DNA from: Flavobacteriales bacterium
Lineage (GTDB): Bacteria; Bacteroidota; Bacteroidia; Flavobacteriales_D; Sanyastnellaceae
Length of the DNA stretch: 64,000 nucleotides
Direction of reading: 5' to 3'
NCBI GenBank assembly: GCA_027491075.1
Contig: JAIXWX010000025.1
Coordinates: 248,001 to 312,000 of the forward strand
The notes beneath the pieces are model-generated. The model was not told where the DNA came from. It ran no database searches and was given only the letters and a program-made list of their open reading frames with translations. The position numbers and the translations under genes were made by a program. Shown here in pieces: positions 1 to 64,000 of this stretch (positions are counted from its first letter, which is position 1; each line of letters starts with the position of its first letter).

Positions 1-345
1 TATAGAGAGCACAGATTAGGCAGGGGAGTGGACGCTTCCTTCAAATATCAAATATTGGATGCCGAAACAGGAAAAGTCTATGCAACCGATATCATTACTT
101 TCTCTGATCGAGACAATGTAGTTTACAGTGAATTTGAAGGAGATTATAATAAGCTGTATCCTGGAGCATGGAAATGGCAATTGCTGAGTAATTCAGAAGA
201 TGTTGTTTACGTCAATGAGAAAGAAAGACTCATGAATGAGTTTACCGGTAGAAAAGGCCCTGTTTCTGAAATGGAGATGCGCAATCGAATGATGAAACAA
301 ATTTCCGAGAAAGTAGCGGACGCGGTGTCGAAGTTTAAGCCCTAA
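1..345 (+). CDS. Hypothetical protein, C-terminal part (5' end outside window)
   Basis: The reading frame is open from base 1 and ends with TAA at 343-345, so the gene begins before the window. The GTG at 28 is an internal valine in this frame rather than a convincing start. The visible 114 or so residues are hydrophilic, with a mixed strand/turn region followed by a helical, charged tail rich in Met, Arg and Lys. I recognise no family or motif. Its last 11 bases overlap the convergent coaE gene. Coding is supported by the long open frame and sensible amino-acid composition only. Confidence 0.7.
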   Translation, partial: YREHRLGRGVDASFKYQILDAETGKVYATDIITFSDRDNVVYSEFEGDYNKLYPGAWKWQLLSNSEDVVYVNEKERLMNEFTGRKGPVSEMEMRNRMMKQISEKVADAVSKFKP

Positions 346-913
346 TGTAGTTATCAAACATTAGAATTTTTTCCAATAGTGGAAATCGGTTGTCGTTGTG
401 CCATACGTGTTGGCAATATTTCATTCTTTCATCGTCGGTGATTTGAATTTCTAAACGTTGTCTCACAGAAGACTCGGAAACGTTATCTCTTTTGATCACC
501 CGGGCTATACGATCTTCGTCAGGTGCGGTAATCAAAATAACTTGATCACAAGACCTCCATGCTCCGCTTTCGATAAGAATAGCCGCTTCACGAACGATGT
601 AAGGATAACCTGAAAACTTCTTTAACCACAGATCATATTGCTCCTTCACCCAAGGGTGTACAATTGCGGAAACCTGATCGAGTTTATCTTCATCGTTGAA
701 TATGATGTCACGCATACGCATCCGATTCACTCCAGTGGGGGTGAGGACATCGGGGCCAAGAATAAGTCCAATTTCGTGGCGGACTTTAGGATCTGTATAA
801 GCGGCTTTTCCATATTCATCTGCATAAAAAACTGGTACCCCAATGATTTCAAAAACTTTAGCGACGGTCGATTTACCACTACCTATTCCTCCTGTTAGAC
901 CTATTTTGAGCAT
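335..913 (-). CDS. coaE: Dephospho-CoA kinase
   Basis: CoaE carries out the last step of coenzyme A synthesis, phosphorylating the 3'-hydroxyl of dephospho-CoA with ATP in the cytoplasm. The 192-residue product has the P-loop GGIGSGKST at residues 8-16 directly after the first strand. The FYADEYGK segment near residue 29 occupies the place of the substrate-binding region, and a LID/helical region with IKRD follows near residue 140. Length is typical for the family (about 200). It is divergent from rpe with only 36 bp between the starts, and it overlaps the preceding hypothetical gene tail-to-tail by 11 bp. Confidence 0.97.
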   Translation of the reverse strand: MLKIGLTGGIGSGKSTVAKVFEIIGVPVFYADEYGKAAYTDPKVRHEIGLILGPDVLTPTGVNRMRMRDIIFNDEDKLDQVSAIVHPWVKEQYDLWLKKFSGYPYIVREAAILIESGAWRSCDQVILITAPDEDRIARVIKRDNVSESSVRQRLEIQITDDERMKYCQHVWHNDNRFPLLEKILMFDNYIRA

Positions 914-949
914 GCTTTATTGATTAACTTCGCGACCAAATTAAGAAAA

Positions 950-1597
950 ATGCACCTGATCGCTCCTTCCGTTTTATCTGCCGATTTCGCAAATCTTCAA
1001 CGCGACATTGAAATGATCAATTTGTCGAACGCAGATTGGTTTCATGTAGATGTAATGGACGGAGTATTTGTTCCAAATATCTCTTTTGGAATGCCGGTTA
1101 TAAAAGCACTGAAAAAGCATGCGATGAAGCCACTGGATGTTCATTTGATGATTGTCGATCCAGATAGGTATATTAAAGATTTCAAGGCGGCTGGTGCGGA
1201 TATCCTTACTGTTCACTATGAGGCATGCACGCACTTGCACCGTACAGTGCAGGCTATAAAAGCAGAAGGAATGAAAGCGGGAGTGTCCATCAACCCCCAT
1301 ACTCCCGTCAGTGTATTGGAAGATATTATAGCTGATTTGGATTTGGTGCTTATCATGTCAGTGAATCCTGGGTTTGGAGGACAGAGTTTTATCGAGCGGA
1401 CATATAGCAAGCTTCGTTATTTAAGAGAAATCATCGCAGAAAACAATGCGTCTTGTTTAGTAGAAGTGGATGGGGGGGTAAATGACTTGAACGCTCCAGA
1501 ACTGGTGAAGGCCGGCGCGGACGTTTTGGTGGCAGGAAATTATGTTTTCGGTGCCTCCGATCCTGTGGCGGCCATCGACTCCATCAAGTATTTTTAG
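950..1597 (+). CDS. rpe: Ribulose-phosphate 3-epimerase
   Basis: Rpe interconverts ribulose 5-phosphate and xylulose 5-phosphate in the pentose phosphate pathway. The product is a TIM barrel of 215 residues. The N-terminal APSVLSADF motif, the metal-site pattern HVDVMDG near residue 33, VHLM with its histidine, the MSVNPGFGGQ phosphate loop and the late EVDGG and VAGNYVFG motifs are all present. A TTG ten codons upstream is in frame, but ATG 950 places the protein start at the family norm. An upstream TAACTTCG (925-932) differs from the Bacteroidota -7 box by one base and sits 17 nt before the ATG. The split transketolase at 36.6-38.4 kb uses the same sugar phosphates. Confidence 0.97.
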   Translation: MHLIAPSVLSADFANLQRDIEMINLSNADWFHVDVMDGVFVPNISFGMPVIKALKKHAMKPLDVHLMIVDPDRYIKDFKAAGADILTVHYEACTHLHRTVQAIKAEGMKAGVSINPHTPVSVLEDIIADLDLVLIMSVNPGFGGQSFIERTYSKLRYLREIIAENNASCLVEVDGGVNDLNAPELVKAGADVLVAGNYVFGASDPVAAIDSIKYF

Positions 1598-1758
1598 TTC
1601 CATACCCGAAATTTAACATTTCATACCGTGAACTCGTAGTTTGCTCTAGTGGACTGTAAATGAGCGTCTTAAAAAATCGTATGAGCGACTAAACAGTTAA
1701 TTTCAACGACGGGAGCATATTTTTTGTCGATAAATTACGAATTGTTGAAAACTTTTAT

Positions 1759-1766
1759 TACTTTTG
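1759..1766 (+). promoter_or_regulatory. Bacteroidota -7 box for the giant T9SS protein
   Basis: TACTTTTG matches TAnnTTTG perfectly. It lies 69 nt before the ATG at 1836, giving an unusually long leader for this window. I did not find a convincing -33 TTG at the usual 17-23 nt spacing, so the call rests on the -7 box and its position. The 1598-1835 gap contains no gene. Confidence 0.5.
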
Positions 1767-1835
1767 TGAACTGTTATGAGCACCTAAACTCTTAACAGAC
1801 CTAACGCACTATATTAATAACCAACCTTTAAGCAA

Positions 1836-4800
1836 ATGAAGAATTTCTACTCTTGCAGTAGTCATTTAGCTCGTTTTAATTCTCTTTTCACACGAGCAAT
1901 TCTGGTAGCTTTCCTCAGTTTTTTTGCGACCATTAACTCAGATGCACAGTGTAACAACGTGACCTCTGGCGGTTCTATTGGAAGTAATCAAAGTGGATGC
2001 TCGCCATTCGACCCTTCTACCATTACCAACGTGGCATGGCCAACAGGCGGTAGCGGCAACATTCAGTACATGTGGCTTTTTAAAAATGCGACTACTGGGT
2101 GGAACTTCCAAACTGTATCTGGTGCCTCCTCTGCGAGTTATGATCCGGGTCCGCTCACTGAGACTACTACTTTTCGTCGTTGCTCACGCAGAAATGGCTG
2201 TACTTCATGGGATGGAGAAACCAATGATATTACCATTACCATTACAGGCAACTGCAATCCTTCGGGACCTCAGGCTTTGAACTGTACCGGTCAGTTTTCA
2301 TGGACTGCCAACTGGTCTTTGAATGGTTGTACCGTGAACAGTGAAGTTCTATTTGCGGATGGTGGTACCTTTAATATAGCATTGCCTTCTGCGATGTCTA
2401 CTAACAACATCGTTATTAATTCGATTCACACTTCTTCTTATGATGGCTACTGCAATCGTCAGAATGTGACTCAGCCAAACGAGAAGTGGAAAATCGTTTT
2501 CTTCAAAAACGGAAACGTTGTAGGACAAACGGGATATACCACCGATATCCAAGATTTTGTGGTTGAGAATACTCGTTTCAATAATTTCTCAGGATTCAAC
2601 CTCCCCAACGGTGCAGATCAAATGAGATTGGTTCATTTCGAAGACCCAACTTTCGGTAATGGTCCAGATAACAGCAGTCCAAACTCTGTTAGACCATCAG
2701 GAGTGTGTATCAACTATACCATACAAAATACATGTAACAACATTACCGATGGTGGTATCATTGGAACGAGTGCAAACGGTTGTGCTCCTTTCGATGTGCA
2801 TATTACCAGTACAACGCTTCCTTCTGGAGGTTCTGGTAATATCGAATACATGTGGTTGTACAAGAACGCTTCCACTAACTGGGAGTTTCAAACGGTTCCT
2901 AATGCCAACGGCCCTTCTTTGGATTATGGTTTAATCAACCAAACGACTACTTTCCGTCGTTGCTCAAGAAGAACAACCTGCACGGCATGGGATGGAGAGA
3001 CAAATGACGTGACTATTACGATTACTGGAAATTGTAACCCAGACGAAATATGTTTGGTTACCGGTTATCAATCGACTACAGGAAGAATTTTCTGGATACC
3101 TAATTTCGGAACAGACTTTAGAAGTGCAGATTCCGATCCATTGGTTATTCATAAGTTTGATAATGGAGCCGCTCGCATGTTTGGTACTATAGAACGTATT
3201 AGCAATCCTAATGCGCGTTTCTATGTAAACATGTGGTTTGATACAAAGTCAACTTTCGCCCAGTGGTCGATGATGGGACTTTCTGCACACTCACCACAAT
3301 GGGGTGATGAAAGCACGTGGACGTTCTATAAGTTTAGCGTAACAATTCCTTCAACGCTCACGGGTCAAGGTAGCTTGACGGGAACAAATTTGGTTTTAAC
3401 AAACCAAGTAGCAGCCTACGGATTCCAATTAGGGAATGGTGCGAATGCACTTAACGCAAATGATAACGGATTAAGCGTTTGGTTCTCTTACACAGGAAGT
3501 GCTTCTGGACATGGCGATATCAATGGTTCTTATGATTGTGAAGCGGGCTGTCCAGGCGTATGTGCAAGCGATACAACTCCTCCTGTTTTCCAAAACGTGC
3601 CACCAAACGTTACCATCAGTTGTACCAATGGCAATCCACCTGTGGTGAACCCAACCGCCTCAGACGACTGTGATACCAACGTTGATATTCAGTTTGAACA
3701 AAACATCATTGGAGAAGATTTCCCCGATACCACTCACTGTCAAATCTTTGATGCAGGAGCTGGTCATACCCTTTGGATTTCTTCAGAGTTGAGAAATGCT
3801 CTAGGTTTGACAAGCAATAATTTTGTTTCCATTACTCCTGGATCGTTTAAGAAATTTGAAGATGGTTCCATCAAGATTACTGGTATTGTTCAAAGTGCGA
3901 GCAATCCAAATAAAAAGTTTGAGTACACTGCCCATTACCATTTGAAGCGAACCTATGAAGAGTGGACCGCTATACCTAATCCGAACACCTCTACAGGTTT
4001 CCGTGCGGAAAAGTTAGATGCGGGTACAACGATAACCTTGGGCTTTGAGTACTTCGATTGGCATTATTATGAGATGAATCCAAGTGTTCCCAATACCCTC
4101 GTTGGGCTTGGAGATCTTGCAGGTGTTAATCTGACCATCTCGCATTTCCCTGAAGATTACAGATATGCAGCACAGTTGGGAGAGAATGCTTCTCTTCAAA
4201 GCTATGGTCTCGGTTTTTCTTCATGGATACTTCTTCAAGGAGATGTTTTCGGAAATCATATTACCGATCACGGTGATTTCAATTTTAATATTGAGAACTG
4301 TTCTAACCCAGATGCGACTGTAGACTGTGATGACAATTACATGATCGTTCGTGAATGGACTGCTACAGACAACTGTGGTAATGAAACGGTAGCAACTCAA
4401 ACAATCACCGTTGTTGGCGATCAAGTGCCACCTACTTTTGATAACCTTCCAGGAAATCAAACAGTAGCATGCGGTGAACTTCCAACCATCGAAGAGCTTG
4501 GAGTTACTGCTTCTGATAACTGCGATCCATCCGTCATTGTTACTGGTTCTTATCAAGATCAAGGAAGCGGATGTGAGTACGTTCGTGTTTACACTTGGGT
4601 GGCAACCGACGATTGCGGAAATCAAATTACTGCTAGTCGCACCTTTACTCGTTCAGACGATGAAGAGCCTGTATTGATGAATCTTCCAAACGGTGGAACT
4701 GCAGTGTGTGGAAATTTGCCCGTACCCGGTTCTTTCGCAGTGACGGCTGAAGATGAGTGTGCTGGAAGTGTTCCTGTTCAAGTATCCTTTGTGGATGGTG

Positions 4801-7800
4801 GTTCTGGATGCAATTTAACCCGCACATTTACATGGACAGCTACTGATCCATGTGGAAATATGGTAACGGCATCGGTAGTATTCAATGTATTGGATAACAC
4901 TGCGCCTGTCATAAACAACGTGCCCAACGATATCACCCTCGAGTGCGGAACACCCGCTCCGAACGCGCAGGTTACTGCTCAGGATTTGTGTGATAACAAT
5001 GTTGTGCCAGTATTGACAACACAAATTCAAACGCAAGCTTGCGGATTCAAATTGATTCGCACGTGGACTGCTACAGACGATTGCGGCAACGTATCAACGG
5101 AAGAGCAGATCATTACTTATATCGATACGCAAGATCCATACATTGTAAACGAACCTTCAGACATGGAGGCTATATGCGGATCAGTTATTCCTGTTGTAGC
5201 GCCAACTTTTGATGATAGCTGTGACGAAGAACTCCAAGTGGTGTTTACACAAACACAAGAACCATTCGGTTGTACTTATAAAATAATTCGTAAATGGGTT
5301 GCAACGGATGATTGCGGCAACGATGTAATGGCTCAACAGATAATTACTATTGTAGATAACGTTCCACCTATCATTGTGAATGTGCCTGCGAATATCACTG
5401 TAAACTGTGATGCCATTCCAGCTCCTGCTTCAAACGTGTCGGCCTCTGACGAATGCGATTTGAGTGTGAATGTGGTGTTTGGTCAAAGCACACAAAACTT
5501 GGCTTGCGGATTCGTCATTACCAGAACATGGACTGCAACAGATGATTGCGGAAATACAGCTTCTGCTTCGCAATTGATTACTGTGACCGATACTAAGAAG
5601 CCGATTATTAATGGGGTGCCAGCGGATGTGATTGCTAGCTGTGACAATATTCCTGCTGTTCCAACAAATGTGACTGCTTCTGATATTTGTGATTCAAACG
5701 TAATTCCTACTTTCTCACAAACCATCATTCCGGGTGATCCTTCAACAGGAGGATGCACGTACACCATTGTGCGAACCTGGACTGCGGTGGATGATTGTGG
5801 AAATACAGAAACAAAATCGTACTCAATTATCGTTTCTGATAATACTCCTCCTACACTTCAAAACGCTCCTGCGAATACCACTGCAGAATGTTCTAGTTTG
5901 CCAACAGCTCCTGAGCTATTTGCAACTGATAATTGTACAGAAGGGTTGATTCCTGCTGTTTTGAATGTTCAAATTGTTCCAGTAAGCGCATGTTCTTACA
6001 ACATTATCCGCACTTGGACGGCAACAGATGATTGCGGTAATGCTGCTTCTGTTGTACAAACGATTTCTGTTACGGATAGTACGGCACCTGTATTTGATAA
6101 TGCTCCGGCAAACGTTACAGTTCAGTGCGGAAATATTCCAGCGGTACCGGTAGTGACGGCTTCAGATTTATGCGATGCAACAGCTGAAGTTTCATTCTTT
6201 GAAATGCCTTTCGGTTCTGGTTGTAACTACACGATTCAACGTGTATGGATTGCTTCTGATGACTGTGGAAATTCTGCAGTTCATACCCAAATCATCACGG
6301 TTACAGATAACCTTCCTCCTACATTGAATGGCGTTCCTGCAAATACACAGGTTCTTTGCAACGCGATCCCAGCTGCTCCAGTAGTTACTGCAAGTGATGC
6401 ATGTGATACCAATGTTCCTGTTACGTTCTCTGAACAAGTAGGAACAGGATGTCCTTATACCATTACAAGAACATGGACGGCTACCGATGACTGCGGCAAC
6501 GTAGCATCAGCAACGCAGGTGATTACAGTAATTGACGAAGTGTCTCCTGAATTAATTGGAGTTCCTCTAGATGCTACAGTAGAGTGCGGTAGCATACCAG
6601 CAGTTCCTGCAGTAGCAGCGTTTGATGAATGCTCTGGAGCTCTGCAGGTATCGTTCAACGAATCAGTACTGCCAGCAAATTGCGGTTATATTTTACAGAG
6701 ATTCTGGACAGCCACCGATAATTGTGGCAATACAATATCTGATATTCAAGTGATCACAGTGGTAGACGAAACGGATCCTTATTTCACCTTCGTTCCGCAA
6801 GACGTGACTATCTTGTGTACAGAAGCATTGCCGACGGATAGTGCTACAGCGGCTGACATCTGCGACCCATTGGTTTCTGTTGAATTCATCGATGTAGAAA
6901 CTGAATTGGCTTGTGGTAGCTTGATAACAAGAACTTGGACCGCGACAGATGAATGTGGAAATACAAGTTCTGCAATACAATCCATCATTATTACTGATGT
7001 AGAGGGTCCAGTAGTAACTGAACCTTTGGAAGAAGTGATTCAATTGGAATGTGGTTCAGCATTGCCTACTGACGAGCCCGTATTCGAAGACGAATGTGGA
7101 TTGATTGCGGATGTTGTTTACTCAGAAAACACCGTAGATCAATCTTGCGGATATGACGTGGTTCGTACATGGGAAGCTACAGACAACTGCGGCAATTCAA
7201 CACAGTTTGTTCAAACCGTGGAGATTCGTGATACACAAGATCCAATCATCACTGGACAAATTCAGGTTGAGACGCAGTGCAATGTTCCTTACGAATCGTT
7301 GGTGGATATCTCAGACAACTGCGATACTGATCTTGATATTACAGTAAATGAGTTAATGGTGAGCGGAGGATGCGCAGGTGTTATCATTCGCACATTCACA
7401 GCGACCGATGATTGCGGAAATTCAGCAACCTTCCAACAGTTTATCACCTTGATAGACGAGACTGCTCCAACTGCTCTGAATGCTCCAGCGGATACCACTA
7501 TCCAATGCGGTCAGTCTATTCCTGCAGTTGCAACAGTTACTTTCGAAGACAACTGCAACGGTCCGGTAACTACTACTTTCAATGAGTCATCTGTAGACAC
7601 CGATTGCGGTGAAATCATTACCCGCGTGTGGACTGCACTTGACGAGTGTGAGAATTTGGCTACCGTTACACAAGTAATTACGGTAACAGACAGCATCGCA
7701 CCGGTGATCAGCAACGTTCCATCAGACTTGAATTTGGAGTGTGGATCGGCCATTCCTCCAGTAGCAACAACGGTCACTGCATTCGATGCGTGCAACGGAG

Positions 7801-8900
7801 TGCTTCAGGTGAGTGTTACAGAAGCTACCAACCAGGTGGAATGTGGATTTGAGATTGTAAGAACATACTCAGCGACTGATAATTGCGACAATGTTGCAAG
7901 CGTTTCTCAAACCATCACGGTAATTGATACACAGGCTCCGTTCATTGATGGCGCTGTAGAAAACATCACCGTGGCATGCGATGATATCCCCGCTGCTCCA
8001 GTATTCACAGCGACGGACCTTTGTGATACATCTGTTCCTGTGATCTTCTCTGAACAAACATCTGTAGGTTGTCCATACACCATTACGCGTCGTTGGACTG
8101 CCGCAGACGACTGCGGAAATGAAGTAGAATTGGTTCAAATCATCAATGTGATTGACACCGTTCTTCCAACCTTTGATCCGTATCCATTGTTTGCAGTAAT
8201 TTCTTGTGATGCTTTTGAGAATTATACCCTCACTGCTTCGGACAACTGCGATGGAGACGTGGAAGTAGAGGTTATTTCAGAAGTATTGTTCAGCGGAAGC
8301 TGTTTGGCTAACGTAGAAAGAATGTACCAGGCTACGGACAATTGCGGTAATTCAGTAATTGTTTCGCAAATCATCCAGTTGGTAGACAATACTGTACCTC
8401 AGTTATTCAACGTGCCTGCAAATACCACCATCACTTGTGGTTCACCGGTTCCAGCAGTGCCAACGAACATTACTGCTACCGATAATTGCGATGCAGACGT
8501 GACCATTACGTTCACTCAAACACAGACCAATACATTCTGTCCTTACGACATCGTGCGTACTTGGACTGCAGTAGACAACTGTGGCAACGTGACTACCGGC
8601 ATACAAGTGATTACGGTGACGGTGGAAATTGAGCCGAATACGATATTCAAAACGTATCCGAACCCTGCGGAGAAAGAGTTCACATTTGAGTTCTCTACTC
8701 CAACCAATGCGACGGTATTCGGGGGCGTTTATGATATTACGGGTCGTGAAATCATTCGTTTGATGCAAGGTCCAGCCGACGGAGGTCGTCTCTATAAGCA
8801 ACAGATCCCTGTAAATGCTTTGAGAGCTGGCACCTATACGGTGATGATGCGTGTAGATGGAGAGGTGTATAACCAAAAGTTGGTGATCATCAACCGATAA
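1836..8900 (+). CDS. Giant T9SS-exported HYR-like repeat protein (2354 aa)
   Basis: This looks like a very large cell-surface or secreted protein exported by the type IX secretion system. Residues 1-37 form a Sec signal peptide (hydrophobic AILVAFLSFFATI, cleavage near SDAQ). A cysteine-rich module of about 101 residues occurs twice (39-140 and 300-400; shared end TFRRCSRR, WDGETND, TITGNC). A second module type occurs at about 405-568 and again at about 629-822, the later copy lying inside the first HYR-like unit. About 19 tandem units of 75-85 residues then run to about 2265, each with a CD...WTATDDCGN core and about four Cys. The last 85 residues (KTYPNP, ITGRE, LRAGTY, VIINR) are a T9SS type A sorting domain. 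The repeats suggest adhesion or a surface scaffold, which is inference. A terminator follows at once. Confidence 0.9.
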   Translation: MKNFYSCSSHLARFNSLFTRAILVAFLSFFATINSDAQCNNVTSGGSIGSNQSGCSPFDPSTITNVAWPTGGSGNIQYMWLFKNATTGWNFQTVSGASSASYDPGPLTETTTFRRCSRRNGCTSWDGETNDITITITGNCNPSGPQALNCTGQFSWTANWSLNGCTVNSEVLFADGGTFNIALPSAMSTNNIVINSIHTSSYDGYCNRQNVTQPNEKWKIVFFKNGNVVGQTGYTTDIQDFVVENTRFNNFSGFNLPNGADQMRLVHFEDPTFGNGPDNSSPNSVRPSGVCINYTIQNTCNNITDGGIIGTSANGCAPFDVHITSTTLPSGGSGNIEYMWLYKNASTNWEFQTVPNANGPSLDYGLINQTTTFRRCSRRTTCTAWDGETNDVTITITGNCNPDEICLVTGYQSTTGRIFWIPNFGTDFRSADSDPLVIHKFDNGAARMFGTIERISNPNARFYVNMWFDTKSTFAQWSMMGLSAHSPQWGDESTWTFYKFSVTIPSTLTGQGSLTGTNLVLTNQVAAYGFQLGNGANALNANDNGLSVWFSYTGSASGHGDINGSYDCEAGCPGVCASDTTPPVFQNVPPNVTISCTNGNPPVVNPTASDDCDTNVDIQFEQNIIGEDFPDTTHCQIFDAGAGHTLWISSELRNALGLTSNNFVSITPGSFKKFEDGSIKITGIVQSASNPNKKFEYTAHYHLKRTYEEWTAIPNPNTSTGFRAEKLDAGTTITLGFEYFDWHYYEMNPSVPNTLVGLGDLAGVNLTISHFPEDYRYAAQLGENASLQSYGLGFSSWILLQGDVFGNHITDHGDFNFNIENCSNPDATVDCDDNYMIVREWTATDNCGNETVATQTITVVGDQVPPTFDNLPGNQTVACGELPTIEELGVTASDNCDPSVIVTGSYQDQGSGCEYVRVYTWVATDDCGNQITASRTFTRSDDEEPVLMNLPNGGTAVCGNLPVPGSFAVTAEDECAGSVPVQVSFVDGGSGCNLTRTFTWTATDPCGNMVTASVVFNVLDNTAPVINNVPNDITLECGTPAPNAQVTAQDLCDNNVVPVLTTQIQTQACGFKLIRTWTATDDCGNVSTEEQIITYIDTQDPYIVNEPSDMEAICGSVIPVVAPTFDDSCDEELQVVFTQTQEPFGCTYKIIRKWVATDDCGNDVMAQQIITIVDNVPPIIVNVPANITVNCDAIPAPASNVSASDECDLSVNVVFGQSTQNLACGFVITRTWTATDDCGNTASASQLITVTDTKKPIINGVPADVIASCDNIPAVPTNVTASDICDSNVIPTFSQTIIPGDPSTGGCTYTIVRTWTAVDDCGNTETKSYSIIVSDNTPPTLQNAPANTTAECSSLPTAPELFATDNCTEGLIPAVLNVQIVPVSACSYNIIRTWTATDDCGNAASVVQTISVTDSTAPVFDNAPANVTVQCGNIPAVPVVTASDLCDATAEVSFFEMPFGSGCNYTIQRVWIASDDCGNSAVHTQIITVTDNLPPTLNGVPANTQVLCNAIPAAPVVTASDACDTNVPVTFSEQVGTGCPYTITRTWTATDDCGNVASATQVITVIDEVSPELIGVPLDATVECGSIPAVPAVAAFDECSGALQVSFNESVLPANCGYILQRFWTATDNCGNTISDIQVITVVDETDPYFTFVPQDVTILCTEALPTDSATAADICDPLVSVEFIDVETELACGSLITRTWTATDECGNTSSAIQSIIITDVEGPVVTEPLEEVIQLECGSALPTDEPVFEDECGLIADVVYSENTVDQSCGYDVVRTWEATDNCGNSTQFVQTVEIRDTQDPIITGQIQVETQCNVPYESLVDISDNCDTDLDITVNELMVSGGCAGVIIRTFTATDDCGNSATFQQFITLIDETAPTALNAPADTTIQCGQSIPAVATVTFEDNCNGPVTTTFNESSVDTDCGEIITRVWTALDECENLATVTQVITVTDSIAPVISNVPSDLNLECGSAIPPVATTVTAFDACNGVLQVSVTEATNQVECGFEIVRTYSATDNCDNVASVSQTITVIDTQAPFIDGAVENITVACDDIPAAPVFTATDLCDTSVPVIFSEQTSVGCPYTITRRWTAADDCGNEVELVQIINVIDTVLPTFDPYPLFAVISCDAFENYTLTASDNCDGDVEVEVISEVLFSGSCLANVERMYQATDNCGNSVIVSQIIQLVDNTVPQLFNVPANTTITCGSPVPAVPTNITATDNCDADVTITFTQTQTNTFCPYDIVRTWTAVDNCGNVTTGIQVITVTVEIEPNTIFKTYPNPAEKEFTFEFSTPTNATVFGGVYDITGREIIRLMQGPADGGRLYKQQIPVNALRAGTYTVMMRVDGEVYNQKLVIINR
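1950..2255 (+). repeat. N-terminal duplicated cysteine module, copy 1
   Basis: This encodes residues 39-140 of the giant protein. The copy at 2733-3035 has the same order of motifs: CNN, GGSGNI, YMWL.KNA, FQTV, TTTFRRCSRR, WDGETND, TITGNC. The module is specific to this protein within the window and I do not recognise a named domain. Confidence 0.85.
2733..3035 (+). repeat. N-terminal duplicated cysteine module, copy 2
   Basis: This encodes residues 300-400 of the giant protein and is clearly homologous to residues 39-140. The two copies are separated by about 160 residues of unrelated sequence, so this is an intragenic duplication, not a simple tandem repeat. Confidence 0.85.
3573..8627 (+). 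repeat. Array of about 19 HYR-like protein repeats
   Basis: The encoded units follow one template: a D..PP/AP junction, NVPANxTVxCG, IPAxP, TASDxCD, a variable strand, a single C, then YxITRTWTATDDCGN and ITVTD. Cysteines recur at four fixed positions, which suggests disulphide-stapled Ig-like folds outside the cell. Units diverge at DNA level, so this is an old array rather than a recent slippage product. The first unit is split by an inserted domain (residues about 629-822). Confidence 0.88.
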
Positions 8901-8918
8901 TTTAATTCGTACTTGCTT

Positions 8919-8964
8919 AATCGCCCCGTTCCTTCCGGTTTATTTCCAGAAGGGCGGGGCGATT
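8919..8964 (+). terminator. Rho-independent-type terminator after the giant gene
   Basis: AATCGCCCC at 8919-8927 pairs with GGGGCGATT at 8956-8964, and CCTTC (8931-8935) pairs with GAAGG (8949-8953) inside the same hairpin. It begins 18 bp after the stop codon at 8900. The U-run is weak (TTTCATTT), so efficiency is uncertain. Confidence 0.75.
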
Positions 8965-8982
8965 TCATTTGGGGAAAATCCC

Positions 8983-8990
8983 TATTTTTG
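8983..8990 (+). promoter_or_regulatory. Bacteroidota -7 box upstream of 9009 gene
   Basis: TATTTTTG is a perfect TAnnTTTG match and ends 18 nt before the ATG at 9009. It lies downstream of an in-frame TTG at 8913, so transcription from it would exclude that earlier start. Confidence 0.6.
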
Positions 8991-9008
8991 CCTCCCCAAT
9001 TCATTTTC

Positions 9009-9602
9009 ATGGCCAAAAAACTCACCAATGTCAACATCTATAAGTTTCGAGTGATCATCGATACTGAGGAAGATGTGTTCAGGGATATTGAAATAGAAAC
9101 TGACGCAACGTTCGAGTCTTTTCATCGAGCGATTCTGGACGCGTTCGATTTCGAAGAAGGGGAGATGGCCAGTTTCTATATGAGTGACGAAAATTGGGCG
9201 AAAGGCCTGGAGATTCCGCTCATGGAGATGGAAGGCGGGAAGAGCAAGAAGAACCTCAGCATGAGTTCAACCAAGCTCAACGACATGGTCACAAAGCCTT
9301 CTGAGAAAATATTGTACGTCTATGATTTCTTGAGAATGTGGTGTTTCTACGTGGAGTTGATGGAAGTGAAGAAGGACAAACCCAGTACGATTTATCCACG
9401 AGTGGCAATGGCCTACGGAGATGCGCCTGCCCAAGACAGCAAAGAAATGGACCTATTTGGAAGTGAGTTCGATCAAGAAGAATTCAATGAATTTCACGGA
9501 AATAGTTCTGAAGAAGAGGAAGAAGAAGACATGTTTGGCGAAGGAGGTGAGTTCTTCGATGAAAGTGATTTCGATGGATCCTACAAAGACAGCGACTATT
9601 GA
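9009..9602 (+). CDS. Plasmid pRiA4b ORF-3-like (TnpR-like passenger family) protein
   Basis: The 197-residue product begins MAKKLTNVNIYKFRV and continues with a strand-rich domain (DVFRDIEI, FESFHRAILDAFDF, ASFYMSD, KILYVYDF) that I read as the pRiA4b ORF-3 fold, also called the IS1096 passenger TnpR family. The family is widespread in Bacteroidota chromosomes and its function is not known; despite the name there is no resolvase motif. The last 60 residues are extremely acidic (EEEEEEDMFGEGGEF). The start at ATG 9009 is chosen because the promoter box at 8983-8990 lies between it and the earlier TTG. Confidence 0.75.
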   Translation: MAKKLTNVNIYKFRVIIDTEEDVFRDIEIETDATFESFHRAILDAFDFEEGEMASFYMSDENWAKGLEIPLMEMEGGKSKKNLSMSSTKLNDMVTKPSEKILYVYDFLRMWCFYVELMEVKKDKPSTIYPRVAMAYGDAPAQDSKEMDLFGSEFDQEEFNEFHGNSSEEEEEEDMFGEGGEFFDESDFDGSYKDSDY

Positions 9603-9671
9603 TCGTTGGACGCGTTATTTTTAGTTTTTCTTGAGAAAATAAAATCCTTGCACTGCATTACATTGGTATCC

Positions 9672-10175
9672 ATGAGAACAAATATTTGGTTTTATACCGG
9701 TTTGCTTTTAGTCATTTTTACAATAAGCTGTAAAGAGGAGGGGCCAAAGGTTACCAGTGATTTATTGAACTTTCCCAAGACCGCCTCTGGCATGGAAGAC
9801 ACCGATCTTCCCGTGATGGCTTTTGAGAATCCCGTTTATCATTTTGACACCGTTGCCGTGGGCGAGAAGATCACCCATTCTTTTTCTTTTTCGAATAAAG
9901 GAAAATCTCCTTTGGTGATCAGCAGTGTGAAACCCGCGTGTGGATGCACCACCTTAAAAGATTGGCCCAAAGATCCCATTGCTCCAGGAGAAGGAGGAGT
10001 CATTACCGTAGAGTTCAACTCCAATGGTTTTTCCGGAGCCATTGACAAGAGCGTTTTTGTGCGAGCCAATACCGTTCCGGTGGACAATATCTTAAAATTA
10101 ACAGGAGTGGTAAGGGGTGTAGCATTAGAAGGGCAACAAGATGCGCCCGCCATAAAAATGGAAAGAACCCGTTAA
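9672..10175 (+). CDS. DUF1573 lipoprotein
   Basis: The 167-residue product starts at ATG 9672 with a short hydrophobic segment and a lipobox ending in Cys (FTISCKEE), so it is probably a lipoprotein anchored in the periplasm or outer membrane. Residues about 45-155 form the DUF1573 Ig-like domain. The family hallmark is visible: FDTVAVGEKITHSFSFSNKG, then KPACGCTT, IAPGEGG, VTVEFNSNG and a terminal GVVRG strand. Bacteroidota encode many DUF1573 proteins with no fixed biochemical role. It sits just upstream of yajC with its own spacing, and the yajC promoter overlaps the gap. Confidence 0.9.
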   Translation: MRTNIWFYTGLLLVIFTISCKEEGPKVTSDLLNFPKTASGMEDTDLPVMAFENPVYHFDTVAVGEKITHSFSFSNKGKSPLVISSVKPACGCTTLKDWPKDPIAPGEGGVITVEFNSNGFSGAIDKSVFVRANTVPVDNILKLTGVVRGVALEGQQDAPAIKMERTR

Positions 10176-10182
10176 AACGCGT

Positions 10183-10190
10183 ATGTTTGC
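10183..10190 (+). promoter_or_regulatory. Bacteroidota -7 box for yajC
   Basis: Bases 10182-10189 read TATGTTTG, a perfect TAnnTTTG match, ending about 20 nt before ATG 10210. The apparent upstream start codon at 10183 is the ATG contained within this box, which argues for the later start. Confidence 0.6.
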
Positions 10191-10209
10191 GCCAAAATTT
10201 ATAAGTACA

Positions 10210-10515
10210 ATGAATAGTATAGTTCTTCAAGCCCAACAAGGAGGCGGCATGGGTCCACTTCTATTAATGGTGGGAATGTTTGTTATCATGTATTTCTTCA
10301 TGATTCGTCCGCAGATGAAAAAGATGAAGGAAGCCAAGAAGTATCAGGAAGCCATTCAAGTTGGCGACAAAGTCATCACCGTGGGCGGTATCCATGGCAA
10401 AGTAGTAGAGATCGGAGAGAAAGATGTAGTGATTACACTAGATCAAGGCCGCATGCGCGTTGAGAAAGCTGCATTGAGCCATGACAAGACAGTGGTAGAA
10501 GGAAATCAGAAGTAA
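10210..10515 (+). CDS. yajC: Preprotein translocase accessory subunit YajC
   Basis: YajC is the small inner-membrane partner of SecDF in the Sec translocon. The 101-residue product has one membrane helix (MGPLLLMVGMFVIMYFFMI) followed by the family signature RPQMKKMKEAKKYQEAI and a basic/beta domain VGDKVITVGGIHGKVVEI. Length and layout are typical. ATG 10210 is preferred over ATG 10183 because the earlier codon lies inside the -7 promoter box. It follows the DUF1573 lipoprotein by 34 bp. Confidence 0.96.
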   Translation: MNSIVLQAQQGGGMGPLLLMVGMFVIMYFFMIRPQMKKMKEAKKYQEAIQVGDKVITVGGIHGKVVEIGEKDVVITLDQGRMRVEKAALSHDKTVVEGNQK

Positions 10516-10601
10516 ACTGACGCGTATCATAAGGCCAGCTGACCCACGTCAAAGGCATTTGAATTTGTTTGGTGGAGTTTTGTGCTATAAAACAAACCAC
10601 C

Positions 10602-10991
10602 ATGGCACAGCAGACACTTTACCACATCTCTCACGTGAGCAATGAACACAGTGATTGGCTCCGAGGCATAGACTTTTATAAAGACGAGATCCATATTTTA
10701 GAGAACAGGTTATCTGAAGTTTCTCAGAAGTGGACCAAGACAGAAGTAAAAGCCGACATCGAGCATTATCAGAACCAATTCATCATTCAAAAGGCGAATT
10801 TGGAAGATTTGCAAACGGGCATCAAGCAGCACGAAGTTCATATGAGCAACGATGCACAAAACAAAGCCTTGCATCTCTCCAACAACACCTTGGCCGAGCA
10901 CGACAACATGAGAGAGCGCTACCAGTCCTTGGAGAAGATCATTGTTGATTTGAGACACGACTTCAACAAATTCCTCAGCCGATACATGTAA
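10602..10991 (+). CDS. Hypothetical coiled-coil protein
   Basis: The 129-residue product from ATG 10602 is almost entirely charged and helical. Leu/Ile spacing (DFYKDEIHILENRLSEV, EHYQNQFIIQKANLEDL, MRERYQSLEKIIVDL) predicts two or three long coiled-coil helices. No signal peptide or membrane segment is visible, so it should be cytoplasmic. I do not recognise a family. A strong bidirectional-looking hairpin follows the stop by 30 bp, so the gene appears to be monocistronic and the last core gene before the accessory island. Confidence 0.75.
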   Translation: MAQQTLYHISHVSNEHSDWLRGIDFYKDEIHILENRLSEVSQKWTKTEVKADIEHYQNQFIIQKANLEDLQTGIKQHEVHMSNDAQNKALHLSNNTLAEHDNMRERYQSLEKIIVDLRHDFNKFLSRYM

Positions 10992-11020
10992 TCGTTCAGA
11001 CCAAAAGCATTAAAAAAACA

Positions 11021-11048
11021 AAAAATCCCGAATGAAATCGGGATTTTT
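11021..11048 (+). terminator. Intrinsic terminator at the left edge of the island
   Basis: AAAAATCCCGA (11021-11031) pairs perfectly with TCGGGATTTTT (11038-11048) across a 6-nt loop, and the T-run continues to 11050. It ends the 10602 gene and separates core genes from the hexanucleotide tract. Confidence 0.9.
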
Positions 11049-11092
11049 TTATGCTCTTTATTCCCGTCCCCGTTCTAGTCCCTTCCTCCTCA

Positions 11093-11323
11093 TTCCCATT
11101 CCCGTTCCCGTTCCCATTCCCGTTCCCATTCCCATTCCCGTTCCCATTCCCGTTCCCATTCCCGTTCCCATTCCCATTCCCATTCCCGTTCCCGTTCCCG
11201 TTCCCGTTCTCGTTCCCATTCCCATTCCCATTCCCATTCTCGTTCCCATTCCCGTTCCCATTCCCATTCCCGTTCCCGTTCCCATTCCCGTTACCGTTCC
11301 TCGTTCCCGTTCCCATTCCCGTT
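11093..11323 (+). repeat. CCCRTT hexanucleotide tract (about 38 units)
   Basis: This is an almost uninterrupted run of CCCATT and CCCGTT hexamers, with a few variant units (TCTCGTT, TTACCG, CCTCG). Degenerate units extend it left to about 11061. CGTTCTAGTCCC occurs on both margins (near 11071 and 11320). On the - strand it reads GGGAAY repeated, that is G3 runs with 3-nt spacers, the arrangement expected to form stacked G-quadruplexes. All reading frames are open only because the unit is a multiple of three, so I call no gene here. The rest of the 10992-11489 gap holds the terminator and an attC-like half site. Confidence 0.95.
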
Positions 11324-11404
11324 CTAGTCCCCGCGTTCCATGCCCTTTCTTCCCTATATCGAAAATTTGGTTACTTAAGAATTAGGTGTATTTTTAAGGT
11401 AGAT

Positions 11405-11443
11405 AAATGCACCTCAGGGGTGTGGTTAGCGGATAGTTATGCG
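11405..11443 (+). other. Right half of an attC-like site
   Basis: GTTAGCGGATAGTTATGCG (11425-11443) resembles the right ends of the sites at 12760 (GTTAGTGG) and 15214 (GTTAGCAG). A small CACC/GGTG inverted repeat precedes it (about 11409-11422). A full left arm is not recognisable, so this may be a decayed site or the array's attachment end. An ATG at 11439 lies within it. Confidence 0.45.
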
Positions 11444-11489
11444 TAACTTTAAAGAACACCACAATACATACAACATAAAAAATAATTAC

Positions 11490-11804
11490 ATGAAAATTTA
11501 CATTACTCAGGCTGACATTGAAGAAACAGTAAGACTTGCAATAATCAACGTTGCAAGAAAGCTAAATATTGAAGACATCGATTGGAAATCAAGCAATGAA
11601 CTATTTGAAGAAATAAAAATTTCAGGACATTCTATATTTACACTTCTTGATAGTTATCTTCTTAACTATATGGCATGGGTTGATTTTATTCAGAAACATA
11701 AGGACCGTGACGATTATAATTTAGAGGAAAGACAACAACTCGACAAACTTACTACTAATAGAAATTCTACTAGAACTGCATTGAAAAATGCAATAACTAC
11801 TTAA
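11490..11804 (+). CDS. Small hypothetical protein preceding Abi-alpha
   Basis: The 104-residue product from ATG 11490 is cytoplasmic-looking and mostly helical (MKIYITQADIEETVRLAI, then IKISGHSIFTLLDSYLLNYM, then a charged tail). I do not recognise the family. An earlier in-frame ATG at 11439 falls inside the attC-like half site, so 11490 is preferred. The stop lies 10 bp before the Abi-alpha gene, which places both in one transcription unit and in one cassette. A role as partner or regulator of the abortive-infection protein is inference from that spacing. Confidence 0.7.
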   Translation: MKIYITQADIEETVRLAIINVARKLNIEDIDWKSSNELFEEIKISGHSIFTLLDSYLLNYMAWVDFIQKHKDRDDYNLEERQQLDKLTTNRNSTRTALKNAITT

Positions 11805-11814
11805 TTTTAAAAAC

Positions 11815-12624
11815 ATGGAAGAGGAAAATAGCAAAGACAATAATGTTAAAAGTACCATTGAAGCTATAACTGGACTTGTAAAGGCAATACCTGTTTATAA
11901 TGACGCAGTACAACCTGCCGCGAAAGAAATTGGGAAATCTTTAGCTACAGTTACAAAGACAATTAGTATTGCACTAGCACCTGTGAGTGCTTTGGTTTGG
12001 GGGTTTGAAAAAATTCAAGATTACGTGTTAAATAGAGTTTCTGAAAAACTTAAAGACAGACCAAAAGAAAAAATAGTTACTCCCGACCCTGCAATTGTAG
12101 GGCCTTCTCTTGAAGCATTAAGGTATACTGGAAATGATGTAAACCTTAGAGAACTGTATGCTAGTTTGATAGCAACTTCAATGGATGCTGACAAAGTTCA
12201 TAATGCACACCCAGGCTTCGTAGAGATAATTAAAAATTTATCATCAGATGAAGCTTTATTAATGAGATTTTTTCATCGCAGTGATAGACACGCATTACTT
12301 GACGTAAAAATGACTAAGAAGCAAGCTAAGGGTGAGTTTGACCTAATGCGAAACGTATCACTTATTGGACAACGAGCAGGAATAAAAAACACTAATTTAA
12401 CTTCAAACTACATCGACAATTTGTGCAGACTAGGTTTAATGGAAATTCCATCAGGAAGATATTTAATGGACGAAACTATGTATGAAGAATTAAAAGAACT
12501 TGAGAACATTAAAGCGAACAAAGAAATAATCGAAAAAGCTGAAGGTCAATTAATATTTAATAAAAAGCACACTGCAATTACTGACTTCGGAAAACAATTT
12601 TGTAGAGCATGTATAACTCCATAA
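11815..12624 (+). CDS. Abi-alpha (DUF4393) family protein
   Basis: The 269-residue product matches the Abi-alpha/DUF4393 pattern. An amphipathic or hydrophobic segment at about 47-70 (KTISIALAPVSALVWGFEKI) is followed by the family core IVGPSLEALRYTGNDVNLRELYASLIATSMD and AHPGFVEIIKNLSSDEALLM near 97-150. A helical C-terminal half contains a winged-helix-like segment (NYIDNLCRLGLMEI). The family is named for abortive infection, where infected cells stop growth or die before phage release; its mechanism is not established. It is the second gene of the first cassette, and an attC-like palindrome begins 7 bp after its stop. Base composition is clearly more AT-rich than the flanking core genes. 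Confidence 0.85.
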   Translation: MEEENSKDNNVKSTIEAITGLVKAIPVYNDAVQPAAKEIGKSLATVTKTISIALAPVSALVWGFEKIQDYVLNRVSEKLKDRPKEKIVTPDPAIVGPSLEALRYTGNDVNLRELYASLIATSMDADKVHNAHPGFVEIIKNLSSDEALLMRFFHRSDRHALLDVKMTKKQAKGEFDLMRNVSLIGQRAGIKNTNLTSNYIDNLCRLGLMEIPSGRYLMDETMYEELKELENIKANKEIIEKAEGQLIFNKKHTAITDFGKQFCRACITP

Positions 12625-12630
12625 GAAAAG

Positions 12631-12772
12631 CTACGTCTAACAGTACCTACCCAAAAGGCAGGGTTTCGTGCTTCGCAGACACATTTTTGCCAGCCGAAAG
12701 TTCAGTTCTCCGAATGAAGTTTAGTGCTAAAACTCCCCGTCATCGCAAACCCTCGAAACGTTAGTGGTCATG
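12631..12772 (+). repeat. attC-like palindrome B
   Basis: An imperfect palindrome of about 142 bp lies between cassettes. It opens CTACGTCTAACAG (AAC as in attC R'') and closes CGAAACGTTAGTGG (GTT as in R'). AGGGTTT (12659-12665) pairs with AAACCCT near 12747-12753. The rest of the 12625-12822 gap holds no gene. I infer an integron-type recombination site folding as a single strand; it deviates from the strict GTTRRRY consensus. Confidence 0.6.
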
Positions 12773-12822
12773 CTAGGAACGTTGCCACAAATAGGATATC
12801 GAATAAATTATAAATTTGAAAT

Positions 12823-14175
12823 ATGAGTACTCTGACGAAAAATATCTCGCTGACAAATCTTTCGGTTAACATCGAAAATCCAAGATTTGAACTTGTAGGT
12901 AATCAAAGAGAAGCCTTACAAGTTATGATAATAGACCAAGGCGATAAGTTAATCAATTTAGCCAAGGACATTGTTGAAACAGGAATGTTAAATCCCGGTG
13001 AACTTATTTTGGTAACACCCCATGAAAAAGACAAAGGACATTATAATGTTCTAGAAGGAAACAGACGGGTAACCGCCTTGAAAATACTTTCTAATCCCGA
13101 CTTAATTGATGGCAAGCATAGTTCATTTGCCAAAAGGCTGAAACCATTTGCTGAACAATTTAAAAAGAAGCCAATTCTTGACATTCCATGTGTAGTATTC
13201 AACAATCCTGATGATGCTAACAAATGGATTAAATTAAAACATACAGGTGAAAATGAAGGTATTGGTATTGTTAGATGGGATGCTCAGCAAGTTGCACGAT
13301 TTGACGAAAGAATAGAAGGGACATCGCCAGTTGCTTTACAAGCAATAGACTTTTTAAGAAAGGAAAGTAGCGTGTCTGAAATAGTAAAAAGCAAACTAAA
13401 AAATGTCCCATCTTCTAGTTTAGATAGGTTGCTAAAAGATAAGAACGTTCAACAGGTTATCGGCATTAATGTAAAAGACAATAGACTTCAAACTCATCTA
13501 CTTAAAGACGAAGTTGTAAAAGGACTCGCAAAAATTGTAACAGATTTAGCCGACAAAAAAATTAAAGTTAAAGACATTTACACAAAGGAAGATAGAGAAA
13601 AGTATATTGAAACATTTAAACCCGCAGACATACCAAATAAAAAGAAGAAAGCAACATCTGCTTGGGAATTAACTTCTCCAACAATACCGAGCAAAACAAC
13701 ACCATCGAAATCAAAACCTAAACCAACTCCACTATCAACAGACCGTGAAACTGTAATTCCTAAAGACTGTATTTTATCCATTAACGAACCAAGAATAAAC
13801 AAAATTTATAGGGAACTTAAAGGTTTGAATGTTGACCTCTTTGAAAATGCTGCTGGAGTTATGTTTCGTGTTTTTATTGAACTCACACTTGATACATATA
13901 TTGACCATCATAAATTGGCAACTGTAAATAAAGACGCAAGACTAAGAAAAAAAGTGGATGAAGTATCACTTCATATGGAGAAACAAGGATATGCAGATAA
14001 GCACATTTGCGGAGGCATTAGAAAGGCCGTTAGTAACAATCATGATGTTTTAGCAATGGAAACATTCAATGCATATATCCACAACAGACACCTTTCCCCC
14101 ATCCCTAAGGACTTAAAAATAACATGGGATAATATTCAGATATTCGTAGAAAAAATTTGGTCAACAATTAAATAA
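12823..14175 (+). CDS. ParB-like protein with C-terminal helical domain
   Basis: The 450-residue product begins with a ParB/sulfiredoxin-like fold: a strand-rich start, the segment ALAKD-like helix LINLAKDIVETGML, and the nucleotide-binding style motif LEGNRRVTALKIL at about 77-89. The middle carries helices plausible for DNA binding and a Lys/Pro/Ser-rich linker at about 275-312. Residues about 315-450 form a separate helical domain ending ETFNAYIHNRHLSP...W..I, reminiscent of HEPN-like domains, but the catalytic RxxxxH is not secure. It is joined by a TAATG overlap to the methylase gene. A role in DNA recognition, or as a CTP/ATP-dependent effector paired with the methylase, is inference. 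Confidence 0.75.
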   Translation: MSTLTKNISLTNLSVNIENPRFELVGNQREALQVMIIDQGDKLINLAKDIVETGMLNPGELILVTPHEKDKGHYNVLEGNRRVTALKILSNPDLIDGKHSSFAKRLKPFAEQFKKKPILDIPCVVFNNPDDANKWIKLKHTGENEGIGIVRWDAQQVARFDERIEGTSPVALQAIDFLRKESSVSEIVKSKLKNVPSSSLDRLLKDKNVQQVIGINVKDNRLQTHLLKDEVVKGLAKIVTDLADKKIKVKDIYTKEDREKYIETFKPADIPNKKKKATSAWELTSPTIPSKTTPSKSKPKPTPLSTDRETVIPKDCILSINEPRINKIYRELKGLNVDLFENAAGVMFRVFIELTLDTYIDHHKLATVNKDARLRKKVDEVSLHMEKQGYADKHICGGIRKAVSNNHDVLAMETFNAYIHNRHLSPIPKDLKITWDNIQIFVEKIWSTIK

Positions 14176-15029
14176 TGGATTTTCATTCACCACTTCGATA
14201 CCCAGGCGGCAAAGGTAAAATTGCCAACTTCATCAAACTTGTTTTTGAGAGGAATTTATTACTTGATGGATGGTATGTAGAGCCCTATGCAGGGGGAGCT
14301 TCGGTTGCATTGTCATTATTATTCGGGGAGTACGCATCAAAGATTGTAATTAATGATTACGACAGAGCCATTTACGCATTTTGGCATTCTGTCCTAAACG
14401 ACACTGAAAATCTGTGCAATCTAATAGAGAATACTATGGTAAATATTAAAACTTGGCGACAGCAAAAGGTAATTCAAGAACAGAAAGACACGGCAGACTT
14501 ATTAGAACTTGGTTTCTCCACTTTCTTTTTAAACAGGACTAATCGTTCAGGAATTATTAAAGCAGGGGTTATTGGTGGCATTGAACAGACTGGGAACTAT
14601 AAAATTGACGCTAGATTTAATAAGACAGACTTAATTAACCGAATTAAACGTATAGCAAATTACAAGAACAGAATTTTACTATATAACTTAGATGCTATTG
14701 AGCTTATAAAAACAATAAGTAAAACCTTGCCTGACAAAACTCTTATCTATTTTGATCCTCCGTACTACTTAAAAGGAAAAGACTTATATGTAAACCATTA
14801 CAAGCATGAGGACCATGTTTTAGTATCTCAAATGATAAATGGAATTAATAAACATAAGTGGCTTGTATCATATGACAATGCACCCGAAATAAATGACATT
14901 TATAAGCGAAATAAGAAATTTGAATACGACTTAAATTATAGTGCTGTAAACGCCACTAAAGGGACAGAAGTAATGATTTATCACAACGACTTATTTATTC
15001 CAAAAGTGACCAGTCCGACATCAATTTAA
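14175..15029 (+). CDS. D12-class DNA adenine methyltransferase (Dam-like)
   Basis: This enzyme should transfer a methyl group from S-adenosylmethionine to N6 of adenine in DNA. The 284-residue product has the D12 family layout: SPLRYPGGKGK at 5-15, the AdoMet site VEPYAGGASVAL at 35-46, acidic INDYDRAIYAFW at 59-70 and the catalytic DPPY at 194-197. Its ATG overlaps the previous stop (TAATG), so translation is probably coupled. No restriction endonuclease is adjacent, so this is either an orphan methylase or the self-marking half of a two-gene system with the ParB-like protein. It lies in the AT-rich cassette array. Confidence 0.93.
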   Translation: MDFHSPLRYPGGKGKIANFIKLVFERNLLLDGWYVEPYAGGASVALSLLFGEYASKIVINDYDRAIYAFWHSVLNDTENLCNLIENTMVNIKTWRQQKVIQEQKDTADLLELGFSTFFLNRTNRSGIIKAGVIGGIEQTGNYKIDARFNKTDLINRIKRIANYKNRILLYNLDAIELIKTISKTLPDKTLIYFDPPYYLKGKDLYVNHYKHEDHVLVSQMINGINKHKWLVSYDNAPEINDIYKRNKKFEYDLNYSAVNATKGTEVMIYHNDLFIPKVTSPTSI

Positions 15030-15084
15030 GAGATAACATGACTAGTAAAGGACGACACATTGACTTGGAGAAAGAAGCACGAAC

Positions 15085-15225
15085 AGCCAACACACATTAG
15101 GCGTCATGTGGGGTGACGTGCTTTTAATTCAAGTGCCTTGCACCTATTCAGCTTTAGTGGTAGGTTGACAGTGAAATGCTTCTAAATCCGGCACCAACGC
15201 CAAGTGTGGGACCGTTAGCAGCTAT
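15085..15225 (+). repeat. attC-like palindrome C
   Basis: The left arm CCAACACACATTAGGCG (about 15087-15103) is matched on the right by CGCCAAGTGTGGG (about 15198-15210), followed by GTTAGCAG. The central part AGCTTTAGTGGTAGG, then TTGACAGTGAAATG, is shared with sites D and E. The 15030-15258 gap contains no convincing gene; a 20-codon frame at 15037-15099 was rejected. Confidence 0.65.
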
Positions 15226-15258
15226 AATACAGACCAAGAAGAAGCCAAAAAATAACAA

Positions 15259-15849
15259 ATGAATATGGCACATAGAGTTTTTATATCTCACAAAAGAGAA
15301 GATAAAGCATACAAGAACTATATCCTAAATAACTTAGGTGTGGATATGATTGATAAATCATTGAATGAGCGAATAGATTCGAACGATGAAGATTATGTGA
15401 TGCGGAAAATACGTGAAGACTATTTGTCAGACTCTACTGTTACAATTTTCTTGATTGGGAAATATAGTGCTGAAAACTTAGGTGAAGAAGAACAGATTTA
15501 TATAAAGCGAGAATTACAAGCATCACTTTATGATGGAAAGGCTAATTCTAAGAATGGGATTTTAGGTATTGTGTTACCCGAAATGTATGACAGTATTTAT
15601 AAAGGTAATTATAGCTGTAGCGAGTGTGGTGGCAATCATAATCATGTTTCAATAAATAATAGCACCGTAATAGCAGAGTTTTCATATAACTACTATATTC
15701 CAAAAGACAAATGCTCATGGTCTGAGGATGACAGATATTGTGTTCTTGTCAAGTGGGACGATTTTAAGTCAAAACCAGAAAAGTATATTGACTTAGCTTT
15801 TGATAAACGGAAAAGGGAAATTTCTTCAAAAACCAAAGTAAGACCATAG
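15259..15849 (+). CDS. ThsB-like TIR-domain protein (DUF1863/MTH538-type)
   Basis: The 196-residue product begins with the TIR-type strand HRVFISHKREDKAYKNYI and has the DUF1863 pattern: an extended loop after GVDMIDKS, a helix around YVMRKIREDYLSDS, the strand VTIFLIGKYSAEN, and YIKRELQASL with Glu85 at the position expected for the NADase glutamate. A Cys/His set (C120, C123, H127, H129, C152, C161) suggests a zinc-stabilised insertion. In Thoeris systems ThsB-type TIR proteins sense phage and make an NAD-derived signal; here that role is inference. The stop overlaps the GTG of the next gene (TAGTG), so the two are co-translated. Two Met codons (15259, 15265) are possible starts. Confidence 0.85.
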   Translation: MNMAHRVFISHKREDKAYKNYILNNLGVDMIDKSLNERIDSNDEDYVMRKIREDYLSDSTVTIFLIGKYSAENLGEEEQIYIKRELQASLYDGKANSKNGILGIVLPEMYDSIYKGNYSCSECGGNHNHVSINNSTVIAEFSYNYYIPKDKCSWSEDDRYCVLVKWDDFKSKPEKYIDLAFDKRKREISSKTKVRP

Positions 15850-16733
15850 TGAAATATTCAGACTTTCCAAGTTATTTTCAAGCATCAGATACTGCTTCAT
15901 TGAAGGCGCAGAAGTTTTATTTAAATATTATTAGGATTGATTTATTATCAATGATTTTTTCTTCTGCATTAGCAATTTACAATTACCAATCAATTGAATC
16001 TAAACTAGTTGTTTATTTTATTTCGGGACTATTCCTTCTTTTGGGTTTAGTTCTAACAGTAATTCTCAAAACAAAAAAATACGAAGACGTGTGGTATCAG
16101 GGACGAGCTTTAGCGGAATCCAGTAAAACCCTCACATGGCGTTTTGTTTGCTGCTCAGAATACTTTGAAAGTTCCTTAGATATTATAGAAGCAAAAAGGA
16201 GATTTGTTGAACGCATCCGAGAATTATCCGACGAATTTAAAGAACTAGAAATTGCAATGAACTCTAGAACGCTAAACTTGCCAATTATTACTGACAGAAT
16301 GCTAGAAATTAGAGCATACAACTTGGGCGCCAGAAAGGATTATTACATTAAAAACAGAATCGAAGACCAAAAGAAATGGTATGCAGACAAAGCAGAATAT
16401 AATTCAGAAAAATATAATCTTTGGTTTTGGTTTGTAATTGTTTCACAAGCAATATCTCTTATAAGCATAGTTTTTCTCATTGCTAATCCATACTTCAACT
16501 TGAATTTTGTAGGTCTTCTTACGACAATTTCCGCCTCAGCTTTGAGTTGGCTTCAACTAAAACAGCATCAAGAATTAAAACAAGCATACACGACAGCAAC
16601 ACAAGAATTAAATTTTATTGCAACATTAACAGACCAATTAACGACAGACGACAGCTTTTCTAAGTTTGTTTTAGACTCCGAAAACGCTGTTTCTAGAGAA
16701 CATACATTATGGTTGGCTCAAAGAAGAAGATAA
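15849..16733 (+). CDS. DUF4231/SLATT-like four-helix membrane protein
   Basis: The 294-residue product starts at a GTG overlapping the TIR gene's stop. Two predicted membrane hairpins, at about 29-45/54-74 and 190-212/218-236, are separated by a soluble helical region. The first unit has the DUF4231 pattern YQASD..Q..Y and WYQGRALAESSKTLTWRF; the second has the SLATT pattern QKKWYADKAEYN before the helices and an amphipathic tail (WLQLKQHQELKQAYTTA). SLATT proteins are predicted pore-forming effectors in nucleotide-signal defence systems. With a TIR protein upstream, the natural hypothesis is a Thoeris-like pair whose effector depolarises the membrane. That is inference; the pairing and membrane topology are visible. 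Confidence 0.82.
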   Translation: MKYSDFPSYFQASDTASLKAQKFYLNIIRIDLLSMIFSSALAIYNYQSIESKLVVYFISGLFLLLGLVLTVILKTKKYEDVWYQGRALAESSKTLTWRFVCCSEYFESSLDIIEAKRRFVERIRELSDEFKELEIAMNSRTLNLPIITDRMLEIRAYNLGARKDYYIKNRIEDQKKWYADKAEYNSEKYNLWFWFVIVSQAISLISIVFLIANPYFNLNFVGLLTTISASALSWLQLKQHQELKQAYTTATQELNFIATLTDQLTTDDSFSKFVLDSENAVSREHTLWLAQRRR

Positions 16734-16735
16734 CA

Positions 16736-16917
16736 GCTACTAACAGTGTGTTGCCTAAGTTAGAGGTGACTTGGAAATTTGTAGCTGATATTTCTATAAA
16801 GCTTTTGTGCTGGTCGACAGTGGAGTGCGAAATTCAAGCTTTGTGCATTTAATGAAGTAACAGTTTTGTGCTCTGAAACCCGCCCGAGCGCAAAGCCCGA
16901 AACTGTTAATTGTAACC
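16736..16917 (+). repeat. attC-like palindrome D
   Basis: The region opens CTACTAACAGTGTGTTGCC and closes GAAACTGTTAATTG. The middle holds AAGCTTTTGTGCTGG then TCGACAGTGGAGTG, the same core as in sites C and E. A second AAGTAACAG near 16856 suggests two overlapping or nested sites. The 16734-16949 gap has no gene. Confidence 0.6.
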
Positions 16918-16949
16918 ATAAAAAGCGAAAAACAAATAAATAATCAGAT

Positions 16950-17735
16950 ATGAAAAAAGCAATCACTTTCGGACTGTCAATTCTTTTTTTGACAAACCTA
17001 AATGCTCAGACTACCCCTATTTCAGAAATGGACAAGGCTGAAAGTTATTTTAGAAACTCAAGCATTGTAACCTACAATGAAGACTACGCTCCAAAAGACT
17101 ATATAGGGTCCCTTATTTATTATAAACCAGGAGATGAAAAGAATATTCGAATTCTGAAAATAACTAAACCTAATGACAGCACAATAGTAAGGACGGTTAT
17201 TGACGATATTCTTTACCAAAAAATGCATTCTAGAGAAGAGGTTGCAAGTGCAAAGTTTTTGGGAATTTTCAACGCTAAAGTTACAAATCAACACTTGTTA
17301 GAAGTAATTCTGCTAAGAGATTATTCACTTGAAGCTCAATCCTTCCTAATAGATTTGGTTCTTTATGATCAAGTATTAAAATTTTCAACGCCGTTAAAAA
17401 ATGCAGGTTACAAAGTTGAGTTTGTCTGGAAAGTTAATGTTAACAAATTGACGTCAAGGGTATTTAAAGAAGGTGATGTTCAAGTTGGTTTTAATTATCA
17501 AGTTGAAGGAAGTGGGAAAATTTATAATAAAACAGAAGACTTCACTAAGAAAAATCTAATAACCTTACAGACTATGGATGTGACAATATTTATGACTGAA
17601 GCAACAAAGTCAATTGAAAGTGTGATAAAGGGAAATAAATCTAATGTAAAATCTGAAAAAGAGTTCCTTGCGTTAACAAAGCCCAAAGACTACATTATAG
17701 CTGATAAGATTGTTTTTGAGGAGATTAAAGAATAA
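16950..17735 (+). CDS. Exported protein of unknown function
   Basis: The 261-residue product has a Sec signal peptide (MKKAITFGLSILFLTNLNAQ, cleavage after NAQ) and no sorting domain, so it should be periplasmic. The mature part alternates strands and short helices with no recognisable motif; it contains no cysteine in its mature region that I can see, and it ends in a basic/acidic tail. It is the single gene of its cassette, flanked by palindromes D and E. AT-rich composition matches the rest of the array. No function can be given. Confidence 0.75.
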   Translation: MKKAITFGLSILFLTNLNAQTTPISEMDKAESYFRNSSIVTYNEDYAPKDYIGSLIYYKPGDEKNIRILKITKPNDSTIVRTVIDDILYQKMHSREEVASAKFLGIFNAKVTNQHLLEVILLRDYSLEAQSFLIDLVLYDQVLKFSTPLKNAGYKVEFVWKVNVNKLTSRVFKEGDVQVGFNYQVEGSGKIYNKTEDFTKKNLITLQTMDVTIFMTEATKSIESVIKGNKSNVKSEKEFLALTKPKDYIIADKIVFEEIKE

Positions 17736-17739
17736 AGGC

Positions 17740-17849
17740 TACACATAACAGCACTTACCCAAAAGTGGCGGTTCAATATTTAAATCGAGCTTTGTGCTTA
17801 GTTGATAGTGAAGTATTTCGAAATCGCCACCTTCAGGTAGCTACTAACC
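17740..17849 (+). repeat. attC-like palindrome E, interrupted by a group II intron
   Basis: The left arm TACACATAACAGCACTTACC (17740-17759) and GTGGCG (near 17765) pair with CGCCAC (17825-17830), GGTA (17836-17839) and CTACTAAC (17841-17848). The expected outer arm GTTATGTG is missing here but appears as TTATGTGCAAC at 18347-18357, on the far side of the intron. The core AGCTTTGTGCTTAG then TTGATAGTGAAGTAT is present. The intron thus split this site near its right terminus. Confidence 0.68.
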
Positions 17850-18347
17850 GTATGTGTCTTGAATGACACCCGAGAAGCGGGGTCAATGCTGTACAGAAGA
17901 TCGAAGACAGCTTTGTCTTTAGGAAACATGAGCGCGAAGTCCGAACGAATAGGATGTTCGAATTACTAATAGGCTCAATCTGACAGGCCGACCGCAAATT
18001 CCTGATAGGAGGAATTTGAAATCGCTAGTTATATGTTGAAGTAAGTTCTTTCGTGGTACTCAATTACAACGTTAATTTTTCGACAGGCAATTTGGGTAAG
18101 ATTTGGAACAATCTCAATAAGCGATTGATGAAGTGGGTGCAATGGGAAAAGGGGCTTTATGTTTATGCGAGTTTGAAATGGCTAAAGAAGAAATACAAGG
18201 CTAGGCCTGCACTTTTTCCGCATTGGGCAATGGTTCATCCGCAGTTTTTGATACATTAGTGACTGAACAAGAAAAGCCTTATGAAGGGTGACCTTCAAGT
18301 ACGGTTTTGTGAGAACGCAGGGGTGAAATTCCCTTGCGTGACTCGAT
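17850..18347 (+). mobile_element. Group II intron remnant, copy 1 (internally deleted)
   Basis: The left boundary GTATGTG and about 190 bp of conserved 5' ribozyme-like sequence are followed by the end of a maturase gene, a good domain V and a hairpin like domain VI. Domain V (about 18273-18308) shows the AGC triad in AAAGCC paired with GGTTTT, then TGAAGG-GTGA-CCTTCA with a GNRA tetraloop. Domain VI has CGCAGGG paired with CCCTTGCG. Most of the maturase gene is deleted. Insertion inside an attC-like site is the habit of group IIC-attC introns. Boundaries are accurate to a few bases. This accounts for the 17736-18376 gap together with palindrome E. Confidence 0.78.
18053..18259 (+). pseudogene. 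Fragment of group II intron maturase (C-terminal thumb region)
   Basis: The frame encodes NYNVNFSTGNLGKIWNNLNKRL, KWLKKKYKARP and LFPHWAMVHP, which I match to the X/thumb and tail of intron-encoded reverse transcriptases (family pattern INYYGKF...LN.RL.KW...KARP.LF.HW). The reverse transcriptase palm, with its YADD box, is absent. The upstream sequence joins directly to non-coding intron 5' sequence, so this is a deletion remnant and not a functional gene. Confidence 0.75.
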
Positions 18348-18376
18348 TATGTGCAACCCGCTTTTAAAATTTAGAC

Positions 18377-19174
18377 ATGCCGATAATAGACCATGAAGCA
18401 TTAATAAACCCGGAACCCGAACAAATAATTTGGAGATACCTCGACCTTGACAAGTTTGAAAGTATTTTAAGGGATAAGGGATTATTCTTCTGCCGGTCTG
18501 ACAAATTCTCTGACCCTTTTGAAGGGACAGTACCTAAAGGAGAGTCAGAAAACAGAGTATCAACAGAGAAGCGGTTGGTGCAATTTCATAATAGCGACAT
18601 GACTCATGAAGAGGCCGTCAAAAGAAGTTACGAAATCGGGAATCTTCATAAAAGATTTAGAAGGGCGTTTATAGTTAACTGTTGGCATATAAATCAGGGT
18701 GAGTCTGATGCAATGTGGAGATTATACTTAAAGACGAATGAAGGTGTGGTTATCCAAACAACTGTCAAGAAATTAAGGGAATCGTTCGACAATTCTGATG
18801 AAGAAATCTACATAAGTAAAGTAAGGTACTTGGACTACGAAAAAAATATTTGGTTTCATGCGAATGACTACCCCGTTAGGGGTTACAACATATTTACGCC
18901 TATTGTCCATAAAAGGACAGCCTTTGTTCATGAAAGTGAACTAAGAATATTTCAACAAATTAACGAAGCAGTGGATAACGACAAATATTGGGACGACAAA
19001 CCCAATTATATGGGAAAACATATTTCATGCAATATTGAGCACCTGATTGACAAAGTTATTATTCCACCGACAGCTGACGAGCCGATAAAAAATAAGGTTG
19101 AAGAGATAATGAAAAAATACGGACTGACAAGAGAGATTGAGAAATCAAAACTGAATGAAGAGCCTTATTATTAA
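18377..19174 (+). CDS. DUF2971 family protein
   Basis: The 265-residue cytoplasmic product shows the DUF2971 pattern: IIWRYLDLDKFESILRDKGLFFCRSDKFSDPFEGTVP near the N-terminus (tryptophan, DPFEG), then VNCWHINQGESDAMWRLYLKTNEGVVIQTTV in the middle, and a conserved HESELRIF segment. The function of the family is unknown; it is frequent in variable genome regions. The gene starts 29 bp after the split attC-like site and is followed by palindrome F, so it forms its own cassette. AT-rich composition agrees with transfer. Confidence 0.82.
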   Translation: MPIIDHEALINPEPEQIIWRYLDLDKFESILRDKGLFFCRSDKFSDPFEGTVPKGESENRVSTEKRLVQFHNSDMTHEEAVKRSYEIGNLHKRFRRAFIVNCWHINQGESDAMWRLYLKTNEGVVIQTTVKKLRESFDNSDEEIYISKVRYLDYEKNIWFHANDYPVRGYNIFTPIVHKRTAFVHESELRIFQQINEAVDNDKYWDDKPNYMGKHISCNIEHLIDKVIIPPTADEPIKNKVEEIMKKYGLTREIEKSKLNEEPYY

Positions 19175-19189
19175 GATTTGACAATGCGG

Positions 19190-19318
19190 GCAGCACACAA
19201 CAACATGTTTCTGCCAGCTTGGGGTGAACTGTTAAATTGTAGTTTAGTTTTATTAATTTAGTTTACGTTTCTTGGACAGAATGCAGCTTCGGAAACCCAA
19301 GCCGTCAGAAACACAAAC
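19190..19318 (+). repeat. attC-like palindrome F, interrupted by second intron remnant
   Basis: CAGCACACAACAACATG (about 19190-19206), TTTCTG and AGCTTGGG (19216-19223) pair with CCCAAGC (19296-19302), CAGAAA (19306-19311) and CAAAC. This is the strongest palindrome of the set. The shared TTGACAGTGAA core is not evident here. The intron starts exactly at its right arm, after AAAC. Confidence 0.62.
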
Positions 19319-19749
19319 GTGTGTGACTTGAATGACTCCCGTGAAGCGGGGTCAGTGCTGTACAGAAGATCGAAGACAGCTTTGTCTTTAGGAAACATGA
19401 GCGCGAAGTCCGAGCGAACAGGATGTTCGAATTACTGATATGCTCAATCTGACAGGCCGACCGCAAATGCCTGATAGGAGGAATTTGAAATTGCTAGTTA
19501 AATGTTGAAGTTAAGTTCTTTTGTGGTACTCGATTACAACGTTTATTTTTCGACAGGCAATTTGGGTAAGATTTGGGGCAATCCTAATAAGCGATTTATG
19601 AAATGGGTACAATGAGAAAAGGGATTTTATGTTAAGGCGAGTTTGAAATGGCTATAGAAGAAGTACAAGGCCATGCCTAGAGTTTTTCCATATAGAACAA
19701 TGGTTCATCCGTGATGTATGCTTACATTGGTAACGGAACACCAAGAGCT
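19319..19749 (+). mobile_element. Group II intron remnant, copy 2 (more decayed)
   Basis: From GTGTGTGACTTGAATGAC onward it aligns base for base with copy 1 (17850-18271) with scattered substitutions. It has the same internal deletion joining 5' ribozyme sequence to the maturase tail. In-frame stops (TGA near 19615, TAG near 19654) and loss of domain V and VI after about 19749 mean it cannot splice. The sequence from 19750 to 19874 shows nothing I can identify. Confidence 0.75.
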
Positions 19750-19874
19750 CTCTGCATAGATTGGACGAGGTGGGTGAATGGAGGGGTTTTTACAGGGTTC
19801 TAAGGGGAATCGGAGGTGACATGGATCCATCTTCCCCCATTCGTAAACATGGCCAATGCACTAAATAGAAATAA

Positions 19875-20252
19875 ATGCGCATACTCTTTATCTTTTTTCT
19901 TTTGATGATTTCGAGTTTTGTGCAGGCGCAAGATTTGAGCTGTAGTGATTTTAAGGTAGGCACATTTAGAATGAATTGCCCAAATCATGATCTTCCCGTC
20001 TATACGATAGAGAGAACAGAGAAATTGCAAAAAGAAAGGTATGCTGATTCAGAAAAAGAGGTTGAGGGATTTATAGAATGGAAATCCGAATGCAATTATG
20101 AATTGACGTATTTAAACGCTCCACCAGAAATGAATGGAAAGAAAATAAATACAGTTATCACTAAGATTGAAGGGAACAAGGCATTTTGTAGTTCCACGTT
20201 CGAAGGTTTGCCGGGTATCATTCTGGAATGTGAAATAGAGAAATTGAATTAG
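19875..20252 (+). CDS. Small exported cysteine-containing protein
   Basis: The 125-residue product has a clear signal peptide (MRILFIFFLLMISSFVQAQ). The mature domain begins SCSDFKVGTFRMNCP and continues with EGFIEWKSECNYELTYL, a pattern I have seen in small Bacteroidota exported proteins of unknown function (CxxFKxGxF ... W.S.C.Y.L). It contains four to five Cys likely to form disulphides. It follows the second intron remnant and precedes a cupin gene by 48 bp. Whether it belongs to the cassette array is unclear, since no attC-like site follows it. Confidence 0.75.
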   Translation: MRILFIFFLLMISSFVQAQDLSCSDFKVGTFRMNCPNHDLPVYTIERTEKLQKERYADSEKEVEGFIEWKSECNYELTYLNAPPEMNGKKINTVITKIEGNKAFCSSTFEGLPGIILECEIEKLN

Positions 20253-20300
20253 TGAAGTTTACCATCCGCCTTTAGCCGTCAACATAAAACAAATTAAGAA

Positions 20301-20639
20301 ATGAGCAATATACCCTTTCAAACAATAGACTGGACTTCAATAGAGAAAGTTGAATATAAAGGTGAAGTAGGAAAAGCTTTTTGGCAGACAGTTCAATTTG
20401 GTGGACTTCGAATACGATTGGTAGAATACTCCAGCGGATATTTAGCAGACCATTGGTGTCAAAAAGGACATATTGTACATTGCATAGAGGGAGAGTTTAT
20501 CAGCGAACTCAGCACGGGTGAAAGAATTAAATTGGGAAAGGGCGAATCTTATGTCGTTTCTGACAACCTCAGTTCTCATCGTTCTATTTCCGAGAAGGGT
20601 GTCAAGCTTCTAATTATTGATGGGGATTTTTTGAAATAG
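20301..20639 (+). CDS. Cupin-fold protein (DHCW-motif type)
   Basis: The 112-residue product is one cupin barrel. The motif YLADHWCQKGHIVHCIEGEF near residues 47-66 supplies two His and a Cys where cupins bind metal, and a later VVSDNLSSHRS supplies the second-motif His. It resembles the small cupins named for a conserved DH-C-W cluster; their substrate is unknown. It is cytoplasmic, with no signal peptide. It is the last + strand gene before the short hexamer copy at 20702, so it is the right-most gene of the island or the first core gene beyond it. Confidence 0.8.
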   Translation: MSNIPFQTIDWTSIEKVEYKGEVGKAFWQTVQFGGLRIRLVEYSSGYLADHWCQKGHIVHCIEGEFISELSTGERIKLGKGESYVVSDNLSSHRSISEKGVKLLIIDGDFLK

Positions 20640-20701
20640 AATAAGCGATCATCGATTGTTATATTTTATTTGGAATAAGTTACATTATTCACAAATCCTT
20701 T

Positions 20702-20721
20702 CCCATTCCCGTTCCCGTTCC
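20702..20721 (+). repeat. Short CCCRTT hexamer copy at right island border
   Basis: CCCATTCCCGTTCCCGTTCC is three and a third units of the same hexamer as the long tract at 11093-11323, in the same orientation. It sits in the 102-bp gap between the last island gene and the convergent T9SS gene. Confidence 0.8.
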
Positions 20722-20741
20722 TTGATCATCTTGAGAAACAA

Positions 20742-22361
20742 CTACTGTACAATTATTTTCTTCGTGATTGCACCGCTAGTGGTTTGTATTTGCAGAAGGT
20801 ACATACCGGGATAATTTATTTCTATTGGGATACTTAACATGGAGTTGGAAAGCATTTGTTTCTGTTGAATTACTTGTCCAGTGGTAGAAATAATTCTCAT
20901 GGATTGAATTCCGTCTCCGTTTATAGTAAGGGTATTTCCGCGTGCAATGGGATTCGGGAATACTGAAATGTCAGCTCCCCCTTCCATGTTTTCACTGGAT
21001 AATATAATATCTGAAAGTAGTTGGGTGTTCCAAAAATATTCAGTGGGACTGTTAATATTTGGATTTATTGTTCCTGTTAAGACCACGCTGTTATCATCAA
21101 AAACTGCGAGACTAGTCACTTCCTCATCATTATTCTCGAGAGTGTCGTAGCAATATGTTCCGGTTAACTCTCCAGATTCGGCATTAATTTTTAGAACCAT
21201 GTAGTCTCTATCTTGTCCAAATTCCAGAATTTGCGTTCGCCCTCCGACGTAAATGGAACCATTCTTTAGGATCATACAATTGGCGTAGTCACCATTTATT
21301 TCGCCATACTCATATCGATTTTCCCAAAGAATATTGCCATTTGAATCATATTTAATGGTCAAGATATCGGAGTTTCGAAAAATAGAATTCACTATGGTAG
21401 AGTCATGGTGCACTCCTGATATGATAGTGTTGCCATCAGGATCAATAATTAATCCACGTATTTTATCAGATAGAACGTTCGGAGGCAAGTTGGTTCCATA
21501 ATCATGTTGCCATACCAAGCTGCCATCCAAATTAAGTTTTGCGATGCGGTAATTGATATTAGAATATAACATCAGATGGTTATCCGGGGTTGTTTGTACA
21601 TTTAGAATCGGATATTGAACACCGATATCGGCATGAACCGTTAGAGAATTATGGATGTCAATATTTATTAGTACTCGTTCGCCCCCCCATCTGGTTCCGA
21701 AAGCGTACAAGTTATTTTGATGGGCTACCATTCCGGTTCCAAAAGTCGATATTTCGGTATAAGGATTAAAAGTTCTTTCCCATAACAAATTTCCGTTGGT
21801 ATGGAAAGCCATGAGTACGTCAAGTCCAGGTTCTAGAAAATCCGAGTCCAAAATCCCATATTTGCCTGAAATAACAAACAAACAGGTATCGTTGATTATT
21901 TCTAATCGATAGGGTTGATAAGCCGAGTCGGGAGGATTTTGCATTTGTTGAACCCATTGCAATTGACCATCAAGAGAATATTTTTGAATGATCCCTTTTC
22001 TTTCATACTCAGTTACTTCTTCTGAATTCAATATATACAGGTTGTTGAACACGTCGAAATTATAATCTACAATATCATTGTTTATTACCGAATCTTTTCC
22101 GAATTCCATGGTGGATATGGTATCCCCCTCAAGATTGTATTGTACAATATAAACAACGTTTTTGTTTTCTGTCTTTTTTATTCCAAAAACTTCAATGGTA
22201 TCACCTTTATAACGGACCGTAGGGGAGTTGAATACATATGCGGGATCATTGGGCGGTAAGTCACTAGACCATACCATTGTATTCTGTGCATCGACGCTGG
22301 AAGTTATTCCAATGAAGAATAAAAATGCAAGAGTTAGCTTTAGAAGAAATAGAGTTTTCAT
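20742..22361 (-). CDS. T9SS-sorted beta-propeller-like secreted protein
   Basis: The product from ATG 22361 (539 residues) begins with a signal peptide (MKTLFLLKLTLAFLFFIGI...VDAQ). The body contains repeated strand motifs such as GNILWENRYEYG, GSLVWQHDYGTN and GNLLWERTFNPY, typical of PQQ-like or SBBP-type propellers. It ends in a T9SS type A sorting domain (ISVFPNP, ITGQV, YPGMYLLQI, KKIIVQ). It should be exported across the outer membrane and may be released or surface anchored; no enzyme motif is visible. A perfect promoter box lies 5 nt before the ATG, so the earlier in-frame ATG at 22388 is rejected. Confidence 0.88.
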   Translation of the reverse strand: MKTLFLLKLTLAFLFFIGITSSVDAQNTMVWSSDLPPNDPAYVFNSPTVRYKGDTIEVFGIKKTENKNVVYIVQYNLEGDTISTMEFGKDSVINNDIVDYNFDVFNNLYILNSEEVTEYERKGIIQKYSLDGQLQWVQQMQNPPDSAYQPYRLEIINDTCLFVISGKYGILDSDFLEPGLDVLMAFHTNGNLLWERTFNPYTEISTFGTGMVAHQNNLYAFGTRWGGERVLINIDIHNSLTVHADIGVQYPILNVQTTPDNHLMLYSNINYRIAKLNLDGSLVWQHDYGTNLPPNVLSDKIRGLIIDPDGNTIISGVHHDSTIVNSIFRNSDILTIKYDSNGNILWENRYEYGEINGDYANCMILKNGSIYVGGRTQILEFGQDRDYMVLKINAESGELTGTYCYDTLENNDEEVTSLAVFDDNSVVLTGTINPNINSPTEYFWNTQLLSDIILSSENMEGGADISVFPNPIARGNTLTINGDGIQSMRIISTTGQVIQQKQMLSNSMLSIPIEINYPGMYLLQIQTTSGAITKKIIVQ

Positions 22362-22366
22362 GCTAT

Positions 22367-22374
22367 CAAAGATA
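22367..22374 (-). promoter_or_regulatory. -7 box 5 nt from start codon (leaderless candidate)
   Basis: On the - strand TATCTTTG is followed by five bases and then the ATG at 22361. Transcription starting about 4-7 nt after the box would begin at or next to the start codon. Confidence 0.6.
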
Positions 22375-22455
22375 AAAAAATAAAGCAAATCACTATTAAG
22401 CGATGGGCAGTTTTTGTTAATCTCATGGCTTTGCGAATACGGGATCTTTCTTCGA

Positions 22456-22463
22456 TATCTTTG
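22456..22463 (+). promoter_or_regulatory. -7 box 4 nt from start codon (leaderless candidate)
   Basis: TATCTTTG is followed by GAGA and ATG 22468. It excludes the in-frame TTG/CTG codons further upstream and decides the start of the signal peptide. Confidence 0.62.
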
Positions 22464-22467
22464 GAGA

Positions 22468-24390
22468 ATGAGATCATTATTTGTCTGGATTTGGATGGTG
22501 GGCTTTACGCTGGCTGCGGTGGGTCAAAAGTCTGAATGGACACTGATCGTGGATGGGTACACTGATGTGGATGTAATGGATTGTGCAGTGGACGCGAACG
22601 GTAGTTCTTATTTTGGAATGATATATACCCATGATATCGTTATTCCGGGGCTCAATACTAAATTTCCACTTTCTCCTTATGTAGCTTCCGCTTTGCTGAA
22701 GGTTTCGCCGGAAGGTAAACCGCAGTGGGCACAAGCTATTGTTGGTCATAAGGATACTCGCATCAAGGCAATGTGTGTGGATCAAGTAGGAAATGTCTTT
22801 GTTACAGGCTATGCGGATGGCAATGCGAGTTTTTCGATAGACAAACCAAAGCAAAAAGAACAAGTCGACGAACGCAGCGGAAACGCCATGGTGCCCGGTG
22901 GAATCTTTATAGCCAGTTATTCTCCTAAAGGTGAGTTGAGGTTTGCGAAGCAATTTCTTGGTTCCTGGGGAGAGGGTTTAAGCATCAGCGTCAATTCCAA
23001 AGGAGATATCTACGTGACGGCCTATCACAAGTCTGAATTAAAAGACGCGAGTGGTCGCGTGATCGCTTCCGTAGAGAAGTATAAACACACCACCTCTTTT
23101 CGCTCTCTGCTGATCTTTGATGCAAAGGGAGAATGGCAGAAGACCGTTCCACTAGGAAAGGAATTATCAGATTCTTACATTCATAATTTTAGAGGAAAGT
23201 TCAATCCGATGGATGAATATGTGCTGTATGGTTCCTACGCCCATGCTTTTCAGTTTTCAGAAAAAGACAGTGTCCGCATTTCTCATTTGGAATCGCTGAA
23301 TAGTTTTATCGTGGTTTACAATAAGGACTTAAGCGTGAAATGGATTCAACACTTGGGAGGAGAGCATTATCAACTAGTGAAGGACATTGCTTTTGATAAA
23401 AAGGGATGTATTTATTTCACCGGGACTTACGACGTAGAATGCATTATTTCTAAAGGAATAGAAGTGGTCTCTCGTCAAGAAAAACCCAAACAGTATGGAA
23501 CTGATTTTTTCTACGGCAAATGCTTGTACGACGGCACCATGGACTACACTTATTTCTTTGATCATCCAGAAAATGGGTACAACAACATTGCTCACCAAAT
23601 AGGGGTGGACGGGAATGGAGAGGCACATGTCATCGGAAACTACAACGACACCATCGAAGTCTATGGTAAGACGATTCCAGCGGGTTATCACAATCCTCAG
23701 CCCTTTGAAATGATTTGGAAACGCGACAAGCTGATCTCACTGACACAGACAGGAAGAAATGACGAACATTTTATTTTTCCTTTTTTCTATGATCTCAAGG
23801 AATTCAATTACGCTGGAGGAGCATGGTATTATGGAGAAAAGGGGTATTGGGGGAGTGGTAAGGAAAAAAGGAAGTTGACCAGTAAAGACTACGGTCGCGT
23901 CGTGTTATTGTATGGAGGAAGTATTCCAAGAAAGCCAATGGAAGAGGATCAAGAGCCCAATATGACTGCGGAAAAGTTGCTGGTAGAAAATTTGAAAATG
24001 ATAGAACCCGCTCTCGTTTGTTTGCCAGAAAGCAAGCCAGAGGAGTGGTTAGAATTACCTATAAAGGTAGCGTTAGCTGACTCCATTTCTGCGGTATCAG
24101 AAGTCGCTTCGAATGATTGCGTGATAAAGGAAATCGACTTATCCGCGATGTTGTATCCAAATCCAACGCGCGATCGCACTCAACTGGAGCTAAAGGGATT
24201 TGAGAACAAGGAAGTGCTCATTAAAATCTATGACGAGAAAGGAGCGTTGATCTATCAACAATCCATTTCCAAAGCGGCTCCAACAGAGCGTTTGGAAATG
24301 GATTTGTCGAATCAATCACCAGGGATATACTTTTTCGCTATCGTTTCAGGAACGAACTACAAAGTAGTGCGTTTGTCCTTGGTGCGATAG
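22468..24390 (+). CDS. T9SS-sorted secreted protein with propeller-like repeats
   Basis: The 640-residue product starts MRSLFVWIWMVGFTLAAVGQ, a signal peptide. The body shows repeated strand pairs (VDQVGNVFVTGYADG, SKGDIYVTAYHK, KKGCIYFTGTYD, GNGEAHVIGNYND), the pattern of SBBP-type beta-propellers. The last 75 residues (MLYPNPTRDRTQLEL, YDEKGALIYQQ, SPGIYFFAI, VVRLSLVR) are a T9SS type A sorting domain. It is divergent from the 20742-22361 gene, which has the same architecture, with about 106 bp between starts, so the pair may be a diverged duplication. No catalytic motif is visible. Confidence 0.88.
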   Translation: MRSLFVWIWMVGFTLAAVGQKSEWTLIVDGYTDVDVMDCAVDANGSSYFGMIYTHDIVIPGLNTKFPLSPYVASALLKVSPEGKPQWAQAIVGHKDTRIKAMCVDQVGNVFVTGYADGNASFSIDKPKQKEQVDERSGNAMVPGGIFIASYSPKGELRFAKQFLGSWGEGLSISVNSKGDIYVTAYHKSELKDASGRVIASVEKYKHTTSFRSLLIFDAKGEWQKTVPLGKELSDSYIHNFRGKFNPMDEYVLYGSYAHAFQFSEKDSVRISHLESLNSFIVVYNKDLSVKWIQHLGGEHYQLVKDIAFDKKGCIYFTGTYDVECIISKGIEVVSRQEKPKQYGTDFFYGKCLYDGTMDYTYFFDHPENGYNNIAHQIGVDGNGEAHVIGNYNDTIEVYGKTIPAGYHNPQPFEMIWKRDKLISLTQTGRNDEHFIFPFFYDLKEFNYAGGAWYYGEKGYWGSGKEKRKLTSKDYGRVVLLYGGSIPRKPMEEDQEPNMTAEKLLVENLKMIEPALVCLPESKPEEWLELPIKVALADSISAVSEVASNDCVIKEIDLSAMLYPNPTRDRTQLELKGFENKEVLIKIYDEKGALIYQQSISKAAPTERLEMDLSNQSPGIYFFAIVSGTNYKVVRLSLVR

Positions 24391-24411
24391 TGGATTTCAT
24401 CATCCCTCGAT

Positions 24412-26235
24412 TTATTTTCTTTTCTTTCCGAAACCTTTTGTTCCAGAGAAACCAGCATCTTTCTTTTTCTTTTTGAAATCTGGTTTGAAGTCTGATTTAA
24501 AATCACTTCTTGGTGCACCACCACGATCACCGCTACGATCACCACCTCTGTCGTAATTGCGATCTCTTCCACCGCCGCCGCCATAGCCGCCTCTTCCACT
24601 GCGATCACTGCGCACTCGTGTTCTTGGAATGCCCGCTTCTTTATTGCCACGGCTCTCCAAACGCACGCGACGTCCTCTGTAGCTGATGTTCTTAAATGCT
24701 TCCACCACTTGATCAACAATGTTTGAACGCACCTCTACCAGAGAGAAGGTGTTTTTCAAATCAGCCCAGGTCACATCGTGTTCACTTACTTGCGCAGTCT
24801 CTGCAATGAATTGCTTTAAGCTTCCAAAGTTCAGTTCATCGATTTGACCGAGGTTCACATAAAGTTTTACCACACCGGAATTGACACTTCCGCGATCTCC
24901 TTTTTTCTCCTCTGCATTGAGATCTGGAGCGTTGCGGTAATAGTCGAGGAATCGGTTGAATTCTACGCTTACAAATCGCTTGATCACTTCCTCTTTGCTG
25001 AGATCAGCAAATTCATCGTAGGCTTTAGGCAAATAGCTTTCTATGGCTTTTTCATTGACTTCCACATTGTGTACGGTATGCACCAAATGGAACAATTGCT
25101 TTTCGCATACCTCGAAAGGTGTTGGAATATGTGCCTTTGTAAACGGTTGTTTGATGATTTTTTCTATCTGACGAATCTTGTGTACTTCCTTCATGTTGAT
25201 GATGACAATCGATACACCCTTCTTTCCCGCACGAGCAGTACGACCGCTGCGGTGGGTATAGTTCTCGATTTCATCTGGAAGGTTGTAGTTGATTACGTGA
25301 GTGACGTCATTCACATCGATACCACGTGCTGCCACGTCGGTAGCAACAAGCATGTTAAGACTTCTGCTTCTGTAGCGTTTCATCACATAATCTCTTTGTG
25401 CTTGAGAAAGGTCACCGTGCAGTGCATCTGCATTGTAACCGTCCTTGATAAGTGCATCTGCTACTTGTTGCGTTTCGGCCTTGGTGCGACAAAATACAAT
25501 CGCAAAGATCTCTGGGTTGAAGTCAGCGATACGTTTTAAAGCGAGGTATTTGTCACGTTGATGCACGACGAAATACTGGTGTTCAATATTGGCATTGCCC
25601 GTATTTTTTCCGCCCACCGTAATTTCTTCGGGGTTGTTCATGTAATTTTTCGCGATGCGAGAAACTTCATCCGGCATCGTCGCGCTAAACAACCACGTGC
25701 GCTTATCATCTGGAGTATCGCTAAGAATGGTATCCAAATCATCTTTAAAACCCATGTTGAGCATTTCATCCGCCTCGTCGAGTACGACATAACGCACCAA
25801 TGAAAGGTCAATGATTCCTCTTTCGAGCATGTCGACCATGCGGCCTGGAGTTCCAACAATAATTTGTGGACCCTTTTTCACTTCGCGAACTTGTCCTTCG
25901 ATGCTTGCTCCACCATAAATTGGAACTACGTGCACCCCATTTCTATACTTAGAAAAGTTTTGAAGGTCCTTAGAGATTTGCATACAAAGTTCGCGGGTTG
26001 GGCACAAAATGAGCGCTTGTGTTTTGCGAAAATCCTCATCAATAAGTTCGAGGAGAGGCAGACCAAACGCTGCTGTTTTACCCGTTCCTGTTTGTGCAAG
26101 TGCTACCAAGTCTTTATCACCGGTGATAAGAGTTGGGATGGCCTTTTCCTGAATAGGAGTAGGGGTTTCAAAGCCTAGGTCACCTATGGCTTTGAGGACC
26201 TCGGGGCTAATGCCGAGGACTTCGAAATTGTTCAT
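24412..26235 (-). CDS. DEAD-box RNA helicase with DbpA-type RNA-binding domain
   Basis: The 607-residue product is a complete DEAD-box helicase: the Q motif (GFETPTPIQEKAIP), AQTGTGKT, PTRELCMQI, TPGRMVDML, DEAD (VLDEADEML), SAT, and the C-terminal motifs VATDVAARGIDV and HRSGRTARAGKKG. After a helical linker, residues about 475-550 form a DbpA-like RNA-recognition fold (VKLYVNLGQIDELNFGS, FSLVEVRS). The tail is a Gly/Arg/Asp-rich disordered region then Lys-rich. It should unwind structured RNA in ribosome assembly or cold adaptation, like CsdA/DeaD. It is monocistronic, convergent with the 22468 gene. Confidence 0.96.
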   Translation of the reverse strand: MNNFEVLGISPEVLKAIGDLGFETPTPIQEKAIPTLITGDKDLVALAQTGTGKTAAFGLPLLELIDEDFRKTQALILCPTRELCMQISKDLQNFSKYRNGVHVVPIYGGASIEGQVREVKKGPQIIVGTPGRMVDMLERGIIDLSLVRYVVLDEADEMLNMGFKDDLDTILSDTPDDKRTWLFSATMPDEVSRIAKNYMNNPEEITVGGKNTGNANIEHQYFVVHQRDKYLALKRIADFNPEIFAIVFCRTKAETQQVADALIKDGYNADALHGDLSQAQRDYVMKRYRSRSLNMLVATDVAARGIDVNDVTHVINYNLPDEIENYTHRSGRTARAGKKGVSIVIINMKEVHKIRQIEKIIKQPFTKAHIPTPFEVCEKQLFHLVHTVHNVEVNEKAIESYLPKAYDEFADLSKEEVIKRFVSVEFNRFLDYYRNAPDLNAEEKKGDRGSVNSGVVKLYVNLGQIDELNFGSLKQFIAETAQVSEHDVTWADLKNTFSLVEVRSNIVDQVVEAFKNISYRGRRVRLESRGNKEAGIPRTRVRSDRSGRGGYGGGGGRDRNYDRGGDRSGDRGGAPRSDFKSDFKPDFKKKKKDAGFSGTKGFGKKRK

Positions 26236-26408
26236 TATATAAAAAATTAAATTGTAATCCTTTGACTGGAATCACAACCTTCATTTTGAAAAGAACAACC
26301 CCCTGCTAAAGTAGCGGTACCTGTAAAATGATAAGCTCAACTCGCGTCAAAGCGGCTGCAAATATAAGCAAATCAATGTAATAAACGAAATTGAACTTTT
26401 CTTTAAAG

Positions 26409-26436
26409 AAAAAACCATTCGCAAGAATGGTTTTTT
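26409..26436 (-). terminator. Bidirectional intrinsic terminator
   Basis: AAAAAACCATTC (26409-26420) pairs with GAATGGTTTTTT (26425-26436) across a GCAA loop. It lies 66 bp beyond the stop of the 26502-26924 gene and ends the csbD-lipoprotein operon on the - strand. A/T tracts on both sides would let it work in both directions. The remainder of 26236-26501 holds the helicase promoter region and no gene. Confidence 0.9.
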
Positions 26437-26501
26437 TAATACAGGTTGCTTAACTCATTTGAAAGGAATAAGCGTGAATCTACCATTGTATTCCTTGTAT
26501 T

Positions 26502-26924
26502 TTAAAAGTTAACAATTCTGGCTTGAAGAGAGTCCATGTCTTGATTGAATTTGGTTTTGAAATTTTCCCAATTCTCTTTGCCTTCTTCTTTATACGTTTC
26601 CAATCGCATTCTTAAATCCGAATTTTTCGAATTCAATTCATTCATACGTTTATTGTACTCCTCTTTTTCTTTGCTCTTCAGTTTATCCATACGGTCATTG
26701 AAGGCGTCGATTTTTTGTTCGTTGGCTGCTATTTTTTCAAGAGTGGCCTTGCGGTAGGATTCCATCTCTAGTTGGAGTTTTTTATTGGCCTCTTCGAGCT
26801 CTTTATTTGCAGTTGCGACATCTTTTTCGGCGGCATTGACTCTTGAAGCCGGTGTGCTACATGATGAAAGAAGGAGAAACAATAGAATCCCAGCATAGGA
26901 GAAGAATCGTCTGTTTATTTTCAT
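26502..26924 (-). CDS. Coiled-coil stress-type lipoprotein
   Basis: The 140-residue product has a lipoprotein signal (MKINRRFFSYAGILLFLLLSSC, lipobox LLSSC). The remainder is a continuous alpha-helical coiled coil (AAEKDVATANKELEEANKKLQLEME...KEEYNKRMNELNSKNSDLRMRLE). The final segment ENWENFKTKFNQDMDSL resembles small stress-response proteins of the sll1863 type. It is anchored in the periplasm and is probably structural. Its ATG overlaps the stop of the CsbD-like gene by four bases (ATGA), so the two are translated together, and a terminator follows. Confidence 0.8.
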   Translation of the reverse strand: MKINRRFFSYAGILLFLLLSSCSTPASRVNAAEKDVATANKELEEANKKLQLEMESYRKATLEKIAANEQKIDAFNDRMDKLKSKEKEEYNKRMNELNSKNSDLRMRLETYKEEGKENWENFKTKFNQDMDSLQARIVNF

Positions 26925-27127
26925 CGTTTTTCAGTTTTAAATTTTGAAATAATTTCTTGAAGTTCAGCCTTAGACTTTTTCAATTTTTTTTCGAGTCTTG
27001 AGAATAACTCATCTTGCTTTCCTTCAATAAGCATAACGTCTTTGTCGGTCAAAATCGAAAATTCTTGTTTGATTTTACCTTTAATTTCATTCCAATTTGC
27101 TGGAATTAAGCTTTCTTTCTTAATCAT
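26921..27127 (-). CDS. CsbD-like general stress protein
   Basis: The 68-residue product MIKKESLIPANWNEIKGKIK... matches the CsbD family: the NW.EIKGKIKQ start, TDKDVMLIEGKQDELFSRL, then a Lys-rich helix KKLKKSKAELQEII. CsbD proteins are small, abundant, induced by stress and of unknown mechanism. Length matches the family. It is the first gene of a two-gene - strand operon with the coiled-coil lipoprotein. Confidence 0.88.
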   Translation of the reverse strand: MIKKESLIPANWNEIKGKIKQEFSILTDKDVMLIEGKQDELFSRLEKKLKKSKAELQEIISKFKTEKR

Positions 27128-27218
27128 TTTGTTTGAATTTATTGTACTACAAACGTCGACTATGGTTTCGTCTTAACTGTTATACTCAGTTCGTAATCAT
27201 TTATATAATTAAAGGAAT

Positions 27219-29630
27219 TTAGTCATTGTAGTCAGCGTCTATAGATGCGATCAATTGACGTTCAATGGTATTTCCTTCTTCGTTGATATATGTGCTGCTT
27301 AGCTCAGCAGGTATCGAATCCCAATTTTGGTTCAGGTATAATCGCTCCATGGCAAGTCTTGCCAGTAAGTAAGCAACTGTCGATTCTGCTCCTTGGTTAA
27401 GGTTTATCGATTTTGCTTCTATACCATCGTAGCACCCACCTGTTCTGTGATTATAGACTACTTGACCGAGGTGATTATTTCCTAAGAACCAGTCGAAAGC
27501 CATTTTCGCTTTGGTAACAAATTCACTTTTACCCGTATCGTGATAGAATTTTTCTAAAGCCATTACTGTGTAAGCAACATCGATTGGCTGCTCGCCGCCC
27601 AATGAAATGTTTGATCTTCTATTTTTATCAAGCCAACCTTTGTTGGAAATTACTTTTAGTCGACTACTGGTGAATGTTTTGCTTATTAGGAATTCAAGAC
27701 TCTCTTCAGCGATGACCTTAAAAGTGATATCATTCGTTCGGGCGTAGGCACAAAGCATGGCTTCAGGAAGTACACCGTTTCCGTAGGTTAAAGCGCTTTC
27801 ATACCAATGCCAATCACTATCAGATTCATGGATATACATTTGTTTTAGACGGTTGGCAAACATTTCTATTTTTTCATCGAGTACAGGATTGTTTTGATAA
27901 TATAGCCCTTTGATGATAAATGCCATGGCCCTTGTGGAATGCACATCGTCGAGATGGGTGTTTAATGAGTCAAGTAGGTCCGAAGCAATTTTGACTAGCG
28001 CGTTCGGTAAATGATTTTTTATGGATACAAGATATCCCAGAGACCACACGGCCCTTCCCATAGAATCTTCTAAATTTTCAGATATGTTTTGAAAGGAGAA
28101 CTCCCGCTCATAATTTATATAATTGAACAACAAGCCAGGGCGAATCATGCAATCTTTGATAAACATTAAATACGTTCTAATTAGTGACAAGTCGTGAGTT
28201 TGTCCAAGTAATTCATAGTGCTGGCATACTGCAAGGAGCGCTCTGGCATTATCATCCAATGTGTATCCGGATTTTAAATCGGGGGTAGCAATTTTTGAGA
28301 ATTGAATTATGCCATAGTTCGTAGTAAGTCTTATGAGATGACTGAGAGATATCGGAGGTAATTTAAATGCGAAATGGAAAGCCTCGGGAACTAATTTTTC
28401 TATAATTTTTGTATATTTAATTGCGATGTTAGGCCACGCAGAGGGGGCCATTTTTATTAAATTGTTAGTCGAAATGTTTTCTCTCAATTCATCATTCTCC
28501 AGTAAGTTGATGATGGCTTTTGTCAATTGAGAAGAGCTTCTGAAGTCAACGATGGATACATTAATACTATCCTTAAACTCTTTGACGTGAGGAATGGGAG
28601 TAGAGATAATAGGACAGCCGCAGCTTACAGCGTACGCAAAGGTACCACTCACTGCTTGATTGGGGTCAACGGAGGTGAATAAGTAAATGTCTGCTAATTG
28701 CAGATAATCCAGTAGTTTGGAAAGCTCAACAAATTCATTTACGAAAACAACGTTTTCTTCCAGTCCCTTTAGTTTTATTTTTTTTTCTAGCATTTCACGG
28801 TAATGCTCGCCTTCTAATGCAACCACATTGGGATGTGTCTTTCCTACTATTAAGAAAACTGCATCAGGGAAGAATTTTACCACATCGGGCAAGGAGTCAA
28901 TCGTCGTTTCTAGCCCTTTATTAGAACTAACTAATCCGAAAGTCATTAGCACTCTTTTGTTTCTTAAGTGATAGAGTGTTTTAAGCTGTTCTTTAGACTT
29001 TGGAGTAATTAAATGGGTACCATGTTCAATGATAGATACTTGATTTTCTGGTAAGAAGTACTCATCAATTAGAATGGACTTGGAGATGTTGGTCATCACC
29101 ACTATCTGCTGAACGCATTTGGCAATTTCTTGCACTTCAAGCAGCAATCTCATGTTAGGTTTAGGCAGGACAGTATGGAAAACTATAACTATTGGTTTTG
29201 TTATATTAGATAGCAGCGATACGATGGATTGATCTTTAGAGTGGAATAATCCAAATTCGTGTTGTACTACAATTATTTTTATGCTTGGATCTTTGTTGAT
29301 TGCAAATGCTGTTTTAACAAAACTATTTTTTGAATTCACGTTAAGTATGAACTTCGGGGGAACATGGTATTGAAATTCATGCAGGTCCGATTGAAGGGCG
29401 CAAATCGAGATATTGAAGTTGTTTTCATAACACTCTTCTATTGAAGACACAAGATCGAAGGTGTATGAAGCGAGTCCGCAAGTTCGAGGCGGAAAAGACG
29501 ACACAACGAGTATTTCTGGTTTTATAGAAGTATGATACTCTTCCATAGGAGTTACCGGATGGGTATACTCTTGAATGGTAGTAAATGAATCAGGTATGAT
29601 CTCCCGATCAAATAGTTGTTCATTATTCAT
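27219..29630 (-). CDS. GT4-type glycosyltransferase fused to a helical glycosidase-like domain
   Basis: The 803-residue product has two halves. Residues about 38-415 are a GT-B glycosyltransferase of family GT4: SSFPPRTCGLASYTFDL near the N-terminus, VLMTFGLVSSNKGLETTIDSL, the nucleotide-binding region LADIYLFTSVDPNQAVSGTFAYAVSCGCPII with the acidic/Gly segment. Residues about 425-790 are an all-helical domain (TTNYGIIQFSK, GYTLDDNARALLAV, SDSDWHWYESALTYGNGVLPEAM, NQGAESTVAYLLARLAMERL) like an alpha/alpha toroid glycosidase. It overlaps the GH130 gene by 8 bp. Fusion suggests transfer and trimming or recognition of one polymer, probably a mannoside; that is inference. Confidence 0.85.
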   Translation of the reverse strand: MNNEQLFDREIIPDSFTTIQEYTHPVTPMEEYHTSIKPEILVVSSFPPRTCGLASYTFDLVSSIEECYENNFNISICALQSDLHEFQYHVPPKFILNVNSKNSFVKTAFAINKDPSIKIIVVQHEFGLFHSKDQSIVSLLSNITKPIVIVFHTVLPKPNMRLLLEVQEIAKCVQQIVVMTNISKSILIDEYFLPENQVSIIEHGTHLITPKSKEQLKTLYHLRNKRVLMTFGLVSSNKGLETTIDSLPDVVKFFPDAVFLIVGKTHPNVVALEGEHYREMLEKKIKLKGLEENVVFVNEFVELSKLLDYLQLADIYLFTSVDPNQAVSGTFAYAVSCGCPIISTPIPHVKEFKDSINVSIVDFRSSSQLTKAIINLLENDELRENISTNNLIKMAPSAWPNIAIKYTKIIEKLVPEAFHFAFKLPPISLSHLIRLTTNYGIIQFSKIATPDLKSGYTLDDNARALLAVCQHYELLGQTHDLSLIRTYLMFIKDCMIRPGLLFNYINYEREFSFQNISENLEDSMGRAVWSLGYLVSIKNHLPNALVKIASDLLDSLNTHLDDVHSTRAMAFIIKGLYYQNNPVLDEKIEMFANRLKQMYIHESDSDWHWYESALTYGNGVLPEAMLCAYARTNDITFKVIAEESLEFLISKTFTSSRLKVISNKGWLDKNRRSNISLGGEQPIDVAYTVMALEKFYHDTGKSEFVTKAKMAFDWFLGNNHLGQVVYNHRTGGCYDGIEAKSINLNQGAESTVAYLLARLAMERLYLNQNWDSIPAELSSTYINEEGNTIERQLIASIDADYND

Positions 29631-30675
29631 GACTAGATGTTTTTAATGGATACAAAGAGACCTCTAGAAGTAAACTGGAGAGGCTTGTTGAGGCAACAGC
29701 AATCTGCTCATCTGCCGCGCCATAATAGATGTATAGTGTATCTCCTTCGATAATAGTTCCAGTTGGAAAGCAAACATTGTTCACCTCTCCATTGATTTCC
29801 CAAGATTGATCAGGATAGAATAGAGGATAGGGTAACCGGGCTATTTCATTACAAGGAGATTCGATGTTTAGTAACGCAGCGCAAACCGAGTATACAAAGC
29901 CGTCAATGGTGTCATGTACACCATGATAGATGAGCAACCATCCATCTTTTGTTTCGATGGGTGGACAGCCTCCTCCGATATAACTTACTTCATGATCATG
30001 AATAGGTTTCATTAGAATGTGTTTGTCAAATTCAGAGAAGTAACTTCTCCAGAAATCATCACTTATATCTTCGATGTTTTCAATCCCAAGTACGATTTGT
30101 ATGTCTGGTTTTATTCTATGGAGAAAACAAAATTTGCCATTTATTTTTCTTGGAAATAGAAGCACATTTTTATCCCATATCAATGTTGTTTTTGATTCTG
30201 TGGTGACACTATTTAAAGGTTTGTTATACCGGCGATATTTTTCGTTGAGATGGTTTTGCTCTTTAAAGTATTCCTGGAAATCGTGATATGTTATTTGTGG
30301 AACCATTATTCCGTGTCTATTCCAATGCACGAGATCTTTCGAACTTGCCAACGCGCCTAGCGCATTTGTGCCATCATAAGCGGTGTATGTCAAGTAGTAT
30401 ATAGAGTCTACGCATACTATTCTTGGATCCTCTATTCCTTGTTGTTCATATTCCTGTTCGGGAACTAATAACGCCTCCGTATTTCGATGGGTAACTTCGG
30501 TACTAGATTTTAAAGTACAAATTCCTATGCTTGACCTGTGGTCGGAACTAACAGCTCTGTACAGCATTTTTATCTCTTTACCGATTCGAATTAGAGCCGG
30601 ATTGAGTACAGCGATTTCTTCAAATGATTCATCAGTTTTACTGAGTATTACACCGTGTTTATAAACGCTTATCAT
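29623..30675 (-). CDS. GH130-family beta-mannoside phosphorylase/hydrolase
   Basis: The 350-residue product is a five-bladed beta-propeller of the GH130 type. Diagnostic motifs are NPALIRIGKEIKMLYRA near residue 25, GIEDPRIV with the catalytic acid near residue 85, DKNVLLFPRKINGKF, and GGGCPPIETKDGWLLIYHG at about 235-255. The family cleaves beta-1,2- or beta-1,4-mannosides by phosphorolysis or hydrolysis. No signal peptide is present, so it acts in the cytoplasm. It overlaps the glycosyltransferase start by 8 bp, and follows the cupin gene by 39 bp in the same direction. The phosphorylase-versus-hydrolase choice cannot be made from sequence by eye. Confidence 0.9.
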   Translation of the reverse strand: MISVYKHGVILSKTDESFEEIAVLNPALIRIGKEIKMLYRAVSSDHRSSIGICTLKSSTEVTHRNTEALLVPEQEYEQQGIEDPRIVCVDSIYYLTYTAYDGTNALGALASSKDLVHWNRHGIMVPQITYHDFQEYFKEQNHLNEKYRRYNKPLNSVTTESKTTLIWDKNVLLFPRKINGKFCFLHRIKPDIQIVLGIENIEDISDDFWRSYFSEFDKHILMKPIHDHEVSYIGGGCPPIETKDGWLLIYHGVHDTIDGFVYSVCAALLNIESPCNEIARLPYPLFYPDQSWEINGEVNNVCFPTGTIIEGDTLYIYYGAADEQIAVASTSLSSLLLEVSLYPLKTSSHE

Positions 30676-30714
30676 TTTTCGATTCTTTTTTTTGAAATTC
30701 TTTTTGTTTAGCTG

Positions 30715-31113
30715 CTACTCTTCGTATCCGCTTTTTATAACTGTGCAGATCATTTTGAACTGCTCCTTTGCATAGAAGCTGTGCTTCGCATTTGCGGGGA
30801 TGATGATTCCTTCACCGAGCTTTATATAAAGCGATTTGTCATTGATAACTAACTCAGCGGCACCGTGAATGATCTGAACATAAATGTCAAAGGGGGATGT
30901 GCGATCAACGATTTCTTCACCCGTTGCTACAGAGGTAGCTGTAATGTTTCCCGTGGTTTTTTTAATGATAACTCGAGAAACAACAGCATCTGGGATGTAC
31001 TCAATAATTTCTACGGTGATATGGACTGCTCCCTTTTCTATTAGTGATTTGTCATTCATGGGATAATACTGGATAAGACGATTACACTCTACAATCGGCG
31101 AATGGATAAGCAT
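30715..31113 (-). CDS. Cupin-domain protein in the mannoside cluster
   Basis: The product has about 132 residues from ATG 31113. Its C-terminal half is a cupin: VQIIHGAAELVINDKSLYIKLGEGIIIPANAKHSFYAKEQFKMI, with IPANAKHSF giving a metal His. The N-terminal half is strand-rich (VHITVEIIEYIPDAVVSR). An upstream GTG at 31143 directly follows an in-frame TAA and could add ten residues; ATG 31113 is preferred for its initiator and alignment. It probably binds a sugar or is a signal-sensing accessory protein for the GH130/GT4 pair. Confidence 0.75.
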   Translation of the reverse strand: MLIHSPIVECNRLIQYYPMNDKSLIEKGAVHITVEIIEYIPDAVVSRVIIKKTTGNITATSVATGEEIVDRTSPFDIYVQIIHGAAELVINDKSLYIKLGEGIIIPANAKHSFYAKEQFKMICTVIKSGYEE

Positions 31114-31262
31114 CACTTGATGTAAGGCGATATTCGAAGGCACTTAAGCACCTCATCAAAGATGACTGCGCTCATCTCGAAAGGTGTTATACTTTACAGG
31201 TTTATCCTTATATAATTTTGTGGATGACTCAACTGTGGATGCTATATGCTCTTGGAAACTTC

Positions 31263-31832
31263 TTAATGTTTGGAAAGATCTTCCAAATTTTCTCGCCTTC
31301 TTGTCGCGAGATGTTTAAAGAAAGTGGGTGTTAATCCTGTTACTTGTTTGAACTGCTTCGATAGATGTGCTACACTGCTGTAATGCAGTTTATATGCTAT
31401 TTCAGTAATATTCAATTGGTCATACGTGATGAGCTCTTTAGCTCGTTCGATTTTATGCAAAATAACGAAGTTCTCAATAGTAATTCCTTTAAACTTTGAG
31501 AATAGATCTGAGAGTTTAGCATAATTGGTATTGAGTTTTTCACTGAGGAAATTGGAGAAGTTTACTTTCGGTACTTCGTCTGTGTAGTGGACCATTTCAA
31601 CAACAAGGTTGATTATTTTCTCAACCAATATTGCTCGTTCATCGTCCATTAATTCTAGACCAGAAAGATGGAGAGCTCTTTTGAACTCAAGTAGTTTATT
31701 CTTCTCTATTGGGCCGTCTAGAACAACTTCTCCAAGCTCAACGGTTTTATAGATTATTCCAAGATTTTGTAATTCTTGTTTTACCAGCATTTTGCATCGA
31801 AGACTCACCATGTTTTGGATGTATAACTTCAT
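31263..31832 (-). CDS. AraC-type helix-turn-helix protein
   Basis: The 189-residue product from ATG 31832 ends in an AraC double helix-turn-helix: the first helix set at KIERAKELITYDQLNITEIAYKLHYSSVAHLSKQFKQVTGLTP, then TFFKHLATRRR. The N-terminal half is short (MKLYIQNMVSLRCKMLVKQEL), with a strand/helix layout rather than a cupin, as in a small group of Bacteroidota AraC-like proteins with an N-terminal heavy-metal-associated-like fold. It lies just downstream of the cupin gene in the same direction, so it may regulate that cluster. Two upstream Met codons within six residues are alternatives. Confidence 0.82.
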   Translation of the reverse strand: MKLYIQNMVSLRCKMLVKQELQNLGIIYKTVELGEVVLDGPIEKNKLLEFKRALHLSGLELMDDERAILVEKIINLVVEMVHYTDEVPKVNFSNFLSEKLNTNYAKLSDLFSKFKGITIENFVILHKIERAKELITYDQLNITEIAYKLHYSSVAHLSKQFKQVTGLTPTFFKHLATRRRENLEDLSKH

Positions 31833-31943
31833 GAGCAATGAGGTATTTCAGGGCGAGGAGGAGTTTATTGGAGAGTTCTGATTTTTTAATGCTGTTTATG
31901 ACGAGCTAGATATTTTCTACTTAAACCCCGTACATCTTATGCC

Positions 31944-32471
31944 TTAGGCATTTGCTGGAGCCATCCTTTTTAGAGCCAATTCTTTTGCAAAGTCCACAAA
32001 TACCTTGTACGCCTGTGTAAACACAAAACGGTCTTCGAAGTTTTTGTGTACGATGTTTCGGCGGGCCATACCATTGATAAGCGTGCGGCGACCATCGGGA
32101 TCTTTCAGTGCTTTGTTGCTTTCAATCAAATCAATAAAAGAGCTGTTGTCAAAATAGCGGTCTATTTCTTCAGCAGTAAATTCATTGAAATCGAGCGCCT
32201 CAAGGAAGTTGCGACCGTCTTTATCGAGCTCATAGCTTAACACAGCGATAAAGATGCTCACGTCTCTTGAGAAGTTTTCACTGGTTTCTTTGCTCAGCAA
32301 AAAGGCGTAGTCTGATTTTAATACCAAGTCCAGATCGAAGGATACTTTGAAAAACTCGCCAAAGAAACTCTCATTTTCTTTCAATGAATTAAAATGCTCT
32401 TCATTGCTTAGGATGAATTTTCCATTCATCAATTCTTCAACGATTTGTCTGTGATGTGTTGGATAAACCAT
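31944..32471 (-). CDS. mksE: MksE-type condensin subunit
   Basis: The 175-residue product is mainly helical with a winged-helix-like second half (HHRQIVEELMNGKFI, DVSIFIAVLSYELDKDG, EEIDRYFDNS, LINGMARRNIVHK, FTQAYKVFVDFAKELAL). It is called MksE from its position directly after the kleisin-like gene (4-bp gap) and the SMC ATPase upstream. In condensin-like Mks complexes the MksE dimer binds the kleisin. I do not see diagnostic catalytic residues and none are expected. Confidence 0.8.
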   Translation of the reverse strand: MVYPTHHRQIVEELMNGKFILSNEEHFNSLKENESFFGEFFKVSFDLDLVLKSDYAFLLSKETSENFSRDVSIFIAVLSYELDKDGRNFLEALDFNEFTAEEIDRYFDNSSFIDLIESNKALKDPDGRRTLINGMARRNIVHKNFEDRFVFTQAYKVFVDFAKELALKRMAPANA

Positions 32472-32475
32472 GGTA

Positions 32476-33672
32476 TTATAACTTTATAGCGGGTTCTACT
32501 TTAATTTTAGGAACGCTCAATTTGGAAGTGGTAGTTTCTATATCTACGCGCTCGTCTTTCTTGGGGAAGTCAATTTGAAGCGCCTCATCAAACAACAATG
32601 CAGTTAAGGCAAAAAATTTCTCCGTTTCAATGTTTTCAAAGTCTTTGTTGAGTGTTTTATAACACCACGTAAAAAAGTCGTTTACGGGCATCTGACTTCT
32701 CAACTTGACCATGAAGGCTTCACGATCGAAAATCCACTTGTCGAAGTCGGCTTCCGTTTCCTCAAACATGACCACTTCGTTGGTACTAAACTGTTCAAAG
32801 AACTCGCGTACTTTGTAAAGCATGTCTTTCGCGTATGGCATATTTCTGCTTCCTTTCAACAAAGGAGGAGTTTCCATTTTGTAGGGGTTGCGCAAAAATT
32901 CAATCCAGCCTGTAAGGATCAATGATTCGGTGCGGATGCGCTCGAGCAAAGGCAGCAGCTCATTGGTGAGAATCTTCGATTGACGCAGCAAATCAGTATT
33001 GGTCTGAATCAATTGCATGTACAATTTCTCAAACTCGCTCCGCAATGTTTCATCTCCAAAATCCAAACGTTTTCTATTCGCATACTCACTGATTCCCACC
33101 AAAGTGTTGGCTACAGACTCAGAGTGATTGACATCAAGAATCTTGTTGAGAGGAAGAATGTAATAGTCAATCCAGAATGAAGCTTTGTGCACCTTGTTGC
33201 GATAATCAACACGTTCAATGTTGGATTTTAAGTCACGGCTTTCTGCCAAAAGACGAAATGCATTTCGCTCTACCAAATCCACGAATTCGCGAATTTGATG
33301 CGACAAATTCTTGATGCGTTCTTGAAGAATGTCGCGGTCTTGCTGCTCGTATTTTCTGATTTTGAGAAAAAGATCTGAAATGGATCCTTTGTATTTCTCA
33401 ATGGTCTCTGGAAGAAGCGGCTTGAACTCGAAAAGCAAAAACTCCATGAGCTTGAAATACACATCGCGCATCTCGTAGTCGCTGCCAATAGGGCGTATGA
33501 CGCGATACTCGCGAAGACGTGCATTCATGGTATGACCATGTTTGTTACAAATCATATCGTACACCTCTCGGGTAATAATACCATCGGTGCTTTGATAGTT
33601 GAACAAGTCTCGTATCACATCGAAGTGCGTGTGAATGAAACTCAGTATGGTCCGCGGTTCTGCTTTAATCAT
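32476..33672 (-). CDS. mksF: MksF-type kleisin-like condensin subunit
   Basis: The 398-residue product is helical with a winged-helix-like N-terminus (RTILSFIHTHFDVIRDLFNYQSTDGIITREVYDMI). A coiled-coil middle follows (RKYEQQDRDILQERIKNLSHQIREFVDLVERNAFRL), then a C-terminal domain (DFENIETEKFFALTALLFDEALQIDF) suited to bind the SMC head. Kleisins bridge two SMC ATPase heads and recruit MksE. It lies between the 37-codon frame and mksE, with 4 bp to mksE. Confidence 0.8.
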   Translation of the reverse strand: MIKAEPRTILSFIHTHFDVIRDLFNYQSTDGIITREVYDMICNKHGHTMNARLREYRVIRPIGSDYEMRDVYFKLMEFLLFEFKPLLPETIEKYKGSISDLFLKIRKYEQQDRDILQERIKNLSHQIREFVDLVERNAFRLLAESRDLKSNIERVDYRNKVHKASFWIDYYILPLNKILDVNHSESVANTLVGISEYANRKRLDFGDETLRSEFEKLYMQLIQTNTDLLRQSKILTNELLPLLERIRTESLILTGWIEFLRNPYKMETPPLLKGSRNMPYAKDMLYKVREFFEQFSTNEVVMFEETEADFDKWIFDREAFMVKLRSQMPVNDFFTWCYKTLNKDFENIETEKFFALTALLFDEALQIDFPKKDERVDIETTTSKLSVPKIKVEPAIKL

Positions 33673-33684
33673 TGCAGTGTCCTT

Positions 33685-33798
33685 TTATTCTTCAATCAAA
33701 TTGTACTTTACTCTGACTTCAGGAAGTTCCTCACCGGTGATGACGTACTTCATGTATATCTCTTCCCGAACCTCTGTCGGGACAATGTTTTCATTCAT
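33685..33798 (-). CDS. Possible 37-residue microprotein inside the mks operon
   Basis: A 38-codon frame (start ATG 33796-33798, stop TAA 33685-33687) fills the gap between mksB and mksF in the same direction, 26 bp after the mksB stop and 12 bp before the mksF start. The product reads MNENIVPTEVREEIYMKYVI, then TGEELPEVRVKYNLIEE. It is acidic, with no signal or membrane helix. The strict operon spacing favours a real gene over chance; the absence of any family match keeps confidence modest. Confidence 0.5.
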   Translation of the reverse strand: MNENIVPTEVREEIYMKYVITGEELPEVRVKYNLIEE

Positions 33799-33824
33799 GG
33801 TTAATAAGGTTAAGGTCTCGTGTC

Positions 33825-36482
33825 TTACTTTTCTATCTTCAATTCTTCTCTTCTTACCGCGTGCTGCTTGTCGTTCAAATTGATCTTGCCCTTGCTGCGG
33901 AAGATGAAGTAGTATTTGCTAAATCCGTCGTATGGCTGCGGAGCGGCGAAAATTGGAATGAAGTGATGTTCTTTGCAGAACTGCACCAATTGCGGTCTGT
34001 TGTGTTCGTCGATGGTTCCAATTTCATCGATAAACAAGGCAATTTTATTTTCTTCGCTGCTAACGGCCAAACGATTGATGATACTCATTACAATAACCAA
34101 TCGGATCATACGGTCTGTTCCGTCGGATTCTACTTGTTCTTTCAAATCTACTCGCTTCACCGTTCCTTTTACGTTCAGATGGAGTTCGATGTCGAACAGG
34201 TCTGTAAAATCCACACTCTTGCCGCTGTCAAGATATTGGTTGAGAATTTTTAGATCTTCACCCGACTCGAATTCAAAGGTCAATTGAGCGCTAAGATTTT
34301 CAATCGAAGCAATACGCTCCAATTCATAGAGCACTTTTTTATTGTCTACCAATTCGATTCTCAATGATTCGATATTGGAGATTCGAGTGCGAGCGAGGCT
34401 TTCGTTGAATCGATTGTATACAAAGGTTTTGAACTCTTCGTAGCGCTTTCTTAAGCTGTACGCGGGGTTCGCAAACTGGGTGCTGATACTTCCCAACAAT
34501 CCTTCGATACTTCTTTCTTTATCTTGAATGCACGCAATTTCATCCTCAACATATTTGATGAACTCTGATTCATCGGCAATGGCGCTGTTGGTTTTGAATC
34601 GCAATTGGTCGAAGCTTCTGTCTTTCGAAGTTTTTAAGGTTTCGCGATCGACGTTGGCCAATTTTATCTTTTGGTAAATCTCATCCAAGGATTCGGTAGT
34701 CTCGTATTCCGTTGGTGTGATACCAAACATCTCTATTTCTTGTTTGCGTTTTTTCAATTCGATGATACGCTCTTCGCTCTTGCGCGTGTCTTCGCGAAGG
34801 GTATCTAGAAGATTTGATTTTTCAGCGATTTCCTTCTTGAGTTTTTTCAAGTCGTCTTCCAGTCGATCGCGCTCGTTTTTCATGGCGCGCAATTCTGTTC
34901 CTAGATCGCCACTCTGTCTTTCGAGTTCTGGTTTGGTTTCGATCTTGCGAAGCTTCTCTTTCACGGCTTCGATATCAGAAAGTACTTTCTCCAGCTCCTT
35001 TCTTGTTTTATCGATGTGAAGGGAAACAGCCCACAACTTCTCTAACTCGGTCTTTTCTTTCTTTATTTCAGTGAGCTCTTCTTTCAAAGCTTTTACCGAG
35101 GGCAAATCACGAATCTCAAGATTCTTTGGAATTTCAACCTCACCATCAAATATTTTAAGGAGACTGCCTGCCTTGGTAATTTTCTTTTTTACCAATTTGT
35201 CAGGCAACGAAGTGAAGTCAGGGGAGAAGATGGTATTAAGAACTTTTCTGGTCTCATCTGAATCTGTTAGCTTTTGAATGAGCTGATTGTCGTAGTTCTT
35301 GATTTGATCTTCTAGACGCTTGCATTCGTGATCTAACTTGTTCAGCTTTCCTTCGAGTTGCTTGCCATTTAAGTTTTGATTCTCCACCATGGTAATGCGT
35401 ACTTCCGTTTCACGGCGTTTTGCATCGAGGTTGATGAGCGACTCATCTAAGAATTTTTTATCCTCAAAACTATTGATCTGCTCGAGTTGTGTTTGTAGTT
35501 GAATAAACTCCTTTTCTCGAATCTCAATTTCTGTTTCTTTCTTACCGATTTCGCGGTTCAATTCTTCTTGACGTGGCTTGAGCTTTTCGTTTACCACCAC
35601 CAAAGTGGTCTGATAGGTCTTCTCCTTTTCAAGACGACCGCTGTCCAACTCGTTGATTACGCCTTGATATTGCCTATCAAATGCATAAACCAAATCAGAA
35701 ACGATTCTGTTTTTCGCTTTGTAAAGATTCACGACTTCTCGGAACTCTTCGAAGTCTTTCTGAATCGATTTTATGGTTTTGATTTCTTCATTGATGCGAA
35801 GCAAATCATTGATATCCTTTTTATTTTTTTGAGAAAAATTAATTCCTTCATTCTCTCTGTTGTCTGCGATAATAAGCGATTCTTTCAATGATTTGTTGGT
35901 GATCAACTTGGAGTTAATCAAGTACCGATAGATCTTCGAGAAGTTGTTGCTCAATCCATCTGTACGCACGTTATCCTCTAACCAAATAACCGCTTCATTG
36001 CGTTTTCCGCGTTGATATACCGCATTGAAGACTTCCGTCTTTGATTTGAATAGATAGAGCTCTATACCTTGCGATTCGAGTAATTCTTGGACTTCATCCC
36101 AACGTCGAATGCGCTGCTGTTGTCCGTCTTTCTTAAAGAATAGTTCTTGATTGTACTCTCCAGTGATTTTATAGTACTCCAATTCACCTTCGCTATCGCG
36201 CTTAACGAGGATGCAATAGTCTGATCCTTTCTTTATTTCAAACAGAATATAGCTCTGGTTGTGTGTAGGGAAGTAGTGATGTATAGTCTCTTTGTCACCT
36301 CTGCGCTGCCCAGAGAAGGACATCTTACTTCCATCCACCACGAATAGAAAGTTGAGGGTGTAAATGAGTGTCGACTTTCCTACGTTGTTGGGGCCTACTA
36401 ACTGAATGGAATCGCAGTCGTCCAAACGGAGTTCCGCATTTACGTAGGTACTGGTATTAATGCCGATGATACGTGTGATCAT
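33825..36482 (-). CDS. mksB: MksB-type SMC ATPase
   Basis: The 885-residue product has the layout of an SMC protein. The N-terminal head carries Walker A GPNNVGKST at about 30-38. Two long coiled-coil arms follow (about 250-420 and 470-620), separated by a hinge-like region. The C-terminal head carries DEIGTIDEHNRPQL with Walker B-like acidic residues near 835. It is shorter than canonical Smc (about 1150), as in MksB/JetC. Together with MksF and MksE it should form a chromosome or plasmid DNA-extruding complex. It is the first gene of its - strand operon. A JetD/MksG nuclease is absent on both sides. Confidence 0.88.
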   Translation of the reverse strand: MITRIIGINTSTYVNAELRLDDCDSIQLVGPNNVGKSTLIYTLNFLFVVDGSKMSFSGQRRGDKETIHHYFPTHNQSYILFEIKKGSDYCILVKRDSEGELEYYKITGEYNQELFFKKDGQQQRIRRWDEVQELLESQGIELYLFKSKTEVFNAVYQRGKRNEAVIWLEDNVRTDGLSNNFSKIYRYLINSKLITNKSLKESLIIADNRENEGINFSQKNKKDINDLLRINEEIKTIKSIQKDFEEFREVVNLYKAKNRIVSDLVYAFDRQYQGVINELDSGRLEKEKTYQTTLVVVNEKLKPRQEELNREIGKKETEIEIREKEFIQLQTQLEQINSFEDKKFLDESLINLDAKRRETEVRITMVENQNLNGKQLEGKLNKLDHECKRLEDQIKNYDNQLIQKLTDSDETRKVLNTIFSPDFTSLPDKLVKKKITKAGSLLKIFDGEVEIPKNLEIRDLPSVKALKEELTEIKKEKTELEKLWAVSLHIDKTRKELEKVLSDIEAVKEKLRKIETKPELERQSGDLGTELRAMKNERDRLEDDLKKLKKEIAEKSNLLDTLREDTRKSEERIIELKKRKQEIEMFGITPTEYETTESLDEIYQKIKLANVDRETLKTSKDRSFDQLRFKTNSAIADESEFIKYVEDEIACIQDKERSIEGLLGSISTQFANPAYSLRKRYEEFKTFVYNRFNESLARTRISNIESLRIELVDNKKVLYELERIASIENLSAQLTFEFESGEDLKILNQYLDSGKSVDFTDLFDIELHLNVKGTVKRVDLKEQVESDGTDRMIRLVIVMSIINRLAVSSEENKIALFIDEIGTIDEHNRPQLVQFCKEHHFIPIFAAPQPYDGFSKYYFIFRSKGKINLNDKQHAVRREELKIEK

Positions 36483-36625
36483 GGTGAATAGATTTCTTTA
36501 GGTCAAAAAAAAAAATGGTAACAGACAAAACTAGCGACCCCATACATGGTCACCAAGGGTTGTTAATCATTTGGGGATAACTAGTAAATTTGTTGAAAAC
36601 CTTTGCAGGAAAAGCTTGGAGCGAA

Positions 36626-37570
36626 TTATAAAAGACTTTTTACCGCCTTGATAATGTCTTTCGTTCCTAGTCCATATTTTTCCATCAGTTGGTCAGGAGT
36701 ACCGCTTTCTCCAAAGCTGTCGTTGACACCCACAAATGCCATCTTGGTAGGATGGTGTTGTGCTAAACACTGAGCAACAAGACTGCCTAATCCACCATTT
36801 ATTTGATGTTCTTCTGCGGTCACTACTTTTCCTGTTTTCATAGCGCTGCGCACAATGGCTTCTATGTCCAATGGCTTGATTGTATGAATATTGATTAGAT
36901 CGACGCTTGTGCCTTCCGCTTCGAGCGTTTTTGCTGCCTCAATGGCTTTCCAAACAAGGTGTCCTGTGGCGATGATCGTCACATCTTTACCACCATGAAT
37001 ATGCCACGCTTTACCGATTTCAAATTTTTGATCGGGTGCTGTAAACATAGGCACTTTTGGTCTGCCAAATCGAAGATAAACAGGGCCATGGTGATCGGCT
37101 ATGGCTAACGTGGCTGCTTTTGTTTGATGAAAATCGCAAGGATTGATAACGGTCATTCCAGGTAGCATGGCCATCATTCCAATATCTTCTAGGATTTGGT
37201 GGGTGGCTCCGTCTTCACCCAAGGTGAGTCCTGCGTGCGATGCACAAATCTTCACATTTTTATGGCTGTATGCAATGCTCTGTCTGATTTGATCGTACAC
37301 TCTTCCAGTGGAGAAATTGGCAAAGGTTCCCGTAAATGGAATATAACCGCCAACGGTCATTCCTGCTGCAACGCCCATCATGTTGGCTTCCGCGATGCCT
37401 ACTTGGAAAAATCGATCTGGAAACTCCTTCATGAAGGCATCCATTTTTAATGAGCCAATAAGGTCGGCACAAAGCCCAACTACTTTTGGATTTTTTCTTC
37501 CTGCCTCAAGCAATCCTTCACCAAAACCAGATCGAGTATCATTGGAACCACTTATTTGAAAATCGAGCAT
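36626..37570 (-). CDS. Transketolase, C-terminal (pyrimidine/C) subunit
   Basis: The 314-residue product is the second half of a split transketolase. The pyrimidine-binding domain has the catalytic Glu in [16 protein letters not shown] near residue 60 and [13 protein letters not shown], followed by the transketolase C-terminal domain ([35 protein letters not shown]). With the N-terminal subunit it moves two-carbon units between pentose and hexose phosphates. It is 23 bp downstream of the N-terminal subunit in the same direction, so the heterodimer is made from one operon. Split genes are common in this phylum. Confidence 0.93.
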
Positions 37571-37593
37571 ATTCGTCTTTTTAAGAATAAATT

Positions 37594-38433
37594 TTAGTAA
37601 TCTCCTAAGGTTTGTTCAAGTTGACTCAGTGCTTTTTCCAGTTCTGCGTCATTGGGTGCAACACCATGCCACTTGTGTGTGCCTTCCATAAAGTCTACTC
37701 CCTTTCCCATTGAAGTGGTCATCAATATCATTACAGGCTTACCTTTACCAGTAAGCGCTTTCGCCGCATTAAGTCCTGCTACTACTGCATCCATATCGTT
37801 GCCTTCCATGTGCATTACGGTCCAACCGAAAGCCGTCCATTTTGCATTCAGATCACCAAGACTCATTACTTTCTCTGTAGGTCCATCAATTTGTTGACCG
37901 TTGACATCAACCGTGCTGATGATATTATCTACCTTATGGTGTGCAGCATACATCGCGGCTTCCCAAATTTGACCTTCTTGAAGTTCACCATCGCCATGAA
38001 GGGTGTAAACGATAGAGGAATCTCCATTGAGTTTTTTCGCTTGAGCCGCACCAATTGCCACACTCATTCCTTGTCCTAGTGATCCGCTGGCAACTCTAAC
38101 ACCAGGTAATCCTTCATGCGTAGTCGGGTGACCTTGTAATCTTGAATTGAGTTTTCTAAAGGTGGAGAGTTCTGATACAGGAAAATAACCTCTCCTTGAA
38201 AGTACGCTGTACCATACAGGAGAGATGTGGCCATTGCTCAGGAAGAATAAGTCCTCACCAACGCCGTCCATATTCCATTTCTCGGGGTGAATATTCATGA
38301 TCTCAAAATAGAGCGCCGTAAAATATTCTGTGCAGCCGAGACTCCCTCCTGGATGACCGCTATTCACGGCATGTACCATGCGAACGATGTCTCTACGAAC
38401 TTGACTGGCAATTTTTTTTAATTCCTGTGACAT
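37594..38433 (-). CDS. Transketolase, N-terminal (thiamine-diphosphate) subunit
   Basis: The 279-residue product carries the ThDP-binding half of transketolase: [22 protein letters not shown] near residue 24, [34 protein letters not shown], and the ThDP motif [38 protein letters not shown] (GDGE...N, residues about 148-185). Length fits the split form. A promoter box at 38456-38463 lies 22 nt upstream. Links to rpe at the window start are metabolic only. Confidence 0.95.
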
Positions 38434-38455
38434 GTTTGGCTAAAATTAAGCGCCG

Positions 38456-38463
38456 CAAATGTA
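38456..38463 (-). promoter_or_regulatory. Bacteroidota -7 box for the transketolase operon
   Basis: TACATTTG on the - strand is a perfect TAnnTTTG match, 22 nt before the ATG at 38433. Confidence 0.6.
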
Positions 38464-38581
38464 GCCTTTTGAAGTGGGCGCTAGAGTTGATGTTGGAATA
38501 TTGTTTAAATCTCTATATTTCTTAATGGAAGTTGCTGATAATCAAATTTGGAATTAAGGAAAAAAATCACTATATTTCAGC

Positions 38582-39043
38582 ATGATTTACAGAATTGGAA
38601 TACTGTTTTTTCTTCTCGCTTCTTGCTCTGGAAAGAAATCGATAGCGAACCTTGAAACCAATGAGAAGGACAGTTATGTGATGGCAGAAAAGGCGGGTTT
38701 TTCGCTCAAATTCAGCGCGCTAATGGTTGATAATGCCATGCCTTCTATGGAAACAACATCCAAGGTGTATATGATTTTGGCCATAGAGGAAACCTCTGGA
38801 AGAAACGTTCAAAATGCTTTTGCAATCACCGGAGCGACCATTGTAGATCAGAGCAAGGAGTATAAGTTTAGTCAGCTTGAATACAAGGATTTTGGGTTAG
38901 AATCTCCTCGTCTTGAGGCGGTGATTCGTGGGCTAGATCAAACACCTCGACCTCAAAGTGTCACCATCTCTGTCATAGATATTGCTTCTGGGCAAGAGTT
39001 TCATATTAAATCGGATAAGATCAATTTTGTAGTCGCCTACTAA
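38582..39043 (+). CDS. Lipoprotein of unknown function
   Basis: The 153-residue product has a short lipoprotein signal (MIYRIGILFFLLASCSG, lipobox LLASC). The mature domain is strand-rich and looks like an Ig-type fold (GFSLKFSALMVDNAMPSM, KVYMILAIEETSGRNVQNAFAITGATIVD, QSVTISVIDIASGQEFHIKSDKINFVV). I do not recognise a family. A near-perfect box TATATTTC (38571-38578) ends 3 nt before the ATG, a further leaderless-like arrangement with one mismatch. It is divergent from the transketolase operon. Confidence 0.75.
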   Translation: MIYRIGILFFLLASCSGKKSIANLETNEKDSYVMAEKAGFSLKFSALMVDNAMPSMETTSKVYMILAIEETSGRNVQNAFAITGATIVDQSKEYKFSQLEYKDFGLESPRLEAVIRGLDQTPRPQSVTISVIDIASGQEFHIKSDKINFVVAY

Positions 39044-39055
39044 GTTTCAGTTCTC

Positions 39056-39063
39056 TATCTTTG
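39056..39063 (+). promoter_or_regulatory. Bacteroidota -7 box for ychF
   Basis: TATCTTTG ends 19 nt before the ATG at 39083, the commoner spacing class in this window. Confidence 0.62.
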
Positions 39064-39082
39064 CCGACCGAAAAATAATCGT

Positions 39083-40183
39083 ATGGCATTGAAATGTGGA
39101 ATTGTGGGTCTTCCCAACGTAGGTAAATCAACCCTCTTTAATTGCTTGAGCAACGCCAAAGCGCAGGCTGCAAATTTTCCTTTTTGCACCATTGAGCCAA
39201 ACGTAGGAACGATCACTGTTCCTGACGAGCGCCTGAATAAACTCTCTGATCTTGTCAACCCCCAACGCATCGTTCCCACGACCATTGAAATTGTTGATAT
39301 CGCTGGTTTGGTAAAAGGAGCTAGCAAAGGTGAAGGGCTGGGAAATAAATTTTTGGCCAACATTCGCGAAACGGATGCCATCATTCATGTTTTGAGATGT
39401 TTTGATGATCCCAATGTTGTTCACGTGGACGGTTCAGTGGATCCTGTGCGTGATAAAGAGATCATTGATATAGAATTACAGTTGAAGGATCTTGAAAGTG
39501 TCGATCAACGCATAGCTAAGGTGCAGCGCGCGGCCAACTCAGGAGATAGCACTGCTAAGAAGATATATGATTATTTAATGCGTTTGAAGACCGCATTAGA
39601 GCAAGGTAAATCCGCCCGTACCGTTGAAACGCAGAATGAGGAGGATGAAAAGCTGATGAAGGAATTGCAATTGCTCACGGCGAAACCAGTGCTTTACTTG
39701 TGCAATGTGGAGGAGACTTCTGTTGTAAATGGCAATTCTCACGTGGACAGGGTGCGTGAAGCAGTGAAGGACGAGAGGGCAGAAGTATTGGTAATTGGCG
39801 CAGCCATTGAAAGTGATATTTCTGAATTGGAGACCTACGAAGAAAGACAATTGTTTCTCGCCGATTTGGGATTGGATGAACCAGGTGTAAGTAAATTGAT
39901 AAAGGCGGCTTATAGACTACTGAACCTTCAAACGTATTTTACCGCCGGCGAAAAGGAAGTTAGAGCATGGACGATCCATAAGGGTTTCACTGCCCCTCAA
40001 GCGGCAGGAGTGATACATACGGATTTTGAAAAAGGATTTATTCGTGCGGAAGTTATCAAGTTCAATGACTTCATTCAATATAAATCCGAAGCCGCTGTGA
40101 AAGATGCAGGTAAAATGGGAGTGGAGGGAAAGGAGTACATTGTCCAAGATGGCGATATCATGCACTTCCGCTTCAATGTATAG
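39083..40183 (+). CDS. ychF: Ribosome-associated ATPase YchF/OLA1
   Basis: The 366-residue product is a complete YchF: G1 GLPNVGKSTLFN at 8-19, DIAGLVKGASKGEGLGN with switch II, the NxxE motif CNVEE in place of NKxD (the substitution that makes this GTPase-like family prefer ATP), and the TGS domain at the C-terminus (FTAGEKEVRAWTIHKGFTAPQAAGVIHTDFEKGFIRAEV...VQDGDIMHFRFNV). It acts at the ribosome in translation and stress adaptation. Its last bases overlap the start of the next gene. Confidence 0.97.
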   Translation: MALKCGIVGLPNVGKSTLFNCLSNAKAQAANFPFCTIEPNVGTITVPDERLNKLSDLVNPQRIVPTTIEIVDIAGLVKGASKGEGLGNKFLANIRETDAIIHVLRCFDDPNVVHVDGSVDPVRDKEIIDIELQLKDLESVDQRIAKVQRAANSGDSTAKKIYDYLMRLKTALEQGKSARTVETQNEEDEKLMKELQLLTAKPVLYLCNVEETSVVNGNSHVDRVREAVKDERAEVLVIGAAIESDISELETYEERQLFLADLGLDEPGVSKLIKAAYRLLNLQTYFTAGEKEVRAWTIHKGFTAPQAAGVIHTDFEKGFIRAEVIKFNDFIQYKSEAAVKDAGKMGVEGKEYIVQDGDIMHFRFNV

Positions 40184-40604
40184 GATCTGGTGGATTTTTT
40201 TCGCGATAGGTATGATGTTCGGATGCAACGAACATTCCATCCAGGAGCTCGATTCTATCGAAACGCTGATGAAACAACAAGAGGTTTCCTGGAACGAAGG
40301 CGATCTGCAAGGTTTTATGCAGCCCTATCTTCAAAGCGATTCTCTTGTTTTCGTGGGTAAGCGTGGGCTTACCTATGGTTGGGACAATACCTTGAATAAT
40401 TACCTAAAGGGCTATCCCAACAAAGAAGCCATGGGCCAACTTCAATTTACTAATTTGAAGAAAGAAATGCTCAGCGATTCTTCCGCTTGGGTGATTGGGA
40501 AATGGGAGCTTTTTAGAAATGAGGATACTCTTTCAGGACATTATACTTTACTTTGGAAAAAAATGAATGGCAACTGGAAAATAGTGGCTGATCATTCAAG
40601 TTAA
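40176..40604 (+). CDS. SnoaL/DUF4440-like lipoprotein
   Basis: The 142-residue product from ATG 40176 has a lipoprotein signal (MYRIWWIFFAIGMMFGC). The mature domain reads SIQELDSIETLMKQQEVSWNEGDLQGFMQPY...LVFVGKRGLTYGWDNTLNNYLKGYP, then SDSSAWVIGKWELFR and SGHYTLLWKKMNGNWKIVADHSS, the DUF4440/SnoaL-like cone fold that often binds small molecules or acts as an adaptor. Its ATG overlaps the ychF stop by 8 bp, indicating co-translation. The substrate is unknown. Confidence 0.85.
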   Translation: MYRIWWIFFAIGMMFGCNEHSIQELDSIETLMKQQEVSWNEGDLQGFMQPYLQSDSLVFVGKRGLTYGWDNTLNNYLKGYPNKEAMGQLQFTNLKKEMLSDSSAWVIGKWELFRNEDTLSGHYTLLWKKMNGNWKIVADHSS

Positions 40605-40610
40605 CACGCT

Positions 40611-41279
40611 ATGTCTAATTCATTTATCACCTTATTGATCATTGCTATAACGGTGATCACATCGTATCAGGCATTCAACAGTGCAGGTTTGTTCAACAAG
40701 CTAAAATACTCGCCCTATCGTGTTAAGCAGTTCAAAGAGTATTATAGAGTGTTTTCTCACGTCTTAGTTCACGCAGACTGGACTCACTTACTCTTTAACA
40801 TGTACACTTTTTATTCTTTCGGTGTATTCATGGAAAAAGTTTTTGTGTCACCGGTAACAAGAGAGGTGTTTTTTCCTGCTTGGGGTTTTGGAGGAGTACA
40901 GTTGGGAATAGTTTTATATCTCGCGCTTTACTTGATTGGGGGCATTGTAGCGGCAATTCCAGCATATAAAAAACATGGCGATAATGTGTTTTATGCGAGC
41001 GTTGGTGCCTCTGGAGCGGTGAGTGCTATATTGATGGCCTTTATGCTCATGTTTCCAGACATGCAAGTGGCATTCTTCTTTCTTATTCCAATGCCTTCGT
41101 GGGTAGGAGTATTGATCTTTTTTGGCTTGGAGCACTATCTTCAACGCAGAGGTGGTACCAATATCGCGCATGATGCCCATATCTTCGGAGCACTGGCGGG
41201 TATATCATTTGTCACCTTACTGAATCCCAATATTCCCGTTAAATTCATCAAAGTGGTACTTTCTACCTTCATTGGTTGA
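40611..41279 (+). CDS. Rhomboid-family intramembrane serine protease
   Basis: The 222-residue product has six predicted membrane helices. The rhomboid catalytic set is present: HVLVHADWTHLLFNMYTFYSFG (His/Asn in helix 2), SVGASGAVSAIL with catalytic Ser134 in GASG, and NIAHDAHIFGALAG with His190 in the last helix. It cleaves membrane proteins within the bilayer; the target is unknown. It lies 6 bp after the SnoaL-like gene, in an apparent ychF-led operon. The window has a second, more divergent rhomboid at 52506-53249. Confidence 0.93.
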   Translation: MSNSFITLLIIAITVITSYQAFNSAGLFNKLKYSPYRVKQFKEYYRVFSHVLVHADWTHLLFNMYTFYSFGVFMEKVFVSPVTREVFFPAWGFGGVQLGIVLYLALYLIGGIVAAIPAYKKHGDNVFYASVGASGAVSAILMAFMLMFPDMQVAFFFLIPMPSWVGVLIFFGLEHYLQRRGGTNIAHDAHIFGALAGISFVTLLNPNIPVKFIKVVLSTFIG

Positions 41280-41286
41280 GCCATTA

Positions 41287-41294
41287 TATATTTG
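41287..41294 (+). promoter_or_regulatory. -7 box 4 nt from start codon (leaderless candidate)
   Basis: TATATTTG is followed by CCCT and the ATG at 41299. A TTG at 41272 in the same frame is upstream of the box and so not the start. Confidence 0.62.
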
Positions 41295-41298
41295 CCCT

Positions 41299-41571
41299 AT
41301 GGATGAAGATCAGGTAAATCGCCTCAGAGATCGTTTAAACGAAATACACCGCTGGCCAAGCAAGTTTATGTATAAGTTCATCTTGCCCAACGACGAAGAG
41401 CGCGTCTCGAAGTTAAAACTCATTTTTGGAGAAAGCGCTGAGTTTCGCACCAGAATGAGTGAAAAAGGCAACTATATCAGCGTTACAGTTTTCGAAATGA
41501 TGTTGAGCGCTGACGATATTTTCGATAGATATAGAAAAGCAGGAACAATATCTGGTATTATTAGTTTATAA
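41299..41571 (+). CDS. DUF493 family protein
   Basis: The 90-residue product is a small alpha/beta (ferredoxin-like) protein of the DUF493/YbeD type: WPSKFMYKFILPNDEERVSKLKLIF at 18-42, then RMSEKGNYISVTVFEMM and IFDRYRKAGTISGIISL at the C-terminus. The family is cytoplasmic and proposed to be regulatory, with no settled function. The start is fixed by the promoter box 4 nt upstream. It is followed by a membrane-anchored protein 5 bp later. Confidence 0.88.
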   Translation: MDEDQVNRLRDRLNEIHRWPSKFMYKFILPNDEERVSKLKLIFGESAEFRTRMSEKGNYISVTVFEMMLSADDIFDRYRKAGTISGIISL

Positions 41572-41576
41572 TAATT

Positions 41577-41945
41577 ATGAGTACTCTTGAAACCATTAAA
41601 AATGCGTTACTGATTTCCTTAATCATTATGTTGGTTTACATACTCTACAAGCGCATGCTTAAGGTACTCTCCAAAGACAACATAAAGAGCAAGTACCCTG
41701 AAATAGGAAATTCTCTCACCATTGAGAATACAAAGGCCACCATACTCGTAAAAACAAGGATGCCAGCGTATCTTATTTTTGAAGTATTTGATGCTAAAGG
41801 GAATAAGAAGTTGCATATCGCTGAAGGGGATTACGAAATAGGAGACCATCAAGTAACCTTTGATCTTTCTTCACTTGAAAAGGGAAAGTACTACTATAAG
41901 GTGACTTCTCCCAATCAAGAAAGTTCTCAATATTTTGAGGTGTAA
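41577..41945 (+). CDS. Membrane-anchored protein with Ig-like tail
   Basis: The 122-residue product has an N-terminal membrane helix (NALLISLIIMLVYILYKRM, about 8-26) and a periplasmic strand-rich domain (GNSLTIENTKATILVKTRMPAYLIFEVFDAKGNKKLHIAEGDYEIGDHQVTFDLSSLEKGKYYYKVTS). That domain resembles the final T9SS type A/SprB-like sorting folds but lacks the usual surrounding context; here it is anchored at the inner membrane. I do not give a function. The stop overlaps the fmt start by one base (TAATG), so the two are coupled. Confidence 0.75.
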   Translation: MSTLETIKNALLISLIIMLVYILYKRMLKVLSKDNIKSKYPEIGNSLTIENTKATILVKTRMPAYLIFEVFDAKGNKKLHIAEGDYEIGDHQVTFDLSSLEKGKYYYKVTSPNQESSQYFEV

Positions 41946-42877
41946 TGAAGCGTTTGAGAATCGTCTTTATGGGAACGCCACAGTTTGCTGTTGCTTCCTT
42001 GAATGCCCTCTACCAATCAGATCATGAAATTGTAGGTGTTGTCACGGTTGCAGATAAACCAGCAGGCCGGGGTCAACAAATTCGTTTTTCTGAAGTAAAA
42101 CAATACGCTCTTGAACACGACTTGCCGGTTTTTCAGCCAGAAAAATTAAAGGACGAGAATTTTATTAATGCGCTTCAATCTTTACAGGCGGATTTATTTG
42201 TAGTAGTGGCATTCAGAATGTTGCCGGAAGTGGTGTGGTCAATGCCTCCGCTTGGAACGATAAATCTGCATGGTAGTCTGCTACCAGCGTATCGCGGAGC
42301 AGCACCAATCAATCGCGCAATCATGAATGGCGAGAGCGAAACAGGAATAACTACCTTTTTCCTACAGCAAGAAATTGATACAGGAAGTATCATACTTCAA
42401 AAATCAATCGCGATTGAAGAGAATGAGACTGCAGGAGAACTGCACGATCGAATGATGAATACTGGCGCAGAAACGCTAAAAGAGACAGTAGATCTGATTG
42501 CTTCAGAAAAGGCCGATGCTGTAAAGCAAGATGTGCTTATTGCACAAGGAAGGACGTTAAAGCATGCACCAAAGATCTTCAAAGAAGACATGCGCATCGA
42601 CTGGAATCGTCCAGTTCAAGAGGTGCACAATCACGTCCGAGGATTAAGTCCATACCCTGCAGCTTGGACCATGCTACAAGAAAAAGTACTAAAGGTTTTC
42701 TTCGGTAGAATGGAATTGGCTTCCACAGAAAACATTGCGGGAGAAATGACTACAGATCAAAAAACATTTCTTCGATTTGCTTGCACCAATGGGTGGTATT
42801 ATATCACCGATTTGCAATGGGAGGGAAAGAAAAGAATGAGCGTGGAGGAGTTTCTTCGAGGATTTAAAAGTCAATAA
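41945..42877 (+). CDS. fmt: Methionyl-tRNA formyltransferase
   Basis: Fmt adds a formyl group from 10-formyl-tetrahydrofolate to methionyl-tRNA(fMet) to prime translation. The 310-residue product has the N-terminal RIVFMGTPQFAVASL, the catalytic region LHGSLLPAYRGAAPINRAIMNGE with the SLLPxYRG signature, GSIILQKSIAI and the C-terminal tRNA-binding domain (VHNHVRGLSPYPAAWTMLQ). Length matches the family. Its last 14 bp overlap the convergent TonB-dependent receptor. Confidence 0.97.
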   Translation: MKRLRIVFMGTPQFAVASLNALYQSDHEIVGVVTVADKPAGRGQQIRFSEVKQYALEHDLPVFQPEKLKDENFINALQSLQADLFVVVAFRMLPEVVWSMPPLGTINLHGSLLPAYRGAAPINRAIMNGESETGITTFFLQQEIDTGSIILQKSIAIEENETAGELHDRMMNTGAETLKETVDLIASEKADAVKQDVLIAQGRTLKHAPKIFKEDMRIDWNRPVQEVHNHVRGLSPYPAAWTMLQEKVLKVFFGRMELASTENIAGEMTTDQKTFLRFACTNGWYYITDLQWEGKKRMSVEEFLRGFKSQ

Positions 42878-45437
42878 CCAATCGCAAATTGATTCTTCTT
42901 CCCGTTAGGTAAGTGGGAATGCCATATTGACGTCCGTTCACGTCTTCTATCCACTGGTAGTTCACGGTGTTATTCACGCCGAGTAGGTTAAAAACTTCCA
43001 ATGACAACACTCCGCGATCGACGTTTCGATTAATCCAGTTGTCTTTTTTCTTCTTAATGAACAAGTCTCTACTGAATCCGATATCCGTTCTAAAGTATGG
43101 ACGTGTGCGAAAAACATCGAGATATCGCTCTTGGGAAGGAGGTCCATAAGGAAGACCGGTTCCAAAGAACAAACTCAATAACACCTTATACTCTTTCTTT
43201 CTTGGCATTTCATCTAAGAAGAGCAATGACATACTAAAGCGTTGGTCTGTGGGTCGTGGTATAAAACCAGGCGTTATTCTCACGCTATCGGTGATGGTCT
43301 CGTTAAAGGTGTATCCTGGCCTTACTTGCTCTCCATCGGCGTTAAAATAATTATAGTAGAAATCGTCGTTCAAATTTTCTTCTGTACGAAGCACTGACAT
43401 TCTCAACCACGATTGAACACCGTCAATAAATTCTCCGTTCAACATTAAGTCTGCGCCGTATGCATAACCTCGGGCATTGTTGCGGGCGAAGTAACGCTGT
43501 CGTACGTTTTCTAGTTCATAAGGGATGAGCTGATCCATGTGCTTATAATACACCTCGGCAATCATCTTGATGGGACGATTCCACGCTTTAAAGACATAGT
43601 CGGCTCCCACAATGAAATGTATGCTTTGTTGTGCGCGAATATCTGGATTCACCACTCCGTCAAATCCTCTCATCTCCCTGTAGAAGGGCGGTTGGTAGTA
43701 ATAGCCAGCGCTTGCACTGAGCACAATGTCCTTTCTAACCGTATCTGCTTCTCCATCTTTGCTTTTTCTTATTCTAGTCCAATATGGGGTATATGAAAAT
43801 TTCGCTCGAGGCGACACGACCAGTTGATTATTGAAGCTCCAATGATTGGCACGAACGCCAATTGTTGTAAGTATTTTACTACTGCTGTCGTCTTTTAGTG
43901 TGATGTTGTCTTGAATAAAAGCAGAAGTTCTTGCAGAAGTAATATCGCTTTCGGCTTTGATTCTATCTTGTATTGAAATAATCTGCAGCGGTTGTAGAGA
44001 TGGATTGGTATATCCGATACTATCAGGTGGTCGTGGAGCGGCATAGCCAGCCGAGTCAACCAAGGTCCATTCACTCAATTCGTCTTGGATACGTTCAACA
44101 GAATAGTCTACTCCCCATTGAAGGTAGTGTGTTGTGCGATCAAAGTCTTTGTATCCTCTATGAGAAAAATTAAGCACTGTTGCTTCAAGGTCATTTCTTG
44201 CATGATCGAGATAAGCCCCAACACCGCGATTTCGGAGTACTTCACCAAATTCATCACTTCCCAGATCTCGCTCTAACTCGTCCAAACGATAGGCACCTTG
44301 AATATCGAAGTATTCACTTTCATAGGTTTGAAAAGCACTGACGGTAAAGCGCAATTGCGATAATTCGGTCGGGTTATAACGCGTAGAAAATGCTCCGAAG
44401 AAGGTCTCAAATTGTGTTTCTTCTCTTCCATCGTAAAACACGGTGAGGCGCAATGCTTCATTGATCGTTCCAACATCCGTTTCTCTAGTTTGTGGAATGA
44501 AGTTATAGGTGTTTCTGCTGTAGTTGAGCAATACGCTGTGTTCCCAAGCGCCATACCTTCCTTGTGGACGATACGTTATATAGCTCTGCAAATCTGTATA
44601 TCGTGGATCGTATTCAGCTGCTACGTCGAGGCTATTGAGGAGATACGTATTACGCTTGTATCGAATTCCAGTATTGTGCGTGAATTTTTTATTCTTCGAA
44701 ATTCCCTGCACGGTGAGGTTGGCCCCGAGCAAGCTTGTCATTGTTTTCACAGCAAAACTATCAGGACGTGCATATTGAATATCGAGCACAGAACTCATTT
44801 TATCTCCGTACTTCGCGTCGAAGCCTCCTGCTGAGAAATTGATGCTTTCTACCATATCGGCATTCGGGAAGCTCAAACCTTCTTGCTCACCAGCTCTTAC
44901 TAAAAATGGACGATACACTTGGATATCGTTCACATACACTAAGTTTTCGTCAAAGCTACCTCCGCGCACGCTATAGCTCGAGGAGAGCTCACTTGAAAAG
45001 TTCACCGGAGCTTGCAATAAATATCCTTCAATTCCACCTTGAGGAGTGGGAAGGGGAACGGGAAGGCGCGGATTGATACGAATGATAGAAACCGGGCGAC
45101 CCTTTTCTTGAATGATAATCGGATTTTTCTCTACGGTAGGATCGAAAGTGATGTTTACTTCTCGGTTTTCGAAAGGCTCTAAACGAAATGATTTTTCTTG
45201 AGAAATACCTGGGAAGGTAAGTACTATGATTACTTCAACATTTGCTGGAAGGGTGATTTTATATCCACCGTCGTTGTCAGAAGAAACTCTATTCTTGGGG
45301 TTGGTTTTTTCGTAGAGTAAAACGCCTACAACGGGTTGTTTGTCAGGATCTTCTATGACACCCGAAACGGTTGCCGTTTGAGAAAAAGACAACAATGAAC
45401 ACAAAACAAACAACAAAATGAGAAGGCGGCTTTTCAT
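42864..45437 (-). CDS. TonB-dependent outer-membrane receptor
   Basis: The 857-residue product starts at ATG 45437 with a signal peptide (MKSRLLILLFVLCSLLSFSQ). Residues about 25-110 are a carboxypeptidase-regulatory-like domain (VSGVIEDPDKQPVVGVLLYE...IVLTFPGI), followed by a TonB plug (VNFSSELSSSYSVRGGSFDENLVYVNDIQVYRP, DMVESINFSAGGFDAKYGDKMSSVLDI) and a 22-strand-type barrel ending RRINLRLVIDF with the terminal aromatic. It imports a ligand with TonB energy; the substrate is unknown. An in-frame TTG four codons upstream falls in the promoter box, so it is not the start. Confidence 0.93.
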   Translation of the reverse strand: MKSRLLILLFVLCSLLSFSQTATVSGVIEDPDKQPVVGVLLYEKTNPKNRVSSDNDGGYKITLPANVEVIIVLTFPGISQEKSFRLEPFENREVNITFDPTVEKNPIIIQEKGRPVSIIRINPRLPVPLPTPQGGIEGYLLQAPVNFSSELSSSYSVRGGSFDENLVYVNDIQVYRPFLVRAGEQEGLSFPNADMVESINFSAGGFDAKYGDKMSSVLDIQYARPDSFAVKTMTSLLGANLTVQGISKNKKFTHNTGIRYKRNTYLLNSLDVAAEYDPRYTDLQSYITYRPQGRYGAWEHSVLLNYSRNTYNFIPQTRETDVGTINEALRLTVFYDGREETQFETFFGAFSTRYNPTELSQLRFTVSAFQTYESEYFDIQGAYRLDELERDLGSDEFGEVLRNRGVGAYLDHARNDLEATVLNFSHRGYKDFDRTTHYLQWGVDYSVERIQDELSEWTLVDSAGYAAPRPPDSIGYTNPSLQPLQIISIQDRIKAESDITSARTSAFIQDNITLKDDSSSKILTTIGVRANHWSFNNQLVVSPRAKFSYTPYWTRIRKSKDGEADTVRKDIVLSASAGYYYQPPFYREMRGFDGVVNPDIRAQQSIHFIVGADYVFKAWNRPIKMIAEVYYKHMDQLIPYELENVRQRYFARNNARGYAYGADLMLNGEFIDGVQSWLRMSVLRTEENLNDDFYYNYFNADGEQVRPGYTFNETITDSVRITPGFIPRPTDQRFSMSLLFLDEMPRKKEYKVLLSLFFGTGLPYGPPSQERYLDVFRTRPYFRTDIGFSRDLFIKKKKDNWINRNVDRGVLSLEVFNLLGVNNTVNYQWIEDVNGRQYGIPTYLTGRRINLRLVIDF

Positions 45438-45446
45438 AAATCCGGT

Positions 45447-45454
45447 CAAAAATA
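45447..45454 (-). promoter_or_regulatory. Bacteroidota -7 box for the TonB-dependent receptor
   Basis: TATTTTTG on the - strand, 9 nt before the ATG at 45437, implies a leader of only a few bases. Confidence 0.58.
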
Positions 45455-45500
45455 GCCTTTAACAGAGAAATGCCGAGAAAATTTTATCGATTGGAAAGCT

Positions 45501-46106
45501 TTAGCGCTTTTTTCTACGCATAGATTGAATGAACTGTGTCCAAGCTGCTGGGCTCAATACATTTCCTCCACTTTTGAATCCACCGTTGTATCGTGCTTCT
45601 AAAGTGGAAATCGATTCTCGAACCGCAGCGCTATTGAAGTCGGCCATCCCATCATTTGGCTTGTAATTGCCAGAATATCTACTGAAAGCGAAATAGTTGT
45701 CGCCGGGAAGATCTAATGAAAGCACCTCTTGACGCAACTTGTGAGGAGCGGGGTAGGGCAGGATATAGACAGTTGGAAGCGTGGTGGTATCACTCTCCAT
45801 AAGTTGTACAATAGAGATGGAGTTTTCTGTAGTAGAAGGCGGTACCACAAAAGAGTTTGGCTTCAAACCGATGCATTGAAAATTCAAGGTATCTCCTACA
45901 AAAACAGGTAATGTAAAATATCCGTTGAGGTCAGAAAAAGTACCACGCATATCTCGACTTCTAAAAACACCAACAAATTGAGCCGGATAGAGCGAATCGG
46001 AAGCTAACACGACACCTGAAACCTGCACCACCTTGGGAGAAGTTTGCGCTTGACCAAATAATGCGGTGAGTAAGAGAAAAATAACGATTAGGGGTGTCCT
46101 TATCAT
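45501..46106 (-). CDS. Carboxypeptidase-like regulatory domain protein
   Basis: The 201-residue product has a signal peptide (MIRTPLIVIFLLLTALFGQAQ) and one carboxypeptidase-regulatory-like Ig domain (VVQVSGVVLASDSLYPAQFVGVFRSRDMRGTFSDLNGYFTLPVFVGDTLNFQCIGLKPNSFVV). A shorter basic C-terminal region follows (ALEARYNGGFKSGGN, QFIQSMRRKKR). It is probably periplasmic or outer-membrane associated. It is upstream of the TonB-dependent receptor on the same strand with a 63-bp gap, and carries its own promoter box 4 nt before its ATG. Function unknown. Confidence 0.85.
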   Translation of the reverse strand: MIRTPLIVIFLLLTALFGQAQTSPKVVQVSGVVLASDSLYPAQFVGVFRSRDMRGTFSDLNGYFTLPVFVGDTLNFQCIGLKPNSFVVPPSTTENSISIVQLMESDTTTLPTVYILPYPAPHKLRQEVLSLDLPGDNYFAFSRYSGNYKPNDGMADFNSAAVRESISTLEARYNGGFKSGGNVLSPAAWTQFIQSMRRKKR

Positions 46107-46110
46107 AGTT

Positions 46111-46118
46111 CAAAGATA
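46111..46118 (-). promoter_or_regulatory. -7 box 4 nt from start codon (leaderless candidate)
   Basis: TATCTTTG on the - strand is followed by AACT and the ATG at 46106. Confidence 0.62.
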
Positions 46119-46206
46119 TGCATATATCCTATTGGGGCGAAGATTCTGCTCATTCGGTTACAGCAATTCGCATTTTTTTTGCTTTTCTTTAGCAAAAAAA
46201 CATTCT

Positions 46207-46545
46207 ATGGAAAACAACAGTTATTACAATGCGAAAGATCTGAAGAAGTTTGGTAACATCGCTGAGTGGGATAAATCATTGGCAGATAAGTTTTTTGCTT
46301 GGTACGGTGAGGTATTTGAAGAGGGAGCTTTGACTGCTCGTGAGAAATCAATCATTGCTTTGGCTGTTTCACATGCTGTGCAATGTCCGTATTGCATTGA
46401 TGCTTATGCAACGGATTGCCTGCAAAAAGGTGTTACCAATGAACAAATGATGGAAGCGCTTCATGTCACCGCAGCGATTCGGGGTGGAGCATCCATGGTA
46501 CACGGAGTACAAATGATGAACAAGGTGAATAAATTGTCGATGTAA
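46207..46545 (+). CDS. AhpD-like carboxymuconolactone decarboxylase-fold protein (arsenosugar context)
   Basis: The 112-residue product is a single AhpD-type domain with the redox pair in VQCPYCIDAYA (CxxC at about 59-62) followed by the His of the CxxC...H pattern in ALHVTAAIRGGASMVHG. It is the type annotated as arsenosugar biosynthesis-associated peroxidase-like protein, and the next gene is arsS with only 3 bp between. The role would be redox handling of arsenic or of pathway intermediates; this is inference from context. It opens the operon. Confidence 0.9.
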   Translation: MENNSYYNAKDLKKFGNIAEWDKSLADKFFAWYGEVFEEGALTAREKSIIALAVSHAVQCPYCIDAYATDCLQKGVTNEQMMEALHVTAAIRGGASMVHGVQMMNKVNKLSM

Positions 46546-46548
46546 TGC

Positions 46549-47604
46549 ATGGCTGAAACAAAATCGCTTCTTGCAAAGAATAGTATTTGGTCCAATCCTG
46601 AAGCTCAATTGGAACACTTGGAGTCTGGAATTTTCGATCATGAGTTGCCAAAGTTCATGGAGAAATTAAATGAGGCTGGTTGGAATAAACTCACTCCTTC
46701 TCGGCTGGAAATTTTTCAGGTGAACATCGGTAAAATGTGCAATCAAGTATGCCAACATTGCCATGTCGATGCGGGTCCCGACAGAAAAGAAATCATGACG
46801 CAAGAAACCATGCAATTGATTTTAAATGCAATTCCCGCCTCTGGAGCGCATACATTGGATCTAACAGGCGGTGCTCCCGAGATGCACCCTCACTTTAGAT
46901 GGTTTGTTGAACAAGCTTTGCTAACTGGAGTGAAGGACGTCATTGTGAGATGCAATCTGACAATCATTTTAGCAAATAAGAAGTATCACGATCTGCCAGA
47001 GTTTTTTGCAGCAAATAATATCCACGTAGTATCCTCATTGCCTTTTTACAAAAAAGATAAAACGGATAAGCAAAGAGGAGACGGCGTTTTTGAAAAGAGC
47101 ATAGAGGCTTTAAAAATGCTCAATAGAGTGGGATATGGTATGCCCAACACGGGGTTGAAACTCGATTTAGTGTATAACCCCGCAGGAGCTTTTCTTCCAG
47201 CAGCACAAAGTGCATTGGAAAGCGAATTTAAAAAATCACTGATGGAGGAGTACGGGGTATCTTTCAATCAACTATTCACCATTACCAATATACCTATTTC
47301 AAGGTTTTTAGATTACTTAATTGCTTCAGATAATTATGAAGATTACATGGATCTGCTGGTGAGTTCTTTCAATGCCTCCGCAATCAGTGGAGTGATGTGC
47401 AGAAATACCTTGAGTGTAGGCTGGGATGGTCAATTGTTTGATTGCGACTTTAATCAAATGTTGGAATTACCCCTTTCTACGAAGGGAAAACACATTGCAG
47501 ATTTTTCAGTTGAGGATTGGAATAAAAGAGAAATAGTGGTTTCTCAGCATTGTTACGGATGCACTGCAGGTGCAGGAAGCAGCTGTCAAGGAGCTACAGT
47601 ATGA
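46549..47604 (+). CDS. arsS: Arsenosugar biosynthesis radical SAM protein ArsS
   Basis: ArsS is a radical SAM enzyme proposed to join the 5'-deoxyadenosyl group to arsenic. The 351-residue product has the radical SAM cluster CNQVCQHCHVDAGP (Cys-x3-Cys-x2-Cys, near 64-71), the family segment DLTGGAPEMHPHFRWFV, NLTIILANKKYHDLPEF, and the C-terminal DUF3641-like part LSVGWDGQLFDCDFNQMLELP and CYGCTAGAGSSCQG with extra Cys. Its start follows the AhpD stop at once, and its stop overlaps the rhodanese ATG by four bases (ATGA). ArsM, which should make the methylated arsenic substrate, is not in the window. Confidence 0.95.
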   Translation: MAETKSLLAKNSIWSNPEAQLEHLESGIFDHELPKFMEKLNEAGWNKLTPSRLEIFQVNIGKMCNQVCQHCHVDAGPDRKEIMTQETMQLILNAIPASGAHTLDLTGGAPEMHPHFRWFVEQALLTGVKDVIVRCNLTIILANKKYHDLPEFFAANNIHVVSSLPFYKKDKTDKQRGDGVFEKSIEALKMLNRVGYGMPNTGLKLDLVYNPAGAFLPAAQSALESEFKKSLMEEYGVSFNQLFTITNIPISRFLDYLIASDNYEDYMDLLVSSFNASAISGVMCRNTLSVGWDGQLFDCDFNQMLELPLSTKGKHIADFSVEDWNKREIVVSQHCYGCTAGAGSSCQGATV

Positions 47605-48077
47605 CGAAGGCTTTTTCATATGTGTGGTGCTTGGCCTTATGTTTTGTTGGATGCTCTGGTCAAAAGTCATTCAAAGAAATGGCGGATGAAATGGCTGGGA
47701 ATGAAACTCCGACCGTCCAAATCGAAGCAATGGATGAAGCTTCAATTATACTCGATTGTAGAAGTCGGGAAGAATATGCGGTATCACATATTCCGAATGC
47801 AATTTGGGTTGGCGAAAAATTGGACTCCTTGCCTTTTATGGCGAAGAGCGCTAAGGTGGTGGTCTATTGCAGTGTTGGTTATCGTAGCGGTAAGTTTGGT
47901 GAGAAACTGCAAGAAGTGGGATATACAGATGTGAAGAATTTGTGGGGAGGTATTTTTCGGTGGACCAATTTGAAGCTCCCACTTGTGGATCATTTAAACG
48001 AGCCCACGAATCGCATTCATCCTTATAATGATCGCTGGGGAAAATGGTTAGAGTATGGAGAGAAGGCATATCGTTGA
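47601..48077 (+). CDS. Rhodanese-like lipoprotein
   Basis: The 158-residue product has a signal with a lipobox-like Cys (MTKAFSYVWCLALCFVGCSG) and a rhodanese fold: EASIILDCRSREEYAVSHIPNAIWVG, then KVVVYCSVGYRSGKFGEKL with the active-site loop CSVGYRS (catalytic Cys), and LWGGIFRWTN. Unlike ordinary cytoplasmic rhodaneses it should sit in the periplasm. The ATG overlaps the arsS stop. Its sulphur chemistry in this operon is unknown, and the arsenosugar link is inference from neighbours. Confidence 0.85.
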   Translation: MTKAFSYVWCLALCFVGCSGQKSFKEMADEMAGNETPTVQIEAMDEASIILDCRSREEYAVSHIPNAIWVGEKLDSLPFMAKSAKVVVYCSVGYRSGKFGEKLQEVGYTDVKNLWGGIFRWTNLKLPLVDHLNEPTNRIHPYNDRWGKWLEYGEKAYR

Positions 48078-48645
48078 TCCCGTAATCATCGTGATGGCGC
48101 GCTATCCTGAGAAAGGAAAAGTGAAATCTAGATTGGCAAAAACCATTGGAGAAGAAAGGGCCTTGCATATATATGAGGCATTGCTTTCTCATACCATACA
48201 TGTTGTGGAGGCTGCGGAAATAAGATTCGAAATTCATTGGTCAGGAAATCCACAGAGTGATACACTTCTACCCTCTGGTGTTCAGCAAGTGCAAGGAGAC
48301 TTGGGTCAGCGCATGTGGAATGCCGTAAAGAAGTTTGACCAACCGGTGATAATAGTTGGAACTGATTGCCCTGATCTTTCTGCTCTTACATTGAAACAAG
48401 CAGGTATATTTCTTAAAGAAAAAGAGGTAGTCTTTGGCCCTTCCGAGGATGGGGGGTATTATCTCATAGGTTTGAGGAGTCCAAGAAAAGCATTCTTTGA
48501 AAACATAGAATGGTCTACATCCTCGGTGCTTGAAAAGTCAATAGAAATTTGTACTCAAGAAGGACTTACTTTTGGCCTCCTTCCAAAGTTGAAAGACATC
48601 GATGAAGAGGAAGACCTGAAAGGAACAATATACGAAAAAATATAG
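48055..48645 (+). CDS. TIGR04282-type arsenosugar glycosyltransferase (DUF2064)
   Basis: The 196-residue product is a GT-A/nucleotidyltransferase-like fold: VIIVMARYPEKGKVKSRLAKTIGEERAL near the N-terminus (KxRLA), VIIVGTDCPDLSALTLKQA with an acidic metal-binding pair, and VFGPSEDGGYYLIGLR. This is the TIGR04282 family found with ArsS. It should glycosylate or activate an arsenosugar precursor. It overlaps the rhodanese gene by 23 bp and is 4 bp before the phosphorylase gene. Confidence 0.9.
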   Translation: MERRHIVDPVIIVMARYPEKGKVKSRLAKTIGEERALHIYEALLSHTIHVVEAAEIRFEIHWSGNPQSDTLLPSGVQQVQGDLGQRMWNAVKKFDQPVIIVGTDCPDLSALTLKQAGIFLKEKEVVFGPSEDGGYYLIGLRSPRKAFFENIEWSTSSVLEKSIEICTQEGLTFGLLPKLKDIDEEEDLKGTIYEKI

Positions 48646-48649
48646 CAAT

Positions 48650-49459
48650 ATGCAAGAATTAGAAGAAAGTGTGGAGTGGCTAAAAGCACGGGGAATGGAC
48701 GCTCCAGAAGTAGGCATCATTCTAGGTACAGGTCTGGATGGCTTAGCGAAGCAAATTGAAGTGGAAAAAGAGTTTAACTATAGTGTTATCCCTCATTTCC
48801 CAATTGCTACGGTTGAGTTCCATTTTGGCAAGCTGATTTATGGTACGCTTGCCGGAAAAAAAGTCATCGCTTGTCAAGGCCGCTTTCACTACTACGAAGG
48901 CTACGAAATGGACAAAGTAGTGATGCCTGTCCGAGTGATGAAGTTGCTAGGGGTGAAATACATGTTGTTGAGCAATGCTGCAGGCGCAGTGAATTTGGAT
49001 TTTAAGAAGGGTGAATTGATGCTGTTGGATGACCATATCAACTTGCAACCAACAAATCCTTTGAGGGGTCAAAACTTAGATGCTTTGGGGCCACGTTTCC
49101 CAGATATGAGTCGGCCTTATGCCCTTTCATTGAATAATTCATTGATCGAGATAGCTGAGCGTTTGGGAATTAAATTGAACGTAGGGGTATATGCTTCCGT
49201 GCAAGGTCCAAATCTGGAAACTCGTGCAGAGTACCGAATGCTTCGAATTATTGGTGCTGATGCTGTTGGAATGAGTACGGTCCCTGAAGTTATCGCTTGC
49301 AATCATATGGCATTGCCTTGTTGTTGCATATCGGTCATCACCGATGAATGTGATCCCGATAATTTGGCTCCTGTCGATATTCAGGAAATTATTTCTACAG
49401 CGAAAAAAGCAGAAGTAAATCTTACCGCTTTGTATTGTGAGTTGATTGCTTCCTTGTAA
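48650..49459 (+). CDS. Purine nucleoside phosphorylase (class I)
   Basis: The 269-residue product has the trimeric PNP layout: GIILGTGLDGLAKQI, PHFPIATVEFHFGKLIYG, CQGRFHYYEGYEMDKV with the phosphate-binding Arg/His, LSNAAGAVNLDFKKG, LETRAEYRMLRIIGADAVGMSTVPEVIA and the late VSVI-like ITDECDPDN region in place of NxAxG. It phosphorolyses purine nucleosides or thionucleosides; in the arsenosugar operon it could remove adenine from the 5'-arsenoadenosine intermediate, which is inference from position. It ends one base before the convergent HDAC gene. Confidence 0.93.
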   Translation: MQELEESVEWLKARGMDAPEVGIILGTGLDGLAKQIEVEKEFNYSVIPHFPIATVEFHFGKLIYGTLAGKKVIACQGRFHYYEGYEMDKVVMPVRVMKLLGVKYMLLSNAAGAVNLDFKKGELMLLDDHINLQPTNPLRGQNLDALGPRFPDMSRPYALSLNNSLIEIAERLGIKLNVGVYASVQGPNLETRAEYRMLRIIGADAVGMSTVPEVIACNHMALPCCCISVITDECDPDNLAPVDIQEIISTAKKAEVNLTALYCELIASL

Positions 49460-50362
49460 TTAGAAGAATAGTTCGTTCGCCAATCTAAAAGTATTGCAAT
49501 GTGCATCTACGATGATGCGGATGTCTTCGCTATACCCACCTCCCATGCTACAGCAAATGGGTGTTTGGTATTTCTTAGCTAAAAGAAATACCATTTTATC
49601 CCTTTCCTTGCAGCCTTCTAGGGAAACTTTAAGACGACCGAGTTTATCTGTTTCTAGTATATCAACCCCGCATTGGTAAAAGATAAAATCGGGTCTTTGT
49701 GTTTGTATAATCTTGGGCAAATGAGCGTCCAACAAGGACAGATAGTCTTTATCGCCTATTCCATCGGGAAGAGCAATGTCTAAATCACTTGTTTCCTTGT
49801 GTAACGGATAATTATTTCCACCGTGCATGCTAAAAGTGAAAACCCTGGGGTCATTTTCAAAAATGGAAGCAGTACCATTTCCTTGATGCACATCCAGATC
49901 TACAACCAAGATTTTTTTTATGTTCGTTTTTTCGAGTAAATAAGCAGAGGCAATGGCAATGTCGTTCAGTAAACAAAAGCCTTCACCACGATCTCGAAAA
50001 GCATGGTGAGTTCCGCCTGCCACATTCATGGACACCCCGCATTGAAGCGCTTGAATGGCCATGTCTGTGGTGCCTTGCATGATAATTTTTTCTCTTCTAA
50101 CGAGGAGTTCAGACAGTGGGAATCCTGTTTTTCGTTCTTCGGCCTTTGTTAAATCTAGATGATTTAGTTTGTTGAGATAGTCGCTGCAATGCACGCGTAG
50201 TATGTCACCATCCTTCATCATCTTAGGTGAGAAAAACTGGACATCAGAGCACGTGCCTTCATAGCGGAGCTGCTCAGGAATAAGCTCGTATTTGAGCATC
50301 GGAAAACGATGTCCCTCTGGCAGAGGGTGACAATAAATGGGATCTAAAGCGATGGGTAGCAT
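49460..50362 (-). CDS. HDAC-like deacetylase/acetylpolyamine-type hydrolase
   Basis: The product from ATG 50362 has 300 residues and the arginase/HDAC fold. The zinc-site triad is seen as ILVVDLDVHQGNGTA (D and H), with another D in YQCGVDILETDKLG, and the catalytic histidines in AGGTHHAFRDRGEGFC. The C-terminal MGGGYSEDIRIIVDAH completes the active site. It probably deacetylates a small amide or a protein lysine. ATG 50362 is preferred over 50413 since the added residues lack family homology. It starts opposite the CDF gene, and its stop abuts the phosphorylase. Confidence 0.92.
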   Translation of the reverse strand: MLPIALDPIYCHPLPEGHRFPMLKYELIPEQLRYEGTCSDVQFFSPKMMKDGDILRVHCSDYLNKLNHLDLTKAEERKTGFPLSELLVRREKIIMQGTTDMAIQALQCGVSMNVAGGTHHAFRDRGEGFCLLNDIAIASAYLLEKTNIKKILVVDLDVHQGNGTASIFENDPRVFTFSMHGGNNYPLHKETSDLDIALPDGIGDKDYLSLLDAHLPKIIQTQRPDFIFYQCGVDILETDKLGRLKVSLEGCKERDKMVFLLAKKYQTPICCSMGGGYSEDIRIIVDAHCNTFRLANELFF

Positions 50363-50408
50363 TGGGCTGAAAACAGTCAATATTACTTCTTGTTTGAAGC
50401 GTGCAATG

Positions 50409-50416
50409 TACATTTG
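50409..50416 (+). promoter_or_regulatory. -7 box 5 nt from start codon (leaderless candidate)
   Basis: TACATTTG is followed by CTAGA and the ATG at 50422. An in-frame GTG at 50401 precedes it and is rejected as start. Confidence 0.6.
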
Positions 50417-50421
50417 CTAGA

Positions 50422-51321
50422 ATGTCGAAAACGAATAAATCCGATTTGCACCCTGCTTATGAGGGGATCCGTGTGGTGAAGCACGGCATCGGTCTGAATA
50501 TAGTGCTTGCAATTGTTAAGGCAATGGCTGGTGTCTGGGGACATTCCTACGCCTTGGTTGCAGACGCAATAGAGAGCGCATCGGATGTACTTTCTTCAAT
50601 GGTCGCTTGGTTGGGGTTGCGAACTGCCGCTATGCCACCCGATGAGAATCATCCCTATGGCCACGGAAAAGCGGAACCATTAGCCGGCGTGATTGTGAGT
50701 GTGTTTTTGATGGCAGCTTCGTGTTTGATTGCTTTAGAGGCAATAAAGAATATTCAAACTCCTCATGAAGCACCTAAGGCATGGACTCTTTGGGTGATTT
50801 GTTCAGTAATCATTGGGAAGGAGCTTGTGTTTCGGTATGTGATGAAAACTGCAAAAGCGACAGAAAGTACGGCGGTAAAAGGGGAGGCTCAACATCATCG
50901 AGCGGATGCGGTAACTTCTGTAGCCGCAGCCATTGGTATTCTGATTTCATTAATAGGGGGAAAGGGATATGAGAGTGCGGACGATTGGGCGGCACTGCTG
51001 GCCGCGGGATTTGTTGGCTGGAATGCTGTTTCGGTCTTTCGACCAGCTTTTAGCGAACTAATGGATGAAGCTCAGCCCAAGGAAGTGGTAGAGGAAATTA
51101 CTCAAATCGCGGCTTCCGTGCCCGGGGTCATGGCCATTGAGAAATGCTTTGTAAGGAAAATGGGATTTGAACTTTTTGTCGATATTCACATAGAGGTCAA
51201 TGGCCATATCAGCGTAATAGAAGGTCACGAGATCGCTCATCGGGTCAAGGATGCCATTATGCGAAAGAAATCAACCGTTTATGACGTTTTGACGCATATA
51301 GAGCCTTCTCCGTATTCGTGA
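50422..51321 (+). CDS. Cation diffusion facilitator (CDF) metal exporter
   Basis: The 299-residue product has six membrane helices and the CDF metal site: SYALVADAIESASDVLSSMVAWLGLR (D and S in helix 2), HPYGHGKAEPLAG (HxxGHG), GEAQHHRADAVTSVAAAIG (HxxxD in helix 5), plus a cytoplasmic C-terminal domain with VEKxF-like IEKCFVRKMGFELFVDIHIEVN. It exports zinc, iron or manganese by proton antiport; the metal cannot be assigned here. The start is fixed by the promoter box. Confidence 0.95.
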   Translation: MSKTNKSDLHPAYEGIRVVKHGIGLNIVLAIVKAMAGVWGHSYALVADAIESASDVLSSMVAWLGLRTAAMPPDENHPYGHGKAEPLAGVIVSVFLMAASCLIALEAIKNIQTPHEAPKAWTLWVICSVIIGKELVFRYVMKTAKATESTAVKGEAQHHRADAVTSVAAAIGILISLIGGKGYESADDWAALLAAGFVGWNAVSVFRPAFSELMDEAQPKEVVEEITQIAASVPGVMAIEKCFVRKMGFELFVDIHIEVNGHISVIEGHEIAHRVKDAIMRKKSTVYDVLTHIEPSPYS

Positions 51322-51354
51322 ATAAATTCGAGATTTTTATATTCAATAAGAAAC

Positions 51355-51362
51355 TATATTTG
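51355..51362 (+). promoter_or_regulatory. Bacteroidota -7 box for dnaN
   Basis: TATATTTG ends 21 nt before the dnaN ATG at 51384. Confidence 0.65.
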
Positions 51363-51383
51363 CCCGCATTCAAAACATAAACA

Positions 51384-52505
51384 ATGAAGTTTGTAGTCAC
51401 TAGTACAGCCCTCTTGAAGCAATTGCAATTGCTCAATGGAGTGTTGAATTCAAGCAATACGTTGCCTATCCTCGATAATTTTCTTTTTGAAATAAAGGAA
51501 AATGAGCTGACCCTTTCAGCTTCTGATCTTGAAACCTCCATGAGCACCAAGATGCAGATCCAATCTAAGGAAGAGGGTATCATTGCGATTCCAGCTCGCT
51601 TGCTTTTGGACACCTTAAAGAGTTTACCAGAACAACCTCTGACGTTCAGTGTAGATACAAAATCGCTTAGCGTAGAAATCAGCAGTGATTACGGTAAGTA
51701 CAAGTTGAATGGTCAAAATGGAGAGGAGTTTCCAAAGGCCCCACAAATGGAAGGCGTGAAGTCATTGATTATCCAAAGCGATGCTTTAGCGAGAGCCTTG
51801 AACAAAACCATTTTTGCAACTGGAAACGACGATATGCGCCCAGTAATGAGCGGCGTTCTTTTCGAAGTCCATGAAGGAAGCATGCGCTTTGTTGCCACTG
51901 ATGCACACAAGCTTGTTAGATATACCCGCACCGACACCGGTGGAGATGGTGAGGCTTCGTTTATCGTACCGAAGAAACCACTCAATCTTTTGAAAGGTAG
52001 CCTTGGAGCGCTTAAGACGGAGGTAAAAGTTGATTACAACGATAACAATGCACAGTTTACTTACGATAATGTTGTGTTGTTGTGTCGCTTGATTGAAGGG
52101 AAGTATCCAAACTATGAGGCGGTTATCCCGAAAGAAAACCCATTCAAACTAACTATTGATCGTTTGGACTTCTTGGGTTCTATCAAGCGTGTGAGCATTT
52201 TTGCTAATAAAACAACGCATCAGGTGCGCTTGAAAATGGGCGGAAGTGAATTGAATGTTTCTGCTGAAGACTTGGATTTTTCAAATGAAGCACAAGAAAG
52301 ATTGACGTGTACGTATGCTGGTAATGACATGGAAATCGGTTTTAACTCTCGTTTCCTACAAGAAATGCTCTCTAATTTAACGTCAGAAAACGTGAACATC
52401 GAGATGAGCGCTCCTAATAGAGCAGGAATCCTGACTCAAGTGGAAAATGACGATATCAATGAAGACATCCTCATGCTAGTTATGCCTGTGATGTTGAACG
52501 GATAA
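51384..52505 (+). CDS. dnaN: DNA polymerase III sliding clamp (beta subunit)
   Basis: The beta clamp encircles DNA and tethers replicative polymerases. The 373-residue product has the three-domain clamp fold, with MKFVVTSTALLKQLQLLNGVL at the start, SNTLPILDNFLFEIKENELTLSASDLETSM, RPVMSGVLFEVHEGSMRFVATDAHKLVRY, GKYPNYEAVIPKENPFKLTIDR and the late MLVMPVMLNG at the C-terminal end, the usual site of PxPVM-type groove contacts. Length is standard. It is not next to dnaA or recF here. Its stop abuts the convergent rhomboid gene. Confidence 0.97.
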   Translation: MKFVVTSTALLKQLQLLNGVLNSSNTLPILDNFLFEIKENELTLSASDLETSMSTKMQIQSKEEGIIAIPARLLLDTLKSLPEQPLTFSVDTKSLSVEISSDYGKYKLNGQNGEEFPKAPQMEGVKSLIIQSDALARALNKTIFATGNDDMRPVMSGVLFEVHEGSMRFVATDAHKLVRYTRTDTGGDGEASFIVPKKPLNLLKGSLGALKTEVKVDYNDNNAQFTYDNVVLLCRLIEGKYPNYEAVIPKENPFKLTIDRLDFLGSIKRVSIFANKTTHQVRLKMGGSELNVSAEDLDFSNEAQERLTCTYAGNDMEIGFNSRFLQEMLSNLTSENVNIEMSAPNRAGILTQVENDDINEDILMLVMPVMLNG

Positions 52506-53249
52506 TTACGACTGATCTTTTTCTTTATAATGATACCTCACTGACACCAGTGGGGTATTTTTTTTGTCTTCTTCCTCCTGCAGTTTTTCCTCTAGGGGCT
52601 CCTCTGGCTCTTCTTCAGGTTCGAGTTGAAATTGATACACCTTATCCGCAGGTCCTTGCCTTCTAAACAAAACTGCTGCGAAAATTCCTGAAATAAAGCC
52701 ACCGATGTGCCCTTCCCAAGAGATGACAGGGTCAATAGGGAATAGGTACCAAATGATTGAACCATAAAACAGCGCCACAGTGAGCGTAACGCGCATCAAA
52801 GAAGGATTTTTTCTCAAAATTCCACTGAAGAACAGAAATGAAAACTCCCCATAAATAAGCAAACTCGCTCCAATGTGTGCGGTTGGACGTCCAATGAGCC
52901 AAAGCAAAACAGCACCGAAGAATAGAATGGTAAAGAATGTTTTAAGGCTAATCGACCGATAGAAATAAAATAGAATGGTATTCAGCACAGCGAAACTGAG
53001 GGTGTTGTGCCACAGATGGGATAAGCTTCCATGAAGAAAGTGCATACCCACAATACCTTTTAAGCCTTGCAGTTCGCGCGGAACCAGTGCCCAGCTTCTC
53101 AGATTATAGCCAAGTAAATGATCTAAGAAGTACAAAGACCAACAAATGGAAAGAAAAAACAAAGTGGCATAAATCGCGTCCAGGATTTTAGAACCATCAC
53201 TAATGATAGGTGGGGGCGTATTTGGAATATTTTGTAGGTCAGTATTCAA
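52506..53249 (-). CDS. Second rhomboid-family protein
   Basis: The 247-residue product is a six-helix rhomboid: HFLHGSLSHLWHNTLSFAVLN (His/Asn in helix 2), TAHIGASLLIYGEFSFLFF with putative Ser129, and SWEGHIGGFISGIFAAVLF with His181. The normal GASG has become GAS-Leu. The C-terminal tail is acidic and Pro/Glu-rich. The initiator is a TTG at 53249; the next Met is about 68 residues later and would delete the first helices. It is convergent with dnaN with no gap, and opposite the 53297 gene. Confidence 0.86.
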   Translation of the reverse strand: MNTDLQNIPNTPPPIISDGSKILDAIYATLFFLSICWSLYFLDHLLGYNLRSWALVPRELQGLKGIVGMHFLHGSLSHLWHNTLSFAVLNTILFYFYRSISLKTFFTILFFGAVLLWLIGRPTAHIGASLLIYGEFSFLFFSGILRKNPSLMRVTLTVALFYGSIIWYLFPIDPVISWEGHIGGFISGIFAAVLFRRQGPADKVYQFQLEPEEEPEEPLEEKLQEEEDKKNTPLVSVRYHYKEKDQS

Positions 53250-53296
53250 TGGTTGAGAAAATTTATTTAGCTTTCCACCTGATTAAATCGTTGGTT

Positions 53297-53545
53297 ATGA
53301 AAAAGAGCCTTTTAACGTTATTGTCATCTATGTTTTTGAGTGTTGCAGCCCTCGCTGCCAGCGATCAGAAACAAGATCAAGGTGATCCAAAGAAAGAAAA
53401 AGAGACCAAAGCACCTTCTTCTTTCTCACTCACCGAAGGTTATTTTTCGCTTTTTGATATCTTCAAAGATGCACCAAAACCAGATTCATTGCTCACGCGT
53501 TTGCCTGTGCCGCCGAGCAAGAGCGGTGCCACAATCAAGAAGTGA
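53297..53545 (+). CDS. Small exported protein
   Basis: The 82-residue product from ATG 53297 has a Sec signal peptide (MKKSLLTLLSSMFLSVAALAAS, cleavage near ALAA). The mature 60 residues are charged then a short SFSLTEGYFSLFDIFKDAPKPDSL segment, with no recognisable domain. The gene is 11 bp before the nucleoside phosphorylase gene on the same strand. The clear signal peptide supports coding, but function is unknown. Confidence 0.7.
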   Translation: MKKSLLTLLSSMFLSVAALAASDQKQDQGDPKKEKETKAPSSFSLTEGYFSLFDIFKDAPKPDSLLTRLPVPPSKSGATIKK

Positions 53546-53556
53546 CATAACGACAG

Positions 53557-54450
53557 ATGAAAGCTCGCTTGCAGGCTCCAGGGACATGTATTCCCGAGAC
53601 CGAACTTATTCTTCGACCCGACGGGTCATTATACCATTTGGGTATTACTCCAGAAGATGTGTTAGATAAGGTATTAATTGTAGGTGATCCGGAAAGGGTT
53701 CCTTTAATCAGCGCGCACTTTGATAAGGTATTTCGCAAAGTTTCTTCCAGAGAGTTTGTGGTGCATAGCGGCGAGCTGGCAGGCAAGGGAATTACGGTCG
53801 TATCTTCAGGCATTGGGGTAGACAATATTGATATCGTTATCAATGAATTGGACGCGGCAGTGAATATTGATTTAGCGACCCGTCAAATAAAGAACACCAC
53901 TAAATCATTGGAGATTGTTCGAATTGGTACCAGCGGTACTATTCAAGAAGACATTCCCGTTGGAAGCTTTGTGGCCTCCGCTTTTGCCTTTGGATTGGAT
54001 GGAGTGCCTTATAGTTACTCGGATTCCGCTTTAGAGGACACTGAAAAAGAACTTGTTGGGTTTCTCAAAGGGGAAGTTCCTTTTTTAAGTAGTCAATCTG
54101 GATTATACGCAGTTCAAAGTTCAGAGCATTTGCTTCAGAGGCTGGCTGCAGACATGACACGGGGCATCACCGCCACGCAAAATGGTTTCTACGGCCCTCA
54201 AGGTCGCAGTGTTCGTTTGCAATCAAAGGTAGAAACAGTCATCGATGAACTATCAAAGCTCAGATTTCAAGGGTATCGAATCACCAATTTCGAAATGGAA
54301 TGTAGCGGCATTTATGCTCTAGCTTCTATGTTGGGACACAAGTCGTTAACCGTTTGTGCCATTCTAGCCAATCGGGCAACAAAAGAATTCCACAAAAACC
54401 CGTCAAAAAGTATGGAAAGCCTTATCAATACTGTGTTAGAGCGAGTTTGA
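53557..54450 (+). CDS. Nucleoside phosphorylase (uridine phosphorylase-like)
   Basis: The 297-residue product is of the NP-II fold: VLIVGDPERVPLISAHF at about 40-56 (phosphate Arg), SSREFVVHSGELAGKGITVVSSGIG, RIGTSGTIQEDIPVGSFV, NGFYGPQGRSVR, and the ribose-binding NFEMECSGIYALASMLGH. It phosphorolyses uridine or a related nucleoside, feeding pyrimidine salvage. It is downstream of a small exported protein by 11 bp; that pairing has no obvious meaning. Confidence 0.9.
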   Translation: MKARLQAPGTCIPETELILRPDGSLYHLGITPEDVLDKVLIVGDPERVPLISAHFDKVFRKVSSREFVVHSGELAGKGITVVSSGIGVDNIDIVINELDAAVNIDLATRQIKNTTKSLEIVRIGTSGTIQEDIPVGSFVASAFAFGLDGVPYSYSDSALEDTEKELVGFLKGEVPFLSSQSGLYAVQSSEHLLQRLAADMTRGITATQNGFYGPQGRSVRLQSKVETVIDELSKLRFQGYRITNFEMECSGIYALASMLGHKSLTVCAILANRATKEFHKNPSKSMESLINTVLERV

Positions 54451-54506
54451 AAAGGGCGTTGTTTATAAAGCACCAATCCATCTGAATTAAGGCTGCTTTG
54501 TCACGG

Positions 54507-54514
54507 TACTTTTG
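54507..54514 (+). promoter_or_regulatory. Bacteroidota -7 box for the SirB1-like gene
   Basis: TACTTTTG lies 28 nt before ATG 54543 and downstream of an in-frame TTG at 54498, so it argues for the later start. Confidence 0.55.
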
Positions 54515-54542
54515 GATAAAGCCAAAGGATACAGTGAATCCC

Positions 54543-55430
54543 ATGTACAGCACAGAAGTGAACGCATTGATTTCTCTCATTGAGGATCCGGATGAAAGCA
54601 TTTACATCCAGGTTCGCAATGAATTGAAAAATTATGGGGAGCAAATCATTCCTCAACTGGAATATTATTGGGAGCTTCACGACTTCGGACCTTTGTTTCG
54701 CCAGCGTCTTGAAGAACTGATTGCAAGCATTCAATATGATTCCGTTTATTATCGCCTTAAAGAATGGAAATCCTCTCCAGAACAAGATTTGCTAGAAGGA
54801 GCATTGATTATAAATAGGTATGCATATCCTGGCTGTGATGAAGAGGATCTCAAACGCAGGGTTCAGAGAATACGTCAAGATATTTGGTTAGAGCTCAATG
54901 ATCATCTTACCGCAGTGGAAGTGGTGAGGGTGTTCAATCACATGCTCTTTAAAGAGCATGGATTCATGGGGGAGAGGGATCATTACGACCAACCCCAAAA
55001 CAGTTATTTCAGCGACTTGCTTACGACGCACCGAGGAAACCCACTTTCCCTTAGTATTTTGTATGCCCATCTAGCGAAGTCATTGGATATTCCAATTTAT
55101 GGTGTCAACCTTCCTTCGCATTTTATTCTTTGCTATTTGGATTTTGAACCAGAGGCCAAAGAATGGGGCATGACAGAAGATGAAGCGGATGTGCTGTTTT
55201 ATATCAATCCTTTTAGTGACGGAACGATGCTTCAAAAAACGGAGATAGATGAGTTTTTAAAATCTCAAAATCTACCTCAAGACGACCGTTTCTATAGACC
55301 TTGCAGCAATAAAGACATGATCAGTCGTATGATCAATAATCTGATTCACTCCTATATCGCAAAGAACCATCAGGAAAAAGTCAGTGAATTGAAAACGTTG
55401 CAGAGTATTCTTCTGGAGAGTGAAGACTAG
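54543..55430 (+). CDS. SirB1/transglutaminase-like family protein
   Basis: The 295-residue product from ATG 54543 belongs to the SirB1-type transglutaminase-like family: an N-terminal helical region (YSTEVNALISLIEDPDESIYIQVRNELK), then RVQRIRQDIWLEL, FNHMLFKEHGFMGERDHYDQPQNSYFSDLLTTHRGNPLSLSILYAHLAKSL and VNLPSHFILCY. The transglutaminase-like core usually keeps a Cys/His/Asp triad; here the expected Cys is not at the family site I can see, so it may be non-catalytic. The stop overlaps the 49-residue membrane protein. Confidence 0.85.
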   Translation: MYSTEVNALISLIEDPDESIYIQVRNELKNYGEQIIPQLEYYWELHDFGPLFRQRLEELIASIQYDSVYYRLKEWKSSPEQDLLEGALIINRYAYPGCDEEDLKRRVQRIRQDIWLELNDHLTAVEVVRVFNHMLFKEHGFMGERDHYDQPQNSYFSDLLTTHRGNPLSLSILYAHLAKSLDIPIYGVNLPSHFILCYLDFEPEAKEWGMTEDEADVLFYINPFSDGTMLQKTEIDEFLKSQNLPQDDRFYRPCSNKDMISRMINNLIHSYIAKNHQEKVSELKTLQSILLESED

Positions 55431-55576
55431 GAACAACCATTCAACAAGCTGCTTCCTCCCCAAAAAATGGCCACAAGCCAAAGTAGGCCTTTGAAAAGGA
55501 AGAATAGAAACCCAGCCCATCCTAGTTTTTTTAACCAAGAAACAGATGATTTCTTTTTATTTTCTGGAAATTCCAT
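55427..55576 (-). CDS. 49-residue single-span membrane protein
   Basis: A 50-codon frame on the - strand, starting ATG 55576 and ending TAG, overlaps the SirB1-like gene's stop by three to four bases. The product begins MEFPENKKKSSVSWLKKLGW, followed by one clear membrane helix (AGFLFFLFKGLLWLVAIFW) and a short GGSSLLNGCS tail. The positive-inside N-terminus predicts a lumen-facing tail. A CACCTTTG (one mismatch to the promoter box) ends 4 nt before the ATG. Such mini-membrane proteins are common in this phylum; function unknown. Confidence 0.72.
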   Translation of the reverse strand: MEFPENKKKSSVSWLKKLGWAGFLFFLFKGLLWLVAIFWGGSSLLNGCS

Positions 55577-55672
55577 GATGCAAAGGTGTAAAGAATAAAG
55601 TAACAAATCTTCTGTGGAGTAAAAAGTTTAAGCATTTAGAGTAATCTTTGGGGCCTCAAAGCAAATTCATTT

Positions 55673-57154
55673 ATGAAAAAAATTCTCGTAGCCAATAGAG
55701 GAGAGATTGCCCTTCGCGTGATGCGCTCAGCAAAAGAAATGGGCATTGCCACGGTTGCAGTGTATAGCGAGGCAGATCGCAACGCTCCTTTCGTCGCTTA
55801 TGCGGATGAGGCTGTTTGCATAGGACCAGCTCCAAGCAATCAGAGCTATCTACGTGGCGAAAAGATTTTGGAGGTTTGTAAAAAACTCGGAGTGGAAGGC
55901 ATTCATCCAGGCTACGGATTTTTATCAGAGAATGCGAAGTTTGCACAATCGGTAAAGGATGCAGGACTCACTTTCATTGGTCCTGATCCCCACAGCATTG
56001 AAACCATGGGAAGTAAACTTGCTGCAAAAGCAGCAGCGAGAAAATATAACATTCCAATGGTGCCAGGAACGGAAGATGCGATCAGCGATCCTGAAATGGC
56101 GAAAAAAGTAGCCAAGGAAGTGGGGCTTCCAATTCTTATTAAAGCAAGCGCTGGAGGCGGTGGAAAGGGAATGCGCATCGTAGAGAAAATAGAAGAGCTA
56201 GAAGAGCAAATGACTCGAGCAATCTCGGAAGCTGAAAGTGCTTTTGGGGATGGAAGTGTCTTCATCGAACGTTATGTGGCCGGGCCAAGACACATCGAAA
56301 TTCAGGTTTTGGCGGACCGTCACGGAAACGTGGTTTATCTTTTCGAAAGAGAATGTAGCATCCAAAGAAGACATCAAAAAGTAGTAGAGGAAGCACCCTC
56401 GAGTATTCTAACTCCTGAACTTCGCGAGGCCATGGGCAAATCTGCTGTAGACGTGGCAAGAAGTTGTGATTATGTAGGCGCTGGAACAGTGGAATTTTTA
56501 GTAGATGAAAATCTCAACTATTATTTCTTAGAAATGAATACCCGCTTACAGGTAGAACACCCGGTTTCAGAAATGATAACAGGTGTAGACTTAGTAAAAG
56601 AGCAGATAAAAATTGCCAGAGGAGAAAAGTTGAGTTTTTCTCAAGAAGATTTAAAAATCAATGGACACTCCTTGGAAATTCGAGTCTACGCCGAAGATCC
56701 ATTGAATAACTTCTTACCAGATATCGGAAAGCTTACCACCTACCGCAGACCATCTGGCCCAGGAGTGCGCGTTGATGACGGATTTGAAGAGGGCATGGAC
56801 ATACCAATCTTCTATGATCCGATGATCTCAAAATTGATCACCCACGCCAAAACTAGAGAAGAAGCCATCGCACGAATGGTGAGAGCCATAGACGATTATA
56901 AAATCACTGGAGTGAAAACTACCCTGGATTTTTGCAAGTGGGCCATTCAGCATCCAGCATTTGTGTCTGGAAAGTTTGATACACATTTTGTGAAACAATA
57001 CTTCACACCGGACGTATTGAATATACAGGATGAAGAAGCTGAGCAAGTGGCAGCATTGATCGCCGCACATGCTTTTGCAAGCCAGAAGAACACTGTGGCA
57101 CCATCTTCGCCTGCGTTAAAAACATCTAATTGGAAGAAAGCAAGGTTGCAATAA
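55673..57154 (+). CDS. accC: Biotin carboxylase (acyl-CoA carboxylase subunit)
   Basis: The product catalyses ATP-dependent carboxylation of biotin on the carrier protein, the first half-reaction of acetyl- or propionyl-CoA carboxylase. The 493-residue product has KILVANRGEIALRVMRSAKEMG at the N-terminus, HPGYGFLSENAKFA, the ATP-grasp glycine loop GGGGKGMRIV near residue 162, EAPSSILTPELREAMG, EFLVDENLNYYFLEMNTRLQVEHPVSEMITG with Glu/Asn/Arg and DPLNNFLPDIGKLTTYRRPSGPGVRVD. A 40-residue C-terminal extension is longer than in AccC of proteobacteria. The partner subunits are not adjacent. Confidence 0.95.
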   Translation: MKKILVANRGEIALRVMRSAKEMGIATVAVYSEADRNAPFVAYADEAVCIGPAPSNQSYLRGEKILEVCKKLGVEGIHPGYGFLSENAKFAQSVKDAGLTFIGPDPHSIETMGSKLAAKAAARKYNIPMVPGTEDAISDPEMAKKVAKEVGLPILIKASAGGGGKGMRIVEKIEELEEQMTRAISEAESAFGDGSVFIERYVAGPRHIEIQVLADRHGNVVYLFERECSIQRRHQKVVEEAPSSILTPELREAMGKSAVDVARSCDYVGAGTVEFLVDENLNYYFLEMNTRLQVEHPVSEMITGVDLVKEQIKIARGEKLSFSQEDLKINGHSLEIRVYAEDPLNNFLPDIGKLTTYRRPSGPGVRVDDGFEEGMDIPIFYDPMISKLITHAKTREEAIARMVRAIDDYKITGVKTTLDFCKWAIQHPAFVSGKFDTHFVKQYFTPDVLNIQDEEAEQVAALIAAHAFASQKNTVAPSSPALKTSNWKKARLQ

Positions 57155-57188
57155 GTAATTTTTTGTTTAATTTTCCGATAGGTTGACC

Positions 57189-57842
57189 ATGAGAATCATT
57201 CGGACGCACATACTAACATGTTTGATATTGCTTTTTTCTCAAAAAGCAACCTCTCAAGATATTATTTGCGATACGATCTACAATCCATATTTCACTGCAA
57301 TTTGGAAAGTTACTCCAACTGATACATTCGCCATAGCCACGCTCGCGCCTGTAGTCGTTGGTAATGTTTGCACCAACAGACAAAAGAAAAGACAATCCGA
57401 TAAACTCGAAGCCAAAGTCGCCAAAGTATATCCTTACGCGAAAGTAGCCGGGGACGTGATGAAGCAATACGATGCCATGCTCTCTCAGATCACCGATCCA
57501 AAAGATCAGAAAAAACTGATCGATCAGGCAGAAGCTCAGATGAAGAGTCAGTTTGAAAAAGACTTACGAAACATGACTGTAAGTGAAGGGGTGTTGCTAA
57601 TCAAGTTGATTGATCGCGAAACGGGAAACACTAGTTATCGCTTGGTTCAAGAACTCAGAGGCAAGATGTCGGCATTCATGTGGCAAGGAGTAGCGCGTTT
57701 ATTTGGTCACAATCTCAAAGAAGAATATCAGCCGTCTGGAAGAGATGCAAATATTGAAAACATTGTACAACGCATCGAAGATGGGACCATCCCTGTAATC
57801 TATCGTCAAGCCTCGGCATTCGCGCTATCAACTCAAGAGTAG
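57189..57842 (+). CDS. DUF4294 exported protein
   Basis: The 217-residue product starts at ATG 57189 with a signal peptide (MRIIRTHILTCLILLFSQKATSQ). The mature domain follows the DUF4294 pattern: FAIATLAPVVVGNVCTNRQKKRQSDKLEAKVAKVYPYAKVAGDVMKQYD, DQAEAQMKSQFEKDLRNMTVSEGVLLIKLIDRETGNTSYRLVQELRGKMSAFMWQGVARLFGHNLKEEY. DUF4294 is found throughout Bacteroidota and its function is unknown. It overlaps the convergent sirtuin gene by 15 bp. Confidence 0.88.
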   Translation: MRIIRTHILTCLILLFSQKATSQDIICDTIYNPYFTAIWKVTPTDTFAIATLAPVVVGNVCTNRQKKRQSDKLEAKVAKVYPYAKVAGDVMKQYDAMLSQITDPKDQKKLIDQAEAQMKSQFEKDLRNMTVSEGVLLIKLIDRETGNTSYRLVQELRGKMSAFMWQGVARLFGHNLKEEYQPSGRDANIENIVQRIEDGTIPVIYRQASAFALSTQE

Positions 57843-58517
57843 CAGTTTTTCTTCTAACTCCAGTAATCCCAAGGAAGCTCCTTTCGAAATCTTTTGTAGG
57901 CTCGCATTTACGGGCAATTGCTCAGCGGAAGGATCCACAATAAATTTTGGTATATAGGGCAGAGTATAATTTACCAACCCCGCTGCGGGATAGACTTGAA
58001 GAGAGGTGCCGACAACGATAAATAAGTCAGCCCTGCTACACAACTCTGCAGCGGCAAGAATGAGTGGAACTTCTTCTCCAAACCAAACAATATGTGGACG
58101 CAATTGATATCCCTTTTCGCAAACATCTCCTTCTTTCAACTCCCAGCCCTCCATCTCATAAACCAAATTCTCATCAAAGGTGCTTCTTGACTTGCGAATT
58201 TCTCCATGCAAATGCATCACTTTGGAGCTTCCTGCACGTTCATGCAAATCGTCTATATTTTGTGTGATGATCTCTACATCAAAATATTTTTCCCATTTGG
58301 CAAGAAGAAAATGACCTTCGTTTGGCTTGGATGAGACAATCTTCTTTCTTCTTTGATTGTAAAACTCCAGCACAAGCGCACGATTTTTCCTCCATCCTTC
58401 AGGAGAAGCTACGTCCTCAATACGGTGATTTTCCCATAGTCCATCAGCACCTCGAAAAGTAGGGATGCCGCTTTCTGCGCTCATTCCAGCACCTGTAAGT
58501 ATGACTAGTTTTTTCAT
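57828..58517 (-). CDS. Sirtuin NAD-dependent deacylase (zinc-less, YxxR type)
   Basis: Sirtuins remove acyl groups from lysine using NAD. The 229-residue product has GAGMSAESGIPTFRG at 9-23, YNQR at 53-56 (the Tyr/Arg pair that binds succinyl or malonyl groups in CobB/SIRT5), TQNIDDLH at 85-92, catalytic HGE at 104-106, then VGTSLQVYPAAGLV. The usual four-Cys zinc site after HGE is missing: only C133 occurs in that stretch. The ATG overlaps the stop of the 545-residue gene by four bases (ATGA). Confidence 0.92.
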   Translation of the reverse strand: MKKLVILTGAGMSAESGIPTFRGADGLWENHRIEDVASPEGWRKNRALVLEFYNQRRKKIVSSKPNEGHFLLAKWEKYFDVEIITQNIDDLHERAGSSKVMHLHGEIRKSRSTFDENLVYEMEGWELKEGDVCEKGYQLRPHIVWFGEEVPLILAAAELCSRADLFIVVGTSLQVYPAAGLVNYTLPYIPKFIVDPSAEQLPVNASLQKISKGASLGLLELEEKLLLLS

Positions 58518-60151
58518 CGTATTTGAGAATAATGAATCATATTGTTCAATTCGCGGTGCTCTTTCAACAGTGGCAGAGCTTTCTCTTTAGTTAAAGGAAT
58601 GACCTTTCCCTGTTTCGTCTGAAGTCCATGAAAGGCGATGACCTTTCCATTAGAAACAGTGAAATTGAAAAACTCGGGGAATCCATCTTTATCAATGTCC
58701 TCTTTCATCAGAGGCGAACAATAGGCTCTTTCGGTGGGGCTGGCATATATGCGAACATACTTTTTCCAAATAAATTTTTCTGCACAAAGTCCGTCTCCTA
58801 TAGCTACAAGATCTGCACTCGGATTGGCGCACTTCATGGTTAAGGCATTCTCTTTTAGTTTTTCAGCAACAATTTTATGGCTTTCCTTTTCTGATAAAAG
58901 ACTCTGCATGATTTTCGTTTCTGTGGATTCAGTACTTAAGTAATCTGTGTTTATTTTAAAGCCTATTTCTATAAATAAAAATTGAGAAGTATCCGTCGGT
59001 AAGATGGGTATCTTCATCCAAGCTTCTTGCGCTGCATATTTAGGTTTGAAGTAAAATGCGTTCTCCTTTTTCGCGTAAATAGTGGTAAACTCAGGATCGA
59101 GAAGAGTAAACTGCCATGTTTGCCCAGAAGGATCCACGGCGGCAATGCTCGGCGGGAGCTCAACACGCTGCTGCTGCCACCCTTTGGAAGTATAATCGAA
59201 TCCGACGATCATCGTTTTGTAATCTTCTTCTCCTGCTTTGGAATAAGTGACTTCAAAAGTTCGGTCATTTTCACTGAGGAAAGCATAATCATAAGCAAAT
59301 AGGGAATCAGGCAATACCTCCTGGTTGATGATTTCAATAAATTTTTCGCGGAGCAATGGAAAAGAATAATCGATCAAAAATGGAGTAGGTTGAGCTACTT
59401 GCAATCGGAACAACCTTGCCAATGCAGAATTGGCTTTCCTATAATTGAAATAAAGGTCAAGAACATCAGATAGTTTGTAGTTGGAAGACTCATACCTGTC
59501 TATCAGATTGAAATAGCTGACCAAGGAGAACTCCTCCGCATACATTGTTTGAAGCGTGAAGATTTGCGCGTAGTCGCTTTTTTTGGATAGTTCTTCGTAT
59601 TGAGAATTATAGGACTTTTCCGACAGCGGGTAGCCCAGCCTTTGATCCATTTCAGCTATCGGAATGACTTTAGAAGCGTCGATTAAGGAGTGCATTGATT
59701 CAGAAGACTCTTGTTCCATTTGAACATCTCGAGAGAAAGCGATTAGAAACTTCTCCTTGGAGTAGTTTAACGCGATTTCAAAAATTCGCAGTTCTTGGGC
59801 TTCTCCATTGAAGAAAGTAGCCTGTAATCTCAAGATGAGAAAGTCCTTGTAAATGTAATCTTGGATAATTTTGGTATCGATGGACATTTGAATTTCCCCT
59901 AGGATCATCTGCTTGGCCTCTTCGATGCCTTTGAGTTCAATTTTGTTGATGCCGATATTGAAGTTAGTATTTTGAAATTTAACCGAATAGGCGATCATCT
60001 CATATTTAAGACTACCCAGATTACTAGACGGAGCGATTTCAATCTCATTCAATCCTTTATCGATTAAAAGAACAGGAGGAAGTAGCAGCTCCGAAGCCAC
60101 AGCGCTCAAGGTGAAGAGAGAGAGGAGGCCGACAAATAATTTCTTCAACAT
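58514..60151 (-). CDS. Exported protein of unknown function (545 aa)
   Basis: The product begins with a signal peptide (MLKKLFVGLLSLFTLSAVAS). The mature protein has a strand-rich N-terminal half (LLIDKGLNEIEIAPSSNLGSL, IGINKIELKGIEEA, FLILRLQATFF) and a helical middle around SLIDASKVIPIAEMDQRLGY. The C-terminal domain carries a Ca-binding-like loop DIDKDGFPEFFNFTVSNG and an isolated Cys-rich pair (MKCANPS, DGLCAEKF). I recognise no family. It is translationally coupled to the sirtuin and reads divergently from ccmB. Confidence 0.75.
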   Translation of the reverse strand: MLKKLFVGLLSLFTLSAVASELLLPPVLLIDKGLNEIEIAPSSNLGSLKYEMIAYSVKFQNTNFNIGINKIELKGIEEAKQMILGEIQMSIDTKIIQDYIYKDFLILRLQATFFNGEAQELRIFEIALNYSKEKFLIAFSRDVQMEQESSESMHSLIDASKVIPIAEMDQRLGYPLSEKSYNSQYEELSKKSDYAQIFTLQTMYAEEFSLVSYFNLIDRYESSNYKLSDVLDLYFNYRKANSALARLFRLQVAQPTPFLIDYSFPLLREKFIEIINQEVLPDSLFAYDYAFLSENDRTFEVTYSKAGEEDYKTMIVGFDYTSKGWQQQRVELPPSIAAVDPSGQTWQFTLLDPEFTTIYAKKENAFYFKPKYAAQEAWMKIPILPTDTSQFLFIEIGFKINTDYLSTESTETKIMQSLLSEKESHKIVAEKLKENALTMKCANPSADLVAIGDGLCAEKFIWKKYVRIYASPTERAYCSPLMKEDIDKDGFPEFFNFTVSNGKVIAFHGLQTKQGKVIPLTKEKALPLLKEHRELNNMIHYSQIR

Positions 60152-60169
60152 ACAGAAATAATTAGATTA

Positions 60170-60177
60170 CAAACTTA
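60170..60177 (-). promoter_or_regulatory. -7 box for the exported protein/sirtuin operon
   Basis: TAAGTTTG on the - strand ends 18 nt before the ATG at 60151. It is 17 bp from the divergent ccmB box, so both promoters share one short region. Confidence 0.58.
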
Positions 60178-60194
60178 ACTAGGTTGAGCCTACT

Positions 60195-60202
60195 TAAATT
60201 TG
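60195..60202 (+). promoter_or_regulatory. -7 box 4 nt from ccmB start (leaderless candidate)
   Basis: TAAATTTG is followed by TGCC and the ATG at 60207. It would drive the ccm operon with an mRNA starting at or beside the AUG. Confidence 0.6.
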
Positions 60203-60206
60203 TGCC

Positions 60207-60869
60207 ATGACCGCATTTAAGGAGTTGTTGAAAAAAGAAATACGACTAGAGTTGAGACAGAAGCATGCTTTGGCTGGGGTGGGCATGTACGTGTTGGCGA
60301 CCGTTTTTGTGTGTTATTTGTCATTGGAGACCTTAGAAAGTCAGCGTTTGTGGGGGGGGCTGATTTGGATTACCGGTCTATTTACCGCTTTCAATGCCAT
60401 GCAGAAGACCTTTCAGCAAGAGGGGGGGGGCACACAACTTTATCTCTACACCCTCGCTTCCGCACGTTCTGTTATTCTCTCAAAAGCGTTGTACAACGCT
60501 TTGCTTGTATCGGTTCTAAATACGGCGAGCTTAATGTTCTTCATTCTTTTTTTTGGAGAAAAACCATTTGCAGATGCCGACCTTTCTCAATTCGTGCTTG
60601 GTTTATTGCTGGGGTCAACAGGACTGGGATTCACGTTAACATTTATTTCAGGTTTGGCTTATAAGTCAGGCAGTGGAGTAGGTTTGGTAGCGATCTTGGG
60701 TTTCCCGGTCATTATTCCATTGCTTATCACTATCGTGCGATTTACCACGGGTGCACTGTTGGGACTTACTTGGTTAGAAAACGGTTTAAATCTTCTGGTT
60801 TTAGTTATTTTAAATGCGTCCTCATTGCTTCTTTCCTTGCTTTTGTTCCCCTACCTTTGGCGCGATTAA
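60207..60869 (+). CDS. ccmB: Heme exporter membrane subunit CcmB
   Basis: CcmB is the membrane part of the CcmAB transporter that releases holo-CcmE. The 220-residue product has six membrane helices. It begins FKELLKKEIRLELRQKHALAGVGMYVLATVFVCYL and contains LYTLASARSVILSKALYN, LLLGSTGLGFTLTFISGLAYKSG and GFPVIIPLLITIVRFTTGALLG, the family pattern. CcmA is not adjacent upstream (a divergent exported protein is). It opens the ccm operon. Confidence 0.9.
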   Translation: MTAFKELLKKEIRLELRQKHALAGVGMYVLATVFVCYLSLETLESQRLWGGLIWITGLFTAFNAMQKTFQQEGGGTQLYLYTLASARSVILSKALYNALLVSVLNTASLMFFILFFGEKPFADADLSQFVLGLLLGSTGLGFTLTFISGLAYKSGSGVGLVAILGFPVIIPLLITIVRFTTGALLGLTWLENGLNLLVLVILNASSLLLSLLLFPYLWRD

Positions 60870-60894
60870 TTAATCCGCAGGATAAGAAACCTCC

Positions 60895-61962
60895 ATGAAG
60901 CTCTGGTTAAAGATTTTATGCGCAGTGTTGTTGTTTTATGCACTGTTGTCGTCTTTCTATCACCCTCTTGCCCCAGGAGGCTTGACCGTTGATATTGAAA
61001 AACTAGTTCCCGGTGCAAATACATTTGTGTATTCCGGTTACAATACCCATTTTAAAGATCATTCTAACGATGGCCTGCAGTTTTTTGTGTCCTCCGGGAG
61101 TCATTACTATCCGACAGAAATTATAGAGGTCATCGATAACAATCACGCCAAAGTGAATGTGGTATTGCCGGATACCTTGCCATCCGAGGAAATCGCCTTT
61201 TATGCAAATACACCCACCGATGGTACCGTGTACATCATGAAGCCCATGGATATTTCGGCTTTTGTGTTCCATCAAAATTACACCAACGGGTCTGTCCCCG
61301 TGAAAGTCGCCAACGATCAGCATCAAAATTTTGGTTATCCATTTCAAGTGATCATTTTCGAGAGTATTCGCAATCTGATGTGGCACGTGCCCATGTGGTT
61401 TACCATGTTTGTGATCATGTTTATCTCTTTTATCCAAAGCATTCATGTGCTTAGCGCAACGGGACGAGAAAATATGCTGGACTCTTCCATGATCTACGTT
61501 CAGTCAGGAATTCATGATAGAAAAGCTTCTGCCTCTGCTGAAACTGGATTGATCTTTTGTATCCTCGGCTTAATCACAGGGTCGATCTGGGCTCGTTTCA
61601 CTTGGGGGGCATGGTGGACCAACGACCCGCAACTCAATGGTGCAATGGTCGTATTCCTCATGTATGTCGCGTACTTCATTCTGAGAAATTCTGTTAACGA
61701 CGAAGAAAAACGTGCGCGTTTAGCGGCAATCTTCAACATCTTCGCATTTGTATTGTTGGTAGTATTGTTGATGGTTATGCCACGATTTGCAGAAGGTTTA
61801 CACCCCGGAAAAAGCGGTAACCCTGCATTCTCATCCTACGACCTCGATAGCTCATTGCGCATGGTTTTCTATCCAGCGGTGTTTGGATTTATACTTTTAG
61901 GATATTGGATTTACAACCTGCGTTTGAGAATAAAAATTTTAGAAAGCAATGAAGAAATATAA
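60895..61962 (+). CDS. ccmC: Heme handling protein CcmC
   Basis: CcmC passes heme to CcmE. The 355-residue product has an N-terminal Ig-like periplasmic extension of about 130 residues, then six membrane helices. The heme-binding tryptophan-rich segment SIWARFTWGAWWTNDPQLNGAMVVFLMYVAYFILR is present, with flanking His residues in HVPMWFTMF and HVL. The extension is longer than in proteobacterial CcmC (about 245 residues). The 3' end overlaps the CcmD-like gene by 14 bp. Confidence 0.92.
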   Translation: MKLWLKILCAVLLFYALLSSFYHPLAPGGLTVDIEKLVPGANTFVYSGYNTHFKDHSNDGLQFFVSSGSHYYPTEIIEVIDNNHAKVNVVLPDTLPSEEIAFYANTPTDGTVYIMKPMDISAFVFHQNYTNGSVPVKVANDQHQNFGYPFQVIIFESIRNLMWHVPMWFTMFVIMFISFIQSIHVLSATGRENMLDSSMIYVQSGIHDRKASASAETGLIFCILGLITGSIWARFTWGAWWTNDPQLNGAMVVFLMYVAYFILRNSVNDEEKRARLAAIFNIFAFVLLVVLLMVMPRFAEGLHPGKSGNPAFSSYDLDSSLRMVFYPAVFGFILLGYWIYNLRLRIKILESNEEI

Positions 61963-62164
61963 CGCTGTATTTGCCTGCTTACTTCTTGTACTTTTTACAA
62001 ATAGTGCTGCCGCGTCTTCCTCTTTGGAGGAATACTTTTATGCAAGCGGGAAGATAAAAGTGGTGATCACCGTTGCCGCGATTGTCCTTATAGGACTATT
62101 CGTCTACCTGCAGCGCTTGGACTCTCGCTTGAAGAAATTAGAAAAAAATAAGATAGAGAAATGA
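61949..62164 (+). CDS. ccmD: CcmD-like small membrane protein
   Basis: The 71-residue product has an N-terminal signal-like hydrophobic segment (AVFACLLLVLFTNSAAAS), a second membrane helix (KVVITVAAIVLIGLFVYLQ) and a basic tail (RLDSRLKKLEKNKIEK). Position between ccmC and ccmE and size match CcmD, which stabilises CcmC-CcmE contact. Sequence similarity to proteobacterial CcmD is low, so the name rests on context. It overlaps ccmE by four bases. Confidence 0.8.
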   Translation: MKKYNAVFACLLLVLFTNSAAASSSLEEYFYASGKIKVVITVAAIVLIGLFVYLQRLDSRLKKLEKNKIEK

Positions 62165-62583
62165 AGAAGATGAACATCGTTTTTCTGGTGTTGATTGCTG
62201 TGGTATCAGCCATTCTCATCAGTGTGTATGTTGGAACTGTGCCAAGCACCACTTTCGGAGGGGCTAAGGAAAACACGGGAGAAGACGTGAGAATTACTGG
62301 CGTATTGGACAAAACAATGCCAATTGAATATGATCCATTAGCCAATGCTAATCTCACCAAATTTCATGTTGTGGATTCAACGGGGCATTCTGAAAAAGTA
62401 TTTCTTCATTATGAGAAAGGCAAGCCTGATGGACTCGAGTTTTCAGAGAAAATCACCTTGCTGGGGAAGTTTGAAGAAGACGGAGCATTTCATGCCAATG
62501 ATATACAAATGAAGTGTCCAAGTAAGTACAATGATCAAAAGCATTCTCTAGAAACGGCGGATGTACAAAACAATCCTCAATAA
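62161..62583 (+). CDS. ccmE: Heme chaperone CcmE (Cys-type, CxxxY)
   Basis: CcmE binds heme covalently and delivers it to CcmF. The 140-residue product has a membrane anchor (NIVFLVLIAVVSAILISVYVG) and a six-strand barrel (EDVRITGVLDKTMPIEYDP, HVVDSTGHSEKVFLHYEKGKPDGLEF, ITLLGKFEEDGAFHANDIQM). The heme-binding residue is normally His in HxxxY; here the site reads CPSKY at about 119-123, so Cys replaces His as in archaeal and deltaproteobacterial CxxxY forms. It overlaps the CcmD-like gene by four bases and lies 3 bp before ccmF. Confidence 0.9.
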   Translation: MKKMNIVFLVLIAVVSAILISVYVGTVPSTTFGGAKENTGEDVRITGVLDKTMPIEYDPLANANLTKFHVVDSTGHSEKVFLHYEKGKPDGLEFSEKITLLGKFEEDGAFHANDIQMKCPSKYNDQKHSLETADVQNNPQ

Positions 62584-62586
62584 AAA

Positions 62587-64000
62587 ATGAGCGAGATAGA
62601 ATATTTGAATGAAAATGCATTGCCGGGCCAGCTCGGCAATTTGTTTGTAGTGTTGAGCTTTGTTTCTGCCCTGTTTGCTACGGTGGCCTATTTCATGTCC
62701 ACTAAAAGCAATGGTATAAACGATATCTGGAAACGCCCTGCACGTTTTGCTTTCTACGTCCATGGAGTTTCTGTAATTGGAGTGATTGGTACCTTGCTGT
62801 ACATGCTGTTCAATCACATGTATGAATACAAGTATGTGTGGGAACACTTGAACAACGAGATGCCCATGCAGTATGTGTTTAGCTGTATGTGGGAAGGACA
62901 AGAGGGAAGTTTCTTGTTGTGGACTTTTTGGCATGTGATCCTTGGAGTATTGCTCATTCGATGGTCGAAGTCATGGGAGCCTTGGGTGATGACCATTGTA
63001 GCGTTAGTGGAAGTATTCCTTGCGTCGATGCTCCTAGGAGTTTATTTCGGTGACTTCCAGTTCGGAAGCAATCCATTTTTATTGAATCGCGAGGCCGCGG
63101 TCAATGTTGGTTTACCTTGGACACTCAAGGCAAATTACCTCGATTTACCGACCTTTCAAAATGGACGTGGACTAAATCCTCTTCTTCAGAATTACTGGAT
63201 GACAATTCACCCACCTACTCTTTTCCTTGGTTTCGCCTCGACGTTGATTCCTTTTGCTTATGCCATTGCTGGTTTGTGGAAAGGCGATCGCTCTGGTTGG
63301 ATAAAACCCGCCATTCCTTGGGCATTTTTTGGAGTGATGATTTTAGGTACTGGAATTTTGATGGGAGGTGCTTGGGCCTATGAAGCATTAGGCTTCGGTG
63401 GATTTTGGGCATGGGATCCGGTGGAGAATGCATCATTAGTCCCATGGCTCACCTTTGTGGCTTCTGCCCACTTGTTGGTGATTAATCAAAGAAAACAGAC
63501 TTCCGTTTTTTCAGCCTTGGTTCTTACCATGAGCACATTCATCCTTGTGCTGTATTCTACTTTTCTAACCCGTAGCGGAGTATTGGGTGATAGCAGTGTA
63601 CACAGTTTTGTAGACAGTGGAATATTGGCTCAACTTCTCGTTTACCTGCTTGTATTTACCGCATTGAGCACCTACTTGCTTTCAGCATCCAAGGCCATGA
63701 GATGGTTCTACGGCTTATTATCTCTGGCTTTATTTATAACAGCGGTGGTGAGCGTCATGAGCGCTGATGAGACGATCGCCAATGCAGAAGGAGCATTGCC
63801 AGGTGATGGAACCATTGTCCCTCAATTGACGCTGATCTTTGTTGTCGTCTCTTTAGTATATATGTATTTAAGCTACCGTAAGGAGTATCGCGTTTCGGTA
63901 GAACAAGAAGAAGCGCTTTGGTCAAGAGAATTTTGGATGTTCATTGGAGCGCTCGTCTTGACGCTTTCGGCCATTCACGTTACGGTTCAAACCAGTGTAA
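62587..64000 (+). CDS. ccmF: Cytochrome c heme lyase CcmF (3' end outside window)
   Basis: CcmF attaches heme to apocytochrome c. The frame opens at ATG 62587 and stays open to the window edge, giving about 471 residues of a normally 630-700-residue protein. Membrane helices and the family motifs QYVFSCMWEGQEGSFLLWTFWH, LLQNYWMTIHPPTLFLGFAS with conserved His, GGAWAYEALGFGGFWAWDPVENASLVPWL (tryptophan-rich heme site) and STFLTRSGVLGDSSVHSF are present. It is the last visible gene of the ccmBCDEF operon. Confidence 0.93.
   Translation, partial: MSEIEYLNENALPGQLGNLFVVLSFVSALFATVAYFMSTKSNGINDIWKRPARFAFYVHGVSVIGVIGTLLYMLFNHMYEYKYVWEHLNNEMPMQYVFSCMWEGQEGSFLLWTFWHVILGVLLIRWSKSWEPWVMTIVALVEVFLASMLLGVYFGDFQFGSNPFLLNREAAVNVGLPWTLKANYLDLPTFQNGRGLNPLLQNYWMTIHPPTLFLGFASTLIPFAYAIAGLWKGDRSGWIKPAIPWAFFGVMILGTGILMGGAWAYEALGFGGFWAWDPVENASLVPWLTFVASAHLLVINQRKQTSVFSALVLTMSTFILVLYSTFLTRSGVLGDSSVHSFVDSGILAQLLVYLLVFTALSTYLLSASKAMRWFYGLLSLALFITAVVSVMSADETIANAEGALPGDGTIVPQLTLIFVVVSLVYMYLSYRKEYRVSVEQEEALWSREFWMFIGALVLTLSAIHVTVQTSV

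Follow-up and report, generated by a model that had tools for sequence, protein, structure and literature searches.

What are the two insertions that interrupt neighbouring palindromes of this locus, and how did they come to carry the same internal deletion? The DNA analysed here, which we call the window, is a stretch of 64,000 nucleotides (contig C25:248001-312000) from a Flavobacteriales genome of 3.02 Mb in 34 contigs, 99.7% complete. It holds two direct copies of an element of ~0.5 kb, 1.47 kb apart, which are 88% identical over the 428 nt of their alignment. A preliminary description, made from the letters alone, had read them as remnants of two group II introns with one and the same internal deletion, each starting at the right arm of an attC-like palindrome. 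This reading is borne out below, with a different intron class and a different source for the common deletion. The explanation that we prefer, and consider highly probable as a whole, is that class D introns directed to the right core of attC-like sites would have inserted twice, that the deletion would have been shared between both insertions by gene conversion, and that the maturase would have been lost.

Domains V and VI of copy 1 match the Rfam model RF00029 with 49.4 bits (E 1.1e-6), and the copy runs from ATGTG, where its relatives have GTGTG, to ..GACTCGAT. Copy 2 has lost its 3' end from the start of domain V onward, as originally described; its maturase remnant contains stop codons, and it has no Rfam match even at E<=5. 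The covariance search thus identifies copy 1 as group II and is silent on copy 2. The sequence that replaces the lost end (19749-19870) has no second occurrence in the genome. The positions first given for the two elements were right within 2 nt; comparison with the relatives, whose 5' exon ends in CGT, moves both intron starts 2 nt downstream, to 17852 and 19321 (Table 1).

Table 1. Intron remnants, attC-like sites and leader (window coordinates unless a contig is named; a slash marks the insertion point).
Feature	Position	Strand	Evidence or remark
attI-like leader at head of window cassette array	11365..11439	+	81% identical to sequence at/after C20 recombinase gene end
Leader copies	window 11365-11439; C20 (L117:7700-7816); C7 (L007:458-537); C1 (L138:398-473)		
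attC-like site A, empty, AAACGT/TAGTGG across insertion point	12634..12772	+	R1 59.6 bits
attC-like site B, empty	15084..15226	+	R1 76.9 bits
attC-like site C, empty, divergent	16737..16917	+	R1 28.9 bits
attC-like site D, left part to insertion point, ...AACCGT/	17742..17851	+	R1 match 17742-17861, 71.2 bits
Copy 1, group II intron remnant with internal deletion	17852..18347	+	Ends from alignment with 37 relatives
Copy 1, 5' portion of domain I that is kept, as far as junction GTGGT (18053-18057)	17852..18057	+	Alignment with full-length L060, L079, L080
Copy 1, maturase C-terminus remnant NYNVNFSTG...HPQFLIH, 65 codons + stop	18062..18259	+	Read from the sequence; aligned at nucleotide level with the maturase 3' ends of relatives
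Copy 1, domains V (AGC triad, GUGA loop) and VI	18272..18347	+	RF00029
attC-like site D, right end beyond intron, /TATGTGCAAC	18348..18358	+	Joined site aligns with other genomes' sites
attC-like site E, up to insertion point, ...AAACGT/, right end lost	19197..19320	+	R1 match 19197-19330, 41.8 bits
Copy 2, intron remnant with copy 1's deletion, junction GTGGT 19523-19527	19321..~19748	+	Alignment

Alignment with full-length relatives (L060, L079 and L080) reveals how the copies are built. Both track domain I of these introns for ~200 nt and then switch at GTGGT, beyond which they correspond to the end of the maturase frame (NYNVNFSTGNLGKIWNNLN... vs NYYHLFTDKPMRIVWNQLN...), its last ~65 codons being kept. 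The deletion therefore joins 5' ribozyme sequence to the maturase end, as had been proposed, and has removed the rest of domain I including EBS1, domains II and III and most of the reverse transcriptase from both copies; a small indel next to the junction is also common to them. The two parental positions both hold GTGGT (..TTTGTGGTGAGCG in domain I, ..CGTGG.. in the ORF), so that the deletion looks like a product of slippage between short direct repeats. A full-length parent belonging to the remnants' own subfamily was not found, and the pre-deletion state is deduced from 5' ends that are ~63% identical. A retained EBS1 that had been read into the ACGTT of the remnants was rejected, this motif sitting in the maturase remnant. 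Since EBS1, domains II-III and the reverse transcriptase are deleted, the RNAs of the copies cannot splice or retrohome, and both copies are now inert.

A look for full-length relatives encoding a maturase elsewhere in the genome had been suggested as a check; a search of the whole genome found no group II maturase (TIGR04416), and such relatives occur in many other Bacteroidota. A genome search combined with a maturase-alignment scan of GTDB contigs gathered 52 loci, with Bacteroidota records in all but one (a Thalassobius record). Their introns, with boundaries extracted from the contigs, start with GTGTG(A/T)CTTGA and finish with ..GACTCGAT or near variants. In a maximum likelihood tree of 39 maturases, the sixteen from hairpin-targeting Bacteroidota introns form one clade (100/99), nested in a larger clade (100/99) with proteins of S. 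meliloti and R. etli, the references on which the assignment to class D (RmInt1 type) rests. The maturases of GsI-IIC, E. rectale and the two IIC-attC controls (L131/L132) group apart from them in a clade of their own (100/99). Copy 1 and the relatives have AGC, not CGC, as the triad of domain V, and tree and triad together exclude group IIC. On sequence evidence, the copies are decayed members of a Bacteroidota class D (IIB-like, RmInt1-type) intron lineage, a class assignment that comes from the full-length relatives, the remnants' own 65 codons being too short for a tree. The ORF of L015 (420 aa) stops shortly past the maturase domain and has no endonuclease domain. The 5' ribozyme part used alone as a query in a phylum-wide search found nothing beyond this genome, and a search of plasmids with the remnant gave short domain V/VI matches only. 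Within the genome, 3' pieces of two further related introns lie at C19 1520-1775 and C7 ~3750-3848 (BLAST match 3809-3848). Both pieces carry a ~20-nt insertion between domains V and VI, which points to a second intron subfamily formerly present in this genome.

The insertion point was compared over 37 loci, including the two of the window and several Sediminibacterium loci that are not independent. The 5' exon ends with CGT in 37/37, usually as AAACGT or AACCGT, and the 3' exon begins with T in 31/32; the window exons end with AACCGT/ (copy 1) and AAACGT/ (copy 2). In domain I of L049/L050, the motif ACGTTT, as read from the sequence, complements AAACGT and is a candidate for the 6-bp EBS1-IBS1 pairing of class D introns. 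Introns and genes are all on the + strand in the window, in contrast to the IIC-attC controls L131/L132, which lie opposite to their genes. In 23/37 loci at p<0.01, and in 29/37 at p<0.05 (vs 10,343 random positions), sequence further upstream is complementary to the final ~40 nt of the 5' exon. Site D reaches p=0.14 in this simple inverted-repeat test, yet it is matched by the covariance model described below. Four or five relatives (L054, L064, L065, L071, L100) have no clear hairpin, so the hairpin is either a preference or was missed in some cases. Minimum free energy z-scores against shuffles separated the occupied sites poorly, whereas arm complementarity and the covariance model did separate them.

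These hairpins belong to a family of sites with a fixed layout. Nearly all joined occupied sites and neighbouring empty sites of other genomes measure 137-142 nt, and they align as AAC, two stems, a variable loop, two stems and CGTT. In the alignment, 89.7% of cells are paired and 15/22 pairs show double changes, while sliding the partners by 1-3 nt as a control lowers pairing to 30-41%. A covariance model, R1, was built from 19 site sequences, none of them from the analysed genome. Its matches in this genome number nine: five lie in the window (A-E) and two each on C7 and C1, and no further match falls below E 6 genome-wide. The intron remnants occupy sites D and E (genome-wide E 1e-13 and 1e-6), and the model, which contains no window sequence, thereby upholds that each of them starts where an attC-like palindrome has its right end. 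When the flanks of copy 1 are joined, site D reads ...AACCGT/TATGTGCAAC and matches five sites from other Bacteroidota from end to end at 70-74% identity; the outer arm TTATGTGCAAC thus does continue after this copy. In the relatives, the model likewise matches the occupied sites with the insertion at its end and always on the intron's strand, including loci outside the model. Compared with the attC consensus, RYYYAAC...GTTRRRY cores flanking an imperfect, spacer-bearing hairpin, the sites conserve AAC/GTT and the hairpin, and are looser at other core positions. The hairpin is presumably used as folded DNA, and its interruption would have inactivated sites D and E. In a phylum sample, R1 (E<=1e-4) detects sites in 166/345 Bacteroidota genomes and 94/155 genera, the numbers of sites per genome being lower bounds. 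A literature search, with subscription papers and preprints outside its scope, found no published description of the Bacteroidota intron lineage or of the site family.

Are these palindromes recombination sites? They might instead be generic hairpins, such as terminators or repeats, that the introns simply prefer. The lack of a canonical integrase speaks for this: IntI (TIGR02249, curated cut-off) is absent from the analysed genome, from 399 genomes of the order and from 18 genomes, most of them intron-bearing, reached through fetched loci. However, generic hairpins would hardly share a fixed architecture of ~139 nt with AAC/GTT cores and strong covariation, follow single genes in arrays with a common leader beside a Xer-like recombinase, or offer the same GTT core to IS91-like elements, and we regard this possibility as rather unlikely. 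The leader, of ~75 nt, lies at and after the end of a recombinase gene on contig C20, and the arrays in the window, on C7 and on C1 begin with sequence that is 76-81% identical to it. The encoded protein is a Xer/IntI-like recombinase of 479 aa; the contig ends 59 nt past its gene. Aligned to TIGR02249, it skips positions 186-238, the IntI-specific part, and it bears an N-terminal extension of ~200 aa. In other genomes, the genes of comparable long recombinases are followed by a short palindrome ending in GTTA and then by a gene, and several of them have R1-positive sites within 1.5 kb. The layout looks like an integrase-attI-cassette arrangement that would function without canonical IntI.

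How did both insertions acquire the same deletion? Divergence between the copies is uneven: 15/255 positions (5.9%) differ in the 5' segment that holds the junction, and 37/174 (21%) in the 3' segment (Fisher p 3e-6). Such patchiness is expected of a conversion tract, and gene conversion between the two insertions is therefore most likely the source of the shared deletion; as a counterpoint, the gradient could stem from unequal constraint. This explanation, absent from the preliminary description, would fit better than the two offered there. Trans-mobilisation of a deleted intron is ruled out by anatomy, since an RNA missing EBS1, domains II-III and much of domain I cannot splice or recognise its target and so did not reach two sites unaided. 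A simple segmental duplication that includes the flanks is rejected as well: the palindromes and the downstream flanks of the copies differ.

Movement by recombination is unlikely but worth keeping in view. A cassette starting with the deleted intron would have been copied and then re-inserted behind another palindrome, with recombination at G^TT, a position 1 nt away from the intron junction. The geometry is suitable, as the insertion point GT/T is 1 nt from the core where an integron-type crossover (G^TT) would fall, and both 5' junctions are exact even though palindromes D and E differ upstream. Nevertheless, the right core is broken by the intron, no homology links the cassettes downstream of one copy with those of the other, and what follows copy 2 occurs nowhere else in the genome. 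It is improbable, too, that two independent insertions, both carrying the GTGGT repeats, each lost the same segment. The short direct repeat at the junction does occur in the domain I and maturase frame of relatives, and a relative in G061 (L051) shows an independent large ORF deletion; against this stand the indel beside the junction, also common to both copies, and 5' segments that are far more similar than the 3' segments. That relative (L051 ~2199-3216) keeps 126 C-terminal maturase codons and also lies within an attC-like site.

The proposed mechanism, with gene conversion as the preferred source of the shared deletion, starts from a lineage whose favoured target is the right core GT/T, 3' of a hairpin, in the phylum-wide ~139-nt attC-like sites. 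A full-length intron RNP with an endonuclease-less maturase would reverse-splice into the top strand, its target being chosen by pairing of EBS1 with AAACGT and probably also by the extruded hairpin 5' of this motif, much as group IIC introns rely on a hairpin instead of IBS2. Two such introns would have entered sites D and E of this genome, and one would have lost ~1.5 kb between GTGGT repeats. The deletion would then have passed between the nearby copies, most likely by gene conversion. The maturase would have been lost from the genome, and both copies are now inert.

These introns resemble several known systems in part. Like the IIC-attC introns found beside blaIMP-4 and arr-2 in class 1 integrons (L131/L132), they occupy the GT/T core of an attC-type site downstream of a hairpin and spread among cassette arrays. 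IIC-attC introns, however, have a class C maturase and a CGC triad, whereas the Bacteroidota introns are class D, with AGC. The former insert at TTGT/T in the bottom strand and point against the cassette genes (PMC7923331); the latter lie on the genes' strand. The expectation that group IIC introns would be found at attC sites was thus right as to the target and wrong as to the class. That the copies are IIC-attC introns recognising the attC bottom strand, with the deleted form mobilised in trans, is scarcely credible: attC-targeting group II introns known so far are mostly IIC (PMC7923331) and the core GT/T has the letters of TTGT/T, but the tree sets the relatives apart from two bona fide IIC-attC controls, the triad is AGC, the introns do not lie opposite to the genes, and the remnants are without EBS1 and domains II-III. 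Among IIB introns, UHB.I2 sits right after an attC in cassette orientation (Sonbol & Siam 2021, PMC7923331), and H.ha.F1 and H.ha.F2 are truncated introns in a CALIN (PMC7923331). The window copies share the type and cassette orientation of the former and the truncation of the latter. Those introns are single cases with CL1 and class E maturases (PMC7923331) and poorly conserved exons, unlike the class D lineage with its invariant target in dozens of genomes. The relatives share with RmInt1 and other class D introns the maturase family, the lack of an endonuclease domain and a length of ~420 aa. RmInt1 targets an insertion sequence, whereas its sister clade in Bacteroidota targets attC-like hairpins.

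Until now, the introns known to target attC were in essence those of group IIC, apart from a few of type IIB. That a class D lineage reaches the same core from the other strand, phylum-wide, suggests that group II introns have repeatedly found a niche in hairpin recombination sites, and the lineage may serve as a natural probe to tell which of the DNA strands folds. It likewise brings to light attC-like sites, a candidate recombinase and a leader in a phylum in which complete integrons are reported to be very rare (PMC9024848). As in an integron or CALIN, single-gene cassettes are each followed by a palindromic AAC...GTT site, and a leader lies beside a tyrosine recombinase; unlike in an integron, no IntI exceeds the curated cut-off, and the recombinase has the N-terminal extension and is without the IntI-specific insertion stretch. 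A widespread integron-like cassette system in Bacteroidota is the larger, unproven claim behind the intron finding. In our judgement, the chances are evenly balanced that sites of ~139 nt, in about half of the sampled genomes, would be moved by an N-terminally extended Xer/XerA-like recombinase beside an attI-like leader, not by IntI, and accompanied by dedicated class D introns on the strand opposite to that of IIC-attC introns.

Several minor features of the arrays complete the picture. Part of the window cargo (14175-16733) resembles anti-phage defence, with a D12-class adenine methyltransferase, a ThsB-like TIR protein and a SLATT-domain protein. Degenerate short tandem repeats lie just upstream of three leaders (window 11058-11350, L007 ~270-450, L138 1-300), with units that are CCCATT/CCCGTT hexamers or ACTAGTC/GTTAGTC heptamers. 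Three near-identical elements in L118 (G189; 3012-5017, 6221-8226 and 8693-10698), each encoding a tyrosine recombinase together with an IS91-type Y2 transposase, stand in tandem, with the GTT core of an attC-like site as their insertion point, and similar gene pairs occur near introns in L119 and L120.
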